The position numbers were made by a program, and so were the translations under genes. A DNA stretch of 60,714 nt, taken from Lentimicrobium sp. Lineage in GTDB: Bacteria > Bacteroidota > Bacteroidia > Bacteroidales > Lentimicrobiaceae. Below the pieces are notes generated by a model. It did not search any database. It was not told where the DNA came from and was given only the letters and a program-made list of their open reading frames with translations. The stretch lies in the NCBI GenBank assembly GCA_019429275.1, contig JAHYJC010000027.1, positions 1 through 60,714 of the forward strand, given 5' to 3'. This document shows, piece by piece, positions 1 to 60,714 of the stretch. Within the stretch, counting starts at the first letter, position 1, and each line of letters opens with the position of its first letter.

Positions 1-44
1 ATTTTTCCGGATGCTTTCGGCTCCTCCGCTCAAGCACCGGATTA

Positions 45-117
45 TCGGTGGTCGAGCGGTGGTTGGTGAGCTTTCGTCGAACCAAGCCGTCGGTGGTCGA
101 GCGGAGCCGAGACCACC
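45..117. repeat. REP-like palindromic repeat pair
   Basis: Two related copies share the core GGTGGTCGAGCGG (45-57 and 92-104). The second is an imperfect palindrome with GGTGGTC at 92-98 facing GACCACC at 111-117. The stretch between them (61-85) has the same half-palindromic character. It lies just downstream of the minus-strand gene that ends at 125. Short GC-rich dispersed palindromes of this type are common between Bacteroidota genes, but the family assignment is inference. Confidence 0.5.
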
Positions 118-124
118 ACTCCTC

Positions 125-1738
125 TCACTCCACCACAAACCTCGCCTTACCCATCTGCTTATTACCGGCAAATACCACCACCATATACAGCCCCGGCCTC
201 CAGTGTGAAATGCTGAGCCAGGTTTCGTTTACGCCTGAGTTAACTTTCATTTCAGCCAATTGCCTGCCATAAATATCGTAGCAGACAACACGTATATTCT
301 TGTGGTACTCCGTATTTTCAAGCAAAAAGCGCACATAATCGCTGGCAGGGTTGGGTGCAGGCGTAATGGGTATCAAACTGATGCGGGCCTCATACTCCTT
401 GCGGGTGGGTATGTCCTTTACATCAACAATTACCTCGCAACTGCTTAAATCAATGGTTTTAGAAACAATAGGTTCAGGGCACAGGTAATCGTATTCCCGT
501 GGTGCAGTATATATACTATCGTACTCAAGGCTGGTGTTGAATTTCATAAGGATAATGTCCTGATCAAATCCGCTGCCTACCACTGCACCGGCCAAGATTT
601 TGTCGTCATCCGTAACAATAATCCGGGACTCAGCATGGGCTGATGGATGCATAAACGAATTATGCCAGCCTCCCAGCGAATCCAATTCATGCAGGCCAAA
701 CCAGCCTGGAAAATAATTCGTGCTGTCGGCATACAAAATATTGGTGAACAACCTGCCATCCGCAGTAAAAGATGGATTTACCATAAAACCTTCCACCCAT
801 TTATTGCCGGCCATGGGGAATTGAGGCATAGAATCATGTACGAAGTTTCCAAGGATATCCAACACTAATAAATTAGATGGAGCTGCCTCAGTAGCTCGAT
901 CTACTGCACCAACATAGAAGTTGCCGCTTTCATGCTGTGTTGCCCAACCGGCTAAGGAATAGGCTAAAGTGTCGTTAGCTTTGTACACGCTTACCCATTC
1001 CTCCTGTCGGGAGCTGTCGGCAAGGATGGCCATTGTTTTTAATCTGCATCGGTTATTTACTCCTCCCGTGCCAACTGAATCATCGCACCAGTAACACAAG
1101 CCGCTGATAAAAAAATCCTCATCCGATGTTACAACCAGATCATAAGGTTCATTGTAGCTAATGTAGGGGTGGTTGGCTGTTGTGGCGTAAGGTTCAATCC
1201 ATAGCACTTCACCGTTTTCATCTAGCCTGAACAAATGAATTCTTGGATTATTAAATGTGTAATTATAACCCATTGTTAACATGATATATCCACCATCCTC
1301 CAATTGCTTAATTTCAACTCCCCAATCAGGGTCATCATCAGTCCTGAATACTTTACACCATTCCAGATCACCACAAGCATTGTGCTTGGTAATCCCTATG
1401 TCATTTACGGTCCACCGGTCGTGGCTTCCGCATAAGATGAAGCCACCGTCAGAGGTTGGCGATATGTAGGAGGGATAATTAAGGTTTCCCAATCCCGGCC
1501 CCGGCATTCCAATGGTTATATCATAAAGGATGTGACCATTAATATCTGTTTTTATGATCCATCCACGGGTGTCGGGGAAAAAGTGGTAGGCACCAAGTAC
1601 CAAAAAACCTCCATCATAAGCTTCACTAAGACTACGAAATACTTCATTACGATTGGTTATGCCAAAAGTATGTTCCCAATTCTGTGAAAAACAGAATTGA
1701 TTGATTATAACCAATAAGAGCAAAGGTAATTTTCTCAT
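125..1738 (-). CDS. Secreted protein with T9SS C-terminal sorting domain
   Basis: 537 aa. Residues 1-18 form a signal peptide (MRKLPLLLLVIINQFCFSQ) ending at FSQ. The body has repeated segments of the kind GG(F/Y)I(L/M) and WIIKTD.G, typical of beta-propeller-like repeats in Bacteroidota secreted proteins. The last ~80 residues begin with PNPASDYVRF, include YDIYGRQL and end in KARFVVE, which is a type A T9SS sorting domain. The protein should cross the inner membrane via Sec and the outer membrane via T9SS. The function of the propeller is unknown. The ATG follows the hairpin of the upstream gene and opens directly into the signal peptide, so the start is secure. Confidence 0.85.
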   Translation of the reverse strand: MRKLPLLLLVIINQFCFSQNWEHTFGITNRNEVFRSLSEAYDGGFLVLGAYHFFPDTRGWIIKTDINGHILYDITIGMPGPGLGNLNYPSYISPTSDGGFILCGSHDRWTVNDIGITKHNACGDLEWCKVFRTDDDPDWGVEIKQLEDGGYIMLTMGYNYTFNNPRIHLFRLDENGEVLWIEPYATTANHPYISYNEPYDLVVTSDEDFFISGLCYWCDDSVGTGGVNNRCRLKTMAILADSSRQEEWVSVYKANDTLAYSLAGWATQHESGNFYVGAVDRATEAAPSNLLVLDILGNFVHDSMPQFPMAGNKWVEGFMVNPSFTADGRLFTNILYADSTNYFPGWFGLHELDSLGGWHNSFMHPSAHAESRIIVTDDDKILAGAVVGSGFDQDIILMKFNTSLEYDSIYTAPREYDYLCPEPIVSKTIDLSSCEVIVDVKDIPTRKEYEARISLIPITPAPNPASDYVRFLLENTEYHKNIRVVCYDIYGRQLAEMKVNSGVNETWLSISHWRPGLYMVVVFAGNKQMGKARFVVE

Positions 1739-1753
1739 AACGCTTCCTTATTT

Positions 1754-1790
1754 AGCAAGAAAACCGGATACAAAATCCGGTTTTCTTGCT
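1754..1790 (-). terminator. Intergenic 16-bp stem hairpin
   Basis: The arms AGCAAGAAAACCGGAT (1754-1769) and ATCCGGTTTTCTTGCT (1775-1790) are perfectly complementary with a 5-nt loop. The hairpin lies between two minus-strand genes, just after the stop of the 1707-aa gene. It probably ends that transcript, although no long T run follows on the minus strand. Confidence 0.65.
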
Positions 1791-1799
1791 ATGTTTATT

Positions 1800-4700
1800 T
1801 TAATGAGAAATGATGACACTGGAACTGCCAATATACTTATCCCCGGAAGCTAATCTGAAAATGTAACTGCCAGATTTAAAATTTCTTGTATCAAGAATAA
1901 TCTGGTCAAATTGGCGACCGAGGTTTTTGTTATATACTTTTCTGCCAGATTCATTAATTATCTCAATTACACCCTGAATTTTATCATTGCCAGTATTATA
2001 TTCAATGGTGATAAAATCCTTAGCCGGGTTGGGGTATACCTTCAGATATGCAATCTCTTGATTTACCGGTTTCACCCCTGGTTTTCTTACTTCCATACTT
2101 TTGGTTAAATCCGGTTCTAGGTATGGTTCGTTGTATTCAAGCAGGTTGTTGGCAACCAATATCCCTCGTGCCGCTGCGGTAACAGATGGGCTGCTATACA
2201 GAAGAAAGTTATTTAGTGGCTCCGTATCAAGGGTGTCAATCGGTTGGTTCTCAATAAGCCATTGCATAAATACCTGTTGCTGGCTAAGTTCAGTGAGTTC
2301 TGCTTCTGTAAGTGGAATTTCGTTACTAATGTTGTTCCATTTATTTAAGGCTGAAGTGGTATCCCCGTTTTCAAGCAACAGCCAGGCCTGCCGCATCAGT
2401 GATTCAACACTGCCGTCAGCAGAAAGCAGTGCCATCAGGGTGTCGGCAGGAACAGGTATGGAATCCGTTAATGAAACTGAAAGTAAGCGGTTGAAACCAT
2501 AATTGTAAAACTGCATATCCATGTCCCTTTTAGCTTCCATCAACTCTTTGGCAGAGAGTACAAACACACCTTCCAGAATTTCGTCTTTCATATAATCAGG
2601 CATTGGCTCAAGACGCATATCAACTTCCTGCATGAGGGTTTCCGATTTAGCGCTGTGAGGGTTGGCAACCATAATGTCGCGGATCATGGCGTTGTTGAGC
2701 AATTCCTCGCGGTTAATGGAAGATTTGAGTACGGTGTCAGAGACAAAAGGCGAATATTGTAGTATTGAGTTTCTAACATCCAGGGCTTCTGATGGCGATG
2801 CAAGGTTAACCTCAAGAACTTTATCGGAAGTTTCTCCTTCATCAATTAGGCTGCTCAAAGTTGCCTTTGTAGTCTCAGCTTCAGATTTATAAAAAGCTGT
2901 TTCTCCATCAATAATTGAAGACCCACCTCCTCCCGTAGGGCTTGGAGGACAGCAACCAATGGAATAATTATGTCCGGTTGGCTGTCTACTTACAGAACTT
3001 TCTGTTACAATTTTCGGATACCAAGGGTCATTTTGAGTGCCGGCATGGTGGAAATAATTTACAAACTCGCCACTATTATGGATGCTATAATAGCCTGTTG
3101 AAGGTGCAAGATTGGAGAAGAGGTTTCCGGCAGGAGTATCGCAGGTAGTGCCATTTGACCCCTGACTACCGGCAATGCCCATTTCGATATCAGTAGGGTT
3201 GGTTTTTAATACTGAAATATCCATTTTCACATTGTTAAACTGATTACATTTTAGCAACAAGCCAGCACTGCCATTTATATTCCGGTTTTTATCCTGTGCG
3301 GTTATGCCATAGGAACAATTTGATATGTTGTTTTTATACACCATATTGTTTGTTTCACCGCTATTGTTGATGTAGATGCCGTAAGTGGAATAGCCAGGGT
3401 AGGTTTCCATGTTTTGCAGTTCGTTTTCTTCAACAATATAACCGGTACAGTTATCAAGGTAGATACCGGATATATTGTCGTCCATAAGTGGATTTTTTCT
3501 GTACATGGTAATATTGTTATGGCTAATTCTCAGGTTATCTGTTGCATTGGCATATACACCTCTTCTGTTTTTAGTAAAATTACTGTATTGTACCGAAAAC
3601 GTTTTCCCCCCGGTTCTTGATAGCGAATAAATTGCATAATTCAGGTTCTCAAATGAGGACGGTATTGATTCGCTGCAAATAACACTACTGCATTTTCGGC
3701 TAACCACAAAAGATGAATGGTAAGAATAAATGCCATTTATTTGGTGGTCGAGGTATCTGCTTATAAAGGAACAACCAAGTATATTTATGGTATTTACCTG
3801 ATTAAACCTGACCATATATGCAGGGCTAAAATTAGAAAGCAATGCAGTATTAATTTCAAAAGAACAGCGTTCAAAATGGCTGATGCTATTTTTGCTGTAT
3901 GGCTCGAATTGCACAGCTATCTGGTTATTAACGAATTTACTGTCGTAAGCGAACACAATTCCCCCACCTCTGGCCCTTGTGCTCGGATCTTCCGCGATAC
4001 CACCGCCGTCAATGGGCATAATAGCCGGGTTAATACAATGGATGCCAATGTATGCATTTTCAATAACTGCACTATCGCTTAGGGAAACAATTCCCTGGTC
4101 TGATGGGTTTTGGTATCCCGAAGAATTACCCTGAACGATTATACCCTTCCATGGATGATTACTACAGCCATTTGTAATTTTCCCTCCATTTACTATCAAT
4201 TTTCCTCCTTGTTGTACAATGATTTGCCTATTTGGCCCCATCTGAACTGTACCAAGAATTGTAAGTTGAGCACCCGTATTGATTATTATATCATCAGTAA
4301 CAATCCTGTTATTCCAAACCTGATTATTTGTTATATTGATCGGGCCAATATTGTTCGGGTCAAAACACAGACTGGCCTTGTATATTCCCCTTCCGAAAGT
4401 AGCGGCATACAATTCATTGGTTGAGTAATCTATTTCCATATCGCTGATAACAGTATATGGCATACCATTACCAAAAGGAACCCATGAATCAAGTAAATCA
4501 TTCAGATAATAAATACCGGCGTCAGTCCCTGCAAAAAGTTCATTAAGTGTTGATCCGTCTCTGTAAAGCAGGCAGTTGACCGGCAACACAGGTAATCCTG
4601 CTGAAATATTTTCCCAGCTAATTGCACCTGTGCCAGAACCTTTGTAAACCTGTTTGCCGGGAATACCACGGGTCATGGCAATGTAAAATTCGTGGGCATT

Positions 4701-6923
4701 GTAAGGATTGACTGCCAAATCTGAAATTGCCGCACCATCAATCGGCACATCAGTGGTTGGTGGGGTTATGTCAACCCACTGCGGATTAGCTGACAAGCCG
4801 TTTGTGGTTTTAAAAAGCCTGCGGCGGTCACAATCATTATTACCCGTATCACAATTCCAGTGTGGATTTTCCCTGGCAACATATAAAACATTACTGTTTG
4901 ATTTTGCCTCTCTGATTGTTTTAAGCGCAATATGAGCTGAATCACTTTTAACAAGGTCGCTTATCTTCTGCGGAGTTGTTTCAAAACCATTATTCGTCCG
5001 CCAAACATCCAAACCGCCGATATATAACCTTTTGGAGTTATTCTTACTCATTTCTATTGGGGCATCATTTCTTCGCTTCGGGTCAGTGATATTAAATGTA
5101 TCCGCGTGCAGAAATGTTTCTCCGCTGTTAATGGATTTTATCCCATAATATTCGGACATAAATCTAACCCGATATACATTTTGAGGGTTTTCATGATCAA
5201 AAACCACATCACCGGCATCTCCAACTTGTTGCTTGTAGGTATTATTCCACAAATAGTCATAATTGCCATCCTGTGTTCCTCCTATAATTAGCCCTGACCC
5301 GTCACCAGGTATTCCAATGCCGTAATACTGTGTAATATTTAAACCATATCTTGATATATCAGTCCATTGAACTGTATCTGCTTCAAGCCCTTTGGTTATT
5401 CCTCCGTCATTGCCATGATATACCCAGCCGTTAATTGAGCCATCTGGTTTCCTTTGTTTATAGGTTTTAATATCCCTGATGTCAACATGGTATGTGCTGG
5501 TTTCAGATAATGAATCTCTTTGTATCCTTAACGGTTCGACAAATGAATATGGAAAGATTAATTTGCCTCCTATATAAAAAGAGTTATTTCTGGTTTTTGA
5601 CCATTCAATCTCCATTTTATAATATCCAACTTGTGTAAGTTGCTTGAAATCTTCATAACCAAGTGGGTTTGATTCATCATACCATTTCACAATTTCAAAA
5701 CTGTTGCCTGCATCAGTTGAAAGAAACAGCCTGTTATAGCCAGAATTGGGGTTAGCAATCTCACTATTGGCAGTTATTACAAGTATTTTGGATGCGTCGT
5801 TAGGGTGCATGGCTGTTGATGACCTTAAAAATCTATATGTGGAGGTGTCAATAAGGCGATGGTCAATTTGTTCCCAATTTAATCCAAAATCAGTACTTTT
5901 CAGGACATGAGATCCACTTACAAGTACATAGTCAGGATTTAACGGATGCGATTCTATTTTAAACAATTGTTTATTTCCGTCAGCGGTAACTTTATAAACT
6001 TCTGTCCATGTAAGTCCACCGTTATCTGTACGCATTATTTTTGATTCCTTATCAAACTCAAAAACTACCAGTGCGAGCAATACATCCGGATTGTTGGTAT
6101 GTTGTACCATGCCCCCAATCCTGTAACCGATATTCCGTAGCGAATAATTGGGGTCATTCCTGAATGTTCTGATATTCAGCCCCGTTGTATCCCAGGTTAC
6201 TCCATTGTTTTTGCTTTTTAAAACACCTACTCCATAATCTTTGCCCCAGGTAAAAAAGCCAGTGCCAATATAAATTGTTCGTGGTTGCGCCGGATGCTTG
6301 ATAATTACATCAACACCTGGAATCATGTATTTGTCAGTAAGACTTTGCCAGTTGTCACCTCCGTTGTAAGTCACAAAAAGTCCGCTGGAGTTACTTCCTG
6401 CATAAATAGTCTGGAAATTACTGGTGTCAACCCAAATAGAAGTTACCAGCCCAAGTAGTGCTTTTTCGTTTGCTGGTGCGCTGTGATATATTGGTCCGAC
6501 TGCATCCCATACTACTGGTATTCCTTGACCATTATCTGCTTCGGCCAGTCTTGTTCTTTCATTTTCCAAAGCATTGCTATAAGAGAACATAGTTCCATTT
6601 TCATCAACTCTGGGTTCCATAAAATACAACCATCTGTTATAGTCTTTAAAACCACATGCTTTGTTGTTAATCCGACTGGTATCCTCACTAAAATATTGTT
6701 CTGTCGCTGCTTTTATATCGTAAAAATTACCTAAATGACTGAATCGGGCCATCCAGTTTTCTTGTGCAAAACTAAGCTGGTTAATAAAAAATAAAATCAA
6801 AATTAGAAGAGCCGGATAATATTTAAATAAACCCGGGTAATGTTGCCTGATGCTGCTTTTAGATTGTGTGCCGCAGGATAAGGCGTATTCAGAACAATTT
6901 ATTCTGTCATTATTGTTTTTCAT
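1800..6923 (-). CDS. Giant T9SS-exported BNR/sortilin-type and beta-helix protein
   Basis: 1707 aa. A hydrophobic segment at about residues 36-53 ending SFAQ is the signal peptide. It is preceded by an unusually long polar stretch of about 35 residues, so the true start could be a later non-ATG codon. Residues ~130-890 carry sortilin/BNR-type Asp-box repeats such as KSTDFGLNWEQI and RTDNGGLTWTEV, suggesting a multi-bladed beta-propeller. Residues ~900-1290 have right-handed beta-helix character (NNISGIYLDNCTGYIVEENE). A helical region follows to ~1600. The end is a type A T9SS sorting domain (YPNPAKDFITIEY). The likely role is a cell-surface adhesin or binding protein; no enzyme motif is clear. 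Confidence 0.8.
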   Translation of the reverse strand: MKNNNDRINCSEYALSCGTQSKSSIRQHYPGLFKYYPALLILILFFINQLSFAQENWMARFSHLGNFYDIKAATEQYFSEDTSRINNKACGFKDYNRWLYFMEPRVDENGTMFSYSNALENERTRLAEADNGQGIPVVWDAVGPIYHSAPANEKALLGLVTSIWVDTSNFQTIYAGSNSSGLFVTYNGGDNWQSLTDKYMIPGVDVIIKHPAQPRTIYIGTGFFTWGKDYGVGVLKSKNNGVTWDTTGLNIRTFRNDPNYSLRNIGYRIGGMVQHTNNPDVLLALVVFEFDKESKIMRTDNGGLTWTEVYKVTADGNKQLFKIESHPLNPDYVLVSGSHVLKSTDFGLNWEQIDHRLIDTSTYRFLRSSTAMHPNDASKILVITANSEIANPNSGYNRLFLSTDAGNSFEIVKWYDESNPLGYEDFKQLTQVGYYKMEIEWSKTRNNSFYIGGKLIFPYSFVEPLRIQRDSLSETSTYHVDIRDIKTYKQRKPDGSINGWVYHGNDGGITKGLEADTVQWTDISRYGLNITQYYGIGIPGDGSGLIIGGTQDGNYDYLWNNTYKQQVGDAGDVVFDHENPQNVYRVRFMSEYYGIKSINSGETFLHADTFNITDPKRRNDAPIEMSKNNSKRLYIGGLDVWRTNNGFETTPQKISDLVKSDSAHIALKTIREAKSNSNVLYVARENPHWNCDTGNNDCDRRRLFKTTNGLSANPQWVDITPPTTDVPIDGAAISDLAVNPYNAHEFYIAMTRGIPGKQVYKGSGTGAISWENISAGLPVLPVNCLLYRDGSTLNELFAGTDAGIYYLNDLLDSWVPFGNGMPYTVISDMEIDYSTNELYAATFGRGIYKASLCFDPNNIGPINITNNQVWNNRIVTDDIIINTGAQLTILGTVQMGPNRQIIVQQGGKLIVNGGKITNGCSNHPWKGIIVQGNSSGYQNPSDQGIVSLSDSAVIENAYIGIHCINPAIMPIDGGGIAEDPSTRARGGGIVFAYDSKFVNNQIAVQFEPYSKNSISHFERCSFEINTALLSNFSPAYMVRFNQVNTINILGCSFISRYLDHQINGIYSYHSSFVVSRKCSSVICSESIPSSFENLNYAIYSLSRTGGKTFSVQYSNFTKNRRGVYANATDNLRISHNNITMYRKNPLMDDNISGIYLDNCTGYIVEENELQNMETYPGYSTYGIYINNSGETNNMVYKNNISNCSYGITAQDKNRNINGSAGLLLKCNQFNNVKMDISVLKTNPTDIEMGIAGSQGSNGTTCDTPAGNLFSNLAPSTGYYSIHNSGEFVNYFHHAGTQNDPWYPKIVTESSVSRQPTGHNYSIGCCPPSPTGGGGSSIIDGETAFYKSEAETTKATLSSLIDEGETSDKVLEVNLASPSEALDVRNSILQYSPFVSDTVLKSSINREELLNNAMIRDIMVANPHSAKSETLMQEVDMRLEPMPDYMKDEILEGVFVLSAKELMEAKRDMDMQFYNYGFNRLLSVSLTDSIPVPADTLMALLSADGSVESLMRQAWLLLENGDTTSALNKWNNISNEIPLTEAELTELSQQQVFMQWLIENQPIDTLDTEPLNNFLLYSSPSVTAAARGILVANNLLEYNEPYLEPDLTKSMEVRKPGVKPVNQEIAYLKVYPNPAKDFITIEYNTGNDKIQGVIEIINESGRKVYNKNLGRQFDQIILDTRNFKSGSYIFRLASGDKYIGSSSVIISH

Positions 6924-7428
6924 GTTGTTTGCTTTGAAGTGTTACACTTGTTTTGTCCCCTCCCAGAGAATTCCAAATGTCGTAATGCAATCAAAGCAAC
7001 TAAGGGGGGAATCTTTGCAGATACCCTAAACGATAATGGAAATGAATAAATATTAAGAATGAACAAGGTTGTACAAATTTCTTTTGAATTGCAATGCATT
7101 GATATACAGACGAATACCCCCCCCCAAGTTGTATTCGGGGATAAAAAGGATTCAGTATTATATATCAAGTTCATGGCTCTGGAGTAAATATGATTGGGAT
7201 TGCTAATGTCACTGGCTATTTATGGTGTCAAATATAATTCATGATTTTAAAATTCAAAGAAATATTTTGAGAAAGTTATCAAGTTGAACATGAACATAAA
7301 TAAGCTTGGTTAACGCCAGAAAAACAATGTGCTTAAACCCCGATTCATTTTCTTTTTCAACCGCAAATAATTTTTCCCTCAATTCATACCTGCATAATTC
7401 TTATTTTTACCATTCGAAAAAAGTAAAG
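6924..7428. other. Intergenic region upstream of recJ
   Basis: About 500 bp between the divergent T9SS giant gene and recJ. It is AT-rich and contains a run of nine C at about 7117-7125. No protein-like reading frame on either strand is convincing. It presumably holds the two divergent promoters, but I could not place clean boxes. Confidence 0.5.
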
Positions 7429-9231
7429 ATGCAGAAACGTTGGGTATTGAAGGAGCGGGGTGATCCCGGAAAGGTTGCGGCATTGGCCGCTGAATTAAAG
7501 ATAAGTGCTGTACTGGCTGAGTTGCTTGTACAAAGGGAGGTATATACATTTGAGGAAGCCAGGAATTTTTTCAGGCCTTCGCTTGATCAGTTGCATGATC
7601 CATTCCTGATGAAGGATATGGACAAGGCTGTTGAACGGTTAATTAAAGCCATTGACAGTAAAGAAAAGATTCTTGTTTACGGAGATTATGATGTTGACGG
7701 AACTACAGCCGTTTCGCTGGTTTATAATTTTCTGAGAGAAATTGGCCACGAAAAAGTGGATTATTACATTCCCGACCGGTATTCGGAAGGTTACGGCATT
7801 TCGTTCAAAGGGGTTGATTTCGCAAATGACGAAGGATTTAGTCTGGTAATTGCGCTGGATTGTGGCATCAAAGCCATCGAAAAAATAAAAAAAGCCAACG
7901 AATACGGGGTTGACTTTATCATTTGTGACCACCACCGGCCCGATGATCAACTGCCCGAAGCCGTTGCTGTACTCGATGCCAAACGCCCCGATTGCAATTA
8001 TCCGTTCAAGGAACTTTCGGGATGCGGTGTAGGTTTTAAACTGATACAGGCTATTGCTTCGCAAAAAAACATAGACCCTGAAATCCTGCATAAATACCTT
8101 GATCTTGTAGTTGTCAGCATTGCATCCGACATTGTTCCGATAACCGGTGAAAACCGGATTCTGGCCTATTTCGGCCTGCGCCTGATCAATCAAAACCCGC
8201 GCCCCGGCTTCGAAGCCATACTCCGCTACTCAAACATCCTGAGAAAATCAGAGAATACCGAAGTAAATTCTGCTCCTGCTACCGGCAATGGGGTAAGCTG
8301 GGAAGATCCTCCATGCATTTTTAACCGTGAACTTACCATTTCAGATATGGTATTTCTGGTAGGTCCACGCATCAACGCTGCCGGGCGCATTGAGAGCGGG
8401 CGCAACTCGGTGAAACTGCTGGTTTGCGAAAATATTGAAGAGGCCGACACCATTGCCTGCCAAATCAACGATTTTAACACTACCCGCCGCGACCTTGACG
8501 CAAACACCACCGATATGGCGCTGGATGCCATTAAAACAGATGCCCGCCTCCGCGAAGCCTGTTCAACCGTAGTTTATAATAAAGACTGGCACAAAGGTGT
8601 AATCGGAATTGTAGCTTCACGACTCATTGAAGCTTATTACCGGCCAACCATTGTCCTTACATCTTCCAATGGACTGGTTACCGGTTCGGCACGATCGATC
8701 AAGGATTTTGACATTTATGATGCCATTGACGCATGCAGTGAACTGCTCGAACATTTTGGCGGCCACAAATATGCGGCAGGTCTTTCTCTAAAACCTGAAA
8801 ATCTTGATGCTTTTATTGAAAAGTTTGAAGAAGTGGTCAAAAAAGGTCTGACCGAAGAGATGTTATCGCCCGAAGTGGAAATTGACCTGAAAATCAATCT
8901 CAATGAAATAGGCCCCGGATTTTACAAAGTGCTGAAACAGTTTGCACCCTTTGGCCCCGGAAATATGTCGCCCGTTTTTCAAACCGATGGGGTTATCGAC
9001 AATGGTTACGGAAGAATTGTGGGCAAAAACCACCTGAAACTTACCATCGGCCATCACGAAATTGCATCAGCACCTTTTCCGGCCATTGCTTTTCAGCAGG
9101 GCGATCATTTCAATTATATCAGCCAGGGAAAACCTTTCAGCATTTGCTACCATATTGAAGAAAACGACTGGAATAACCAGAAATCCCTGCAACTCAACAT
9201 TAAGGATATAAAACTACCTGAAAAAGAATAA
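7429..9231 (+). CDS. recJ: Single-stranded-DNA-specific 5'-3' exonuclease RecJ
   Basis: 600 aa from the ATG at 7429 (MQKRWVLKERGDPGKV). An in-frame upstream extension to 7306 looks non-coding. The DHH-family motifs are present: YGDYDVDGTT, VIALDCGIKA and FIICDHHRPDD coordinate the two metal ions. The DHHA1 region contains GRIESGRNSVKLL and ends with the GSARSIKDFDIYDA and EHFGGHKYAAGLS motifs. A C-terminal OB-like domain follows. RecJ degrades ssDNA 5'-3' in RecF-pathway recombination, mismatch repair and base excision repair. Length and motif order match the family. It is monocistronic, followed by a strong hairpin. Confidence 0.95.
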   Translation: MQKRWVLKERGDPGKVAALAAELKISAVLAELLVQREVYTFEEARNFFRPSLDQLHDPFLMKDMDKAVERLIKAIDSKEKILVYGDYDVDGTTAVSLVYNFLREIGHEKVDYYIPDRYSEGYGISFKGVDFANDEGFSLVIALDCGIKAIEKIKKANEYGVDFIICDHHRPDDQLPEAVAVLDAKRPDCNYPFKELSGCGVGFKLIQAIASQKNIDPEILHKYLDLVVVSIASDIVPITGENRILAYFGLRLINQNPRPGFEAILRYSNILRKSENTEVNSAPATGNGVSWEDPPCIFNRELTISDMVFLVGPRINAAGRIESGRNSVKLLVCENIEEADTIACQINDFNTTRRDLDANTTDMALDAIKTDARLREACSTVVYNKDWHKGVIGIVASRLIEAYYRPTIVLTSSNGLVTGSARSIKDFDIYDAIDACSELLEHFGGHKYAAGLSLKPENLDAFIEKFEEVVKKGLTEEMLSPEVEIDLKINLNEIGPGFYKVLKQFAPFGPGNMSPVFQTDGVIDNGYGRIVGKNHLKLTIGHHEIASAPFPAIAFQQGDHFNYISQGKPFSICYHIEENDWNNQKSLQLNIKDIKLPEKE

Positions 9232-9232
9232 T

Positions 9233-9266
9233 AAAACTGAGTGTAGATCAGCCTGCACTCAGTTTT
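9233..9266 (+). terminator. recJ Rho-independent terminator
   Basis: AAAACTGAGTG at 9233-9243 pairs with CACTCAGTTTT at 9256-9266 and is followed by more T. It begins immediately after the recJ stop codon. Confidence 0.8.
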
Positions 9267-9335
9267 TGATAAGCATTAAATCAGTTCCTTTTAATCCTGT
9301 TATACATACCCTGTTTTTGCTCAGGCATCTTTTTC

Positions 9336-10835
9336 TTACTCTTTTACCCATTTTCCACCACCAATCACCCGATTATTTGCAGTAATGCGGTAAGGGTAAA
9401 TACCGGCAGACAAATTTGAGGTGTTTACCTGCTGCATATCGGCTGTGATTTCTACAAAACTAACAGAGCGGCCATTAAAATCAAAAAGTTCCAGTGTTAC
9501 GGTTTTATGCTGTACAGCCAGCTTAACCTGCAGATAATCATGACCAGGATTTGGAAAAACAATAGCTTCCTGAGCAAGCGGCAAATCGTGGCTTTGAGAG
9601 TTTACTATTAAACCTTCATGATTTGCTTTTAAAACAAAAGGGTCGAAATGGCAATTGTACGGCACTGCATTGTTATTAAAAAAATGACCTGTTACAACAA
9701 CACAATGATCGCTGGTTTCTATTATTTCCGTTGGAAAATACACACCGTCACCTCCATAATATATTTGATCCAATAACTCGAGATTATGATTTAGCTTGTT
9801 TAACACAATGTAAGTCTGTTCGGTTTGACAGGGAAAACCAAACTGTACCAGATTAAACCAATTCATAACCCATATATAATCATTGGTTACCAGCATGTTC
9901 TTTTTACCGGCACCGGGGAAACTAACTGAATCTATACCAGCAGGAAACATCACCTGAATAAGTAAAGAATCCTGAAGATTATATTGTGCAACGCCTAAAT
10001 TTCTCAGAGAATTATAATTATTAAAAGCTCCTGAAATTAAGTAAGTTGTATCGTCCTTTTTACCAATTTTGGTTTGAGAGTAAAACTCATTGTCTGGCAT
10101 TACTACTTCATAATTTGTGAAATCATAACTAAAATTTGCTACCGGATTCCAGGGCTTCCCGGTAAGATAAAAAATCATATAATTGACCTTTACTTTTGCA
10201 TTGATTGAGTCAATCATTATACTCGCGGCAGCTTTTACGATACTGTCATCAGGAACAAAATAACTAAAATTATCACTCAACAAATCAGCTTTAATAAGGG
10301 AATAATTCCTCCATAGAGTAGAATTCTGGGTTTCAAAGGTCGAAAGAATAAATGCAATTGAATCACCTAATATTTCCATATCCCAGGCACTATTCAGTGT
10401 ATCTGCCCAAAATCCGTAATCACGTATAGTAACAAAATTCAAGTCGTTATCAATTGTATTTACAAATACTGAATTGTGTGTCTGACTGCCATCCATATAG
10501 TCCTTTGAGCCGAGTAAAAAATAATTCCCACTTTTTGCAGATGATTTTAGTAACTCGACATAGTTTGAATTACCCTCTCTCATATTGTAATTTTTAGTTA
10601 AAATGAGATCACCCTCGCTGGTTATTTTTGACAAAGTACCAATACCTTCGTTTGAGTCTGGAAAAGGGGTAATTGCACCACAAAAAATAAAATGATTGTC
10701 ATTGGTTTCAATGATGCTGTAAATACTTTTATTTTCAGAAGATGGATATTTCTTGAGGAAAGTATTCTGAGCGACAACGGCCGGAAGAAAAAAGAGAAGC
10801 AAAAGATTTAAAATTAAGAAATTGTATTTATTCAT
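9336..10835 (-). CDS. T9SS-sorted secreted protein, tandem copy 2
   Basis: 499 aa from the ATG at 10835 (MNKYNFLILNLLLLFFLPAV), which gives a clean signal peptide ending VVAQ. A longer frame reaches 10880 but adds 15 polar residues. The body starts NTFLKKYPSSENKSIYSIIE and contains propeller-like repeats. The end is a type A T9SS sorting domain (FPNPGHDYLQVKL). It is a paralogue of the gene at 11968-13464, and their last ~90 residues are nearly identical while the bodies have diverged. It follows a lipoprotein gene in the same order as in the other cassette. Function unknown; a surface pair with the lipoprotein is plausible. Confidence 0.8.
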   Translation of the reverse strand: MNKYNFLILNLLLLFFLPAVVAQNTFLKKYPSSENKSIYSIIETNDNHFIFCGAITPFPDSNEGIGTLSKITSEGDLILTKNYNMREGNSNYVELLKSSAKSGNYFLLGSKDYMDGSQTHNSVFVNTIDNDLNFVTIRDYGFWADTLNSAWDMEILGDSIAFILSTFETQNSTLWRNYSLIKADLLSDNFSYFVPDDSIVKAAASIMIDSINAKVKVNYMIFYLTGKPWNPVANFSYDFTNYEVVMPDNEFYSQTKIGKKDDTTYLISGAFNNYNSLRNLGVAQYNLQDSLLIQVMFPAGIDSVSFPGAGKKNMLVTNDYIWVMNWFNLVQFGFPCQTEQTYIVLNKLNHNLELLDQIYYGGDGVYFPTEIIETSDHCVVVTGHFFNNNAVPYNCHFDPFVLKANHEGLIVNSQSHDLPLAQEAIVFPNPGHDYLQVKLAVQHKTVTLELFDFNGRSVSFVEITADMQQVNTSNLSAGIYPYRITANNRVIGGGKWVKE

Positions 10836-10949
10836 TTTTGAGTGATTTAGAATTAAAAAGGTTAGTTCTTTAAATGGCAATTTGAAAGATCAGATAAAGT
10901 AAGAGATTTGGCAAATATTGATTTATACTTTTCTCTCTGAATTTGAAAT

Positions 10950-11846
10950 TTAATTATTATTACTTCCAACATATTCACCATATGATATACTGTAGGTGTG
11001 AAACCCTTCATTGGATAACTTACCAACAACTATATTCCATTGTACATCAACAGCGCAAAATGTTTTGTCTGCTGGTTTGTTAATACTCCTGATGAATTCC
11101 CACTTACTAAGATAATAGTTCAATTCATCAGGATCCAGACAATTGTTGGAATGATTAATATTCTCTGCCCAAATTTTATAATTCCCATAAGGATTGTCTG
11201 AAGCCGGGTAATCAAAGGCATGGGCATCAACACTTTCAATCGACACGTAAAAACCTGGATTTGTCTTCGGAAGGTTAAAAAAATATTCAAGTTCTGTGGT
11301 GGCATCTCTGCCAACACACTGGCCGGCATAAATGTCGCACTTACCAAGCAGTCCGCCACTTATCCAGTAATCATCTTCACTAAAAGCCAAATAAGAGGAA
11401 ATAGCTTCGGGTAATCCCCCTGATAAAGTCACTGCCAAAGCTTGTGTACTGGTTTTTGAATCTGTTTCTAATAAATTCAGATCAATTAAATTAAAAGTAT
11501 ATGCCGGATCACCATTTTGGTAAGCTATTAACTGTGATTGCTCACTTAAAGATGCATATATCTGCTGAATATTATGAGTGCTGATAGTACCATTACTGGC
11601 AGGCCACGGTAAGGTATCATAATAAAAATCAATCTGTTGAAATTCATGAGTGTTGTTAGCTTGTTCATAATTGAGCAAACCTTCGAGATACCATAGAGCA
11701 CTGTCTGCCTCCATCATATCTCCAATTTTTATCTGAATTTTTTGTTTAAAATTTAATAGCTTTAAGGTTGTTTGCCCCTGGCCATTTTTGATAATTAATG
11801 CTGATTCGTGTTTTTCCTTTTTGCAGGAAGTTGCTAAAGTAATCAT
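10950..11846 (-). CDS. Lipoprotein, tandem copy 2, with atypical start
   Basis: 298 aa from the first ATG, reading MITLATSCKKEKHES. It is paralogous to the lipoprotein at 13560-14495 and shares KEKHESALI, LLNFKQKIQIK and GDMMEADSA. Counting from the ATG the signal peptide is too short. The same frame continues upstream through LKLIKSLFLISTLAM, which would complete a normal lipoprotein signal, but it contains no ATG, GTG or TTG. The best upstream candidate is CTG at 11888-11886. An ATG further upstream is out of frame. So the gene either uses a rare start codon or has lost its own. The conserved Cys and the CxGR motif (YAGQCVGRDATTELE) remain. Function unknown. Confidence 0.7.
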   Translation of the reverse strand: MITLATSCKKEKHESALIIKNGQGQTTLKLLNFKQKIQIKIGDMMEADSALWYLEGLLNYEQANNTHEFQQIDFYYDTLPWPASNGTISTHNIQQIYASLSEQSQLIAYQNGDPAYTFNLIDLNLLETDSKTSTQALAVTLSGGLPEAISSYLAFSEDDYWISGGLLGKCDIYAGQCVGRDATTELEYFFNLPKTNPGFYVSIESVDAHAFDYPASDNPYGNYKIWAENINHSNNCLDPDELNYYLSKWEFIRSINKPADKTFCAVDVQWNIVVGKLSNEGFHTYSISYGEYVGSNNN

Positions 11847-11967
11847 TGCTAGAGTAGAAATTAAGAAAAGGCTTTTAATAAGTTTCAGGTTTGTTTTTAT
11901 AAAGATTAAAATTAAGTGTTCATATTGTAATATTATGCCTTTAGAAAAAATACTGTGGTTTATTAGT

Positions 11968-13464
11968 TCATTCTTTTACCCATTTTCCAACACCAATCAA
12001 CTGATTATTTGCAGTAATGCGGTAAGGATAAATGCCGGCAGACAAAGTTGAAGTGTTTACCTGCTGCATATCGGCTTTGATTTCTACAAAACTTACAGAG
12101 CGGCCATTTAAATCAAAAAGTTCCAGTGTTGCGGTTTTATGCTGTACAGCCAGCTTAACCTGCAGATAATCATGGCCAGGATTTGGAAAAACAATAGCTT
12201 CCTGAGCCACCGGCAAATCGTGGCTTTGAGAGTTTACTATTAATCCTTCATTATTAACTTTTAAAATAAAAGGGTCGAAATGGCAATTGAACGGCACAGC
12301 CAGATTGTTGAAAAAATCACCTGCCACCACTATGTGATGGTCGCTGGTTTCAATGATATCGTTAGGATCATAAACCCCATCGCCTCCATAAAATATTTGT
12401 TCAATTAACTCCAGATCATGAGTGAGCTTATTTAACATAATATAAGTTGATTCATTCTGGCAAGGAGACATTGAAGCCAGGCAATTGTACCATCCCATTA
12501 CCCATATATAATCAGAAGTTACAAGAATATTTTTTCTCCCTGAACCGGGGTATGTTATAGTGTCAATGCCACCTGGTAATCTTACTTGTTTCATAAGGGA
12601 ATCCTGAAGATTATATTCAGCAATGCCCAGGTCTCTTTGATTGGTGTAATCATCAATAAAAGCACCCGAAAGCAAATATGCTGTTTCATTTTTTATGCTT
12701 ATTTTGGTTTGCGAGAAAAACTCATTATCAGGCATTACAACTTCAATATTGCTTAAATCATAGCTTATTTTCGCAACCGGATTCCAGGGATAAATGGATG
12801 AATTAAAAATCCGGTAATTGACTTTTAACAGGTTGTTAATTTCGTCGATAATAAAACCTGAGGCAGCTTTAACAATATTATCTTCAGGTATATAATATTC
12901 GAAATTCCCACTGGTAAGATCAGCCCTTAATATTAAGTAATTATATGCCCCTGTATTCTGATGTACCAGAATTGATAAAATATAGGCAATTGAATCTCCT
13001 ATAACCTCAAAATCCCAGGCCATATTGTTATAATCAGGCCAGGGGCCAAACTCAAGTAAGTCAATTGTATTCATTTCATCATCAATTCTCTGAAGAATGA
13101 CCTTGCTGATTGTTTGATTATTTGACACAGAATCCCGGGAACCGAGTAAATAAAAAAAACCAGTCGTTGAGGCAGTGATTATTTTTGCATAATTTGAATT
13201 GCCTCCCGAATAATTATAATTTCTGGAGGCAACCAATTCACCCGTTGATGTTAATTTTGACATCGTTCCGGTTCTGTTGTAGTTGCCCTGATTCAAATTA
13301 ATACTTCCGCATAAAAACAGGTAATTATCATCGGTTTCAATAATACTGTAAATACTTTTTTCATGTGCCGATGGATATATTCTAAGAAAAGTATCCTGTG
13401 AATAAATTGATTGTAAATAGAATAGTAGCGATATAAGTGTCAAAAAGTTGTTTCTGATTAGCAT
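11968..13464 (-). CDS. T9SS-sorted secreted protein, tandem copy 1
   Basis: 498 aa from the ATG at 13464 (MLIRNNFLTLISLLFYLQSI), with signal peptide ending YSQ. The mature start DTFLRIYPSAHEKSIYSIIE parallels the copy at 9336-10835. The propeller-like body ends in a type A T9SS sorting domain (FPNPGHDYLQVKL to KWVKE). It lies downstream of the lipoprotein gene at 13560-14495 with a 65-bp gap to that gene's stop. Together the two form the first cassette of the tandem duplication. No catalytic motif is visible. Confidence 0.8.
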   Translation of the reverse strand: MLIRNNFLTLISLLFYLQSIYSQDTFLRIYPSAHEKSIYSIIETDDNYLFLCGSINLNQGNYNRTGTMSKLTSTGELVASRNYNYSGGNSNYAKIITASTTGFFYLLGSRDSVSNNQTISKVILQRIDDEMNTIDLLEFGPWPDYNNMAWDFEVIGDSIAYILSILVHQNTGAYNYLILRADLTSGNFEYYIPEDNIVKAASGFIIDEINNLLKVNYRIFNSSIYPWNPVAKISYDLSNIEVVMPDNEFFSQTKISIKNETAYLLSGAFIDDYTNQRDLGIAEYNLQDSLMKQVRLPGGIDTITYPGSGRKNILVTSDYIWVMGWYNCLASMSPCQNESTYIMLNKLTHDLELIEQIFYGGDGVYDPNDIIETSDHHIVVAGDFFNNLAVPFNCHFDPFILKVNNEGLIVNSQSHDLPVAQEAIVFPNPGHDYLQVKLAVQHKTATLELFDLNGRSVSFVEIKADMQQVNTSTLSAGIYPYRITANNQLIGVGKWVKE

Positions 13465-13559
13465 TTTGTTTCTTAAATTTTTAAAATAATACATTAAGTA
13501 TAACTCAAATGAATAAAGCAGAGAAGAAATAAAATCCTGATCTTTCCTGATTCTTATAA

Positions 13560-14495
13560 TTAGTTTGGATTACTTCCAATAAATACTCCATATTTGACAT
13601 CATAGGAGTGGCACCTTCGGGGATCAGTGCTCATTATAATATCAAATATTACATCTGCTGAACAAAAAGTGAGACCTTCCGGTTTGTATTTATTTTTAAG
13701 ATACTCCCATTTCCCCAGATAATAGTTCAACTCTCCCGGGCTAAGGCAATGATTGGAATGATTGATGTTTTCATACCACAACATAAAGTAACCATAGGGG
13801 TTGTCGTTAGCTAAATTATCTAAACAAGTGATGTATCTTGAAGCGATAGAAACAAAATAACCGGGCTGAGTGTATGGGATTTTAAACCTATTCTCCAACT
13901 CTGTAGTTGCATCACGACCAATGTGTTGACCTGTAAATTCATCACATTTTCCCAGCAAGTCACCACTTCGCCAGTAATCGGTAAGGTCAAATGGCAAATA
14001 GGTTGGAATAGTGGCTAGCAATCCACCTGAGAGCGTCACAACTACAGCTTGTTCTCCGTTTTTGAAACCGGTTTCATCTAACTGCAGGTCTATTACATTA
14101 AAAGTAAATTCAGAATTTTCGTTTTGCTGAGCCATATGCTGTGCAAGTTCATTAACAGAGACATATAGTTGCTGAAGGTCTTGAAAGCTTATAGAACCAT
14201 TGCTGGCAGGCCATTGTAATGTATCATATAAAAACTTAACCTTTTGAAATTCATGAGAGTTGTTAGCCTGTTCATAATTGAGTAAACCTTCGAGATACCA
14301 TACAGCACTGTCTGCCTCCATCATATCTCCACTTTTTATCTGAATTTTTTGTTTAAAATTTAATAGCTTTAACGTTGTTTGCTCTTGTTTACTCATGCCT
14401 ATTAATGCTGATTCATGTTTCTCTTTATTGCAGGAAGTTGTCAAGACAACCATTGACGCTATGGCAAAAAAGGTAACGATTTTTATAGAATTCAT
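13560..14495 (-). CDS. Lipoprotein, tandem copy 1
   Basis: 311 aa. The N-terminus MNSIKIVTFFAIASMVVLTT is followed by SC, a lipoprotein signal with Cys22 as the acylation site. Its conserved blocks with the copy at 10950-11846 are KEKHESALI, LLNFKQKIQIK, EADSAVWYLEGLLNYEQANN, CxxxTGQHIGRDATTELE, and a C-terminal WENINHSNHCL-like stretch. No family is recognised. The constant pairing with a T9SS cargo gene suggests that the two products work together at the cell surface (inference). Confidence 0.75.
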   Translation of the reverse strand: MNSIKIVTFFAIASMVVLTTSCNKEKHESALIGMSKQEQTTLKLLNFKQKIQIKSGDMMEADSAVWYLEGLLNYEQANNSHEFQKVKFLYDTLQWPASNGSISFQDLQQLYVSVNELAQHMAQQNENSEFTFNVIDLQLDETGFKNGEQAVVVTLSGGLLATIPTYLPFDLTDYWRSGDLLGKCDEFTGQHIGRDATTELENRFKIPYTQPGYFVSIASRYITCLDNLANDNPYGYFMLWYENINHSNHCLSPGELNYYLGKWEYLKNKYKPEGLTFCSADVIFDIIMSTDPRRCHSYDVKYGVFIGSNPN

Positions 14496-15024
14496 ATGGA
14501 GTCGGGACTAAAGTAAAAATTTCGGGTTTATTTAATAATCTTATGATTTAAGATATTTTAAAAATTATCTGGAATTAACAAATTAAATGATTGCCTTTTA
14601 TTGACTAATGTTAAATAATTTAACAGAAACGCAAAGATAAAATTAATATTGCAGATATTTAATTAATTTCCATATTTTTTCGACCCTTGCTCGCAACTAA
14701 AAGTTGCATTTACTAATTGAACTTACATGTGAAAATGCTGTTTATACTGATAAATCCAATTTATTTGCGGTCTTTAGATTTCGTTGTACTACTATTTAAT
14801 GGCATACCCTTGCAGTAAAAAATATTTCTGTCTTTTTTCATGATTTAAGATTCAATAATGTTTAAAAGTAAAAAAAACTGCTACCCTTATTAATGAGTCC
14901 GACTTTGATTCTGGAAAATTTTCAATTAAAGAGGCTCTCTGGTTTTTAATCAAACATAACACTCAGGTTGAAAGGACTTCTTTAAAGATGCAGGCGAAAA
15001 CAATTTACAATTATCTTTGTCACT
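14496..15024. other. Intergenic region, AT-rich
   Basis: About 530 bp between the divergent lipoprotein gene and the DUF3109 gene. I see no protein-like frame. A Bacteroidota -7 box, TATCTTTG at 15012-15019, sits 5 nt before the ATG of the DUF3109 gene. Its mRNA may therefore start at or very near the start codon. Confidence 0.5.
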
Positions 15025-15603
15025 ATGATAGCTATTGACAATACCCTGAATTCAGACGACCTGCACAAGGTATGTTTTGTCTGCGACCTTTCAAATTGCA
15101 AAGGGGCCTGCTGTGTTGAAGGCGACGCCGGTGCTCCGCTTGAAGAACACGAAATTTCAGAACTTGAAGATAATCTTGATTATATAAAACCCTTTATGCG
15201 GCCCGATGGAGTTAAGGCTGTAGAGCAAATGGGAGTGTTTGACTTTGATTCTTTCGGGCATTACGTTACTCCGCTCATCAATGGCGCAGAATGTGTTTTT
15301 GTTGTGTTTGATGATGAAGGAATTGCCGCCTGCGCCATTGAAAAAGCCTGGGAAGCCGGAAAATCTGACTTCCGGAAACCGGTATCCTGCCATCTGTACC
15401 CGGTACGCATCAGCAAATACAACGATTTTGATGCCGTAAATTACCATGAATGGCACATCTGCCGCCCGGCACAGGAGCATGGCAAAAAACTGAATGTGCC
15501 TGTGTATGTCTTTCTGAAGGATTCACTGATCAGAAAATACGGTGAAAAATGGTATAATAAACTTACCAAAAGCATCGCTGAAAAAACCAGCAAAAAGAAA
15601 TAA
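15025..15603 (+). CDS. DUF3109 family cysteine-rich protein
   Basis: 192 aa. The N-terminal Cys cluster CFVCDLSNCKGACCVEGDAG, the later CAIEKAWEAG and SCHLYPVRI, and CRPAQEHGK match the DUF3109 family, which is related to YkgJ-type putative metal-binding proteins. The conserved Cys residues suggest a bound metal, perhaps zinc or Fe-S. The biological role is unknown. The gene is convergent with ferritin, which may hint at iron but is weak evidence. The C-terminus is lysine-rich. A TAnnTTTG box just upstream suggests a leaderless or very short leader. Confidence 0.85.
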   Translation: MIAIDNTLNSDDLHKVCFVCDLSNCKGACCVEGDAGAPLEEHEISELEDNLDYIKPFMRPDGVKAVEQMGVFDFDSFGHYVTPLINGAECVFVVFDDEGIAACAIEKAWEAGKSDFRKPVSCHLYPVRISKYNDFDAVNYHEWHICRPAQEHGKKLNVPVYVFLKDSLIRKYGEKWYNKLTKSIAEKTSKKK

Positions 15604-15668
15604 GTTTATCCCGGAACTCTTTAGCCAGCCTTCATATTTCACATCATTTTCAACATTCTTAATCACAA

Positions 15669-15701
15669 AAAAGGTCCATCGCTCAGCAAGACAGACCTTT
15701 T
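15669..15701. terminator. Convergent-gene hairpin
   Basis: AAAAGGTC (15669-15676) pairs with GACCTTTT (15694-15701) and a T run follows on the plus strand. It lies between the convergent DUF3109 and ferritin genes and may serve both. Confidence 0.5.
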
Positions 15702-15747
15702 GATGTTTTTTGGATAAGGATTGCCTCATCCGTAAAAGAAAATTTGA

Positions 15748-16266
15748 CTATTCAGCAAGTGGAGCTACCACCTTGGCTGCTGCCATAGCTCCCAGTTCTT
15801 TGTCGATATGGAACATGCCGGCCTTATCATCACCCAGCAATTTCATCTGGTCAAGAATACCGTGAACGGTGCTTTCCTCTTCTATCTGCTCATTGATAAA
15901 CCATTGCATGAAGTTTCCGGTGGTGTAATCCTTTTCCTTCAGCGATACTTCATACACCTGGTTGATGGATGCAGTAATGAATTCTTCGTGGCTGAGCACA
16001 TGGTTGAAAACGTCGCGAAGCGATTTGTATTGTGCAGGTGGAGTTTCCATAGGGGAAAGTACGGCATAACCATCCCTGTCGTTAACGAATTTGATAAATT
16101 TGAGCATGTGCATGCGCTCTTCATCACTCTGCTTGTAAAGGAAATCAGCAGCACCGCGGTATCCATTGGTTTCGCACCACGAAGCCATAGCCATATAAAT
16201 TCTTGAAGAATGTTCTTCTTTCATGATCTGAACATTAATGGCCTCTTCAACTTTTTTTGAAATCAT
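15748..16266 (-). CDS. ftnA: Bacterial non-haem ferritin
   Basis: 172 aa, the usual length for FtnA. The four-helix ferritin core is clear. The ferroxidase-centre ligands lie in NVQIMKEEHSSRIYMAMASW (first Glu), SDEERMHMLKF (Glu and His), FITASINQVYEV (Glu region) and FINEQIEEE (Gln/Glu). It oxidises Fe(II) and stores iron as a mineral in a 24-subunit shell in the cytoplasm. It lies 58 bp downstream of atpG on the same strand, but a separate function makes a separate transcript likely. No Bacteroidota promoter box was clear. Confidence 0.93.
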   Translation of the reverse strand: MISKKVEEAINVQIMKEEHSSRIYMAMASWCETNGYRGAADFLYKQSDEERMHMLKFIKFVNDRDGYAVLSPMETPPAQYKSLRDVFNHVLSHEEFITASINQVYEVSLKEKDYTTGNFMQWFINEQIEEESTVHGILDQMKLLGDDKAGMFHIDKELGAMAAAKVVAPLAE

Positions 16267-16323
16267 AATTTTTATGTTTTAGTTATCAGTTTAACGTTAT
16301 TTCTGAAGTTTTGTTTTAATTTT

Positions 16324-17208
16324 TTAACTGTTTTTCAAAGCTTCGGCTCCGCCGACAATTTCAAGAATTTCTTTGGTAATAGAAGCCTGCCGAGCTTTAT
16401 TGTAGGTAAGTTTTAAATCCTTCAGCAATTCCGAAGCATTATCCGTAGCCTGCGACATGGCAGTCATTCTGGCCCCCTGTTCCGAAGCCCACGAATCGAG
16501 CAGGGCTTTGTAAAACTGGGTTTTTAGAATCTGAGGAACCAGTTGCTGAAGTATTTCCTCTTTTGAAGGATCAAAAATGTATTCAATGTCACCATGTTCA
16601 TGTTCAGTATCTGGCTCAGGACTTTCAACCGGTAAAAACTGCTCGGTCTGAAGATACTGAACCACAGCATTTCTGAACTGATGATATACAAATACTATCT
16701 TACTGTACTCACCTGACAGATACAACTGTATCAGATTCTCAGCCACAGGAGCAGCATTGGCAAAACTTAACTGATCGTAAAGCTCATCATGCGATGACAA
16801 GACTTCGACAGGCTGTTTTGCAAAAAACTCTGAGGCTTTTCTGCCAATGGTCACCAAAGCAAAAGGAGTTCTGTTATTTTCGGTACGATGTTGGTCCGCA
16901 AGGGCAATCATTTGCTTGATTACGTTGGCATTATATGCCCCGCAAAGTCCCCGGTTTGAGGAAAATATCACATAAAGCACCTTGCCTTCTTCCCTTTGCT
17001 CACTGTATTTACCGGCATTTTCACTGTCGGTTCCTGAGGCAAGTTGTTGAAGCAGGAGTTTCTGATGAGCAGCAAAGGGCCTGAGCTGCAATATATTGTT
17101 CTGTGCTTTGCGCAACTTTGACGCAGAAACCATTTTCATAGCACTGGTAATTTGCTGCGTTGACTTTACAGATGCAATCCTGATCCTGACTTCTTTGAGG
17201 CTGGGCAT
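16324..17208 (-). CDS. atpG: ATP synthase F1 gamma subunit
   Basis: 294 aa. The N-terminal helix MPSLKEVRIRIASVKSTQQI and the C-terminal helix ending KARQASITKEILEIVGGAEA form the rotor coiled coil. VIFSSNRGLCGAYNANV is the conserved mid-domain motif. Gamma is the central stalk that couples c-ring rotation to catalysis. It is the last gene of the atpB-E-F-H-A-G run, 18 bp after atpA. The beta and epsilon subunits (atpD, atpC) are not in the window, as expected in Bacteroidota, where they lie elsewhere. Confidence 0.95.
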   Translation of the reverse strand: MPSLKEVRIRIASVKSTQQITSAMKMVSASKLRKAQNNILQLRPFAAHQKLLLQQLASGTDSENAGKYSEQREEGKVLYVIFSSNRGLCGAYNANVIKQMIALADQHRTENNRTPFALVTIGRKASEFFAKQPVEVLSSHDELYDQLSFANAAPVAENLIQLYLSGEYSKIVFVYHQFRNAVVQYLQTEQFLPVESPEPDTEHEHGDIEYIFDPSKEEILQQLVPQILKTQFYKALLDSWASEQGARMTAMSQATDNASELLKDLKLTYNKARQASITKEILEIVGGAEALKNS

Positions 17209-17226
17209 TGGGCTGATATTGAAATT

Positions 17227-18810
17227 TTAAACTTCGTACTTTCTCACTAATTCCAATGCAGCTTCGTCAAGCGCTTTTTCTATTTCGGGCGTAAACAATC
17301 CTTTGCGCAATTGTGCGAGCAGATCAGCTTTAGTGACTTCAAGTCTGTGCAAAAACTCAACTTCGAAGTTATGAATGTTGCGCACAGGTACTTTTTGAAG
17401 CAATCCTTTTGCACCACAGTAAATAATGGCAACCTGCTGCTCAACAGGCATTGGTGAATATTGTGCCTGTTTCAGAATTTCAACATTGCGTGCCCCCTTA
17501 TCGAGAACTGACTTTGTAACTGCATCCAGATCGGAACCGAATTTCGAGAACGCTTCGAGTTCGCGGTACTGAGCCTGATCAAGCTTCAGCGTTCCTGCCA
17601 CTTTTTTCATAGATTTTATCTGGGCATTCCCACCGACGCGTGAAACCGAAATTCCCACATTGATGGCCGGTCTGATTCCGGAATTGAACAGGTTGTTTTC
17701 GAGAAATATCTGACCATCGGTGATAGAAATCACATTGGTTGGAATATAAGCCGATACGTCACCAGCCTGCGTTTCAATGATTGGCAGAGCAGTCAGCGAT
17801 CCGCCTCCCCTTACTTTGCCTTTCAAACAGTCGGGCAGGTCGTTCATATTTTTGGCAATCTCATCCGATGAGATGATTTTAGCCGCCCTTTCGAGCAGGC
17901 GGGAGTGCAGGTAGAACACATCCCCCGGATAGGCTTCGCGTCCGGGTGGGCGGCGGAGCAAAAGCGAAACTTCGCGGTAAGCCACAGCCTGTTTCGACAG
18001 ATCGTCAAAAATGATCAGGGCAGGGCGTCCGGTGTCGCGAAAATATTCACCGATGGCTGCTCCTGCAAAAGGTGCATAGAACTGCATGGCTGCCGGATCG
18101 CTTGCCGTAGCCACTACCACCACTGAGTATTGCATGGCACCCTTCTGTTCAAGGGTTTGAACAATCCCGGCAACGGAACTTCCTTTTTGCCCGATGGCAA
18201 CATATATACAATAAACCGGTTCGCCCTTGTCGAAAAATTCTTTCTGATTGATGATGGTATCGAGCGCAATTGCCGTTTTTCCGGTCTGGCGGTCGCCAAT
18301 GATCAGTTCGCGCTGGCCGCGTCCGATCGGAATCATGGCATCAATGGCTTTGATACCTGTTTGCAGCGGTTCGTTAACCGGTTGCCGGTAAATAACTCCG
18401 GGGGCTTTGCGCTCGAGCGGCATTTCGAAAATTTCACCGAGAATAGGCCCTTTGCCATCGATGGGCTCACCCAGGGTATTGATAACACGCCCAAGCATGC
18501 CTTCCGAAACAGGAATTGAAGAAATGCGGCGGGTACGCTTAACCAGGTCGCCTTCGTTAATTCCTGAGGATTCACCAAGCATAACCACCCCAACATTGTC
18601 TTCTTCGAGGTTAAGAACAATTCCCTTTACATCGGCCGATACAAAATCAACAAGTTCTCCGGCCTGCACGTTGGTGAGTCCGTAAACCCTTGCAATGCCG
18701 TCGCCAACCTGTAATACGCTTCCTGTTTCTTCCAATTCAGCCTCAGTGCTGAACCCGGCCAGTTGCTGCCGTAATATTGCTGATACTTCTGCAGGTTTTA
18801 TTTCTGCCAT
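17227..18810 (-). CDS. atpA: ATP synthase F1 alpha subunit
   Basis: 527 aa. The Walker A motif is [11 protein letters not shown] and the alpha signature [14 protein letters not shown] is present. [20 protein letters not shown] is the Walker B region, and the catalytic-interface Arg lies in the SVSRVGG motif. It forms the hexamer with beta and carries the non-catalytic nucleotide sites. The ATG is 12 bp after the atpH stop, consistent with one transcript. Confidence 0.97.
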
Positions 18811-18822
18811 GGGTTGTATTTG

Positions 18823-19380
18823 TTAAATTTCTCTGATGTAAGTATTGATGTTAAACTCTTTGGAAAGGGCTTGCAGGTGGTGCCGAATGCTATCGTTGAA
18901 GAGCTGGTTTTCAACTTTTACAATCAATCCTCCGATAATTTCGGGATTGACCTCCTCAACCAACAAAATGGTACCCTTTGTCTGATCTTCAAGCAATCTT
19001 TTTAAGGTTTTCCTGATGCTTTCGCTGAGTGGAACCGCTGAAGTTACCTGTGCTTTTCTGATGTTTTTGTATTCCAGATAAAGGTCTTCAAACTTCTGAA
19101 CAATATGATACAAATTCGCTTCTCTCCTTTTCCGGATAATGATCTCCACGAAACCCATTGCCAGCTTATCAATTTTGCCTGTAAAAAGTTTGTGAATTAC
19201 AGCTATCTTTTTGTCGCTGTTAATTACCGGACTTTTCATCATGACCATCAGTCCGGGATTTTCACTGATTACAGCTTCAATCAGATTCATATCCTTCCTT
19301 GCCGACTCGACTTCGTTTCGTTCGATGGCAAGACCAAAAACTGCCTGGGCATAACGTATGTTGACCCTTGGGTTGTTCAT
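18823..19380 (-). CDS. atpH: ATP synthase F1 delta subunit
   Basis: 185 aa, the OSCP/delta family length. It starts MNNPRVNIRYAQAVFGLAIE and ends with the conserved region EEVNPEIIGGLIVKVENQLF followed by DSIRHHLQALSKEF. Delta joins the peripheral stalk b subunits to the top of F1. The gap to atpF is 5 bp. Confidence 0.93.
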   Translation of the reverse strand: MNNPRVNIRYAQAVFGLAIERNEVESARKDMNLIEAVISENPGLMVMMKSPVINSDKKIAVIHKLFTGKIDKLAMGFVEIIIRKRREANLYHIVQKFEDLYLEYKNIRKAQVTSAVPLSESIRKTLKRLLEDQTKGTILLVEEVNPEIIGGLIVKVENQLFNDSIRHHLQALSKEFNINTYIREI

Positions 19381-19385
19381 CAGGT

Positions 19386-19880
19386 TCAGTTAAGGTTGAT
19401 TTCGTTGAGCGAATTGCGCACAATCTCTTCCTGACGGACAGGATCGGAGAGTTCGCGGCGGATAACTTTTTCAGCAATCTCGATGGAAAGATTTGCAATC
19501 TGATTTTTGAGTTCGGTTATGGCAGCCATCTTTTCGAAATGTATCCTTTCGCGGGCATTTTCGATCATTCGGTTGGCTTCTTCACCGGCTTTCAGGCGGG
19601 CCTCTTCAATCAGTGACTCCTTGATAACACGGGCTTCACCAATCAGCTTGTCGCGTTCATCTTTGGCTTCGAGCATCATTATTTCGTTGGTAAACAACAA
19701 CTGCTTCATCTCCTCACGGGCTTTATCAGCCTCGTGAAGTGCCAGCTCAATGTTTTTCTCGCGTTCGTGCAGGGCACGCATGACCGGAGGCCACACAAAC
19801 TTGCCCAGGATGAACAGCAACAATCCAAACGACAAGGCCATCCAGAAAATAAGCCCAATGCCAGGATTTACTAATTCCAT
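19386..19880 (-). CDS. atpF: ATP synthase F0 b subunit
   Basis: 164 aa from the ATG at 19880 (MELVNPGIGLIFWMALSFGL). A longer in-frame start at 19934 adds an unlikely 18-residue leader. One N-terminal membrane helix (residues ~8-28, ending LGKFVWPPVMRAL) is followed by a long charged coiled coil rich in Glu, Arg and Ala, the peripheral stalk. Length and layout fit the family. Confidence 0.93.
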   Translation of the reverse strand: MELVNPGIGLIFWMALSFGLLLFILGKFVWPPVMRALHEREKNIELALHEADKAREEMKQLLFTNEIMMLEAKDERDKLIGEARVIKESLIEEARLKAGEEANRMIENARERIHFEKMAAITELKNQIANLSIEIAEKVIRRELSDPVRQEEIVRNSLNEINLN

Positions 19881-19964
19881 AATATTTCCTTTTTTTCGAT
19901 TATGATAAGTAAACAAAACTACCGGCGCAACCAACCGTTGAACCGGTAGTTAATCCGTTTCAGG

Positions 19965-20225
19965 TTAAATAAACAGGATAAGCAGACAAACCACGATGGC
20001 AAAGAAAGCAACCCCTTCGATAAGAGCTGCCGATACAATCATGTTTGACCTGATATCACCTGAAGCTTCGGGCTGGCGTGCAATGGATTCAAGAGCTGCA
20101 CGGCCGATATTGCCAATGCCAAACGCAGCGGCAATTGCGGCGATTCCGGCGCCGAAAGCAGCAGCCATTTTGGCCAAAGGAGCCAGATCGGTTGCTACCT
20201 GAAGAAGTACTGATAAAACTGTCAT
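19965..20225 (-). CDS. atpE: ATP synthase F0 c subunit
   Basis: 86 aa with two membrane helices and the polar loop IARQPEAS. The ion-binding carboxylate is the Glu in SAALIEGVAFFAIVV. The residue after it is Gly rather than Ser or Thr, so the Na+-binding pattern is absent and proton coupling is likely (inference). It forms the rotor ring that turns against subunit a. Confidence 0.95.
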   Translation of the reverse strand: MTVLSVLLQVATDLAPLAKMAAAFGAGIAAIAAAFGIGNIGRAALESIARQPEASGDIRSNMIVSAALIEGVAFFAIVVCLLILFI

Positions 20226-20272
20226 AATTGTTGGGTTTAAGGATGAATCAAAAATTTATTTTCTACAAAATT

Positions 20273-21388
20273 TTAATGGTGATCTTCGGCATGTGAGTGC
20301 TCCTCGGTAGCCATGCCAAAATACAAAGCCGATAAAAGCGTAAAAACATAAGCCTGAATAAAAGCTACCAGCAATTCGAGCAGGCTGATGAATATGGCAA
20401 AAAATACCGATACCAGAGAAACTCCATATCCGAGTCCGGGACTAATCTTTGCAAACACAAAAATCAAACTCATAAAACCAAGGACAATGATATGGCCTGC
20501 AGTTATGTTGGCGAACAAACGGATCATCAATACGAAAGGTTTTACAACGGCTCCGGTTATTTCGATGATCGGGAAAAGCGGAATCGGAAATTTGAGCCAC
20601 CAGGGCACTCCGGGTGTGTTAAAGATGTGAAGCCAGTATGATTTATTGGCACTGAACGAAGTCATGAAAAAGGTAAAAAGTGCCAGAACCATGGTTACGC
20701 CTATGTTACCCGTTACATTTGCACCTCCCGGAAAAATGGGAATCAACCCGATAAGATTGGTAAAAAAGATAAAGAAAAACATGGTAAGCAAAAAAGGCAT
20801 AAACTTTTCATAACTGTGGCCTATGGAAGGCTTTGCAATTTCATCGCGGATGAAAAGGATGAGCGGCTCAAGTATGGATTGTATTCCTTTGGGGGCATGA
20901 CCGGCATTTCTTTTATAAGCTTTCGCAACCGAAAAGAAAACCAGCAACAGCACAATGAAACTCACAAAAACCCCGACTACATTTTTGGTAATTGAAAAGT
21001 CAAGTGGTTTTGATACTTCAGGATCGGTTTCTGTTGTACCTTCTTTAACTTTAACAATCTTTCCACGATTGGCTCCCTGTGCGGTTTCAATTTTAAATCC
21101 CTTATAGGCATCGTTCCCATGATGAAAACGTGAAGAACTGAAAACGTGAAGTTTTCCCTGATCGAAAAGAATGACCGGTAAAGGAATTGAAATGTGGGTA
21201 TGCCCGATGGTTGCGATGTGCCATTCGTAGCTGTCGATGATGTGATCAATGATCATTACCCCGGCATTAAACTCTTCAGCATGTTCAGTGGTTTCTTCCC
21301 CTGAATTTTTGCCTTGGGGATTACCGGCTGAAAAAACTGCCGGAAACGACAAAAAATATAATAAGAATACGAGGTAAAACTTTCCCAT
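20273..21388 (-). CDS. atpB: ATP synthase F0 a subunit
   Basis: 371 aa from the ATG at 21388 (MGKFYLVFLLYFLSFPAVFS). It is longer than the E. coli protein because of an N-terminal signal-like helix and a ~100-residue periplasmic extension, as is usual in Bacteroidota. The conserved half-channel region LMIRLFANITAGHIIVLGF carries the essential Arg. The C-terminus is His-rich (EEHSHAEDHH). Subunit a provides the two proton half-channels. It is the first gene of the operon; 47 bp separate it from atpE. Confidence 0.95.
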   Translation of the reverse strand: MGKFYLVFLLYFLSFPAVFSAGNPQGKNSGEETTEHAEEFNAGVMIIDHIIDSYEWHIATIGHTHISIPLPVILFDQGKLHVFSSSRFHHGNDAYKGFKIETAQGANRGKIVKVKEGTTETDPEVSKPLDFSITKNVVGVFVSFIVLLLVFFSVAKAYKRNAGHAPKGIQSILEPLILFIRDEIAKPSIGHSYEKFMPFLLTMFFFIFFTNLIGLIPIFPGGANVTGNIGVTMVLALFTFFMTSFSANKSYWLHIFNTPGVPWWLKFPIPLFPIIEITGAVVKPFVLMIRLFANITAGHIIVLGFMSLIFVFAKISPGLGYGVSLVSVFFAIFISLLELLVAFIQAYVFTLLSALYFGMATEEHSHAEDHH

Positions 21389-21397
21389 TCCTAGCAA

Positions 21398-21751
21398 AAC
21401 AGATCATTTAAATTATAACCACTGCGAATTTTCCTGACTTGCAATAATAGCGAAATAATTCATAGGGAGTCTTGCGGAAAAGTAAGATTCCCTAAGAATA
21501 TTAAAAATCGTTTATCACTCAGGCATTGGCTTAAACAAGACAAAGGCATAAATGTTTGAGTAGCGCCGGAATAAATTACGAAGATCATTTTACAGTGAGA
21601 ATGAGTTTCTTTTAGAAAAATTTTATCAGAAAATATTTCTGTAATTTAAACCGTAATGGTCAGGCGGGCAAAACAGGCAAAAAATAAATAATGAAGTTGA
21701 TCAGAAAATTCTGTCTTTTCCATAATTAAACAAAATCTGAACGGAAATTAG
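21398..21751. other. Intergenic region upstream of atpB
   Basis: About 350 bp. It holds no convincing frame or RNA. It should contain the atp operon promoter on the minus strand, but no TAnnTTTG box was unambiguous. Confidence 0.4.
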
Positions 21752-22423
21752 TTAAAGATTTCTTGCCGGTGGAATCCTGAAAAACAAGCCATTAATTCCG
21801 AAATCATTTTTCGCAACTTTCAGGTAATCTGTTCCATCTCCTGATTTTATCCGCTGCCCTCCATAGCTGAAGCCCAGTGCCCTGAGCATATCACTTTCAT
21901 GATTCACCGAAACCACATGAAAGGCTGTTTCCTGTGTCAGGCCATCGCCGGAGCTGAAAATGGTTTCAATGATGCGTCCAAACCTGAACTCGAGCCGGGC
22001 AGCCATATCCTCATTGCCCAGCATGCGATAAGACAATATCAGGGGATCGAGGAATGAAATTTCGAAAGGACTATGAAAAATCAGATCGGATGCCAGCCCT
22101 ATAATGTGTTGATAATCTGATTCATTGAGCAAGTCTTTATGAAGAATCAGCATGAGACTGTCGGCCAAAGGATGATTTACCTGTGGGTTAAATCCCGGCT
22201 GAAGCGCATAGCCATAGTAAAGCAAATGGTACTCACGCAGACTCAGCAAAGTATCGTTTTGATTTAGTCTTTGCAATAAATTCTGATAATTCAGGGGCTT
22301 CCCTGTTTTATTAATTGTTTTACCGATCTTTTTAAAGTCAGGAGGATTGAATTGACTTTTCTGAGCCTGGATTCCTGAAAACCCGGTTATTAAAATTATA
22401 AAACATAACAGTGCTCTTTTCAT
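21752..22423 (-). CDS. DUF4919 family exported protein
   Basis: 223 aa. Residues 1-20 (MKRALLCFIILITGFSGIQA) are a signal peptide. The motif LSLREYHLLYYGYALQPGFN and the C-terminal YGGQRIKSGDGTDYLKV are typical of DUF4919, a Bacteroidota-specific family of unknown function. A mid-region of helix pairs could be TPR-like. It should be periplasmic. The next gene upstream is the IscX-like gene, 39 bp away on the same strand, but no functional link is evident. Confidence 0.75.
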   Translation of the reverse strand: MKRALLCFIILITGFSGIQAQKSQFNPPDFKKIGKTINKTGKPLNYQNLLQRLNQNDTLLSLREYHLLYYGYALQPGFNPQVNHPLADSLMLILHKDLLNESDYQHIIGLASDLIFHSPFEISFLDPLILSYRMLGNEDMAARLEFRFGRIIETIFSSGDGLTQETAFHVVSVNHESDMLRALGFSYGGQRIKSGDGTDYLKVAKNDFGINGLFFRIPPARNL

Positions 22424-22462
22424 AACTCAGAGGTATAGAGGATAAGATTCAAAGTCAAAGCA

Positions 22463-22912
22463 TCAATTCCAGGTATCATCATCGGCAATTTCAGGATAAT
22501 CTTCTTTATAATCATCTTCAGTAAGACTGACCCAGGTATAAATAACCGAGTTCAGCGTCTCTTCATCCGGATCCTTTTCATCGCTGAAATTCGGAAACTT
22601 TCTCACCATTTCTGCGATTCTTTTGTGGCTGATGGCAGCAGGATCTTCGCCTGGAAATTTCTGATTCAGTAAAATGGCAATGGTACCAAAATTATTCCAG
22701 TTAAGGGGTGCTATGGCTGCAAATTTAAGCTCTGCAGCATTCATTATTTCATTTATTTCAGATTCGCTTACCTTACTGCCACTTTTTTTAAGCGCCCTTT
22801 TAAACATGGTGATATTGAGAGGAATATCAGGATAGGTTGATGGAAAAAGATGCCTGCTCTCCTGAAGAATCAGAGAAGCAATTTTATTTAAGTCATCATC
22901 ATTAAGCGACAT
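22463..22912 (-). CDS. Protein with C-terminal IscX-like domain
   Basis: 149 aa, cytoplasmic and acidic. Residues ~74-134 follow the IscX pattern: LNWNNFGTIAILLNQKFPGE, then DP, KRIAEMVRKFPNFSDEKD, then ETLNSVIYTW. IscX is normally a free ~66-aa acidic protein that binds IscS and iron and tunes Fe-S assembly. Here it is preceded by ~70 residues of unknown helical sequence (ITMFKRALKKSGSKVSESEI). No other isc or suf gene is nearby. The IscX call rests on pattern recognition and needs a profile search. Confidence 0.6.
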   Translation of the reverse strand: MSLNDDDLNKIASLILQESRHLFPSTYPDIPLNITMFKRALKKSGSKVSESEINEIMNAAELKFAAIAPLNWNNFGTIAILLNQKFPGEDPAAISHKRIAEMVRKFPNFSDEKDPDEETLNSVIYTWVSLTEDDYKEDYPEIADDDTWN

Positions 22913-23024
22913 AATTCCACCCTAATTTTGGATTTCAAAATTAACAACAATCAAATCAACTTCCGGCTTTTACGAATATATTTTTAAGCCTGGAAGTGGA
23001 AAAACAATAGAGATAAAAACTTTC

Positions 23025-23618
23025 CTAATCTATCACTTTGAATCTGGCCGCCATCTGAAAAAATTTCTGAAGGCAGAGCATGGTGAGTTGTGAATCTTCC
23101 AATGCATTGTGGGTAATACCTTCGCGTTCAAAACCAAACCATGCCGAAATGGCTTTGAGGCTGAGAGAGCGAGGAACCGTTTTCCCACTGGCCTCGAGAA
23201 TCCGGAATGTGTACCAGGCAATGGTATGCAAATCGATGAGCTTATTGCTAAAAGGCCAGTCAAGGTTTTCGCCGGAATAGGCAAATTTGAGGAAGTTGAC
23301 ATCAAAAATCACACTTTGTCCGCAGATAATCAGATTTTTAAGGTCGCCGCTTTGTCGTTTCAGCAATTTCCGTATCCATTTTTCAAAATCTTCAAGAACC
23401 TCATAAATCATAGGTGCTTCCTGCAATTCATCCCACGAAAGGCCATGAATTTTTTCAGCAGCTGAGGTAAAGGCTTCTTCATTTTCGGGATAAACATTGG
23501 TAAGAAAAGTCCCCAGTTCTACCCAATTATCATTAAGTAAAACCGCTCCGATCTGAATGATTTCATGGTAGCCGGGCTCAGGGCCACTCATTTCAAGGTC
23601 AACTACTAAAAACGGCAT
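23025..23618 (-). CDS. DEDDh 3'-5' exonuclease
   Basis: 197 aa from the ATG at 23618; a GTG directly precedes it. Motif ExoI is PFLVVDLEMSGPEPG (D and E ligands), ExoII is ICGQSVIFDVNFLKFAY, and ExoIII is EGITHNALEDSQLTM with the catalytic His and last Asp. These place it in the DnaQ/oligoribonuclease superfamily of two-metal 3'-5' exonucleases. It is too short to be a polymerase subunit with extra domains. The substrate, small RNA or DNA ends, cannot be told from sequence. Confidence 0.85.
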   Translation of the reverse strand: MPFLVVDLEMSGPEPGYHEIIQIGAVLLNDNWVELGTFLTNVYPENEEAFTSAAEKIHGLSWDELQEAPMIYEVLEDFEKWIRKLLKRQSGDLKNLIICGQSVIFDVNFLKFAYSGENLDWPFSNKLIDLHTIAWYTFRILEASGKTVPRSLSLKAISAWFGFEREGITHNALEDSQLTMLCLQKFFQMAARFKVID

Positions 23619-23650
23619 CACATTTAGATTTTACAATAAAGAAGTTAAAA

Positions 23651-23673
23651 CAAAAGCCCGAAAAGGGCTTTTG
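23651..23673 (-). terminator. Hairpin after the racemase gene
   Basis: CAAAAGCCC (23651-23659) pairs with GGGCTTTTG (23665-23673) around a 5-nt loop. On the minus strand it is followed by a short T run, 40 bp after the stop of the racemase-like gene. Confidence 0.65.
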
Positions 23674-23712
23674 TTGCACAAATATCATTATTTTTTCGAT
23701 ACAAAACAGTAT

Positions 23713-24783
23713 CTACCTTATTTGTTTACCGATATACCGTGAATTCATAATTCTCAGTACACCCATATAGTCCATTCTAAACTCAATAAGATCTCCGGTT
23801 TTGTATTTCCGTTCATTCTTTCCCAGATCTACAACAATCATATCAGAGCTTGTTCCTGCAAATGAAATACCCGGATCAACTGGCGTAAGGTGTTCATTTT
23901 CAACATCAAGAAGCCCAAGGTCAAGAATTGCCCTGAAAGATGATTTGCCACTATCGTCACTGTTGAACTCATACGAATGGCCTTCAACATTTGTACCCAT
24001 CTCACCATTAGGCTGAATTGGTTTTTGAATGAGTTCGATAATTTCGGTGTAGAGTCTGAAAATATCGTTATGCATTCCGGGCATCACCGAATCGTGATAA
24101 ACATCGGTACCCAGAAACAGGGTTTCCCCAACTCTGAAATGATTTATTCCCTTAGGCAAAAGTTTTTCATAAATCAAGGGAATAGAAACCGATGACCCAC
24201 CTGATACATAAGGAATCTGTCTGTTAAAACGGGCCTCAACCAACTGTTTATAAAGGCTGAGTTGAATAAGTTTATCGTGATTTGGTAACACTCCGTACAA
24301 ACAGTTAAGATTGGTCCCTATACCTACCACATTTATATTTGGCAGCATAAAAACTTTTTCATAAAAATCAATAAAATCATCGCGCATCACTCCTTCACGC
24401 AACTCGCCCATTTCAATCATAATGATGACTTTATGAACCTTTTGCTGCTTTAAGGCTTCATCGGAGATTAGCTTAATTGTTTTGTATTCAGTATTAAAAC
24501 TTATATCGGCATACTTAACCACTTCAGCTATAGATCTTGCCGGAGGCGGTTTTATATAAATGGTTTCAGCCGCAGGAAAAAGTTTTTTTATGGCACGCAG
24601 ATTTGAGACACGCGAATCGCAAAACTGCTTAATGCCCAAATTTAAAAGTTCCTGAAGGTACAATTGGTTGCCGCATAACAGTTTAGAAACTACAGCCCAT
24701 TGAATGCCTTCCTTTCTGAAAAGCTCATCTAAATAAAGGTAATTTTCTTTTAGCTTTTGCCTTTCCAGCGTAATAAAAGCCAT
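23713..24783 (-). CDS. PLP-dependent alanine/ornithine racemase-like protein
   Basis: 356 aa. The N-terminal alanine racemase TIM-barrel is evident, with the PLP lysine in WAVVSKLLCGN (about residue 34). NTEYKTIKLI, IIMIEMGELREGVM and FRVGETLFLG line the cofactor pocket. The C-terminal domain is shorter than in classical Alr. The closest functional group is probably the ornithine/amino-acid racemase class, but substrate cannot be fixed. Its start overlaps the stop of the GNAT gene by one base (TGATG), so the two are translationally coupled. A D-amino-acid acetylation pair is possible (inference). Confidence 0.8.
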   Translation of the reverse strand: MAFITLERQKLKENYLYLDELFRKEGIQWAVVSKLLCGNQLYLQELLNLGIKQFCDSRVSNLRAIKKLFPAAETIYIKPPPARSIAEVVKYADISFNTEYKTIKLISDEALKQQKVHKVIIMIEMGELREGVMRDDFIDFYEKVFMLPNINVVGIGTNLNCLYGVLPNHDKLIQLSLYKQLVEARFNRQIPYVSGGSSVSIPLIYEKLLPKGINHFRVGETLFLGTDVYHDSVMPGMHNDIFRLYTEIIELIQKPIQPNGEMGTNVEGHSYEFNSDDSGKSSFRAILDLGLLDVENEHLTPVDPGISFAGTSSDMIVVDLGKNERKYKTGDLIEFRMDYMGVLRIMNSRYIGKQIR

Positions 24784-25235
24784 CAGACGGTTTCTTTTTT
24801 AAGGCGCATTTCAAGGTATTTATTGTCGAATCCTAGCTTCTGATACAAATGTCTTGCTGGATTGTCAGGTTCTACATGCAGGGCGATATCACCATGAGCC
24901 AGATTGATGGCTTCCTTCATCAGGGCTTTGCCTATGCCTTTGCCCCGGAGATCGCGGTGAGTGGCAATGTAAACAAGTATATTTTCAGGAATATAGCCTT
25001 CCATGCCGGTTTGATTCACCACAACAGCCCCAATAATTTTCTGATCAACACGAGCCGTCAGTGTGAAACCACCGAAAGAAGTCCGGTCTTTGACCGAAAA
25101 GTCAATGGCTTTCATGATATCTTCTTTCCTGTCTCCAAACTGATCAAGATGCTCATAAAGAAAATCAGTAATTTCATTTTTGTCGTTAATGTCTGGTTTT
25201 TTAACTGCGCTGTATACATTTAACTGATAAGTCAT
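24783..25235 (-). CDS. GNAT family N-acetyltransferase
   Basis: 150 aa. The GNAT fold is shown by ILVYIATHRDLRGKGIGKAL, where RGKGIGKAL is the acetyl-CoA pyrophosphate loop, and by ALHVEPDNPARHLYQKLGFD near the end. It is the first gene of a coupled pair with the racemase-like gene. The substrate is unknown. An AT-rich region of about 250 bp upstream separates it from the divergent PPK2 gene. Confidence 0.88.
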   Translation of the reverse strand: MTYQLNVYSAVKKPDINDKNEITDFLYEHLDQFGDRKEDIMKAIDFSVKDRTSFGGFTLTARVDQKIIGAVVVNQTGMEGYIPENILVYIATHRDLRGKGIGKALMKEAINLAHGDIALHVEPDNPARHLYQKLGFDNKYLEMRLKKETV

Positions 25236-25530
25236 ATTAGATTGTGTTTTGTTCGGTTCGCAAGATACGGCTTTTTTACGGTTCTGTCAAATTAATATTT
25301 ATTTATAATGATTACGAATATATTATTATATATATTGTTCTTATATTTCTATGATTTTATTTAATTGTATATCAATATATTACAATAAGTTGAGTAACAT
25401 TTTTTGTTCATATTTTTTTTGTTTTAATAAATTATATTTACAATTTATATGAACGACAAAAATCAAGTTGACACGCTGAAATTTGTTATTATCTTTAACA
25501 ATCTTAACACAGAGATTAACATCAGCAGAT

Positions 25531-26424
25531 ATGAAAAAGAAAAACCTCCTTTACGACACTGACATTCTGGCAAAGCCGGGCAAAAAAATAAAAGTTTCTG
25601 ATTTTAACCCTTCTTATAAAGGCATCATCAACGGAAAAGAAGACGGAGTAAAATTACTGGAAGAAAACATTGCTCAAATGAGAGAGTTGCAGTCAAAGCT
25701 TTATGCTCATAACCGCTACTCTTTTCTGTTGATATTTCAGGCCATGGATGCAGCCGGAAAAGACGGAACCATTAAGCATGTAATGTCGGGGCTGAACCCT
25801 CAGGGATGCCAGGTTTATAGCTTTAAAACGCCTTCAGTTGAAGAACTTGACCACGATTACATCTGGCGCACCTACAAGTGCCTTCCCGAACGGGGAAACT
25901 TCGGAATTTTCAACCGCTCGTATTATGAAGAAGTGCTGGTGGTGAAGGTGCATCCTGAGTTTATCCTTGGCCAGCATCTGCCCGGAATTAAATCTGTTGA
26001 TCATATTGGCAAAGATTTCTGGACAGATCGCTACCGCCAGATCAATGATATGGAAAAGCATCTTACCGAAAACGGAACCATCGTTCTTAAATTCTTTTTG
26101 AACGTATCAAAGGAAGAGCAGAAAAAGCGTTTTCTTGAGCGCATTGATGACCCTGCCAAAAACTGGAAATTCTCATCAAACGATGTTAAAGAACGTCAGT
26201 ACTGGGAAGATTACATGAAAGCATACAGCGATATGCTGACCGCAACCTCAACCGAATATGCCCCCTGGCATGTGATTCCGGCCGACCGCAAATGGTTTAT
26301 GCGTTATGCAGTCAGTAACATCATCATCAACCGCATGCTCGAACTTCAGTTAGATTACCCTGTGCTTCCCGACAGCGAAAAAGCAAAGCTTGAAGATGCA
26401 AAAAAAATGCTGATGGCAGAATAA
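25531..26424 (+). CDS. Polyphosphate kinase 2 family protein
   Basis: 297 aa from the ATG at 25531 (MKKKNLLYDTDILAKPGKKI); a longer frame from 25483 runs through the untranslated leader. Walker A is QAMDAAGKDGTIKHV, followed by the lid region PERGNFGIFNRSYYEEVLVV and the FLNVSKEEQKKRF segment. PPK2 enzymes transfer phosphate between polyphosphate and nucleotides. Its single-domain length fits class I or III; TWKC-like residues (WRTYKCLPERG) favour use of AMP or ADP, but class assignment is inference. A near-consensus box TATCTTTA at about 25489-25496 may be its promoter. Confidence 0.9.
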   Translation: MKKKNLLYDTDILAKPGKKIKVSDFNPSYKGIINGKEDGVKLLEENIAQMRELQSKLYAHNRYSFLLIFQAMDAAGKDGTIKHVMSGLNPQGCQVYSFKTPSVEELDHDYIWRTYKCLPERGNFGIFNRSYYEEVLVVKVHPEFILGQHLPGIKSVDHIGKDFWTDRYRQINDMEKHLTENGTIVLKFFLNVSKEEQKKRFLERIDDPAKNWKFSSNDVKERQYWEDYMKAYSDMLTATSTEYAPWHVIPADRKWFMRYAVSNIIINRMLELQLDYPVLPDSEKAKLEDAKKMLMAE

Positions 26425-26434
26425 TCCGACCCCG

Positions 26435-26469
26435 GGCTCCCCAATTCTTCAATCAAAAAAAGGGGAGCC
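26435..26469. terminator. Convergent-gene hairpin
   Basis: GGCTCCCC (26435-26442) pairs with GGGGAGCC (26462-26469). It lies between the convergent PPK2 and trpB2 genes. Confidence 0.6.
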
Positions 26470-26480
26470 TACGGCAGATT

Positions 26481-27842
26481 TTAAGGCTGCAACATTTCAA
26501 TGGCTTTAATTGACTGCCTTATGCTTTCATTGCTCACCAGTTTTTCGCCATTCAGTTTGCCCGACATAAACAATTCGTAAGCAGCCATGTCGAAGTAGCC
26601 ATGTCCGCATAAATTGAAGAGTATATTTTTGGAAACACCTTCTTCGCGGCAGCGATTGGCTTCGTCGATTACAGTTGCAATGGCATGGGTAGCCTCAGGT
26701 GCAGGAATTATGCCTTCGGTTTTAATAAACTGCATTCCGGCTTCAAAGCATCGCTGCTGATTTTGCGAAACAGCTTCAATCAATCCATCTTTAAGCAACT
26801 GACTTACAATTACACCCGCCCCATGATAACGCAACCCTCCTGCGTGTATGGGAGATGGCATAAAATCATGACCCAGCGTGTACATTGGCAATAAAGGTGT
26901 AAGACCAATGGTGTCACCAAAATCGTATCTGAACTCCCCACGGGTAAGTTTCGGACATGAGTCGGGCTCAACTGCAATACAGCGGATATTCTGATTATCG
27001 GTGAGATTAAGTTTGAGAAACGGAAAGGCAATGCCCGCAAAATTGCTGCCTCCGCCAAAAGGCGCAACAACAATATCGGGCATCTGACCGGCTTTTTCCA
27101 TTTGCACCATGGCTTCCTGGCCGATGATTGTCTGATGTAGCAGCACATGATTCAACACAGAGCCGAGCGCGTAATGCGTTGTCGGATCAGAAGCTGCCCG
27201 CTCCATGGCTTCGGAAATGGCAATGCCAAGACTGCCTGATGAAAGCGGATCTGCTTCCAGAATGCTGCGACCTGCAGCGGTGAGCACGGAAGGAGAAGCG
27301 TGAACTTTGCCTCCAAAAGTATTCATCATAATTCTGCGGTAAGGCTTTTGATCGTAACTTACTTTAACCATAAACACTTCACATTCCATATCGAACATCT
27401 GGCAGGCATAAGCAAGCGCTGTTCCCCATTGCCCGGCACCGGTTTCGGTGGTAATCTTTTTGATGCCCTCCATTTTATTGTAAAAAGCCTGTGCTACGGC
27501 GGTATTGGGCTTGTGCGAACCGGCAGGGCTTACACCTTCATATTTATAATAAATACGGGCCGGAGTATTCAGTGCTTTTTCAAGATTTATGGCCCTGAAA
27601 AGCGGAGTTGGCCTCCATTGTGCATAAATTTTTCTTACCTCTTCGGGAATTTCGATGTAGCGCTCCGATGATACCTCCTGCCTGATCAACTCTTTGGCAA
27701 AAAGAGGCTCCAGCATATCAGGTGAAATGGGTTGACGTGTTCCGGGATGCAATGGAGGCAAGGGCTTGTTGGGCATATCTGCCACAATGTTGTAATAAAA
27801 ACGGGGGATCTCCTGTTCGGTAAGGTTAATTTTACGTTGCAT
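26481..27842 (-). CDS. trpB: TrpB2-type tryptophan synthase beta-like protein
   Basis: 453 aa from the ATG at 27842 (MQRKINLTEQEIPRFYYNIV). The PLP lysine is in EGVSPAGSHKPNTAVAQ and the phosphate loop is GGGSNFAG. The catalytic region TTETGAGQWGTALAYACQMF matches beta-type PLP enzymes, and the SPAGSHK variant marks the TrpB2 subgroup. TrpB2 condenses indole with serine and usually works without a conventional TrpA. No other trp gene is adjacent. The 66-bp upstream extension to 27908 looks like leader rather than protein. Confidence 0.88.
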   Translation of the reverse strand: MQRKINLTEQEIPRFYYNIVADMPNKPLPPLHPGTRQPISPDMLEPLFAKELIRQEVSSERYIEIPEEVRKIYAQWRPTPLFRAINLEKALNTPARIYYKYEGVSPAGSHKPNTAVAQAFYNKMEGIKKITTETGAGQWGTALAYACQMFDMECEVFMVKVSYDQKPYRRIMMNTFGGKVHASPSVLTAAGRSILEADPLSSGSLGIAISEAMERAASDPTTHYALGSVLNHVLLHQTIIGQEAMVQMEKAGQMPDIVVAPFGGGSNFAGIAFPFLKLNLTDNQNIRCIAVEPDSCPKLTRGEFRYDFGDTIGLTPLLPMYTLGHDFMPSPIHAGGLRYHGAGVIVSQLLKDGLIEAVSQNQQRCFEAGMQFIKTEGIIPAPEATHAIATVIDEANRCREEGVSKNILFNLCGHGYFDMAAYELFMSGKLNGEKLVSNESIRQSIKAIEMLQP

Positions 27843-28036
27843 TTTTTTGAGTTTTAAGAAGAAATAAAATGTAAAATGATCGGAATTGCCCAGAATAATT
27901 ATGAACAATGAGAAGTTAAAGACTTCGCATAAGTAAATAGCTGACAGGCAGAATCAGCAATCCGAAATCAGAAATCAGAATTCCGAAATCGAAAAGGAGC
28001 ATAACACTCCCACGGGGGTTGAGATAAAGTTAGGAG

Positions 28037-28141
28037 GCCTGGTTTGGCCACCACCATGACCATGATGTGAAAAAGGAGGAAGTAAAAACAGCAGTTGCTG
28101 GATTCATGGTGGCTTATTTGAAGTACAAAAATAGTGAATAA
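28037..28141 (+). pseudogene. Decayed reading frame 5' of the CRISPR array
   Basis: This frame reads AWFGHHHDHDVKKEEV and then KTAVAGFMVAYLKYKNSE before TAA at 28139-28141. It has a His/Asp-rich start and an amphipathic helix and looks like the C-terminus of a real protein. There is no start codon and a stop (TAG) lies directly upstream. A second frame from about 27985 (EIEKEHNTPTGVEIKLGG) ends just before it. A frameshift between the two would join them into a ~55-aa protein. Family not recognised. Confidence 0.35.
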
Positions 28142-28236
28142 CAAGGCCCAAAATTCAAAGTGATAAAAATTAACGAAAATTTAACGAAATGCGTAAAAAC
28201 TGCCAATCAATGTATAAGAACCATCTGTTCGGATGT
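28142..28236. other. AT-rich flank of the CRISPR array (distal end)
   Basis: About 95 bp of AT-rich DNA precede the first repeat. On the plus strand this is the 5' side of the array and could be a leader. However, the first repeat is the most diverged one, which is more typical of the old end. No TAnnTTTG box is clear here. Confidence 0.4.
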
Positions 28237-30647
28237 GTTGTGAATTGCTTTTGAATTGTAACCCCGCCTGCCCTGCTAATTTGCCCAAAACGATGGCGGG
28301 CAGGTTTGAAATATTGAGCACAACCTCTATTAATACTATAACATATAAATCGATGTTGTGAATTGCTTTTGAATTGTATCCCCGCCTGCCCTGCTAATTT
28401 GCCCAAACTATGGCGGGCAGGTTTGAAATATTGAGCACAACCACGTCTCAACAGGCGTGGAAAAAACTGAGGTTGTGAATTGCTTTTGAATTGTATCTTT
28501 GAAATATTGAGCACAACAGCATTATACGGCTCCCAATATCTGTTATAGTTGTGAATTGCTTTTGAATTGTATCCCCGCCTGCCCTGCTAATTTGCCCAAA
28601 CTATGGCGGGCAGGTTTGAAATATTGAGCACAACTAAAGCTGCTTTTGTACAGGACTCCGAAGAGTTGTGAATTGCTTTTGAATTGTATCTTTGAAATAT
28701 TGAGCACAACACATAAAACCAGCAGAAAAAGGGCAGGGTTGTTGTGAATTGCTTTTGAATTGTATCCCCGCCTGCCCTGCTAATTTGCCCAAACTATGGC
28801 GGGCAGGTTTGAAATATTGAGCACAACCAACCTTAATGTTGCTGCCTGCTGTGCTTAGTTGTGAATTGCTTTTGAATTGTATCTTTGAAATATTGAGCAC
28901 AACTATGTTTCTGTTTAGCCTCAGTATGGCCCTGTTGTGAATTGCTTTTGAATTGTATCTTTGAAATATTGAGCACAACTACTAAAGTTGGCGAAGCTCC
29001 AATCAAAGTGTTGTGAATTGCTTTTGAATTGTATCTTTGAAATATTGAGCACAACGTATATAAACCGAAAACCAACTCAGATTGTGTTGTGAATTGCTTT
29101 TGAATTGTATCCCCGCCTGCCCTGCTAATTTGCCCAAACTATGGCGGGCAGGTTTGAAATATTGAGCACAACGCCTTATAATACACTCAATATACATTAT
29201 AGGTTGTGAATTGCTTTTGAATTGTATCCCCGCCTGCCTGGGTTAACCAATATAAGAATTGACACATGGTTGTGAATTGCTTTTGAATTGTATCCCCGCC
29301 TGCCCTGCTAATTTGCCCAAACTATGGCGGGCAGGTTTGAAATATTGAGCACAACTGTCGTGTATCTCATGGCTATTTTACTTTAGTTGTGAATTGCTTT
29401 TGAATTGTATCTTTGAAATATTGAGCACAACTTTTCCAATATTCAAAAGTGGCTGGATGGCGTTGTGAATTGCTTTTGAATTGTATCTTTGAAATATTGA
29501 GCACAACCAGTTTAATTCAGGCTTAATATCACTATTGGTTGTGAATTGCTTTTGAATTGTATCTTTGAAATATTGAGCACAACTAAACTAAAATTTAGTT
29601 AATTATGAATTGTGTTGTGAATTGCTTTTGAATTGTATCTTTGAAATATTGAGCACAACTACAGGTACGGTAAGCACCTTTGACAAGTAGTTGTGAATTG
29701 CTTTTGAATTGTATCTTTGAAATATTGAGCACAACAACGATAAAATTTTATTAAATGAACGATACGTTGTGAATTGCTTTTGAATTGTATCTTTGAAATA
29801 TTGAGCACAACTGGGCTTGGCATAGGCTTTTGCTGCAAATAGTTGTGAATTGCTTTTGAATTGTATCTTTGAAATATTGAGCACAACTCAATCAATTTTA
29901 ACGGAAGTAGGTGTACCGTTGTGAATTGCTTTTGAATTGTATCTTTGAAATATTGAGCACAACCAATCTATGACACTATTCCGCTCGACAATAGTTGTGA
30001 ATTGCTTTTGAATTGTATCTTTGAAATATTGAGCACAACTGATTCACCGATAACAGGAGCAGATAATATGTTGTGAATTGCTTTTGAATTGTATCTTTGA
30101 AATATTGAGCACAACTTGAATCCAATTAGTACCGTCATAATATCTGTTGTGAATTGCTTTTGAATTGTATCTTTGAAATATTGAGCACAACCGAACTGAT
30201 TACCCGCTTCAGTGCTGAGCAGTTGTGAATTGCTTTTGAATTGTATCTTTGAAATATTGAGCACAACACTCCTAAACACAAACAAATGCCTACTGCCGTT
30301 GTGAATTGCTTTTGAATTGTATCTTTGAAATATTGAGCACAACACCTATCGTATTTTTGACACATAATACCAAGTTGTGAATTGCTTTTGAATTGTATCT
30401 TTGAAATATTGAGCACAACTCGTACATCCTACCACCATTGGTAAGATGAGTTGTGAATTGCTTTTGAATTGTATCTTTGAAATATTGAGCACAACTTCCA
30501 TGTTAAAAGTCTAATTTAGGTTCGTGTTGTGAATTGCTTTTGAATTGTATCTTTGAAATATTGAGCACAACTTTTGTCGGTAGTATCGAAAAACCTGAGG
30601 AGTTGTGAATTGCTTTTGAATTGTATCTTTGAAATATTGAGCACAAC
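28237..30647 (+). CRISPR. Type II-C CRISPR array, 29 repeats and 28 spacers
   Basis: The normal repeat is 46 bp. It begins GTTGTGAATTGCTTTTGAAT, has TATCTTTG at positions 23-30 and ends TTGAGCACAAC. All 28 spacers are 30 nt. Repeats 3, 5, 7-9 and 13-29 are normal (22 copies). Repeats 1, 2, 4, 6, 10 and 12 (starts 28237, 28355, 28548, 28741, 29086, 29269) are 87-88 bp because of an internal insert. Repeat 11 (29203-29238) is a 36-bp truncated form. Orientation is set by the tracrRNA anti-repeat, which pairs with the 5' half of the plus-strand repeat, so the guides are plus-strand. TATCTTTG with TTG 18 nt upstream (repeat positions 2-4) resembles a Bacteroidota promoter in every normal repeat. 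The array lies just beyond cas2, which is on the opposite strand. Confidence 0.97.
28261..29335 (+). mobile_element. Palindromic insert family inside CRISPR repeats
   Basis: Six full copies lie at 28261-28304, 28380-28421, 28573-28614, 28766-28807, 29111-29152 and 29294-29335. An 11-nt stub lies at 29228-29238. Each adds 41 bp (42 in the first) at repeat position 25/26, between TAT and TTTG. Five full copies are identical; the first differs (TAA for TAT before it, and CAAAACGATGG for CAAACTATGG inside). The arms CCTGCCC and GGGCAGG can pair, and CCCGCC with GGCGGG is an alternative stem. No target-site duplication is visible. Mobilisation by a HUH/REP-type transposase is inference. No transposase gene of that kind is in the window. 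Confidence 0.7.
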
Positions 30648-30718
30648 ATACCCCTGCTCAATGGTCTAACAACCAACTTTTTAAGGCTTAATATAGAAAA
30701 GAAAAAAAGTGCTCAGTT

Positions 30719-30753
30719 AAAATCCTTCCGCCACAGGGCAGAAGGATTTTTTT
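30719..30753 (+). terminator. Terminator between CRISPR array and cas2
   Basis: AATCCTTC (30721-30728) pairs with GAAGGATT (30741-30748). Seven T follow on the plus strand and only four on the minus strand. It is better placed to end a plus-strand array transcript, supporting the array orientation given by the tracrRNA. It also lies just after the cas2 stop, so it may act in both directions. Confidence 0.7.
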
Positions 30754-30761
30754 ATCCTGCT

Positions 30762-31109
30762 TCAGAATAATTCCAATTGCTGGGGCGTTCCGGGTTTTTG
30801 GGTTTCCTTTAGCCCCCTGAAAAATTCCATCATGCCGAATTGCTTGTCGGTAAGCGAAAACAAAATAATTTCGCCTTTAGGGGCTAAAAACGATTTTACC
30901 CTTTTTACATGGACATCGGCATTTTCACGGCTATTACAATGGCGAACGTAAATTGAATACTGCATCATGGTAAAACCATCCTTCAGGAGATTTTTCCGGA
31001 ACTTGGCATAGTTTTTCCGGTCCTTTTTGGTTTCGGTGGGCAGATCAAAAAATACAAAAATCCACAAAATCTGGTACTGGTTTAGTCTGTCAAATTTAGT
31101 CGTGGCCAA
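30762..31109 (-). CDS. cas2: CRISPR-associated endoribonuclease-fold protein Cas2
   Basis: 115 aa. The ferredoxin-like fold begins WIFVFFDLPTETKKDRKNYA, with the conserved Asp at residue 22. MMQYSIYVRHCNSRENADVH is the second core motif. Cas2 bridges the Cas1 dimers in the spacer-integration complex. The start appears to be TTG at 31109, 5 bp after the cas1 stop; no ATG fits the expected N-terminus. It is the last gene of the minus-strand cas operon and abuts the array terminator. Confidence 0.95.
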   Translation of the reverse strand: MATTKFDRLNQYQILWIFVFFDLPTETKKDRKNYAKFRKNLLKDGFTMMQYSIYVRHCNSRENADVHVKRVKSFLAPKGEIILFSLTDKQFGMMEFFRGLKETQKPGTPQQLELF

Positions 31110-31114
31110 TGTTA

Positions 31115-32017
31115 TTAACTGAATTCAGGGTATAAAATTCTTCTTGCATCACCTCCGAAACAGGCTGACAATGAAGCGGTAGTCCTTGATAAGCCCACCA
31201 TCAGCGGGCTTTTTTTCCCTTCGATTTCAATGTCAACCACAGGCACCTGAAGTAATTTTCTTTTAATTTCAGGCGTCAGTTCATCAGATTCCGGGAATTC
31301 TTCCGAAACCTGCAGCACAATCCGGTCAACATAAGGCCGGTAAGGTTCCATAATATCCGAAGCCAGGCACCAGGGGTTGTATTTGTTTCGGTGATGAATC
31401 CCAACAGCCGGAAGCAGTCCGCTGGATACCAGCGCACGGGCTACAACCGCCAGCAGAATGGCATAGCCATAATTGAGCATGGCATTGATACCGTCTTCAT
31501 CCCGGTTTCTGATGAAATTGCTTTTCTCCCCGAATAGATGCTCCCAGTAATATGCAGCTGCCCGCCCTTCCACATTCTGCGGATCGCCGCTTTTTACCAG
31601 CTTAATATAATACTGCATTTTCGTGTCATCTTTGCCAATGCTTTGCAACATGGCTGCCTGGTTGCTGATCTTGGCAATCACCGTCTGCTGCCAAAGGTTC
31701 TTTTTTAAAGGCAAAGAACTTTCCAATTGCTCGTACATTTTTTCGGTAAACGCATGATGTGAAAACATGGGAAGCATTAAACCATAAGGCAGATGCTTTG
31801 TGTCACAACTAACTAGGGCAACATTGTTATCAGACAAAGCAGAGATCAGCGCATGGGTCAGTGTTATCTGAGAATGATCAAGCACTACAATTCCAATATC
31901 TTCGATGGCTATTGTTGAAGGCGGTTTGTATTCCTTATCAGGAAATTCAATATTCATCTGCAAGTCCTTCTTTTTCAGATAGCAGGGGTTGCCAAAATAG
32001 AGGGTGCGCTTTATCAT
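31115..32017 (-). CDS. cas1: CRISPR integrase Cas1, type II-C
   Basis: 300 aa. The N-terminus MIKRTLYFGNPCYLKKKDLQ is the form usual in Bacteroidota type II-C systems. Likely metal ligands are Glu150 (VEGRAAAYYWEHLFG), His208 or 209 (LLPAVGIHHRNKYNPW) and Asp221 (ASDIMEPYRPYVD). Cas1 with Cas2 inserts new spacers beside a repeat. No cas4 or csn2 gene is present, which fits subtype II-C. It lies 112 bp after the 141-aa gene and 5 bp before cas2. Confidence 0.96.
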   Translation of the reverse strand: MIKRTLYFGNPCYLKKKDLQMNIEFPDKEYKPPSTIAIEDIGIVVLDHSQITLTHALISALSDNNVALVSCDTKHLPYGLMLPMFSHHAFTEKMYEQLESSLPLKKNLWQQTVIAKISNQAAMLQSIGKDDTKMQYYIKLVKSGDPQNVEGRAAAYYWEHLFGEKSNFIRNRDEDGINAMLNYGYAILLAVVARALVSSGLLPAVGIHHRNKYNPWCLASDIMEPYRPYVDRIVLQVSEEFPESDELTPEIKRKLLQVPVVDIEIEGKKSPLMVGLSRTTASLSACFGGDARRILYPEFS

Positions 32018-32129
32018 AATTTCATTTCCATGTATAATTTTCAGATATTGACTGATTTTGTTTTTTCATTGCAATCAGTTTTATTTGTCTGACATATCTG
32101 TAAATGATTTGACAATAATTATTTGTGTT

Positions 32130-32555
32130 TTATTTGGTTCGTTTAAAAATAGAATAATGCCTCTTAACCCGTTGAATATACATAGAATCGGTCAACAGAA
32201 TATCACTAAACATTTTTAATAAGGTAGTAGATTTACTGGTTTGATGACTTCCCTTGTTTAATGCCGGACCTTTCAAATCTGCCAAAAGATCTTTATCGTT
32301 AAATCCCAGCCACTTAACATAAAATGAAGTTGATTCCCAACCCCAGCATATAGTAGCTAAGTCATGACTGTTGCTTAACGAGAAAACCTGGAACATAGCC
32401 CTGCGACAGTCGCAATCCGGTTCGTTACAAAAAAGTTCAATAAACATATAATCATCAGGTGGCAAACCGTAGTCGTTGTTCTTGAATAACGTAATAACCC
32501 TTGTTTCTTTTTCTGCTATCGCAGGAAACAATTCATGAAAAGGCTGGTACATCAT
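32130..32555 (-). CDS. Cys-rich protein of unknown function between cas9 and cas1
   Basis: 141 aa. The start ATGATG lies 12 bp after the cas9 stop, so it is almost certainly co-transcribed with cas9. N-terminal YQPFHELFPAIAEKETRVIT is followed by the motif IELFCNEPDCDCRR, with Cys43, Cys48 and Cys50 as a probable metal site. A Trp-rich stretch (TICWGWESTSFYVKWLGF) and a basic tail (VKRHYSIFKRTK) complete it. It resembles a small widespread bacterial family without assigned function, so the CRISPR link may be positional only. Standard type II-C operons go straight from cas9 to cas1. Confidence 0.7.
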   Translation of the reverse strand: MMYQPFHELFPAIAEKETRVITLFKNNDYGLPPDDYMFIELFCNEPDCDCRRAMFQVFSLSNSHDLATICWGWESTSFYVKWLGFNDKDLLADLKGPALNKGSHQTSKSTTLLKMFSDILLTDSMYIQRVKRHYSIFKRTK

Positions 32556-32567
32556 TGGCGCTGTGAT

Positions 32568-35500
32568 TTAAAGTGAAATATTGCCGAGACGGTCAACTCT
32601 TAATTTTATACATACATCTTTGATCATCTCACCTGTCAAGGCTTTTTGATTTTTCGATTGTGGGCTTCCAACTCCTAACTCATTTTGAATTGGATATTTA
32701 ATCCCTAATTTTAATTGCTCATTCTTATTTATTTTGAAAATTGTCGTTGCAAATGAATTAGGGATAAAATTTGCAATAGTATCGCTCGAATCCATAAATT
32801 TATAAATACGATTATGCAAAATATCATCTTCTAGAATAACCCCTTGTTGAATTAATTGATCCTGAGTAGGAACATAAACCAAATCATTTGGCGACAAATA
32901 AAAAAGTAGATTAAGCCCATCAGCATTAACCTCCGGGCATGGTGCAAGTCCCTGTTTTTGTCTTTCAATTACAATATTTAATGGGATGGTTTCGTAGCTT
33001 CGTTTACCTTCTTTATCCAGATAAATGGCAAAAAACAAGTTTGTTCCTTTGGCTGCTTCTACATATTTTTCCTTTTTATTACCGGATTGTCCTACACTAA
33101 ATTTATTTCCTTTAGGCTCGAAGGTTCTCACTTTAATAATAGGCTGATGTGGTTTGCCATCATTTAAATCAGTAAGATTCTGATTCATTTCTTCAATTCC
33201 TTCCGGCGAAAATGCAACTTCAGGATTGTTTTGTTTTTGTTCGAGATGTTTCAATAGAATTTTCCGAATGCCTGTATCTGTAATGCTATTAATTTTTGCT
33301 TCATTGAAAGATACATCGAGGCTTACTCTTGAAGCAACAAGCATTTCTTTTTCATCGCTGAAATAATATAGTTCTGGTTTCGATACATCTTTGCTCATCC
33401 ATTTGTATTCAATATCAGCAAAGAATTTGACAATCTTCTTTTTATCAAAACCTTCATTTATAAGTTGCTTAATCTTTGTCTTAAGATTTTTGTCAACTAA
33501 CATTTCCCATTTATCGATCGCAGCCGAAAGATTTACTCTTTTCCGTTCCCGCAAATTCACATGACCTGCCACCGTGTCCTTGTGCATCGGTTTTCGTATA
33601 GCCCAGCTATCTCCTGTGGTTTGTTCAACTTTTTCTTTGAGCCATTTGCCCTCTTTGTTTATATACTTCTCATATTTATTAGTGGTCTTGTTTATAACCC
33701 TCAGATTTTGCTTAAAACTTACCACTGTTGTTTCTAACTTTTGTTTTGCTTCGGGTATAAAAGTTTCCCAGGGTTGTTTGAAAACCCATTGGTAGTTGCT
33801 ATTTGAGCCATTATTGTATTTTTTATCGCATAAGATGGCCCTCAGATCTTCCCTTGCAACCTGTTTTTGATCTTTGGATTTCTTCTTGTCCAATGCGTTC
33901 TGATTATTCAGGTAGTTGATATGATTTCGGGTTGCGCAGGCAATAACCAGGGCATCCATTGCATGGTGGCGATGGTCGATGCGTTTTTTCTGGAAACCTT
34001 TTTGCAATTCGAGAGGAACTGCCGGAAGGTATTTCTGGTAGCGCTCGTTGTAAGTAGTAAAGTTTTGCGATTTGGTAAGTTCATTCAATCTTTCGAAGCG
34101 TGGTATGATCAAATCATTCCAAATGTTGTTTAAACCCCAGTCAGTTTTAAGAACGGATGTTATTTGTCCATTACTCGCTAATACATTTTTTGAGTTTACG
34201 CCATCATCCTTGCTTGTTTCTTCCCGGACAATATTTGATAAAAGCTGCATTACGAATTTACTGATGTAACGGGTGTCATTCATTTGCCGTTCAATCATCT
34301 TTTCAGGAATATCGTCCAATAAAAGTTTGTTTCGTTTGCCTCGGTTTTTATTATAATATAGTTTTACAAATTCCTGATATTCATCTTCGGAAAAGATTCT
34401 GACTTTTTTACCCGAATCGGTTTCAATAATCTGTCCATGATGATTTTTAATAAACTCCAATCCGGTTTGATTGGTTTTTTCTTTGTTAACGGCGGCTTCA
34501 CAGATAACTTTATTACTCAAACTGTCATCAAAATAGCGGCTTTGTGGAATAATGTGTTCTATTTCGTAGGCAGGTGTGAAAAGCTTATTTAATGGAATTA
34601 TTTCACCGGTATAAGGTGAGCGGTACTTTTGCTCTAACCAAAGTTTGTAACGCATGAGGTCCGAACCTGAAGGCTGGGCCTGTTTGCTGATTTTCTCAAT
34701 CTCTTCGGGTATTTCGGTATCCGAATTTAAAACTCCTTCTTCGTAAATCTTCAAAATTTCCTGCTGCATGGGCGAATATGGCCGGACGTTTTCAACATTT
34801 GAATCATTGAGCATTTCCATTAATAATGCTTTGATTCTCAGGTTGGTGTTTTCATTTTCCGCAATCCTTTCTGTCATTTTCTTCCGCTTGTCGGCAGGGT
34901 TTTTCATTTCTCTTCCTAACTCAATATGGATTTCGTTAAAAAAATCTTTTTCTCCACTTCCGAACTGGCTCCAAATGTCTTTGACAACCCGCAGCGTTTC
35001 GGTGATTACCTGCTCAACAATTGGATTACGCAATGAGTGTTGCCTGAAGCTGGCCAAATGATTCTCCAAATCTTTCACTGAATTCCACTTGCCTATTTCA
35101 GCATTTTCCGAATGACGATCGTACACTATATAGCTTGTAAGCCAAAGCGGAAGCCCTTTAAAATCAGACTCATTGGTTAGTGTAATAGCTTTATCCCTCA
35201 CTCTTTCCCTGATGCTTTCGTCAAATTCTCCTGTCAAAAGATGTTGGATACGAACTTTGGTATTACTGTCTATATTCTCATTGTTCCAGTATTTACCCAT
35301 TCTCATCAAAGGCAATAATTTTTTGACTGCTTTTAAAGAATAAGCGCCATATTCATTCTTAAACGGAGGAAATTTCCTGAAGTTTTCGAGAAAGCTTTCC
35401 GCATTGAGCTTGTATTTTACTGCAAATGATTTCAGTGCTTTTTCGTATTCAATTTTATCGTTGACCGAATAAATTAAGTGCCATAATTTTTCTTCAATTT

Positions 35501-37097
35501 CGGGAGTTAAAAAACCCGGTGAGAAATTTTCTACTTTCTCCAACCGGCTTTTTATCATCGAATGCGTTTCGTTACAAGGGTATTTTTTCTCTTCCACAAA
35601 ATTCCACCTGTGTGTTTTTTCGCTTATTTTAAAGTATTTAAGAAGTATTTTCTGTTCTACCTCTTTTCTTTCATTCAGGAAATCAAATAGTCTGACATAA
35701 TCGTCTTCTGAAAATAAATATTCCGGAGTGACATTCTCATCCATTTGCCGGGTGTAAATTTTTAAATTTTGAATCCATTGCCACAACCTGAACTCTTGAT
35801 ACACTGGATGCGACTTCGAAACGCATTTAATCGGTTCTGATTTTTTAATTCCTTCAACAACATAGCTTCTGTATTCAAACGAACAATTGCTAATTAAAGA
35901 TTTCTGACTTCTCAAAGGACGTTGATAGAAAAGGATATCTTCGATAAAAAGGTGTACAAAATCCTTATTCTGCAAGCTGTTTTTATGCGATTCGTTATGC
36001 GGATAAAGTTCTTCGATACAGGCATTGTAAAAATCAGTGTTTTTTAATTCAGGATGAAACTCAACCTGTTTTGTCAATATTTGCTTCAGTTCTTCCTTAT
36101 AGAACTTTCTTTCAATGGTACGAATAAGTTTCCCTTTTATTTTTTGATTTGGATTCCACAGTAATGTATTGTAGATGAATTGACCTACGGTTCCCCGGGT
36201 TTTTTCAATTTCTGATTCCGTTTTCTTTTTTCGCAATGTCCAATCATCTTCATTCGGAGCCCTAAAACTTCTTTTTTCTTTTCCGTCCTTATCAGTTTTA
36301 ACCGTTTTATCATCGTTCAGATCAGTGGTAACAATAAAATCTTTCGTTTTATTTTTCCAATCAAACATTGGATTTTTACTTGCCCTGCGATAGATCCAGC
36401 CGTTTTCTAACATAATACTATACCAGATTTCCGACTTTCCCTTCTGTGGCGCGTCTGCTGTTACATCAACTACTTTCAATGAATGAAATTCAACCAGCTT
36501 ATTCTGATTTTCTTCTTCTTCATCACCTCTAAGCTGATAATAGCCTCTTTTTTGATTGAAATTCAGTAAGAGCCATGCTAATTCTTCCTTTTCAATTTTT
36601 GCAGTCAGTGCTTTTTGTCTCAGATAATAAATAGTCCAGTCAAAAGGAACCTTTCTTCCGTTGGTAACTAAATCCGGTTGACTTTTTCTAAAATCATGAA
36701 GCATTTCTTCGAATGATTTTTTGAAAATGAAATCGTTTTGCTCATTATAAACCAGTTTAGTTTCAGTTTCAGGCAAGAATTTCCCCATTCTTTTACCAAA
36801 ATCAATTTTATCGGAATAATGTTGTGGCAAAAATCCTAATAGGTTCAAAACTCTATGCAATCTTTCTCTACGTTGTAAATGTCTCTCCCGCAATCTTCTT
36901 ACTCCGCGAAATCCAGTTCTTTCTGCTGTTTGCGATATAGAATTCCCCTTATCAAAATCCCCTAATATATCTTGCGACATGGGTATTATTCTGCTTCCAA
37001 GCCCAAGAATATTTCCTTGCTTTTCTTCAAAATTCTGATCCACCAACGCCCATCCAATAGAGTTGGTTCCCAAATCTAATCCTAAGATTTTTTTCAT
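32568..37097 (-). CDS. cas9: CRISPR effector nuclease Cas9, large type II-C
   Basis: 1509 aa. RuvC-I is KKILGLDLGTNSIGWALVD with catalytic Asp8. The Arg-rich bridge helix follows (ERTGFRGVRRLRERHLQRRE). RuvC-II has Glu726 (EIHIELGREMKN). HNH has His848 (YEIEHIIPQSRYFDDSLSNK). RuvC-III has His1045 and Asp1048 (DHRHHAMDALVIA). All catalytic residues are present, so the enzyme should be active. The length is typical of Bacteroidota II-C proteins and well above the ~1,000-1,100 aa of Neisseria or Campylobacter. The extra length is spread through the REC and C-terminal regions. The tracrRNA is divergent, 40 bp upstream. Confidence 0.97.
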   Translation of the reverse strand: MKKILGLDLGTNSIGWALVDQNFEEKQGNILGLGSRIIPMSQDILGDFDKGNSISQTAERTGFRGVRRLRERHLQRRERLHRVLNLLGFLPQHYSDKIDFGKRMGKFLPETETKLVYNEQNDFIFKKSFEEMLHDFRKSQPDLVTNGRKVPFDWTIYYLRQKALTAKIEKEELAWLLLNFNQKRGYYQLRGDEEEENQNKLVEFHSLKVVDVTADAPQKGKSEIWYSIMLENGWIYRRASKNPMFDWKNKTKDFIVTTDLNDDKTVKTDKDGKEKRSFRAPNEDDWTLRKKKTESEIEKTRGTVGQFIYNTLLWNPNQKIKGKLIRTIERKFYKEELKQILTKQVEFHPELKNTDFYNACIEELYPHNESHKNSLQNKDFVHLFIEDILFYQRPLRSQKSLISNCSFEYRSYVVEGIKKSEPIKCVSKSHPVYQEFRLWQWIQNLKIYTRQMDENVTPEYLFSEDDYVRLFDFLNERKEVEQKILLKYFKISEKTHRWNFVEEKKYPCNETHSMIKSRLEKVENFSPGFLTPEIEEKLWHLIYSVNDKIEYEKALKSFAVKYKLNAESFLENFRKFPPFKNEYGAYSLKAVKKLLPLMRMGKYWNNENIDSNTKVRIQHLLTGEFDESIRERVRDKAITLTNESDFKGLPLWLTSYIVYDRHSENAEIGKWNSVKDLENHLASFRQHSLRNPIVEQVITETLRVVKDIWSQFGSGEKDFFNEIHIELGREMKNPADKRKKMTERIAENENTNLRIKALLMEMLNDSNVENVRPYSPMQQEILKIYEEGVLNSDTEIPEEIEKISKQAQPSGSDLMRYKLWLEQKYRSPYTGEIIPLNKLFTPAYEIEHIIPQSRYFDDSLSNKVICEAAVNKEKTNQTGLEFIKNHHGQIIETDSGKKVRIFSEDEYQEFVKLYYNKNRGKRNKLLLDDIPEKMIERQMNDTRYISKFVMQLLSNIVREETSKDDGVNSKNVLASNGQITSVLKTDWGLNNIWNDLIIPRFERLNELTKSQNFTTYNERYQKYLPAVPLELQKGFQKKRIDHRHHAMDALVIACATRNHINYLNNQNALDKKKSKDQKQVAREDLRAILCDKKYNNGSNSNYQWVFKQPWETFIPEAKQKLETTVVSFKQNLRVINKTTNKYEKYINKEGKWLKEKVEQTTGDSWAIRKPMHKDTVAGHVNLRERKRVNLSAAIDKWEMLVDKNLKTKIKQLINEGFDKKKIVKFFADIEYKWMSKDVSKPELYYFSDEKEMLVASRVSLDVSFNEAKINSITDTGIRKILLKHLEQKQNNPEVAFSPEGIEEMNQNLTDLNDGKPHQPIIKVRTFEPKGNKFSVGQSGNKKEKYVEAAKGTNLFFAIYLDKEGKRSYETIPLNIVIERQKQGLAPCPEVNADGLNLLFYLSPNDLVYVPTQDQLIQQGVILEDDILHNRIYKFMDSSDTIANFIPNSFATTIFKINKNEQLKLGIKYPIQNELGVGSPQSKNQKALTGEMIKDVCIKLRVDRLGNISL

Positions 37098-37104
37098 AAT
37101 TATA

Positions 37105-37134
37105 TTGACTTTTGAGTTTTTGATCTTATATTTG
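37105..37134 (+). promoter_or_regulatory. tracrRNA promoter, Bacteroidota type
   Basis: TTG at 37105-37107 lies 19 nt before TATATTTG at 37127-37134, matching the Bacteroidota -33/-7 layout (TTG...TAnnTTTG). Transcription should begin about 5-7 nt later, near 37139-37141, right at the anti-repeat. It faces away from cas9 and lies in the cas9 5' leader. Confidence 0.8.
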
Positions 37135-37138
37135 CGCT

Positions 37139-37225
37139 ACAATTCAAAGCAATTCACAATAAGGATTATTCCGTTGTGAAAACATTTAAGCCGCCCTCGT
37201 CTTTCAATACGGGGGCTTTCTTTTT
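37139..37225 (+). ncRNA. tracrRNA
   Basis: The anti-repeat at 37138-37159 reads ACAATTCAAAGCAATTCACA. It is complementary to the first ~23 nt of the plus-strand repeat with a single-base bulge (one A missing). A nexus-like segment AAGGATTATTCCGTTGTGAA follows, resembling the nexus of known tracrRNAs. The terminator is GCCCTCG (37193-37199) pairing with CGGGGGC (37210-37216), then a T tract to ~37225. It guides processing of pre-crRNA with RNase III and loads Cas9. A longer form could end at the second hairpin at 37302. Confidence 0.9.
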
Positions 37226-37277
37226 AAATGTTTCACGAACACCATTTATTCAGATTTAATTTGTGAGTAACACATTT

Positions 37278-37302
37278 AAGGCGGGGAAACTCGCCTTTTT
37301 TT
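37278..37302 (+). terminator. Second terminator hairpin downstream of tracrRNA
   Basis: AAGGCG (37278-37283) pairs with CGCCTT (37292-37297) and runs into T. The lead-in TTGTGAGTAACACATTTAAG echoes TTGTGAAAACATTTAAG before the first terminator. It therefore looks like a duplicated module and may be a backup end or a longer tracrRNA tail. Confidence 0.65.
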
Positions 37303-37462
37303 ATTCTCAGGCGTTAATTGTCAAGTGCTATAAATACTGATTATCAACCAAATACCGAATACTCAATTCAATAATCTGAAATATAATTCTATCTAACTAA
37401 GCATAAATCAAATATATTAATTAAAATTTATAACCGCTTTATTTTCAGATTTAATTTTTACC

Positions 37463-37490
37463 ATTGTGAATTGCTCATATTATAATTGTG
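37463..37490 (+). repeat. Degenerate CRISPR-repeat-like sequence near tracrRNA
   Basis: ATTGTGAATTGCT at 37463-37475 matches the repeat start (12 of 12 from its second base) and then diverges, with ATAATTGTG near the end. It lies 165 bp beyond the second terminator in an otherwise gene-free region. It has the same orientation as the array. It may be a relic repeat or the tracr-pairing part of a natural non-array guide. Confidence 0.45.
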
Positions 37491-37577
37491 CCCGGATGCA
37501 AAAAATGCAATCATTTTTAAATTACATATAACCATTTCTATCGCTCAAATATCGGGTCTTTCTCAAACAGTCTTCTA

Positions 37578-37702
37578 TCACCCCCACTCCACTAAAACCT
37601 CATCAGTAAAAAGCCAGGCCGGCTGATTGGCTCCACGGTACCAGTGCTGTGCTGAAAGCGACAGGAAGATTAAACCCAAAAAAAAAGGAGTATATTTTTC
37701 AT
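37578..37702 (-). pseudogene. Frame-shifted short exported protein
   Basis: The ATG at 37702 reads MKNILLFF, then a run of nine T on the minus strand. One extra T would continue as LGLIFLSLSAQHWYRGANQP and end TDEVLVEWG and TGA (37578-37580). That would be a 42-aa product with a clear signal peptide. As written it stops after ten residues. It is either a decayed gene or one that depends on slippage at the T run. Confidence 0.35.
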
Positions 37703-37826
37703 TTTTCCGTATTGCGGAATCAGATATCAGCGAACATAACCTTGATTACAAATCTATTGTCTTACAGGGTTCGTCAATAATCATCTAAAACCTGAATCAG
37801 CTTATGCCGCAATGAATGCACCGAAT

Positions 37827-38546
37827 TTATTCCATATCCAGGTTTGGCTGTATTTTCAGCTCCATAGAGTGAAGTTCCAGCGCAACAAGATTACCAAATC
37901 CCGGACGATTGGTCATATAGCATCCGTTGTCAAGATCGATAAAAGGGTATTTTGAATTTTTTACAGAAATATCAATAAATTCAAGATTCACAGGAGTGTG
38001 GCCATGGATGAGGCGGCGGTTCCCGATTTTGGAGGGTATAATTTTATAATCTTTCAGCCACAACATGGCCCATTCATCCTGAAAAGGATCATTGTTTTTG
38101 AAATTTAATCCTGCATGGACAAGGACGTAGTTTCCGGTTTCGTAATACAATGGCAATTTGCGCATCCATTCGATGTATTGTTCAGGAATGGCGCTCAAAT
38201 CGTCAGTTTCGAAACTTTCAAGCGCTTCCTTTCCCCCATGCTTAAGCCACAGGTTTTTAGACCAGTTGGCCTGTTTGAAAAAAAGAAAGCTCTTGCGGTT
38301 TCGTTCCTCATCCCATGCTTTTATAAAAAAATCTTCGTGATTTCCTTTTAATGCCACAATATAACAGCCCTGCTGTTCAATGCCCATAACATAGTCTAAC
38401 ACCTGCTTTGATTGAGGTCCGCGATCTACAAAATCGCCGAGAAACATCAGCGTGTCATCCGCCGAAGGCATGATCTGATCTTCGATCAGTGCCTTCAGAC
38501 TGTAATAACAACCATGAATATCAGGTATTACCCATTGTTTTGGCAT
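37827..38546 (-). CDS. Calcineurin-like Ser/Thr protein phosphatase
   Basis: 239 aa. The metallophosphoesterase motifs are in order: VIPDIHGCYYSLKALI (GDxHG-like), MFLGDFVDRGPQSKQV, VALKGNHEDFF and a C-terminal LIHGHTPVN. These resemble the bacterial PrpA/PrpB group and distant ApaH relatives. It hydrolyses phosphoester bonds with two metal ions in the cytoplasm; protein or dinucleotide substrate cannot be decided. It starts 3 bp after the gpmA stop, so the two are probably co-transcribed. Confidence 0.88.
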   Translation of the reverse strand: MPKQWVIPDIHGCYYSLKALIEDQIMPSADDTLMFLGDFVDRGPQSKQVLDYVMGIEQQGCYIVALKGNHEDFFIKAWDEERNRKSFLFFKQANWSKNLWLKHGGKEALESFETDDLSAIPEQYIEWMRKLPLYYETGNYVLVHAGLNFKNNDPFQDEWAMLWLKDYKIIPSKIGNRRLIHGHTPVNLEFIDISVKNSKYPFIDLDNGCYMTNRPGFGNLVALELHSMELKIQPNLDME

Positions 38547-38549
38547 TGC

Positions 38550-39299
38550 CTACTTTTTTGATTTCCCCTGATTGGCAACCTCTTCCATCAGTTTTTTGAT
38601 GGTTTCTTCATCGCCCAGGAAGTAATCCTTTAGCAGGTTAAGCTGATCGTCAAATTCGAAAACATAAGGAATACCGGTTGGCAGGTTCAGGCTGACAATA
38701 TCTTTCTCACTGATGTTTTTGAGATATTTAATTACTGCACGAAGACTGTTGCCGTGGGCAGCTACCAAAATCTGATTGTTTGTTTTTAATGACTCACGGA
38801 TTTCGCCTTCCCAGTAAGGAACCATGCGCTCAACCGTCTCCTTGAGTGATTCGGTAAGGGGAATCAGATCCTGATTTTCCTTTTTGTATTTTGCTTCGAG
38901 GCGGGGATTGCGTTCATCATTTAACTCCACTGCTGCAGGCGGAACATCATAACTCCGCCTCCAGACAAGAACCTGTTCTTCTCCAAATTTTTCGGCCATT
39001 TCAGCCTTGTTGAGTCCCTGCAGGTTTCCGTAGTGCTTTTCGTTGAGCCTCCAGCTTTTTTTTACGGGAATCCAGAGCTGATCCATTTCTTCCAGTGCAA
39101 TATTCAGGGTTTTGATGGCCCGTTTCAGGAATGATGTATAGGCCAGGTCGAAGAAAAAGCCATTTTCTTTAAGCACTTTTCCGGCTTCATGGGCTTCCTT
39201 TATTCCTCGTTCTGAAAGGTCAACATCCGTCCAACCGGTAAAGCGGTTTTCTTTATTCCACACACTTTCGCCATGGCGAAGCAATACAAGTTTTTTCAT
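38550..39299 (-). CDS. gpmA: 2,3-bisphosphoglycerate-dependent phosphoglycerate mutase
   Basis: 249 aa from the ATG at 39299; a GTG two codons upstream is a less likely start. The catalytic His is in [20 protein letters not shown], followed by [27 protein letters not shown] carries the second His. It interconverts 3- and 2-phosphoglycerate in glycolysis. Length and motifs match the GpmA family. It is the first gene of a pair with the phosphatase. Confidence 0.95.
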
Positions 39300-39434
39300 A
39301 TTCACTTGGGTTAAAATATTATTGGGTTTTTAATCCGGTATAGCAAAGGTACAAAATATCAATAAAAGAGATATGACAATCGATGAATCACCTTCCACTT
39401 AACTCTTGAATTTCACTTCCACCCTTTAGTTTAA

Positions 39435-39471
39435 GAAAAAAAACGCCTGTTGACGTTGAATCAGCAGGCGT
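39435..39471 (-). terminator. rseP operon terminator
   Basis: ACGCCTGTTGA (39443-39453) pairs with TCAGCAGGCGT (39461-39471) with one wobble, and a run of T follows on the minus strand. It lies just after the rseP stop. Confidence 0.8.
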
Positions 39472-39494
39472 TGCACTAACAATTACAAAAATAT

Positions 39495-40808
39495 TTATCT
39501 GAAAAGTTTCACAATATCGTTGCCATTGGCAAAAATAAGCAGTGCAAAAAGCAGCACCATACCCACTATCTGGGCATATTCCATAAACTTATCTGATGGT
39601 TTGCGGCCGGTAATGATTTCATACATCAGAAACATAACATGGCCGCCATCAAGCGCAGGAATGGGCAATACATTGAGTATTGCAAGCATAATGGAAAGGA
39701 ATGCTGTCAATCCCCAAAAGGCTGTCCAGTCCCAGGTGCCGGGGAAAATGTTTCCGATGGTGATAAATCCACCCACCGATTCATAGGCTTTTACTTCAGG
39801 CGAAAAGATAAGCCGTAGTTGTTTCAGGTAATCGCCCACTCCTTTTACGGTTCGTTTTGCACCCGCAGGAATGGCTGAAAAAAATGAATAATTTTTTACT
39901 CTAAAGTTGAATTGATTTGCCGGAAAAGCCCCAATAACGCCGGCTTCAGGAATATTAAGGCCAAATGACAGGGTATCGGTACCTCTGACCACATTCAGAT
40001 TGATATCCGAATTTTTATAGGTTGGAATCAGCGCCCTGAACTGGTCGAAATACTCAACCAATGAATCGTTGATGCCGATGATTCTGTCGCCTTCCAATAC
40101 ACCGCCTTTTTCAGCGGCCGACTCAGGTGTAAATTTTGCAACCACAAAAGGCATGCGGGCATTGATAAAATCAGCACTTTGATGTTTCAGCAAACGGCCA
40201 ATAAATCCTTCGGGTATGGCAATATTTACAGGAACTCCGTTTCGTTCAACCTGCACGGTTTTTGCATTATCGAGGATAATCCTGCCCGGAATCTTAAAGA
40301 AATCTTCAACCGGTTCGTTATCAACAGACAGAATCTTGTCTCCATCGCGCAAACCCATCTCCTGGGCAACCGTATCGGCAACAATTCCATACTTCACTTC
40401 TGAGGTTGGCAGGTATTGTTCTCCCCAAATCCACAACATTCCAATGTAAATGGCAAATGCCAGCAATATGTTGACAGTAACACCGCCAAGCATGATGATG
40501 AGTCGTTGCCATGAAGGCTTGCTTCTGAATTCGTGTGGCTGAGGCGGCAATTGCATAGCCTCCTTATCCATTGATTCATCAATCATACCCGAAATCTTGA
40601 CATAGCCACCCAGTGGCAGCCAGCCCATTCCGTATTCGGTTTCACCTTTTTTGAATTTAAAGAGTGAGAACCAGGGATTGAAGAAAAGATAGAACTTTTC
40701 GACCCGTGTTTTAAAAAGTTTTGCAGTTATAAAATGACCAAATTCATGAAAAATAACAAGAATTGACAAACTAAGCAACAGTTGAGCGACTTTAACCAGA
40801 ATTTCCAT
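39495..40808 (-). CDS. rseP: Site-2 zinc metalloprotease RseP family
   Basis: 437 aa, multi-pass membrane protein. The zinc motif HEFGH is in LVIFHEFGHFITAKLF near residue 20, and LDGGHVMFLMYEII near the C-terminus gives the third ligand. Two PDZ-like regions lie between them (AQEMGLRDGDKILSVDNEPV and AEKGGVLEGDRIIGIND). It performs regulated intramembrane proteolysis, releasing sigma or anti-sigma signals or clearing signal peptides. It follows dxr by 47 bp, the same order as in many bacteria. Confidence 0.95.
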   Translation of the reverse strand: MEILVKVAQLLLSLSILVIFHEFGHFITAKLFKTRVEKFYLFFNPWFSLFKFKKGETEYGMGWLPLGGYVKISGMIDESMDKEAMQLPPQPHEFRSKPSWQRLIIMLGGVTVNILLAFAIYIGMLWIWGEQYLPTSEVKYGIVADTVAQEMGLRDGDKILSVDNEPVEDFFKIPGRIILDNAKTVQVERNGVPVNIAIPEGFIGRLLKHQSADFINARMPFVVAKFTPESAAEKGGVLEGDRIIGINDSLVEYFDQFRALIPTYKNSDINLNVVRGTDTLSFGLNIPEAGVIGAFPANQFNFRVKNYSFFSAIPAGAKRTVKGVGDYLKQLRLIFSPEVKAYESVGGFITIGNIFPGTWDWTAFWGLTAFLSIMLAILNVLPIPALDGGHVMFLMYEIITGRKPSDKFMEYAQIVGMVLLFALLIFANGNDIVKLFR

Positions 40809-40855
40809 TGATAAGTAAACGTTTAACAGATGATTAATAACAATACTTTCCCAAA

Positions 40856-42043
40856 TTAGTTTTGAGCCGGAGTAAATCTCTGACCGATCAAGCTCCTGGC
40901 AATTTCACGAACCTGAAGATCTGAATTGATGTAGTCGTCCAAAACGGGATGATGAATGAACGAAGCTTTATTCATGCACGATTCAATTACATCGGCAATG
41001 GCAAGAAACTTAATTTTATCTTTCAGAAATGCACCCACAGCTACTTCGTTGGCTGCATTGATGATGCAAGGCATATTACCACCCTTTTCCAGCGCGGTAT
41101 AAGCAAAATCGAGGCACCTGAAGGTTTCCCTGTCGGGTTTTTCAAAGGTAAATTCAGGATAATTCAAAAAATCAAAACGGGGCATCGAGGATTTTAGGCG
41201 ATTGGGGTACGACAAAGCATATTGAATGGGCAGCCGCATATCGGGCAGGCCAAGTTGAGCTTTTATTGAGCCGTCTTCGAACTGAACCAGGCTATGAATG
41301 ATCGATTGTGGATGAACCACTACCTCTATTTGCTGAGGTTTCAATCCGAAAAGCCACCGGGCTTCAATTACTTCGAGGCCTTTGTTCATAAGTGTGGCAG
41401 AGTCGATGCTGACTTTACAGCCCATGCTCCAGTTGGGATGCCTGAGTGCATCTTCTTTGGTGACGCGGCTCAGAAAATCCCTGTTTGCTCCCCGGAATGG
41501 CCCACCCGAGGCTGTAAGATATATTTTTTCGACCGGATTATGAAATTCGCCGGCAAGGCATTGAAAAATGGCAGAATGTTCGGAATCAACCGGATAAATG
41601 TTGACCGCTTTTTCGCGGGCCAAACGCGTCACAAGTTCGCCGGCCACAACAAAAGTTTCCTTATTGGCAATGGCAAGTGGTTTCCCTGATTCTATAGCCT
41701 TTAGGGTAGGTTTCAGCCCGGCAAATCCAACCAAAGCTACAAGAACCATATCAATGGTTTCCATCTCAAGCACCTGAAGCAGGGATTTTTCGCCCGAATA
41801 TACTTTTATATTGTACGGTTCAAGCTCAGCAGCCACTTTATCGTGCAAAGCAGGCGATCCGATTACAACCACATTGGGATTAAATTCGATTGCCTGTTCA
41901 ATAAGTAATTTCGAATTATTAAAAGCCGTCAGCACTTCAATAGAAAAAATATCAGCATGCTGCCTCACAACATCCAATGCCTGAGATCCGATTGACCCTG
42001 TTGATCCTAATATGGCAAGCCGCTTTGTCTGAATTTTTTCCAT
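40856..42043 (-). CDS. dxr: 1-deoxy-D-xylulose 5-phosphate reductoisomerase
   Basis: 395 aa from the ATG at 42043 (MEKIQTKRLAILGSTGSIGS); a TTG three codons upstream is less likely. The NADPH-binding motif is GSTGSIGSQALDVV. The metal and substrate motifs are YPVDSEHSAIFQCL, LTASGGPFRG, ASIDSATLMNKGLEVIEA-type residues and HPQSIIHSLVQF. It makes MEP, the committed step of the non-mevalonate isoprenoid pathway. It lies 5 bp after the M23 peptidase stop and upstream of rseP. Confidence 0.97.
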   Translation of the reverse strand: MEKIQTKRLAILGSTGSIGSQALDVVRQHADIFSIEVLTAFNNSKLLIEQAIEFNPNVVVIGSPALHDKVAAELEPYNIKVYSGEKSLLQVLEMETIDMVLVALVGFAGLKPTLKAIESGKPLAIANKETFVVAGELVTRLAREKAVNIYPVDSEHSAIFQCLAGEFHNPVEKIYLTASGGPFRGANRDFLSRVTKEDALRHPNWSMGCKVSIDSATLMNKGLEVIEARWLFGLKPQQIEVVVHPQSIIHSLVQFEDGSIKAQLGLPDMRLPIQYALSYPNRLKSSMPRFDFLNYPEFTFEKPDRETFRCLDFAYTALEKGGNMPCIINAANEVAVGAFLKDKIKFLAIADVIESCMNKASFIHHPVLDDYINSDLQVREIARSLIGQRFTPAQN

Positions 42044-42048
42044 ATAAA

Positions 42049-42957
42049 TCAAAAGGTCATATACAATTCAGGGTCAACCGGTGCACTATTGATCCAAAGC
42101 TCAAAATGCAGGTGAGGTCCTGTAGTAAGAGAACCCGAATCCCCGACAATGGCTATACTCTCCCCTGCTTTCACAAAAGCTCCCTGTCGACCCAGCAGAA
42201 CGGCGTTGTGTTTATAAACTGTAACAATGTTTCCGGGATGCATGATGGCTATTACATTTCCAGTTTCAGCAGTATATTCAGCAAAAAACACAATTCCTTC
42301 ATAAGCTGCTTTTACGGCCTCGTTTTTTACCGAAGCAATATCAATTCCATAATGATTTTTTGATGCATCGAAGTGACTGGTTATAATACCCTTAACCGGG
42401 GTAAAAAAGCTGATAGTGCTGAGCGATGAATTTCGCCCGGACCTTCCATCGGTGGGTCTGATATTATAAAGATTATCCTTTTCATATTCAGCCCTGAGTA
42501 AGGAATCCTCTTTTGATCTTGAGAGTACAATTCTGGAATAATTTTCACGGGTAGCCGAATCGGTTGTAGGCAAAGGACTATAAACTGAATCAATATTCTC
42601 ACCACTGATCATTCTTTGCATATTATTGATAAACAAATCCTTTTGCATCAGAGCAGTTTCAATAGAGTCGGCCCTGAGTTGAAGTTCGTAGAGTTCTTTC
42701 TGGATTCCTGTATCCTTGTATCCCGGAATATATTCACGAAGTGGGGTAAAGGCGATAATCCAGGTAGTAAAAAAAACAAGAATGATTGCCAGTGAACCGG
42801 TTATTACAAAAACATTCAGACGCGACAACCTAATAGACAACTTTTCTTCAAAAGAATCTTCATTCAGGATAATTAACCGGTATTTATCCCTCAGCTTCTG
42901 ATACCAGCGCAATCTGGTTTCGTTACCTGCTTCGGGGGGCCGCTTTGAAGTTGCCAT
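42049..42957 (-). CDS. M23 family metallopeptidase
   Basis: 302 aa from the ATG at 42957 (MATSKRPPEAGNETRLRWYQ). A single membrane helix at residues ~45-70 anchors it, followed by a coiled-coil region. The C-terminal LytM domain has the zinc ligands in HFDASKNHYGIDIA and GPHLHFELWI. Members cleave or regulate cleavage of peptidoglycan cross-links at the cell envelope. It is the first gene of the M23-dxr-rseP run. Confidence 0.9.
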   Translation of the reverse strand: MATSKRPPEAGNETRLRWYQKLRDKYRLIILNEDSFEEKLSIRLSRLNVFVITGSLAIILVFFTTWIIAFTPLREYIPGYKDTGIQKELYELQLRADSIETALMQKDLFINNMQRMISGENIDSVYSPLPTTDSATRENYSRIVLSRSKEDSLLRAEYEKDNLYNIRPTDGRSGRNSSLSTISFFTPVKGIITSHFDASKNHYGIDIASVKNEAVKAAYEGIVFFAEYTAETGNVIAIMHPGNIVTVYKHNAVLLGRQGAFVKAGESIAIVGDSGSLTTGPHLHFELWINSAPVDPELYMTF

Positions 42958-43235
42958 TGGACAGAACAATCAAATATTTACAGGGTGCAAATATCGTAAA
43001 AAATGCCATATAATCAGGCCTCTGATTCAATATTAACTTTTATTGGCTAATGAATCAGACCTTAGTTTACATTCCATTGATTGAAACTTTTGCAATGAAA
43101 TAACTAAATTCCAACAACTTTAAACTTAATAATGAATTGATTACGAATATTTAGGTCAGATAATGATGGTTTTCAAAAAAATAAAATAATTTTGCACTTT
43201 ATCAGTTATTATTGAAACTGTAATCCAGCATATAC

Positions 43236-45911
43236 TTGACCGAAAATACTGTTCATTTCCGAAGGCTAATCCTGTGGGGTATTTTTCTTGCCCTTATCGC
43301 AACCTCGTGTTCAACAAAGAAGAACACGCTTACACGCAGGGTGTATCACAATCTGAACGCCCACTATAATGCATACTGGAATGGTAATGAGAGCCTTAAA
43401 GAAGGCGTTGCTGACCTGAAAAAAGCCGTGAAGGACAATTACAATTCCATTTTGCTGGTTGAAAATTACGGAACGGCTGCCAATTCTCTGACTATAAATC
43501 CGAAAATGGACCGCTCAATTGAAAAAGCATCGAAGGTTATACAGCGACACTCAATGGTTTTCGATAAAAAAGAGCATGTAAAATGGGTAATTGAAAGTTA
43601 TCTGCTCATAGGAAAAGCAAATTTTTACAAACAGGATTACAACGCAGCCCGTCGTGCTTTTGAATATGTTAATCGTCAGTATTCCAATGAACCCATAAGA
43701 TTTGAAGCCCAATTGTGGCTGGCAAAAACCTATACACAGCAAAAGCAATATGAAAAGGCCATCAACCAGTTTGATCTATTAAAAGAAGAAGGTGCTAAAA
43801 CCCTGCTTCCCTGGAAAGTCAGGAAAGAATTACCTCTGGCACTGGCAAATATGTACATTTCGCAGCAAAAATATAACCTTGCCAAAGATCAGATTAAAAA
43901 GGGCTTGCCCATGAACAGAAATGCCAAAGTCCAGACACGCCTGAATTACATCCTTGCTCAGATTTACAAACATGAAGGAAAAGATTCACAAGCCAGTGAA
44001 TATTTTACCAAGGTGCTTAAAAGCCCGGCTTCATTTGAAATGGCATTTAACGCGCGCATCAACCTGGCAATGGTTTACAATGCCAATAGTAGTGACAAAA
44101 AACTCATCGTCCGCGAACTTGAGAAAATGCTCAAGGATATGAAGAACAGCGATTTTAAGGATCAGATTTATTATGCCCTGGCAGATATTGCATTAAAAAA
44201 TAAAAACGACACCCTGGGCATCAGCCACCTTCGCAAATCAGTAGCCACAAGCCTTTCAAATGATTATCAGCGTTCAACATCCTCGTTGAGACTGGCTGAT
44301 CTTTATTATGCCAGAAAAGATTACAAAAATGCAAGCGCCTATTACGACACTACACTGATGTCGCTTCCTAAAGATTTTCCTGATGTTGAGAAGATCGAGA
44401 AACGAACCGAAATCCTGAGCCGACTGGTGGAGAATCTGCTGGTAATTCATGTTCAGGACAGCTTACAGGTTCTGGCGGCTATGCCCGAGGCGCAAAGAAA
44501 TGCAGTTATCGAAAAAGCCATTGCTGAATATATAAAAAGAGAAGAAGAGGCCCGCAGAAAAGAAGAAGAACAAAAAATGGCCGACATGATGCTGCCCGGA
44601 TTAAATGCCCGCCAGATAGTTGATCCATTAAGGGGAACCTCAGCCCTGGGTGGAGGTGGATGGTATTTTTATAATCCCAGCGCCATAAGTATGGGTTTCA
44701 GCGAATTTACCAGAAAGTGGGGCCGAAGAAAACTGGAGGATAACTGGAGGCTCAGCAATAAAAGGGAGGTCAGCTTTGATCAGTTTGCCGAAGATGGTTC
44801 TGATATGAAATCCGACTCCCTCAGAGATGGCAAAGTGGCTGACTCAACATCCAAAGATCTGAGAAAGAAAGAAACTTACCTGGCAAATATTCCGCTCACT
44901 CCCGAGAGTATGGAATCAAGCAACAGAAAAATAAGTCAGGCAATGTTCAATTCAGGAATTATTTATCTTGAAGAGCTTACCGAGAAACCGAAAGCAGCGG
45001 ACATGTTTTCAGGCCTTATAAACCGTTTCCCCGAAGATGAGAATGCACTTCAAGCAAACTACCACCTTTACAGGATATACCGGGATTTGGGCGATGAAGC
45101 CGGAATGACCCGACATAAAGATATGATTGCTGCAAACTGGCCCGACAGCGATTATGCCAAAATTCTTGCCAATCCTGACTATATGCAGGAGCTCGAAGCA
45201 ACGAAAAACAGGGTAAAATCGTTGTACGAAGAAACTTATCTTGCCTTTAACCGGGGGCAGTTCCGGACTGCAATAATCTACAGCAACGAAGCCTTGGCAA
45301 ATTATACCGATCAAACCTATTTGCCAATGTTCTCCTACCTGAAAGCAGTTTCACTCGGGAAAACCGAAAGTCAGGATACTATGCGAATAGAACTGAACCG
45401 GCTTATCGAAGATTATCCCAATAGTGCAATGGTTGATTTTGCAAGGCGAATATTGGGCGAATCGGCACAAACTGCTGGTTTGGCAGGTGAAAAATCAGGC
45501 GAGGATGCCACATCAGCCATTAAAGCAGCCGACTACTCAATGTACAAATTCAATCCAAAGTCAACCCAGTTTTATGCTCTGATAGTTGATGGAACTACTG
45601 TGAATGTTTATGGAACAAAAGTCAGGATAACCGACTTTAACACAAAGAATTTCGGTGTCGAAAATCTCCAGGTCAACAGTGTTTTACTCGACAACAACCG
45701 ACATCTTGTTACAGTAAACAGTTTCAATGAAATGGAAAAAGCCATGAGATTTTTAAACGGCATTAAAGATGATACCTATGTTTTCTCTGGTTTTCAGCCT
45801 GGCACCTATGAGCAGTTTCTGATCTCTGCCGAAAATTATCCCGTATTTTTCAAAGAAAAAAATACCGAGGCCTATAAGCTCTTTTTTGAAAAAAATTATC
45901 TAAAAAAATAA
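43236..45911 (+). CDS. PorW/SprE-type TPR lipoprotein of the T9SS
   Basis: 891 aa, TTG start. The N-terminal signal ends in ALIATSC with the acylated Cys25, followed by STKKNTLTRRVYHNLNAHYN, the signature start of PorW/SprE proteins. TPR repeats cover residues ~110-420 (LLIGKANFYKQDYNAARRAF and similar), and a second set lies at ~560-730. These outer-membrane-associated lipoproteins are needed for type IX secretion and gliding in Bacteroidota. The four T9SS cargo proteins in this window make the call coherent. A box TAATTTTG (43187-43194) upstream may be its promoter. Confidence 0.88.
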   Translation: MTENTVHFRRLILWGIFLALIATSCSTKKNTLTRRVYHNLNAHYNAYWNGNESLKEGVADLKKAVKDNYNSILLVENYGTAANSLTINPKMDRSIEKASKVIQRHSMVFDKKEHVKWVIESYLLIGKANFYKQDYNAARRAFEYVNRQYSNEPIRFEAQLWLAKTYTQQKQYEKAINQFDLLKEEGAKTLLPWKVRKELPLALANMYISQQKYNLAKDQIKKGLPMNRNAKVQTRLNYILAQIYKHEGKDSQASEYFTKVLKSPASFEMAFNARINLAMVYNANSSDKKLIVRELEKMLKDMKNSDFKDQIYYALADIALKNKNDTLGISHLRKSVATSLSNDYQRSTSSLRLADLYYARKDYKNASAYYDTTLMSLPKDFPDVEKIEKRTEILSRLVENLLVIHVQDSLQVLAAMPEAQRNAVIEKAIAEYIKREEEARRKEEEQKMADMMLPGLNARQIVDPLRGTSALGGGGWYFYNPSAISMGFSEFTRKWGRRKLEDNWRLSNKREVSFDQFAEDGSDMKSDSLRDGKVADSTSKDLRKKETYLANIPLTPESMESSNRKISQAMFNSGIIYLEELTEKPKAADMFSGLINRFPEDENALQANYHLYRIYRDLGDEAGMTRHKDMIAANWPDSDYAKILANPDYMQELEATKNRVKSLYEETYLAFNRGQFRTAIIYSNEALANYTDQTYLPMFSYLKAVSLGKTESQDTMRIELNRLIEDYPNSAMVDFARRILGESAQTAGLAGEKSGEDATSAIKAADYSMYKFNPKSTQFYALIVDGTTVNVYGTKVRITDFNTKNFGVENLQVNSVLLDNNRHLVTVNSFNEMEKAMRFLNGIKDDTYVFSGFQPGTYEQFLISAENYPVFFKEKNTEAYKLFFEKNYLKK

Positions 45912-45920
45912 GTTATTGTG

Positions 45921-46313
45921 ATGGCAAAAAATACTATTCCTGAAACTCCTCAATCGGCTAACCTGATACAGGCTGGTACATCCATTATCGGAAACATTGA
46001 ATCCAACGGCAACATCCGCATCGATGGAAACCTGAAAGGAACAATAAATACGGGAGGAAAGGTCATACTTGGAACATCCGGTTCGGTTGAAGGAGACATC
46101 ATCTGCTTTAATGCTGATATTGAAGGAAATGTAAAGGGCACAATCAAGGTTAAAGAACTCCTTACTTTAAAATCCATGGCCCTGGTTACAGGTGAAATCT
46201 TCACCGATAAACTTGCCATTGAGCCAGGTGCCAGATTTACAGGTACCTGCCGCATGGAAAACCCAAGTCCTGATTACCCTGTTTCAGATGTCTCAAACGG
46301 AAAAGAAGAATAA
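45921..46313 (+). CDS. Bactofilin
   Basis: 130 aa from the ATG at 45921; a GTG directly precedes it. The core is a run of short beta-helix turns (GTSIIGNIESNGNIRIDGNL, KGTINTGGKVILGTSGSVEG) typical of the bactofilin DUF583 fold. Bactofilins polymerise without nucleotide and scaffold envelope machinery. Its 3' end overlaps the start of atpZ by 26 bp, so the two are coupled. Confidence 0.93.
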   Translation: MAKNTIPETPQSANLIQAGTSIIGNIESNGNIRIDGNLKGTINTGGKVILGTSGSVEGDIICFNADIEGNVKGTIKVKELLTLKSMALVTGEIFTDKLAIEPGARFTGTCRMENPSPDYPVSDVSNGKEE

Positions 46314-46524
46314 AAACGAAGGATTTTCTTCCTATGCCAAATATTCAGCACTCGGTATTCAGGCTGGAATTATAATTTTTGCAGGCACACTGGGCGGATA
46401 CAAACTTGATACATGGACCACATTCAAATTTCCTGTTTTTACCATTCTGCTTTCGCTGATTTCTGTATTTGCAGCCATTTGGATATTAATTCGTGAGGTT
46501 TCGAAAAAAAATAAAACAAAATGA
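46288..46524 (+). CDS. atpZ: AtpZ/AtpI-family small membrane protein
   Basis: 78 aa from the ATG at 46288 (MSQTEKKNKNEGFSSYAKYS). Two membrane helices (ALGIQAGIIIFAGTLGGYKL and FPVFTILLSLISVFAAIWIL) are the AtpZ layout. In other bacteria it sits before atpB and, with AtpI, helps assemble the c-ring or transports Mg2+/Ca2+. Here it is 25 kb from the atp operon. It overlaps bactofilin upstream and the next gene by ATGA. Confidence 0.8.
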   Translation: MSQTEKKNKNEGFSSYAKYSALGIQAGIIIFAGTLGGYKLDTWTTFKFPVFTILLSLISVFAAIWILIREVSKKNKTK

Positions 46525-46916
46525 GCACCCTTTTCAATGATTTTCTGAAAAAGATACTGGTTCTGACCGGCATCACTGCCATTCTCATCGTTTTATTCTA
46601 CCTTTTTAAACCTCATTACATCAGCCCGGCACTTCCGTTTTTGCTGGCATTTTTTATGGCAGTTTCAGTAATTTCTTTTAAAATACTCCAGAAAAAAGCC
46701 ATCCATGAACCGCGTAAATTTGTCACAGGATTTCTTGCACATTCAGTAATCAGAATGATGCTTTATTTGATAATCATTGTCTCCTATGCATTTTTATACA
46801 GAACAGATGCCATAAAATTTATCATTGGTTTTTTTATCCTTTACCTTGTCTTTACAGGGTTTGAAGTTTTTCAGTTTCTTAAACTTACCAAAAGGACAGG
46901 CAATTTTCAGAAATAA
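46521..46916 (+). CDS. Four-helix membrane protein, possible AtpI-like
   Basis: 131 aa with about four membrane helices (ILVLTGITAILIVLFYLF, ALPFLLAFFMAVSVISF, MLYLIIIVSYAFLY, FIIGFFILYLVFTGF). The tight ATGA overlap with atpZ suggests it is the AtpI partner, though its sequence is too diverged for a firm call. It is the last gene of the porW-bactofilin-atpZ run. Confidence 0.6.
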   Translation: MSTLFNDFLKKILVLTGITAILIVLFYLFKPHYISPALPFLLAFFMAVSVISFKILQKKAIHEPRKFVTGFLAHSVIRMMLYLIIIVSYAFLYRTDAIKFIIGFFILYLVFTGFEVFQFLKLTKRTGNFQK

Positions 46917-47047
46917 TTTATTGTCTTATAATTCAATTGCTTGCAATCATCCAAAACGCACTTTCCGAAATAATTTCAGAGCAGAAAAAACTTAATTTAA
47001 AATTTTTTGTTTGATATTTTTATTGATTAATTAAACAATTTTTTTAG

Positions 47048-47077
47048 TTTTTAACTTTCAATTAATCCTTACCTTTG
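47048..47077 (+). promoter_or_regulatory. Promoter of the queD-folE pair
   Basis: TTT at 47048-47050 lies 19 nt before the -7 box TACCTTTG at 47070-47077. Transcription should begin about 47083. This rules out an in-frame start at 47075 and supports the ATG at 47096. Confidence 0.65.
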
Positions 47078-47095
47078 GGTATAATCTACAGAGAG

Positions 47096-47518
47096 ATGAT
47101 TTACATTACCCGTAAAGAACATTTTAATGCAGCCCACCGTCTATTCAGGGCAGACTACAATGATGAAAAAAATCTCGAAGTTTTCGGGAAGTGCTCCAAT
47201 CCAAACTGGCATGGACACAATTACGAATTATTTGTTACTGTAAAGGGCAAGGTGAATCCTGAAACAGGTTTTCTGATCAATCTTAAAGAACTCAGCAGAA
47301 TTATCAATGTATTTGTTGTAGAAAAATTAGATCACAAAAACGTAAATCTTGAAGTTGGTTTTATGGCCGGAAAACTGGCATCATCAGAAAATCTTGCCAT
47401 TGCAATCTGGGAACAATTAGAAGAACCCATTACGAAAGCCGGTGCTCAATTGCACTGTATTAAACTTTTTGAGACTGAACGAAATTTTGTAGAATATTAC
47501 GGAACACAAACAAACTAA
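47096..47518 (+). CDS. queD: 6-pyruvoyl-tetrahydropterin / 6-carboxytetrahydropterin synthase
   Basis: 140 aa from the ATG at 47096 (MIYITRKEHFNAAHRLFRAD). The zinc His ligands are in FNAAHRL and NWHGHNYEL; the catalytic Cys is in FGKCSNPNWHGH and the Asp-His pair in KLDHKNVNL. It converts dihydroneopterin triphosphate to 6-carboxytetrahydropterin in queuosine synthesis, or 6-pyruvoyl-tetrahydropterin. FolE, the previous enzyme of the pathway, follows 3 bp later. Confidence 0.92.
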   Translation: MIYITRKEHFNAAHRLFRADYNDEKNLEVFGKCSNPNWHGHNYELFVTVKGKVNPETGFLINLKELSRIINVFVVEKLDHKNVNLEVGFMAGKLASSENLAIAIWEQLEEPITKAGAQLHCIKLFETERNFVEYYGTQTN

Positions 47519-47521
47519 GTC

Positions 47522-48184
47522 ATGAGCAGTGAAATAGTAAAAGACATGATCATCGAAAACATGATGGATGATTATCAAATTAAAGATGGTTATCAAAAAA
47601 GAGATCTTTATAACCAAAAAACCATTTCGGAACTGGCCTTACATTATAAAGAAATTTTAAAGTTGATCGGTGAAAATCCTGATAGAGAAGGTCTTGAAAA
47701 AACACCTGAAAGGGTAGCAAAAGCCATGCAATTTCTCACACACGGCTACGATCTGGTTCCCGAAGATATTCTCAGATCGGCCATGTTTAAGGAAGACTAC
47801 AGGCAGATGGTTCTTGTAAAGGACATTGAAGTGTATTCGATGTGTGAACATCACATGATTCCATTTTTTGGCAGAGCTCATGTTGCTTACATTCCAAACG
47901 GACACATTGTCGGGCTCAGCAAGATTCCGAGAGTGGTTGATGCTTTTGCACGGCGTCTTCAGGTTCAGGAGCGATTGACCACCCAGATAAAAGATGCCAT
48001 CAACAACACCTTAAAACCGCTGGGAGTAGCCGTTGTAATTGAAGCTCAGCACATGTGCATGAGTATGAGGGGCATACAAAAACAAAATTCTGTAACCACA
48101 ACATCTGATTTTACGGGGGCTTTTCTGGTTGATAAAACCAGGGCGGAATTTATTCATCTCATTGGATCGAGGTTACACGGATAA
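47522..48184 (+). CDS. folE: GTP cyclohydrolase I
   Basis: 220 aa. The zinc motif is [20 protein letters not shown] with both His and the Cys, and the later Cys is in [20 protein letters not shown]. It turns GTP into dihydroneopterin triphosphate, the shared precursor of folate and queuosine and the substrate of the preceding enzyme. A ~30-residue N-terminal extension is present. Co-transcribed with queD. Confidence 0.97.
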
Positions 48185-48272
48185 CATCTGCAAATAGAAT
48201 TCTGTAAAATCCGGGAATCCGGGAACATAACAGACAAGCAAAAATTGTCGTTACGCAGGGTTAAATTATACT

Positions 48273-48638
48273 AACGTGTTGTGCGGATAGGTTCATAATG
48301 CAAAAGCGTACTTCAGATGGTTCAAAGGTTTGTTGTTTTGCAAGTTGAAGTATTGCAATAAAGTGACTCCGTTAATTTTAGTCAACAATCTTACCGATAA
48401 ACCCGATCACTGATTTTGCATAGTTCCTTTTGAGCATAAACTGATCACAAAGTTGAGCGAAAAGTGTTTCTATTCTTTTCCGAACTCTATGATAAATAGG
48501 TTCAAAAGGAAGATGATTCTTCTGATTGGAGAGGTTGGGCGTCTGCAACTTTACCTGACTACATGAGAATAAATCAGATTGACACTCACTTGAAAGATAA
48601 CCTTTATCCCCAATTAAAGTACAGTTTGTGCTTGATTG
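48273..48638 (-). pseudogene. IS982-family transposase C-terminal remnant
   Basis: On the minus strand from ~48638 the frame reads CTLIGDKGYLSSECQSDLF and QTPNLSNQKNHLPFEP, then RVRKRIETLFAQLCDQFMLK, the conserved end of IS982 transposases. A stop (KIVD then TAA) interrupts it, and the rest (TKINGVTLLQYFNL, KPLNHLKYAFAL) continues in another frame. The N-terminal half is missing. The terminal repeat AACGTGTTGTGCGGAT is at 48273-48288. It is a decayed, truncated copy. Confidence 0.85.
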
Positions 48639-48650
48639 TCAATAAAAATG

Positions 48651-48680
48651 AAGGAGCAATCAAATAAATTGAAAGCTCCT
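48651..48680 (-). terminator. Hairpin after the lipoprotein/small-membrane-protein pair
   Basis: GAAGGAGC (48651-48658) pairs with GCTCCTTC (48673-48680), followed on the minus strand by ATTTTTATT. It lies 35 bp after the last gene of the pair. Confidence 0.65.
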
Positions 48681-48715
48681 TCAAGACAACAAAATTGAAT
48701 TTTTGATTGGAAGTA

Positions 48716-48949
48716 TTACTCAATATTGGTTTGTCTTTGCTTCTTTTCTTTCCTTCTTTTCATAAAATATACATAATAGTGGTAAATAATTGCAATACCA
48801 CCTATTACAGGAAGGCTATTATTGTAATTCGGCCAGATTTGTGTGAAGTGGAAAACAATATACAATAAAATGTACAATATTGCAGTCCTTGTCATAGATA
48901 CTTTGAAGTATTCCCGACTGTTTTCAGGTTCATAAAAGAATGATTTCAT
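48716..48949 (-). CDS. Small two-helix membrane protein
   Basis: 77 aa from the ATG at 48949 (MKSFFYEPENSREYFKVSMT). Two membrane helices (TAILYILLYIVFHFTQIW and LPVIGGIAIIYHYYVYFM) and a basic tail (KRRKEKKQRQ). It starts ~12 bp after the lipoprotein stop, so the two are likely one transcript. No family is recognised. It could be a partner or immunity protein for the lipoprotein (speculative). Confidence 0.6.
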   Translation of the reverse strand: MKSFFYEPENSREYFKVSMTRTAILYILLYIVFHFTQIWPNYNNSLPVIGGIAIIYHYYVYFMKRRKEKKQRQTNIE

Positions 48950-48961
48950 TTTCAATTAATT

Positions 48962-49699
48962 TTAGTTGGTGTTCCCTAACCAATAAATTCCGGAGCTAAC
49001 TAATCCACCAGCTTTGGCTGTGAATGGGTTTCCAGTAAATAGCGCTGCACCTAAAGTACCCCAAATATCTTCGGCAACAATAGGATTTATATCTTTACTA
49101 CCTGATTTGTAATTATTTTCATAGTAGCCGAGACCACCACCTTCTTTAGATGCCCACAACACCGAGGAATACCGGGCTACACTGATAGCTGCCTTAAGTG
49201 CCATTGCTTGTTTCTTTGTTAAATTAGAATAATTTATTGTGTTTTCATAACTTATCAGTGCATTTGTTTTTTCCTGTAATAGAGAACTGCTAATTACAAT
49301 GGAATTTATTACGTCAATATAAGGAAATAGAAGAGAATTTTCTTTATAAATTGAGGACATAAGATCAACATAGTCCTTTGGTTCAACAGTTCTCTGTGCT
49401 CTCATGATACTGAAATCAGAAAAAGAAGGAAGACCCAAGACATAAAAGTAATTATAGATATCCGTAGAGTCAATAGGTAAGATTGGCGTTACTGAATCTA
49501 TTAATTTTATTAATTGAGCGTTGTGTGCTTGACCAACATAATCATATTCATTTAAAGGATTTGCAGCTGAGACAAGAGATGTTCTTAAAGTACCGGTATT
49601 CTCATCATCTGCTGTTTTGGTTTCTTTTGACCCTTTTTCACAACTTACCATAAACATTGCTACTACAAGTAGCCAACTAATTAATCTTAATGTTTTCAT
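48962..49699 (-). CDS. Lipoprotein with Gly-rich C-terminus
   Basis: 245 aa. The signal MKTLRLISWLLVVAMFMVSC ends at acylated Cys20. The mid-region is helical (NALISYENTINYSNLTKKQA). The end, IWGTLGAALFTGNPFTAKAG followed by GLVSSGIYWL, is Gly-rich and weakly hydrophobic, a pattern also seen in some bacteriocin-like or pore-associated peptides. It lies between two IS982 remnants. Function unknown. Confidence 0.65.
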   Translation of the reverse strand: MKTLRLISWLLVVAMFMVSCEKGSKETKTADDENTGTLRTSLVSAANPLNEYDYVGQAHNAQLIKLIDSVTPILPIDSTDIYNYFYVLGLPSFSDFSIMRAQRTVEPKDYVDLMSSIYKENSLLFPYIDVINSIVISSSLLQEKTNALISYENTINYSNLTKKQAMALKAAISVARYSSVLWASKEGGGLGYYENNYKSGSKDINPIVAEDIWGTLGAALFTGNPFTAKAGGLVSSGIYWLGNTN

Positions 49700-50034
49700 T
49701 TGTTTGTAAGTTCTAGTTTAGAGCCTCCTTCGATTTTAGGTCTCTTCGGCATATTCCGACCATATTAGATATTTTTAATCAATTGATATTCAGGATATTG
49801 AAAAAATACCAAAATTTTAATTCATTCAGAATCAACTGATTGCGTCATAGCGTCCTTGCAAGGGACAATATTTTAACGGACTATTGACAATTAGACTGCA
49901 ATAATGGTGATAATATTTTATAATGAAAAAGAAATATAGTATAAAACCAATTTTCATATTCAATTATTATTGAGACTAATTACAAATAAATAAAATTAAA
50001 TCACAAAAATATCATATACATCATATATATATGT
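49700..50034. other. Intergenic region, AT-rich
   Basis: About 330 bp upstream of the lipoprotein gene and before the IS982 derivative. No protein-like frame or RNA is seen. Confidence 0.4.
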
Positions 50035-50527
50035 AACGTGTTGTGCGGTTAGATTCATGATGCTAAAGCGTACTCCAGAGGGTTCAAAGGTTTGTTGTTT
50101 TGCAGCAACTGTTTGGTTCAAGAGTTCAATACGGGGGTATAACTTTTTACACATTCGATTGAGGTTACACCGATCGATTAGATTTGGAAAGACACTGGAA
50201 TGATCACATTTAAGCTTGACCCATAAGTAGTTTTCACTATCAATTCCTAATGATTCACTTGTGAGAGACGATGCAATGATCTCACAATCAGTTATTTTTG
50301 GCTTATATGAGTAATATTTTAGATTATCTGAACTGTTGATTCTATCTTTGAATACAGATTTTGTCAGGTCAAAAAATTTATAGAAATTTGAGCGTAAGTT
50401 ATGCAAAAGTAGATGTCTTGTTGTGGTAAATAATACATCTATTTTACTGTTTATCTGTATTATGCATAACTTATTTTTGTTTTAGTTACTAACAAACTTC
50501 TTAACAATTCCAACCGCACAACACGTT
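50035..50527 (-). mobile_element. IS982 deletion derivative with both ends
   Basis: Perfect 16-bp terminal inverted repeats lie at 50035-50050 (AACGTGTTGTGCGGTT) and 50512-50527 (AACCGCACAACACGTT). Inside, from 50406 on the minus strand, is the transposase N-terminus (MHNLRSNFYKFFDLTKSVFK, LGIDSENYLWVKLKCDHSSV, FPNLIDRCNLNRMCKKLYPR). It ends at LLNQTVAAKQQ, fused directly to the short 3' end sequence. The middle of the gene is deleted, leaving a ~490-bp element that cannot move by itself. No clear target duplication. Confidence 0.85.
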
Positions 50528-50617
50528 ATATACTATGTTTTTCTTGCTAAAGTCCTTGAAAATCCGGATCTGCTCTCACTGGGTCTGTCAGCACTGAGTC
50601 AGAATCCCATTTTTTTG

Positions 50618-50625
50618 TATTTTTG
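50618..50625 (+). promoter_or_regulatory. fabD -7 box
   Basis: TATTTTTG at 50618-50625 fits TAnnTTTG, 26 bp before the fabD ATG. The -33 element is not clear. Confidence 0.4.
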
Positions 50626-50651
50626 CATCCTTCAAAACCAATAAAATCTGC

Positions 50652-51527
50652 ATGAAAGCATACATATTTCCCGGACAAGGCGCCCAGTTTGTGGGCATGG
50701 GCAAAGATCTTTATGACAACAACCCCATTGCAAAAGAGATGTTTGAAAAGGCCAATGAAATTCTTGGCTTCAGAATTACCGATCTTATGTTTAATGGCAC
50801 CGACGAAGACCTCAGGCAAACCAGGGTAACACAGCCGGCCATTTTTCTGCATTCTGTAATTCTTGCCAAAACCCTGGGCAACGATTTCAAACCCGAAATG
50901 ACAGCGGGACATTCACTTGGCGAATTCTCGGCACTGGTTGCTGCAGGTGCTTTATCGTTTGAAGATGGACTCAGGCTCGTTTATGCACGCGCCATGGCCA
51001 TGCAAAAGGCCTGTGAAGCCGAACCATCAACAATGGCTGCTATTCTAGGCCTCGATGATGCAAAGGTAGAAGAGGTTCTTGCCGGAATCGGCGAAGTGGT
51101 GGTTCCTGCCAATTACAATAGCCCCGGACAACTCGTTATCAGTGGTTCAATAAAAGGAATTGAAGTGGCCTGCGAACAACTAAAAGCGGCCGGAGCCAAA
51201 CGCGCTTTACCGCTAAAGGTCGGTGGTGCTTTTCACTCTCCTTTAATGGAGCCTGCCCGTGTTGAACTGGCTGCTGCCATCAATACTACCCATTTTAACA
51301 CTCCCGTTTGTTCTATTTATCAGAATGTTACAGGTAAACCCTATACCGAACCCGCACAAATCCGCGAAAACCTGATTGCACAGCTTACCGCTCCGGTCCG
51401 TTGGACTCAGATTGTACAGAACATGGTGGCAGACGGAGGCAAAATTTTTATTGAAGTTGGTCCGGGAACAGTGTTACAGGGTCTCGTAAAAAAGATTGCT
51501 CCTGAAGCAGAAGCAGCAAGTGCATAA
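50652..51527 (+). CDS. fabD: Malonyl-CoA:ACP transacylase
   Basis: 291 aa. AYIFPGQGAQFVGMGKDLYD is the oxyanion/N-terminal motif; the catalytic Ser is in MTAGHSLGEFSALVAAGALS and the catalytic His in KVGGAFHSPLMEPA. It loads malonyl groups onto acyl carrier protein for fatty-acid synthesis. It stands alone here, convergent with the molbindin gene. Confidence 0.96.
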   Translation: MKAYIFPGQGAQFVGMGKDLYDNNPIAKEMFEKANEILGFRITDLMFNGTDEDLRQTRVTQPAIFLHSVILAKTLGNDFKPEMTAGHSLGEFSALVAAGALSFEDGLRLVYARAMAMQKACEAEPSTMAAILGLDDAKVEEVLAGIGEVVVPANYNSPGQLVISGSIKGIEVACEQLKAAGAKRALPLKVGGAFHSPLMEPARVELAAAINTTHFNTPVCSIYQNVTGKPYTEPAQIRENLIAQLTAPVRWTQIVQNMVADGGKIFIEVGPGTVLQGLVKKIAPEAEAASA

Positions 51528-51550
51528 TCTTCTTTTCAGTAAAATTTAGA

Positions 51551-51594
51551 AGAGGTTGTCTCAAAAGCCTGATCAGACTTTTGAGACAACCTCT
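51551..51594. terminator. Bidirectional terminator between fabD and molbindin
   Basis: AGAGGTTGTCTCAAAAG (51551-51567) and CTTTTGAGACAACCTCT (51578-51594) form a 17-bp perfect stem between convergent genes. Confidence 0.85.
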
Positions 51595-51597
51595 TTA

Positions 51598-51807
51598 TTA
51601 TTCTTTTCCGATCATCACTTCGGTCGATTTAATGATGGCATAAACCGTATCACCGGGTTTCATGTCCAATTCCTGTATGCTCTCCATTGTAATCACTGAA
51701 CTGAGCACATTTCCACCTCCGATGTCGAGCAATACGCGGGCAGTTACTATTCCCGGTTTAATCTCCTTAACGATTCCTTTTATCTGATTTCGTGCACTGA
51801 TTTTCAT
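51598..51807 (-). CDS. Molbindin (Mop/TOBE domain) protein
   Basis: 69 aa, one Mop domain. MKISARNQIKGIVKEIKPGI and the end AIIKSTEVMIGKE are the conserved strands of molybdate- or tungstate-binding molbindins, which assemble into a multimeric store. No molybdate transporter is adjacent, so the metal role is inferred from family only. Confidence 0.9.
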   Translation of the reverse strand: MKISARNQIKGIVKEIKPGIVTARVLLDIGGGNVLSSVITMESIQELDMKPGDTVYAIIKSTEVMIGKE

Positions 51808-51883
51808 AATACATAAAATTTGTTGATTAATGTTAAGTTGGGTCAGTTCTTAAAAATCGGCTTTCAGTTGTTTTGCCTGCTGC

Positions 51884-52936
51884 CTACCTTTTAACATATT
51901 GTTCATTGTAGTATTTGATGTAATCGCCCGAAGTAACATTATTCAGCCATTCTTCATTTTCGAGATACCAGTCAACCGTTGATTCAAACCCTTCAGTAAA
52001 TTTGACTGTCGGCTCCCATCCCAACTCTTCCTTTATTTTTGTGGCATCAATGGCATACCGCAGATCATGGCCGGCACGGTCTTTCACGTAAGTAATCAAC
52101 TTAAGGGATTCACCTTCTGAACGGCCGAGTTTGCGATCTACAATTTCTATGAGTTTTTTAATCAATTCAATGTTTTGCCATTCATTGTTACCGCCAATGT
52201 TGTAGGTTTCTCCCTCTCGGCCATTGTGAAAGATCAGATCTATGGCTTTTGCATGGTCTTCAACGTACAGCCAGTCGCGTACATTTTCGCCCTTTCCGTA
52301 AACCGGCAAAGGCTTGTTGTTGCGTATGTTATGAATAAACAGGGGTACAAGTTTCTCAGGAAACTGATATGGGCCATAATTGTTTGAGCAATTTGAAATC
52401 ACAACCGGCAAATGAAAGGTGTGAAAATAAGCCCTCACCAGATGATCGCTGCTGGCTTTACTGGCAGAATAAGGACTTCTGGGGTCATAGGGTGTTGTTT
52501 CAAGAAATTTGCCTTCTTCTCCAAGCGATCCGTAAACCTCATCGGTTGAAATGTGATAAAAACGCTTGCCGTTGAAATCATCTTTCCAGATTGACCGTGC
52601 AGCATTCAGAAGATTGACCGTACCTACAATATTGGTCATGATAAACTCCATAGGATTTGAAATGGAGCGATCGACATGTGATTCTGCTGCAAGGTGAACC
52701 ACCCCGTCAAACTTATATTTATCGAATAACTTCTGAATCTGATTGCTATCTGTGATGTCTCCCTTTTCAAAAATATAATTGGGTTTATGCTCAATATCCC
52801 TGAGGTTTGTCAGGTTTCCGGCATAGGTCAGTTTATCGAGGTTAACTATTTTATAATCACGATATTTATTTACGAATAGCCTCACAACATGTGAGCCGAT
52901 AAATCCGGCGCCTCCGGTAATAAGTATAGTTCTCAT
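51884..52936 (-). CDS. rfbB: dTDP-glucose 4,6-dehydratase
   Basis: 350 aa. The NAD-binding motif is ILITGGAGFIGSHVVRLF and the active-site YxxxK is in SPYSASKASSDHLV; ISTDEVYGSLGEEGKF is the family-specific Thr-Asp-Glu signature. It makes dTDP-4-keto-6-deoxyglucose, the precursor of rhamnose and other deoxysugars of surface polysaccharides. It lies 19 bp after galE in a sugar-nucleotide cluster. The other rml genes are not here. Confidence 0.95.
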   Translation of the reverse strand: MRTILITGGAGFIGSHVVRLFVNKYRDYKIVNLDKLTYAGNLTNLRDIEHKPNYIFEKGDITDSNQIQKLFDKYKFDGVVHLAAESHVDRSISNPMEFIMTNIVGTVNLLNAARSIWKDDFNGKRFYHISTDEVYGSLGEEGKFLETTPYDPRSPYSASKASSDHLVRAYFHTFHLPVVISNCSNNYGPYQFPEKLVPLFIHNIRNNKPLPVYGKGENVRDWLYVEDHAKAIDLIFHNGREGETYNIGGNNEWQNIELIKKLIEIVDRKLGRSEGESLKLITYVKDRAGHDLRYAIDATKIKEELGWEPTVKFTEGFESTVDWYLENEEWLNNVTSGDYIKYYNEQYVKR

Positions 52937-52955
52937 TTCTATTATTTTAAATGAA

Positions 52956-53975
52956 TTATTTTTTTTCTGATAGTGCTTTCTCCCAGTTCCACGCAGTTCT
53001 CATCATCTCATCCAATGATTTTTCGGCCTTCCACTTTAATTCTTTATTTGCATAGCTTGTATCGGCCCAAACTTTTTCAATATCACCGGGCCGGCGGGCA
53101 ACAATCCGGTAATTTAGTTTCAGGCCACTAACCTTCTCGAACGATTTGATTACTTCAAGTACACTGTATCCGTTTCCGGTTCCCAGATTAAAAATTTCAA
53201 AATCCCCTTTCCCAACCTCAGAAATCATGCGATCAACGGCAACTACGTGAGCTTTAGCCAGATCCACAACATGTATGTAATCACGGATAGCCGTGCCATC
53301 GGGCGTATTGTAATCAGAACCAAACACCTGTAATGATTTTCTGATTCCAATACCAGTCTGTGTGATGTAAGGAACAAGGTTATTGGGCTCACCCAGAGGC
53401 AATTCACCAATCAAAGCTGAATCGTGAGCACCGATGGGATTAAAGTACCGTAAAGCAATGCATTTCAACCCATAAGCCTGCACAGCAAACTTTATCATCT
53501 GCTCCGACATTTGCTTGGTGTTGCCATAAGGCGACCAGGCTTCTTTAACAGGCGAAGTCTCTTTTACAGGAAGTTTATCAGGCTGACCATAAACAGTACA
53601 CGACGAGGAGAAAACAAGGTTCTTTATCCCGTTGTCTTTCATCCCCTGAAGGATATTGATAAGGGAATCAAGGTTATTACGATAATACATTAACGGATCG
53701 GTCATTGACTCCCCTACTGCCTTAAAAGCTGCAAAATGAATAACTCCATCCAGATCATGGTGGGCAGCAAAAAATGCATCGGTCACTGCCTTATCAGTAA
53801 GATCGAACCGGTGAAATTCCGGCTTCCTGCCGGTTATTTCTTCAATCCGTTCAACAACAAAGGCTTGTGAGTTTGAAAGGTTGTCGATAATTACAACATG
53901 ATGGCCTTTATTGAGCAATTCAACAACTGTGTGCGATCCGATGTAACCGGTTCCGCCCGTAACGAGTATTTTCAT
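52956..53975 (-). CDS. galE: UDP-glucose 4-epimerase
   Basis: 339 aa. The Rossmann motif is KILVTGGTGYIGSHTVVELL; FSSSCTVYGQPDKLPVKE and SPYGNTKQMSEQMI hold the catalytic Ser and YxxxK. It interconverts UDP-glucose and UDP-galactose (or the N-acetyl forms). Between wbpD and rfbB on the same strand, 15 bp after the wbpD stop, it is probably part of surface-polysaccharide supply. Confidence 0.96.
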   Translation of the reverse strand: MKILVTGGTGYIGSHTVVELLNKGHHVVIIDNLSNSQAFVVERIEEITGRKPEFHRFDLTDKAVTDAFFAAHHDLDGVIHFAAFKAVGESMTDPLMYYRNNLDSLINILQGMKDNGIKNLVFSSSCTVYGQPDKLPVKETSPVKEAWSPYGNTKQMSEQMIKFAVQAYGLKCIALRYFNPIGAHDSALIGELPLGEPNNLVPYITQTGIGIRKSLQVFGSDYNTPDGTAIRDYIHVVDLAKAHVVAVDRMISEVGKGDFEIFNLGTGNGYSVLEVIKSFEKVSGLKLNYRIVARRPGDIEKVWADTSYANKELKWKAEKSLDEMMRTAWNWEKALSEKK

Positions 53976-53990
53976 ATGTAAATTTATAAA

Positions 53991-54569
53991 TCAGGCCCTT
54001 TTTGTAACAACACCATTTTGCAAGCGGTACTTTTCTTTACTTTCATGACAAACTGCAACACCATTTTTATCGAAGTTCAGGCGATGGCCAAATTCGCTCA
54101 TCCATCCGATCTGCCTCGCCGGGTTGCCGACCACCAGCGCATAAGCCGGAACATTCCGCGTAACAACGGCTCCTGCTCCTATAAATGCATACTCGCCAAT
54201 GTCGTGCCCACAAACTATGGTTGCATTTGCCCCGATAGATGCACCTTTTTTTACCACAGTGGTTACATAAAATCCTTTGCGCACAACTGCACTCCGCGGA
54301 TTGGTAATATTGGTAAACACCATTGAAGGGCCAAGAAAAACATCTTCTTCACAAATAACTCCAGTGTAAATGGAAACATTATTCTGCACTTTAACATTTC
54401 TGCCAAGTTTAACACCAGGTGAAACCACCACATTCTGTCCAAGGTTGCAGTTTTCACCAAGTTCGCAACCCGCCATAAGGTGAGTAAAATGCCAAATGCG
54501 GCAACCGTTGCCGATTACGCATCCCTCGTCAATTACAGCAGTTTCGTGAGCATAAAAGTTTTTTTCCAT
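53991..54569 (-). CDS. UDP-sugar N-acetyltransferase, WbpD/WlbB-like
   Basis: 192 aa. Left-handed beta-helix hexapeptide repeats run through most of the protein ([60 protein letters not shown]). The start [20 protein letters not shown] fits the acetyltransferases that acetylate the 3-amino group of UDP-GlcNAc3NA. The neighbouring aminotransferase would supply that amino group. The dehydrogenase and epimerase of the pathway are not in the window. Confidence 0.88.
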
Positions 54570-54668
54570 GGTGTTGATTTTGAGGGCAACTTAATAAATT
54601 ACAAATTACAGGTCTATTCCTGAATACCAGGTTCAAATGTAGTAAAATGTTATTATTACAACTCAAAA

Positions 54669-54692
54669 AAAGCCGGAAGATTATCCGGCTTT
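54669..54692 (-). terminator. Terminator after the aminotransferase gene
   Basis: AAAGCCGGA (54669-54677) pairs with TCCGGCTTT (54684-54692), with seven T following on the minus strand. It separates the aminotransferase from the downstream acetyltransferase transcript, at least partly. Confidence 0.8.
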
Positions 54693-54713
54693 ACATATTC
54701 AGGTTACCTATAT

Positions 54714-55844
54714 TTATTTATTTACAAATTCAAGTACTGATGTGGTAATATATTGCAATTGCTCTTCATCAAGTTCGGTATGCATAGGCAGGGAAATCAC
54801 AGTTTTGCATAAATGTTCAGTTACCGGAAAATCACCTTCTTTGTATCGTGGATCGAGATATGCCTTTTGCATATGCAGCGGAATTGGATAATAGATCATG
54901 GCTGGCACCTGTTTGTCGGCGAGGAACTGCTGCAGAGCATTGCGGTCGACCCCTTCGGTTACAATTGTGTATTGATGAAAAACATGGGTCGATTTTTCAA
55001 ACCTTGCAGGAGTTTTAAGTTTTGGATGGTTTTTAAAAGCATGGTCGTAATAGTCAGCAGCATGGTTGCGGGCCTCAGCATACGCATCGAGGCGGGCAAG
55101 TTTAACGCGGAGAACTGCAGCCTGAATGCTGTCTAACCTGCTGTTTACACCAATAAAATCATGGTAATAACGCACTGTCATTCCGTGATTTACAACAAAC
55201 CGAAGCTGGTTGGCAAGTTTATCGTTGTTGGTAAAAATGGCGCCGCCATCTCCGTAACATCCGAGGTTTTTACTGGGGAAAAATGATGTACATCCCACAT
55301 GGCCAATGGTTCCTGCTTTTTTGCGGCTTCCGTCAGCAAATAAATAATCAGCACCAATGGCCTGACATGCATCTTCGATGAGAAAAAGATTATACTCTTC
55401 TGCAATCTGCATCATGGCATCCATATCGGCACATTGTCCGAACAGGTGAACCGGAACAATTGCGCGGGTTTTGGGTGTAAGCGCTTTGCGCACAGATTCG
55501 GGATCGATGTTAAAAGTATGCGGATCAACATCCACAACCACAGGAGTAAAGCCAAGCAAAGCAATAACTTCGGCAGTAGCAATAAAAGTAAAATTGGTGG
55601 TAATAACTTCATCGCCGGGTTTAATACCCAGTGCCATCATAGCCACCTGAAGCGCATCAGTTCCGTTTGCACAGGGAATAACATGTTTAACTCCAAGGTA
55701 TTTTTCCAGGTCTTCCTGAAATCCCTTAACTGCAGGGCCATTGATAAAAGCGGTAGAATTAACCACATCCTGAATGGCCTGATCAATCTCAGGCTTAATT
55801 TTTTCATATTGACTTTTCAGGTCAACCATTGCTATCTTCTTCAT
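54714..55844 (-). CDS. DegT/DnrJ/EryC1/StrS aminotransferase, WbpE-like
   Basis: 376 aa from the ATG at 55844. The PLP lysine is in CTSFFPSKNLGCYGDGGAIF, and VIPCANGTDALQVAMMALGI plus LIEDACQAIGADY form the cofactor pocket. These sugar aminotransferases transfer an amino group from glutamate to a keto-sugar nucleotide; the adjacent WbpD-like acetyltransferase points to UDP-2-acetamido-3-keto-glucuronate as substrate (inference). Confidence 0.9.
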   Translation of the reverse strand: MKKIAMVDLKSQYEKIKPEIDQAIQDVVNSTAFINGPAVKGFQEDLEKYLGVKHVIPCANGTDALQVAMMALGIKPGDEVITTNFTFIATAEVIALLGFTPVVVDVDPHTFNIDPESVRKALTPKTRAIVPVHLFGQCADMDAMMQIAEEYNLFLIEDACQAIGADYLFADGSRKKAGTIGHVGCTSFFPSKNLGCYGDGGAIFTNNDKLANQLRFVVNHGMTVRYYHDFIGVNSRLDSIQAAVLRVKLARLDAYAEARNHAADYYDHAFKNHPKLKTPARFEKSTHVFHQYTIVTEGVDRNALQQFLADKQVPAMIYYPIPLHMQKAYLDPRYKEGDFPVTEHLCKTVISLPMHTELDEEQLQYITTSVLEFVNK

Positions 55845-55999
55845 CTGCAATCGAATTTATATTTTTAATGTTGGCAAAGGGCTTGTCAAAAAGCCGCGCA
55901 AAGATATGGCATATATTCCTTTTAGATGTGCTCACAAAAATCTTTCACACGTTGAAATAAAACGCATGTTGTAAAGAGCATTTACACTTCAGAAATGAG

Positions 56000-58132
56000 T
56001 TAAAGATTCTGTAGATAATACTCTGATAGTTTCCTGAAAAGATGCGCCCTGTCATTGCCTCTCACATTGTGCTCATGGGTTGGATAAACAAAGTAGTCGA
56101 TCTGCTTTTGCTTTATAATGGTTTCCCTGAGAAACTCCAGGCTATGCTGCCATACAACCGTATTATCCTGTGCACCATGAATAATCAGCAGTTTGCCTTC
56201 AAGTTGATCCACTTTATTCAGCAGGCTGGCTTCTTCATAACCTTCAGGATTTTGTTCGGGGGTATCCATATAACGTTCGCCGTACATCACCTCGTAAAAC
56301 TTCCAGTCGGTTACCGGTCCACCGGCAGAAGCAACTTTAAATACTCCGGGGTGTTTCAGCTTGAGTGAAATGGCCATAAATCCACCGTAACTCCATCCGT
56401 CAACTCCAATTTTATCAGGATCTACCCATGGCAAAGCTTTCAGGTATTCAACACCTTTCATCTGATCGGCGACTTCAAGCACGCCCAGATTTCGGTGAAT
56501 CACACTCTCAAACTCAAAGCCCCGATTTGCTGTTCCGCGGTTGTCCATCGTGAAAACCACAAATCCCTGCTGAGCCATATAGTTGAGAAACAAATTGGCA
56601 CCACCCAGCCAGTTTTCGGTAACCAGCTGATTATGAGGTCCGCCGTAAACGTAAATAAAAACCGGATACTTCTTTTCAGCATCAAAATCAGCCGGTTTGA
56701 TTATGCGGCAAAACAGGTCAGTTCCATCATCAGCCTTAAGCATAAAAATACTGGTTTCACCCAATTTGTATTCGGCAAGAGGATTTGGCGAGGCATGAAT
56801 GGACTTCACTTTCTTGCCCTTTTTGTCTGCAATAACAATTTCGGCCGGAACTATGCGATTGCTGTATCGGCTGATAAAAAATTTGCCATCAGCGCGAAGG
56901 ATGGGATTATGAACCCCTTTTTCAGAAGTCAAACGGGTTGTTTTTCCTGATTTCAGATCAAGATAATAAAGGTGATTTTCAAGCGGACTGACCTCGGTTG
57001 ATATGTAGAACAAACCTTTGTTATCTTCGTCAAAACCTGTCATTTTTTTTACAATCCAAGGCCCTGATGACAGTTGCCTGATCAGGTTGCCATCTGCACC
57101 ATATAAATACAGGTGGTTGTAACCATCGCGCTGACTCTGCCAGATGAATTTATCGGGACTTCCCGGAAGAAAAACCATTGCATTCTGTGGCTCTACATAC
57201 CGCTCATTCTTTTCCTCAAAAAGTGTTGCTTCAAATTCACCGGTTTCGGCATTATAGCGATTTAATTTCATGTGATTCTGGTCGCGGTTCAGCACAGCAA
57301 TGTAAAGTGATTTTTCATCGGGGCTCCATGCGATGTTGGTCAGGTATTGCTCAGCCGGAAGTCCGGTTTTCAGGAAAACTGTTTTATTGCTGATCAGGTT
57401 GTAAATTCCAACCGTAACCTCATGGCTTTTCATGCCGGCCATTGGATATCTTATCATGTTTGTTTCTGCAACCCGGGTTGTTGCATCAACCAGCGGATAT
57501 TCAGTCACCATACTTTCATCCATACGGTAAAAAGCCAGCAGATTGCCTTTCGGCGACCAGAAAATACCTTTGTTAATCCCGAATTCATTCCTGTGAACCG
57601 TCTGTCCGTTCACAATTCCGGGATTTTCATCGGCTGTAACTGCAGTTTTTCCGGTTGGTGTCGAAACATAAAGATTGTTTTTGATTGTATAGGCGATGAA
57701 ATTTGTTTCAGGAGCCATTTCAGCATTTTCAGCGAGGCTATCGGATGAGTTTATTATTTTCACAGATTTACTTTCAAGGTCGTACTCCAGCCAATGCTCA
57801 TCTTTGATAAAACCAAAAGTTCCGGAGTTCTTCCAGTTAATTGCCGGCATACGTTTAAATTCGGCAAATCCACTTGCGGTAATTGCTTCGTTAAAAACAG
57901 AAAGGGTCAGCAGTGTATCGGTCGTCTCCGATTTCAGGTTTCCCTGAAGCAAAACACCGGCATCCTGCCAGGTGTAATTATCGGAAGATGCTCTCCATTG
58001 AAGATTTGCGAGACCTGTCGGATAGAGTTTCCGGTTGGTCATAATCTCTTCCAGAACAAGCATTTTGTTCTGCGAAAAGGACAATTGAGCAGCTATTAGA
58101 ATTAAAGTAAAAATTGAAAACAGTTTTTTCAT
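56000..58132 (-). CDS. Dipeptidyl peptidase IV, S9B family
   Basis: 710 aa from the ATG at 58132 (MKKLFSIFTLILIAAQLSFS), signal peptide ending FSQ. An N-terminal beta-propeller (residues ~40-460) is followed by an alpha/beta hydrolase domain. The nucleophile is Ser581 in VDGWSYGGFMAISL; the Asp is in IIHGAQDNTVVWQHS and the His in YPTHEHNVRGNDRAH. It removes Xaa-Pro or Xaa-Ala dipeptides from peptides, usually in the periplasm of Bacteroidota. No T9SS domain is present. Confidence 0.93.
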   Translation of the reverse strand: MKKLFSIFTLILIAAQLSFSQNKMLVLEEIMTNRKLYPTGLANLQWRASSDNYTWQDAGVLLQGNLKSETTDTLLTLSVFNEAITASGFAEFKRMPAINWKNSGTFGFIKDEHWLEYDLESKSVKIINSSDSLAENAEMAPETNFIAYTIKNNLYVSTPTGKTAVTADENPGIVNGQTVHRNEFGINKGIFWSPKGNLLAFYRMDESMVTEYPLVDATTRVAETNMIRYPMAGMKSHEVTVGIYNLISNKTVFLKTGLPAEQYLTNIAWSPDEKSLYIAVLNRDQNHMKLNRYNAETGEFEATLFEEKNERYVEPQNAMVFLPGSPDKFIWQSQRDGYNHLYLYGADGNLIRQLSSGPWIVKKMTGFDEDNKGLFYISTEVSPLENHLYYLDLKSGKTTRLTSEKGVHNPILRADGKFFISRYSNRIVPAEIVIADKKGKKVKSIHASPNPLAEYKLGETSIFMLKADDGTDLFCRIIKPADFDAEKKYPVFIYVYGGPHNQLVTENWLGGANLFLNYMAQQGFVVFTMDNRGTANRGFEFESVIHRNLGVLEVADQMKGVEYLKALPWVDPDKIGVDGWSYGGFMAISLKLKHPGVFKVASAGGPVTDWKFYEVMYGERYMDTPEQNPEGYEEASLLNKVDQLEGKLLIIHGAQDNTVVWQHSLEFLRETIIKQKQIDYFVYPTHEHNVRGNDRAHLFRKLSEYYLQNL

Positions 58133-58157
58133 GAACAAAAAGATTGTAAATTTATAG

Positions 58158-58892
58158 TTATGGCCTTATGGCGCTTGATATTTCACTTATCAGTGAGGGA
58201 TTTTTTTCGACTGCATTGCCAATTACCAGAACATCTGCCCCCGACGTTGAGGTTTCAATTGCCTGCTCAGGCGTTTTAATGCCTCCACCAACAATCAATG
58301 GAACGCCTATACTTTGTTTAACATGGCTGATCATTTTGGCTGAAACCGGATTGATTGCCCCACTGCCGGCATCCATAAAGATTAGTTTAAGTCCAAGCAT
58401 CTCACCGGCCATGGCGGTGCACATGGCAATATCATCCTTATCAGCCGGAATGGGATCGGAGTTACTCATATACGAAACTGCAGTTGGCCGTCCGCTTTCA
58501 ATAAGCATATATCCGGTGGGAATCACCTGTAATGGGCTTAGCTTCAGGTATGGGGCCGATATTACATGTCTGCCAATCAGCATTTCGGCATTTCTTCCTG
58601 AAATCAGCGATAAAAAAAGAATGGCATCAGCTTTCCAGCTCATCTGTAAGGTATTGCCTGGAAAAAGCACAACAGGGATGTCTTTGGCCTGCTTCAGAAT
58701 TTCAATCACAGCATCCATGTGGTTGTTGATGAGCAGACTGCCGCCCACAAAAAAATAATCCACATCGGCATCAACAGATTGCAGAACTATGGAATCGAGC
58801 GCTTTATCCTCAGTTTTGTCAGGATCAATAAGAATGGCCAACTGCTTACGCCCGGTCTGCATCTTTTTTGTAATACTTTCATAAACAAGCAT
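58158..58892 (-). CDS. Geranylgeranylglyceryl-phosphate synthase family (PcrB-like)
   Basis: 244 aa from the ATG at 58892 (MLVYESITKKMQTGRKQLAI). A TIM-barrel with AILIDPDKTEDKAL at the N-terminus, YMLIESGRPTAVSYMSNSDP in the middle and VPLIVGGGIKTPEQAIETST near the end, which holds the phosphate-binding GGGI motif. The Bacteroidota group of this family makes isoprenyl-glycerol-phosphate ethers, although the cellular role is not settled. An extension of ~30 residues to 58982 is unlikely to be translated. Confidence 0.88.
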   Translation of the reverse strand: MLVYESITKKMQTGRKQLAILIDPDKTEDKALDSIVLQSVDADVDYFFVGGSLLINNHMDAVIEILKQAKDIPVVLFPGNTLQMSWKADAILFLSLISGRNAEMLIGRHVISAPYLKLSPLQVIPTGYMLIESGRPTAVSYMSNSDPIPADKDDIAMCTAMAGEMLGLKLIFMDAGSGAINPVSAKMISHVKQSIGVPLIVGGGIKTPEQAIETSTSGADVLVIGNAVEKNPSLISEISSAIRP

Positions 58893-59080
58893 ATAGTTAT
58901 TATATTTTGGATTTACAATGATACACAATTCCCTTGAAGTACCAAAGAAGAAATATTTGGTTAAAAAATGGGAATTGCCCATTCCGGCTTATGAAATACA
59001 TTTGAATCTATCTTCAGACTTTAAATCAATCATGCAGAAAGGTTATTCCATTCCGGAGTCAGCCGTTTAAAAACAATGCT

Positions 59081-59088
59081 TAACTTTG
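59081..59088 (+). promoter_or_regulatory. ahcY -7 box
   Basis: TAACTTTG at 59081-59088 fits TAnnTTTG and lies ~36 bp before the ATG at 59124, supporting that start over an in-frame one at 59076. No clear -33 box. Confidence 0.45.
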
Positions 59089-59123
59089 CAGCCCTTTTTC
59101 GGATAAAAAACAACAAATCAAAT

Positions 59124-60542
59124 ATGAAAGAAACCATGGCCGAAGTATTGCCTTACAAAGTTAAAGATATAAGCCTTGCAGAATTTGGTCGCAAGGAAAT
59201 TGAAATTGCTGAAATGGAAATGCCGGGTCTGATGTCAATCCGCAGAAAATTTTCAGCAGAAAAACCACTGCAGGGAGCACGCATTACCGGATCGCTGCAC
59301 ATGACCATTCAAACTGCAGTATTAATTGAAACCCTTACCGAACTTGGCGCTGATGTTCGCTGGGCAAGCTGCAATATTTTTTCAACGCAGGATCACGCAG
59401 CAGCAGCTATTGCAGCAGCAGGAATTCCGGTTTTTGCATGGAAAGGCGAAACCCTCGAAGAGTACTGGTGGTGCACCCTTCAGGCTCTTTCCTTCCCGGG
59501 AGGAAAAGGACCAAACCTGATTGTTGACGATGGCGGCGATGCCACATTGATGGTGCATAAAGGATTTGCTGCCGAGAAAAATCCTTCATTGCTTGAAGCA
59601 GCAACTTCAAATGCAGAAGAAGCTGCAATTCTGAAAACTCTGAGAGAAGCTTTTTTAGAAGACAAAGCCCACTGGCACAATACCGTTGCGGAACTTAAAG
59701 GTGTTTCGGAAGAAACGACAACCGGCGTTCACAGGCTTTACCAGATGATGGAAGCCGGCGAATTGCTGATTCCTGCAATAAATGTAAACGATTCAGTAAC
59801 CAAATCGAAATTCGACAACCTTTACGGGTGCCACGAATCACTTGCTGATGGAATAAAACGCGCAACCGATGTAATGATTGCCGGCAAAGTTGTGGTTATA
59901 CTAGGCTTTGGAGATGTTGGAAAAGGTTGTGCCCGATCCATGCGTTCGTATGGTGCAAGGGTAATTGTTACAGAAATTGATCCCATTTGTGCGCTACAGG
60001 CTGCCATGGAAGGATTTCAGGTAACCACCATTGATGAAGCCCTGAGTGAAGGTAATATTTATGTAACAACGACCGGCAACCGCGATGTCATTACACTTGA
60101 CCATATGCGGTTGATGAAAGATCAGAGCATTGTTTGTAACATAGGCCATTTTGACAACGAAATTCAGGTAGATCCGCTGAATGAAGCCAATGACATAGAA
60201 AAAGTCAACATTAAACCTCAGGTTGATAAATATGTATTCCCGGGCGGAAAGGCAATTTTCCTTCTTGCTGAAGGACGACTTGTAAACCTGGGTTGTGCTA
60301 CTGGTCATCCTTCTTTTGTGATGAGCAACTCGTTCTCAAACCAAACCCTGGCGCAACTGGATTTATGGAAAAACAACTATGAGATAGGAGTTTACCGTTT
60401 ATCTAAAAAACTTGATGAAGAAGTTGCCAGATTGCACCTTGAGCAGTTGGGTGTTAAACTTACCAAACTGACTCCCGAACAATCTGCTTATATCGGCGTG
60501 CCTGCAGAAGGACCTTTTAAACCGGAGCATTATCGGTATTAG
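59124..60542 (+). CDS. ahcY: Adenosylhomocysteinase
   Basis: 472 aa from the ATG at 59124 ([20 protein letters not shown]). The NAD-binding motif is [20 protein letters not shown]; substrate residues lie in [27 protein letters not shown] and [20 protein letters not shown], and the C-terminus ends [10 protein letters not shown] as usual. It splits S-adenosylhomocysteine into adenosine and homocysteine, keeping methylation running. Cytoplasmic tetramer. Confidence 0.97.
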
Positions 60543-60574
60543 GAAGTTAAAATTTCTAATGTCTAATTGATAAA

Positions 60575-60660
60575 TAGCACAACATAATTGACACTTTTTT
60601 TCGTAGCACAACATCGTTGACACTTTTTTCAAAAATCGTTCTTTGACATATTTTTTTCGT
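60575..60660. repeat. Direct repeats at the end of an IS481-like element
   Basis: TAGCACAACAT followed by (AA/CG)TTGACACTTTTTT occurs at 60575 and 60604, and a weaker third copy TTGACATATTTTTTTCG lies at ~60643-60659. They precede the transposase start at 60677. These look like the terminal, possibly transposase-binding, end of the element. Confidence 0.6.
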
Positions 60661-60676
60661 ATTGTTCAAATAAAAA

Positions 60677-60714
60677 ATGGACGAATACGAGAAACGGAAA
60701 GTAGCTATAACACG
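60677..60714 (+). CDS. IS481-family transposase, 5' fragment at window edge
   Basis: The frame starts ATG at 60677 and reads MDEYEKRKVAIT before the window ends. That N-terminus is typical of IS481-type transposases in Bacteroidota, whose helix-turn-helix domain follows. The family call is from 12 residues plus the flanking repeats, so it is tentative. The element lies immediately after ahcY. Confidence 0.55.
   Translation, partial: MDEYEKRKVAIT

Follow-up and report, generated by a model that had tools for sequence, protein, structure and literature searches.

Type II-C CRISPR systems have the order cas9-cas1-cas2-array, with the leader adjoining cas2, and the portions available of two reports on such systems describe no inserts inside their repeats (PMC8092290, PMC5006608). 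According to the same extracts, the II-C arrays of Flavobacterium columnare are transcribed towards the leader end, the leader being drawn 3' (PMC8092290), and in Riemerella the sequence that separates cas2 from the array is the leader, and unique spacers lie at that end (PMC5006608). Mobile DNA is known from at least one Bacteroidota II-C array, that of Flavobacterium psychrophilum, where it takes the form of a full IS256 insertion sequence with target duplication at one place (PMC10309648, in part). Among short palindromic elements, the nearest parallels are the REP/REPIN sequences and their TnpA-REP (RAYT) proteins; these elements are short, dispersed, imperfect palindromes with non-pairing stem positions, and a conserved bulge is given as necessary for Escherichia coli REPs in an extract of PMC8266576. 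Additionally, the TnpA-Y1 proteins of Bacteroidetes subclass 2.6 go with non-canonical hairpins that have genomic copies (PMC6006769, in part).

The stretch of DNA considered here, henceforth the window, comprises 60,714 nt from the Bacteroidota bacterium Lentimicrobium sp. (contig JAHYJC010000027.1), and contains a II-C array in which a short palindrome is lodged within some of the repeats. In contrast to the IS256 case, the element and its relatives are hairpins of 20-42 nt, which occupy a fixed position of the repeat and occur in several repeats. Based on the comparisons set out below, REP-like hairpins that sit at a constant position in II-C repeats and spread within arrays are real and recurrent. 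Among the matches listed in searches of open-licence papers, none was on inserts within CRISPR repeats by title or start of abstract.

The CRISPR locus and its polarity

The locus is of type II-C, having cas9, a type II cas1, cas2 and an array of regular repeats (Table 1), and the order of these elements, as well as a presumed leader next to cas2, is that of the described systems. To the right of the array lie cas2, cas1, an ORF of 141 aa and cas9, all on the minus strand. Measurement of every repeat and spacer gave 29 copies (R1-R29) of the 46-nt repeat GTTGTGAATTGCTTTTGAATTGTATC-TTTGAAATATTGAGCACAAC and a length of 30 nt for all 28 spacers, including the one that follows R11. Repeat nt 2-24 are matched, but for one absent T, by the anti-repeat, which is putatively part of the tracrRNA. 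Rfam has no match in the window, and no viral contigs containing the repeat core were found.

Table 1. Positions of the CRISPR-cas features and of the repeat inserts within the window
Feature	Position	Strand	Basis
Type II-C CRISPR array, 29 repeats (R1-R29) of 46 nt, 28 spacers of 30 nt	28237-30647	+	
R1 insert, 42-nt variant	28263-28304	+	
R2 insert, 41 nt	28381-28421	+	sequence search
R4 insert, 41 nt	28574-28614	+	sequence search
R6 insert, 41 nt	28767-28807	+	sequence search
R10 insert, 41 nt	29112-29152	+	sequence search
R11, cut short: repeat nt 1-26 and insert nt 1-10	29203-29238	+	
Spacer 3' of R11, exactly 30 nt	29239-29268	+	
R12 insert, 41 nt	29295-29335	+	sequence search
R13-R29, 17 normal repeats and their spacers	29386-30647	+	
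Presumed leader side with terminator-like hairpin, array-cas2 gap	30648-30761		sequence by eye, flank comparison
cas2	30762-31109	-	PF09827
cas1	31115-32017	-	TIGR03639
141-aa ORF between cas9 and cas1	32130-32555	-	no Pfam/NCBIfam match
cas9	32568-37097	-	TIGR01865
Anti-repeat upstream of cas9, putative tracrRNA part	37138-37159	-	

The left end of the array is taken as the old, leader-distal end, with R1 the oldest repeat and R29 the newest, because of the II-C polarity in the papers cited above and the decayed 5' units and A-N-A 3' flanks of related arrays. For the latter, 99 related loci were surveyed and gave 71 arrays, 20 loci having given no array and eight with a consensus shorter than 44 nt having been dropped. 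A decayed old end, at which the next upstream unit keeps its right half and not its left, is present in 20 of the 54 arrays with a visible 5' end, some of these 20 being the insert-bearing arrays themselves, and the 3' flank starts A-N-A in 41 of 70 arrays. In two other genomes of the window's genus, the left half of the CRISPR repeat stands by itself, with flanks that resemble each other (L102 in G001, L096 in G007).

Inserts within the repeats

The original prediction held that six of the first 12 repeats share a palindrome of 41-42 bp at one site, and measurement of all repeats confirms this: R1, R2, R4, R6, R10 and R12 bear the insert, in a single orientation throughout. The site is indeed fixed; it lies exactly between repeat nt 26 and 27 (GTATC^TTTGA), and not at 25/26 as had been stated. 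It was also correctly noted that the insert boundaries show no target-site duplication, which sets the element apart from MITEs. The inserts of R2, R4, R6, R10 and R12 are identical to one another, and R1 differs both in a base of its repeat (TAAC for TATC) and inside its 42-nt insert. R11 measures 36 nt, its 26 nt of repeat being followed by the first 10 nt of the insert, and R13-R29 are 46 nt each and have no insert. All seven altered repeats of the 29 fall within the first 12, for which the probability under random placement is 5e-4. A search of the 4.19-Mb assembly (108 contigs) for the exact insert, with up to three mismatches allowed, found it in the array alone.

Since insert-bearing and normal repeats are interleaved, simple block duplication of a single repeat is ruled out, as had been argued from the outset. 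The companion argument, that the divergent R1 implies at least two insertions, is weak, given that R1 is taken as the oldest and has diverged in its repeat sequence as well. The insert site lies two bases past the anti-repeat match, just outside it. It also splits TATCTTTG (repeat nt 23-30), which fits TAnnTTTG, a Bacteroidetes promoter element described in the available text of PMC10309648.

A dispersed family of REP-like palindromes

The evidence supports the insert as a member of a dispersed family of imperfect REP-like hairpins. A search for the family pattern, CCCGCCTG...CGGGCAGG, in which conservation of the arm letters is built in, gave 341 matches spread over 74 of the 393 genomes of the order, taken to be Bacteroidales, with up to 27 per genome, nested matches being counted apart and 18 of the total lying in the CRISPR repeats of G000, G226 and G280. 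When the arms were rearranged to a perfect palindrome, the same 393 genomes gave 41 places in 34 genomes, which argues that the imperfect arm order is a trait of the family. The genome of the window itself has three exact-arm members of the family outside the array (C32, C60 and C81) and a longer relative (C23). At the fetched loci, dispersed copies have varied flanks, and some lie in short tandem repeats, inside other hairpins or head to tail; at L158, L168, L199 and L182, family palindromes form perfect head-to-tail tandems or are nested in the loop of another hairpin.

The family has two features of REPs, namely a short palindrome capable of forming a hairpin and dispersed genomic copies. 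It differs from REP/RAYT systems in that neither a GTAG nor a CGTC tetranucleotide is present at the hairpin foot, as judged from the ends and flanks of 91 dispersed copies, and in that the element of the window sits inside CRISPR repeats. Folding lends modest support to the predicted hairpin, the z-scores of DNA folds being -1.7 (window insert), -2.1 (one G226 insert), -2.7 (G280 insert) and -1.1 (insert at L115); in the most stable fold predicted for the window insert, 4 nt at one end remain unpaired. No strong fixed short target, of the kind that had been proposed and that IS200/IS605-type transposition uses, is evident in the 91 dispersed copies, in which flank preference is weak (A at -3 in 62 %, T at +1 in 41 %); inside CRISPR repeats the site is fixed. 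A candidate target rule for the family, C^TTTGA, was rejected, since the search that suggested it had TTTGAA in its pattern and the rule is absent from those 91 flanks, which had not been selected by flank.

Recurrence of the inserts in other arrays

Inserts of the family occupy the same repeat site in the window, in G226, in G280 and in two metagenome-assembled genomes (JAIOZL010000022.1 and JAGVPB010000013.1), with inner sequences that differ. In G280 (JALSSR010000095.1), eight of the 10 repeats seen bear an insert, with two normal repeats between them; one of the eight lies ~1 kb apart from the rest, and one insert variant is common to two adjacent units. Two neighbouring spacers of this genome are nearly identical (L095:10413-10618). 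G226 (JAFGME010000317.1) has five insert-bearing repeats, some of them degenerate or solitary, and 31 normal repeats that are flanked at both ends by insert-bearing ones. At L094 of the same genome (~5745-8940), a spacer whose remaining sequence adds up to 30 nt is interrupted by an element that carries two genes named by eye, one tyrosine-recombinase-like and one IS91-like. A scan of genome contigs for the two halves of the pattern gave 11 stretches, of which three are those of G226 and G280, two come from new species (L108 and L115), in each of which a solitary repeat has a family insert at the site, and six were dismissed as chance matches or matches due to unusual spacers.

The degenerate first repeat of G375 has 39 nt inserted at the same position, and here a CCCGCCTGCC arm is on the other strand; its membership of the family is uncertain, the match being weaker and facing the opposite way. 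A second insert site, which follows GCTTT directly or lies slightly further along, is occupied by other elements in six genomes (G159, G041, G326, G290, G161 and G234), and these elements (L100, L271, L278, L280, L298 and L301) sit in the oldest repeats. Together with G375 (L099), these six genomes account for old-end inserts in seven of the 71 arrays. For this count, one-base indels, runs of N and decayed first repeats did not qualify as inserts, nor did a partial repeat copy of 18 nt (L284) or a case of 83 nt (L336).

The distribution of subtypes bears directly on how the inserts multiplied. In each of the three genomes listed copy by copy (G000, G226 and G280), the array's own subtype was found only in CRISPR repeats, and other subtypes of the family are dispersed; for G226 and G280 the subtype search required exact arms and may have missed altered copies elsewhere. 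Outside the array, the window has one TATCTTTGA site and 49 CTTTGA sites, which scale to ~72 and ~3500 in the genome, compared with 29 repeats in the array. The confinement of the subtype to CRISPR repeats points to spread within the array by copying or exchange of repeats and argues against separate transposition, many independent hits being unlikely.

Y1 transposases and a RAYT-like gene in cas operons

Genes of the Y1/HUH type, which the original prediction invoked, are present, the genome of the window having seven. By pattern search, none of the seven has a family palindrome within ~1.5 kb, and the loci of the dispersed copies (L117-L206) yielded one Y1 gene. Three of the Y1 proteins (L031, L033 and L034) carry motifs of the YIHxNP type and resemble in this, as in phylum, TnpA-Y1 subclass 2.6; unlike the hairpins of that subclass, the palindrome of the window has no physical link to the Y1 genes.

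A RAYT-like gene, the product of which matches NF047646 with E ~1e-14, a score below the model's cut-off, lies within 1.5 kb of cas1 at 27 of 145 related cas1 places (140 genomes), and in all 27 it is upstream and on the same strand. Examples are found in G375 (L099:2118-2837), G116 (L101:1519-2160) and G280 (L229), the last of which had been identified by its inserts. Thirty RAYT loci were fetched, and all have an ORF with HxH and Y motifs, these being the criterion by which the ORFs were picked; tblastn located cas1 in 18 of them, 12 of which have cas9 on the far side. In 12 fetched relatives the RAYT-like gene occupies the place in the cas9-cas1 gap that the 141-aa ORF holds in the window, which has no cas-linked RAYT. 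Over 711 aligned residues, the cas9 of the window has 79 % identity with that of the RAYT-bearing G375. RAYT relatives also occur alone, 51 of 80 places not adjoining such a cas1. In a poorly resolved tree of the 30 RAYTs and three Y1 proteins of the window's genome, the cas-linked RAYTs do not form one clade. Among the matches listed in searches of open-licence papers, none was on a RAYT-like gene in cas operons by title or abstract start.

In REPtrons of the GTAG type, the RAYT gene is flanked by the same hairpin; here the family palindrome is present at one of 50 RAYT loci (two sets, of 30 and 20). The exception is G261 (C78), where it lies ~230 bp from a stand-alone RAYT gene (L377:2403-2421), on one side only and away from cas1; two degenerate relatives of the palindrome are nearby. 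CGTC REPs likewise have no flanked RAYT genes (PMC3733652, in part). The strict family pattern was not found at 95 cas1 loci totalling 775 kb. At the level of genomes, RAYTs occur in 21 of 74 that have the palindrome and in 39 of 319 others (one-sided Fisher P=0.0009, uncorrected for kinship or genome size). A link between cas-linked RAYTs and array inserts was considered and is not claimed as an association, since RAYT adjoins cas1 in only two (G375 and G161) of the seven arrays with old-end inserts.

Evolution of the mosaic array

The preferred account, held tentatively and at somewhat less than an even chance, is a single insertion that was copied with repeat duplication and then subject to precise losses tied to spacer acquisition; the polarity in this strain (from relatives), the single insertion and the coupling of loss to acquisition are inferred. 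A REP-like hairpin would have entered one repeat of the II-C array once, between nt 26 and 27, where, being two bases past the anti-repeat match, it should little disturb the crRNA:tracrRNA duplex. The insert-bearing leader-proximal repeat would then have been duplicated at each acquisition of a spacer, and, as the repeat is opened and refilled at integration, its single strand could fold into a hairpin, the arms of which reach within a few bases of the insert ends, so that some of the copies left behind might lose the insert precisely and become normal repeats. R11 may record one integration in which the leader-side cut fell inside the insert, after nt 10, and only 36 nt were duplicated. Finally, the leader-proximal repeat would itself have lost the insert, and R13-R29 would derive from the normal form. 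One insertion and about six losses could account for the whole order, provided that left-behind copies can also lose the insert.

Several observations fit this sequence of events. With the leader on the right, cuts at the left edge of the repeat and after insert nt 10 yield 36 nt, a 30-nt spacer and a full repeat, which is the arrangement of R11, its spacer and R12, and the exact length of that spacer is as expected of integration into an insert-bearing leader-proximal repeat. On that reading R12 was once leader-proximal and has the insert, yet R13-R29 do not, and the template must therefore have lost it at least once. The variant common to adjacent units in G280 is what sequential copying predicts. 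However, precise loss in the absence of flanking direct repeats is not a routine product of slippage, and about six such losses are needed. Also counting against the model are the imperfect coincidence of hairpin foot and insert boundary, with 4 nt unpaired, a fold only modestly better than those of shuffled sequences (z -1.7), and the 31 normal repeats of G226, which fit only if loss is very frequent or if the 3' unit is not leader-proximal. Moreover, R11 could be a chance deletion that happens to end at a spacer edge, which would remove the argument drawn from it.

The main rival, less probable though a serious contender, is gene conversion, whereby the insert was donated to neighbouring repeats, or erased by normal ones, in short non-reciprocal exchanges within the 46-nt repeat. 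It would explain why five identical inserts are found only in the array and why a variant is common to adjacent units in G280, and it requires no loss at acquisition. Exchange between repeats ordinarily leads to the loss or duplication of spacers, however, and the conversion tracts would have to start and stop within 26 and 20 nt of homology with both flanking spacers staying unique; conversion alone does not explain R11 with its exact spacer, and later gain by this route needs about as many events as an insertion followed by losses. The original prediction favoured independent, site-specific insertions into identical targets by a Y1/HUH (RAYT-like) enzyme. Recurrence of the same repeat site across species, the seven Y1 genes, the RAYT-like genes of related cas operons and the palindrome close to the G261 RAYT, set against none at 95 cas1 loci, are in keeping with it. 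As the cause of the six copies, repeated hits are nonetheless distinctly unlikely, given that none of the three genomes yielded the array subtype outside CRISPR repeats, that dispersed copies have no strong fixed target, and that all seven Y1 genes (within ~1.5 kb) and 49 of 50 RAYT loci are without a family palindrome.

It is very unlikely that the mosaic is an artefact of assembly or binning in which strains with and without the insert were merged; the assembly is in 108 contigs and repeats are hard to assemble, but unique spacers anchor each insert-bearing repeat, two further assemblies (G226 and G280) show the mixed pattern and the structure of R11 is precise. Least credible of all is selection for repeats with a hairpin, for instance because, at the old end of the array, they delimit transcription or block promoters within the repeats. 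The old-end inserts of the survey and the splitting of TATC^TTTG, which fits TAnnTTTG (an extract of PMC10309648), would suit such a role, but the sequences, the lengths and even the sites of the elements differ between species, and most of the surveyed arrays have no inserts.

Implications for CRISPR biology

A marked repeat is a natural tracer of the copying of CRISPR repeats, a process that is usually invisible as the repeats are identical, and the mosaic together with R11 could bring to light single-strand intermediates and mis-measured integration events of II-C systems. The analysis also draws attention to a RAYT-like gene located in cas operons. An improbable but wider-reaching idea would connect the two, in which hairpins of II-C repeats are gained, copied and precisely removed during acquisition while the repeat is single-stranded, and the HUH/RAYT-like enzyme encoded upstream of cas1 is a CRISPR-associated factor that acts on folded strands in repeat duplication. 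The finding is also one of a small family of elements that has repeatedly settled at a defined place in CRISPR repeats.
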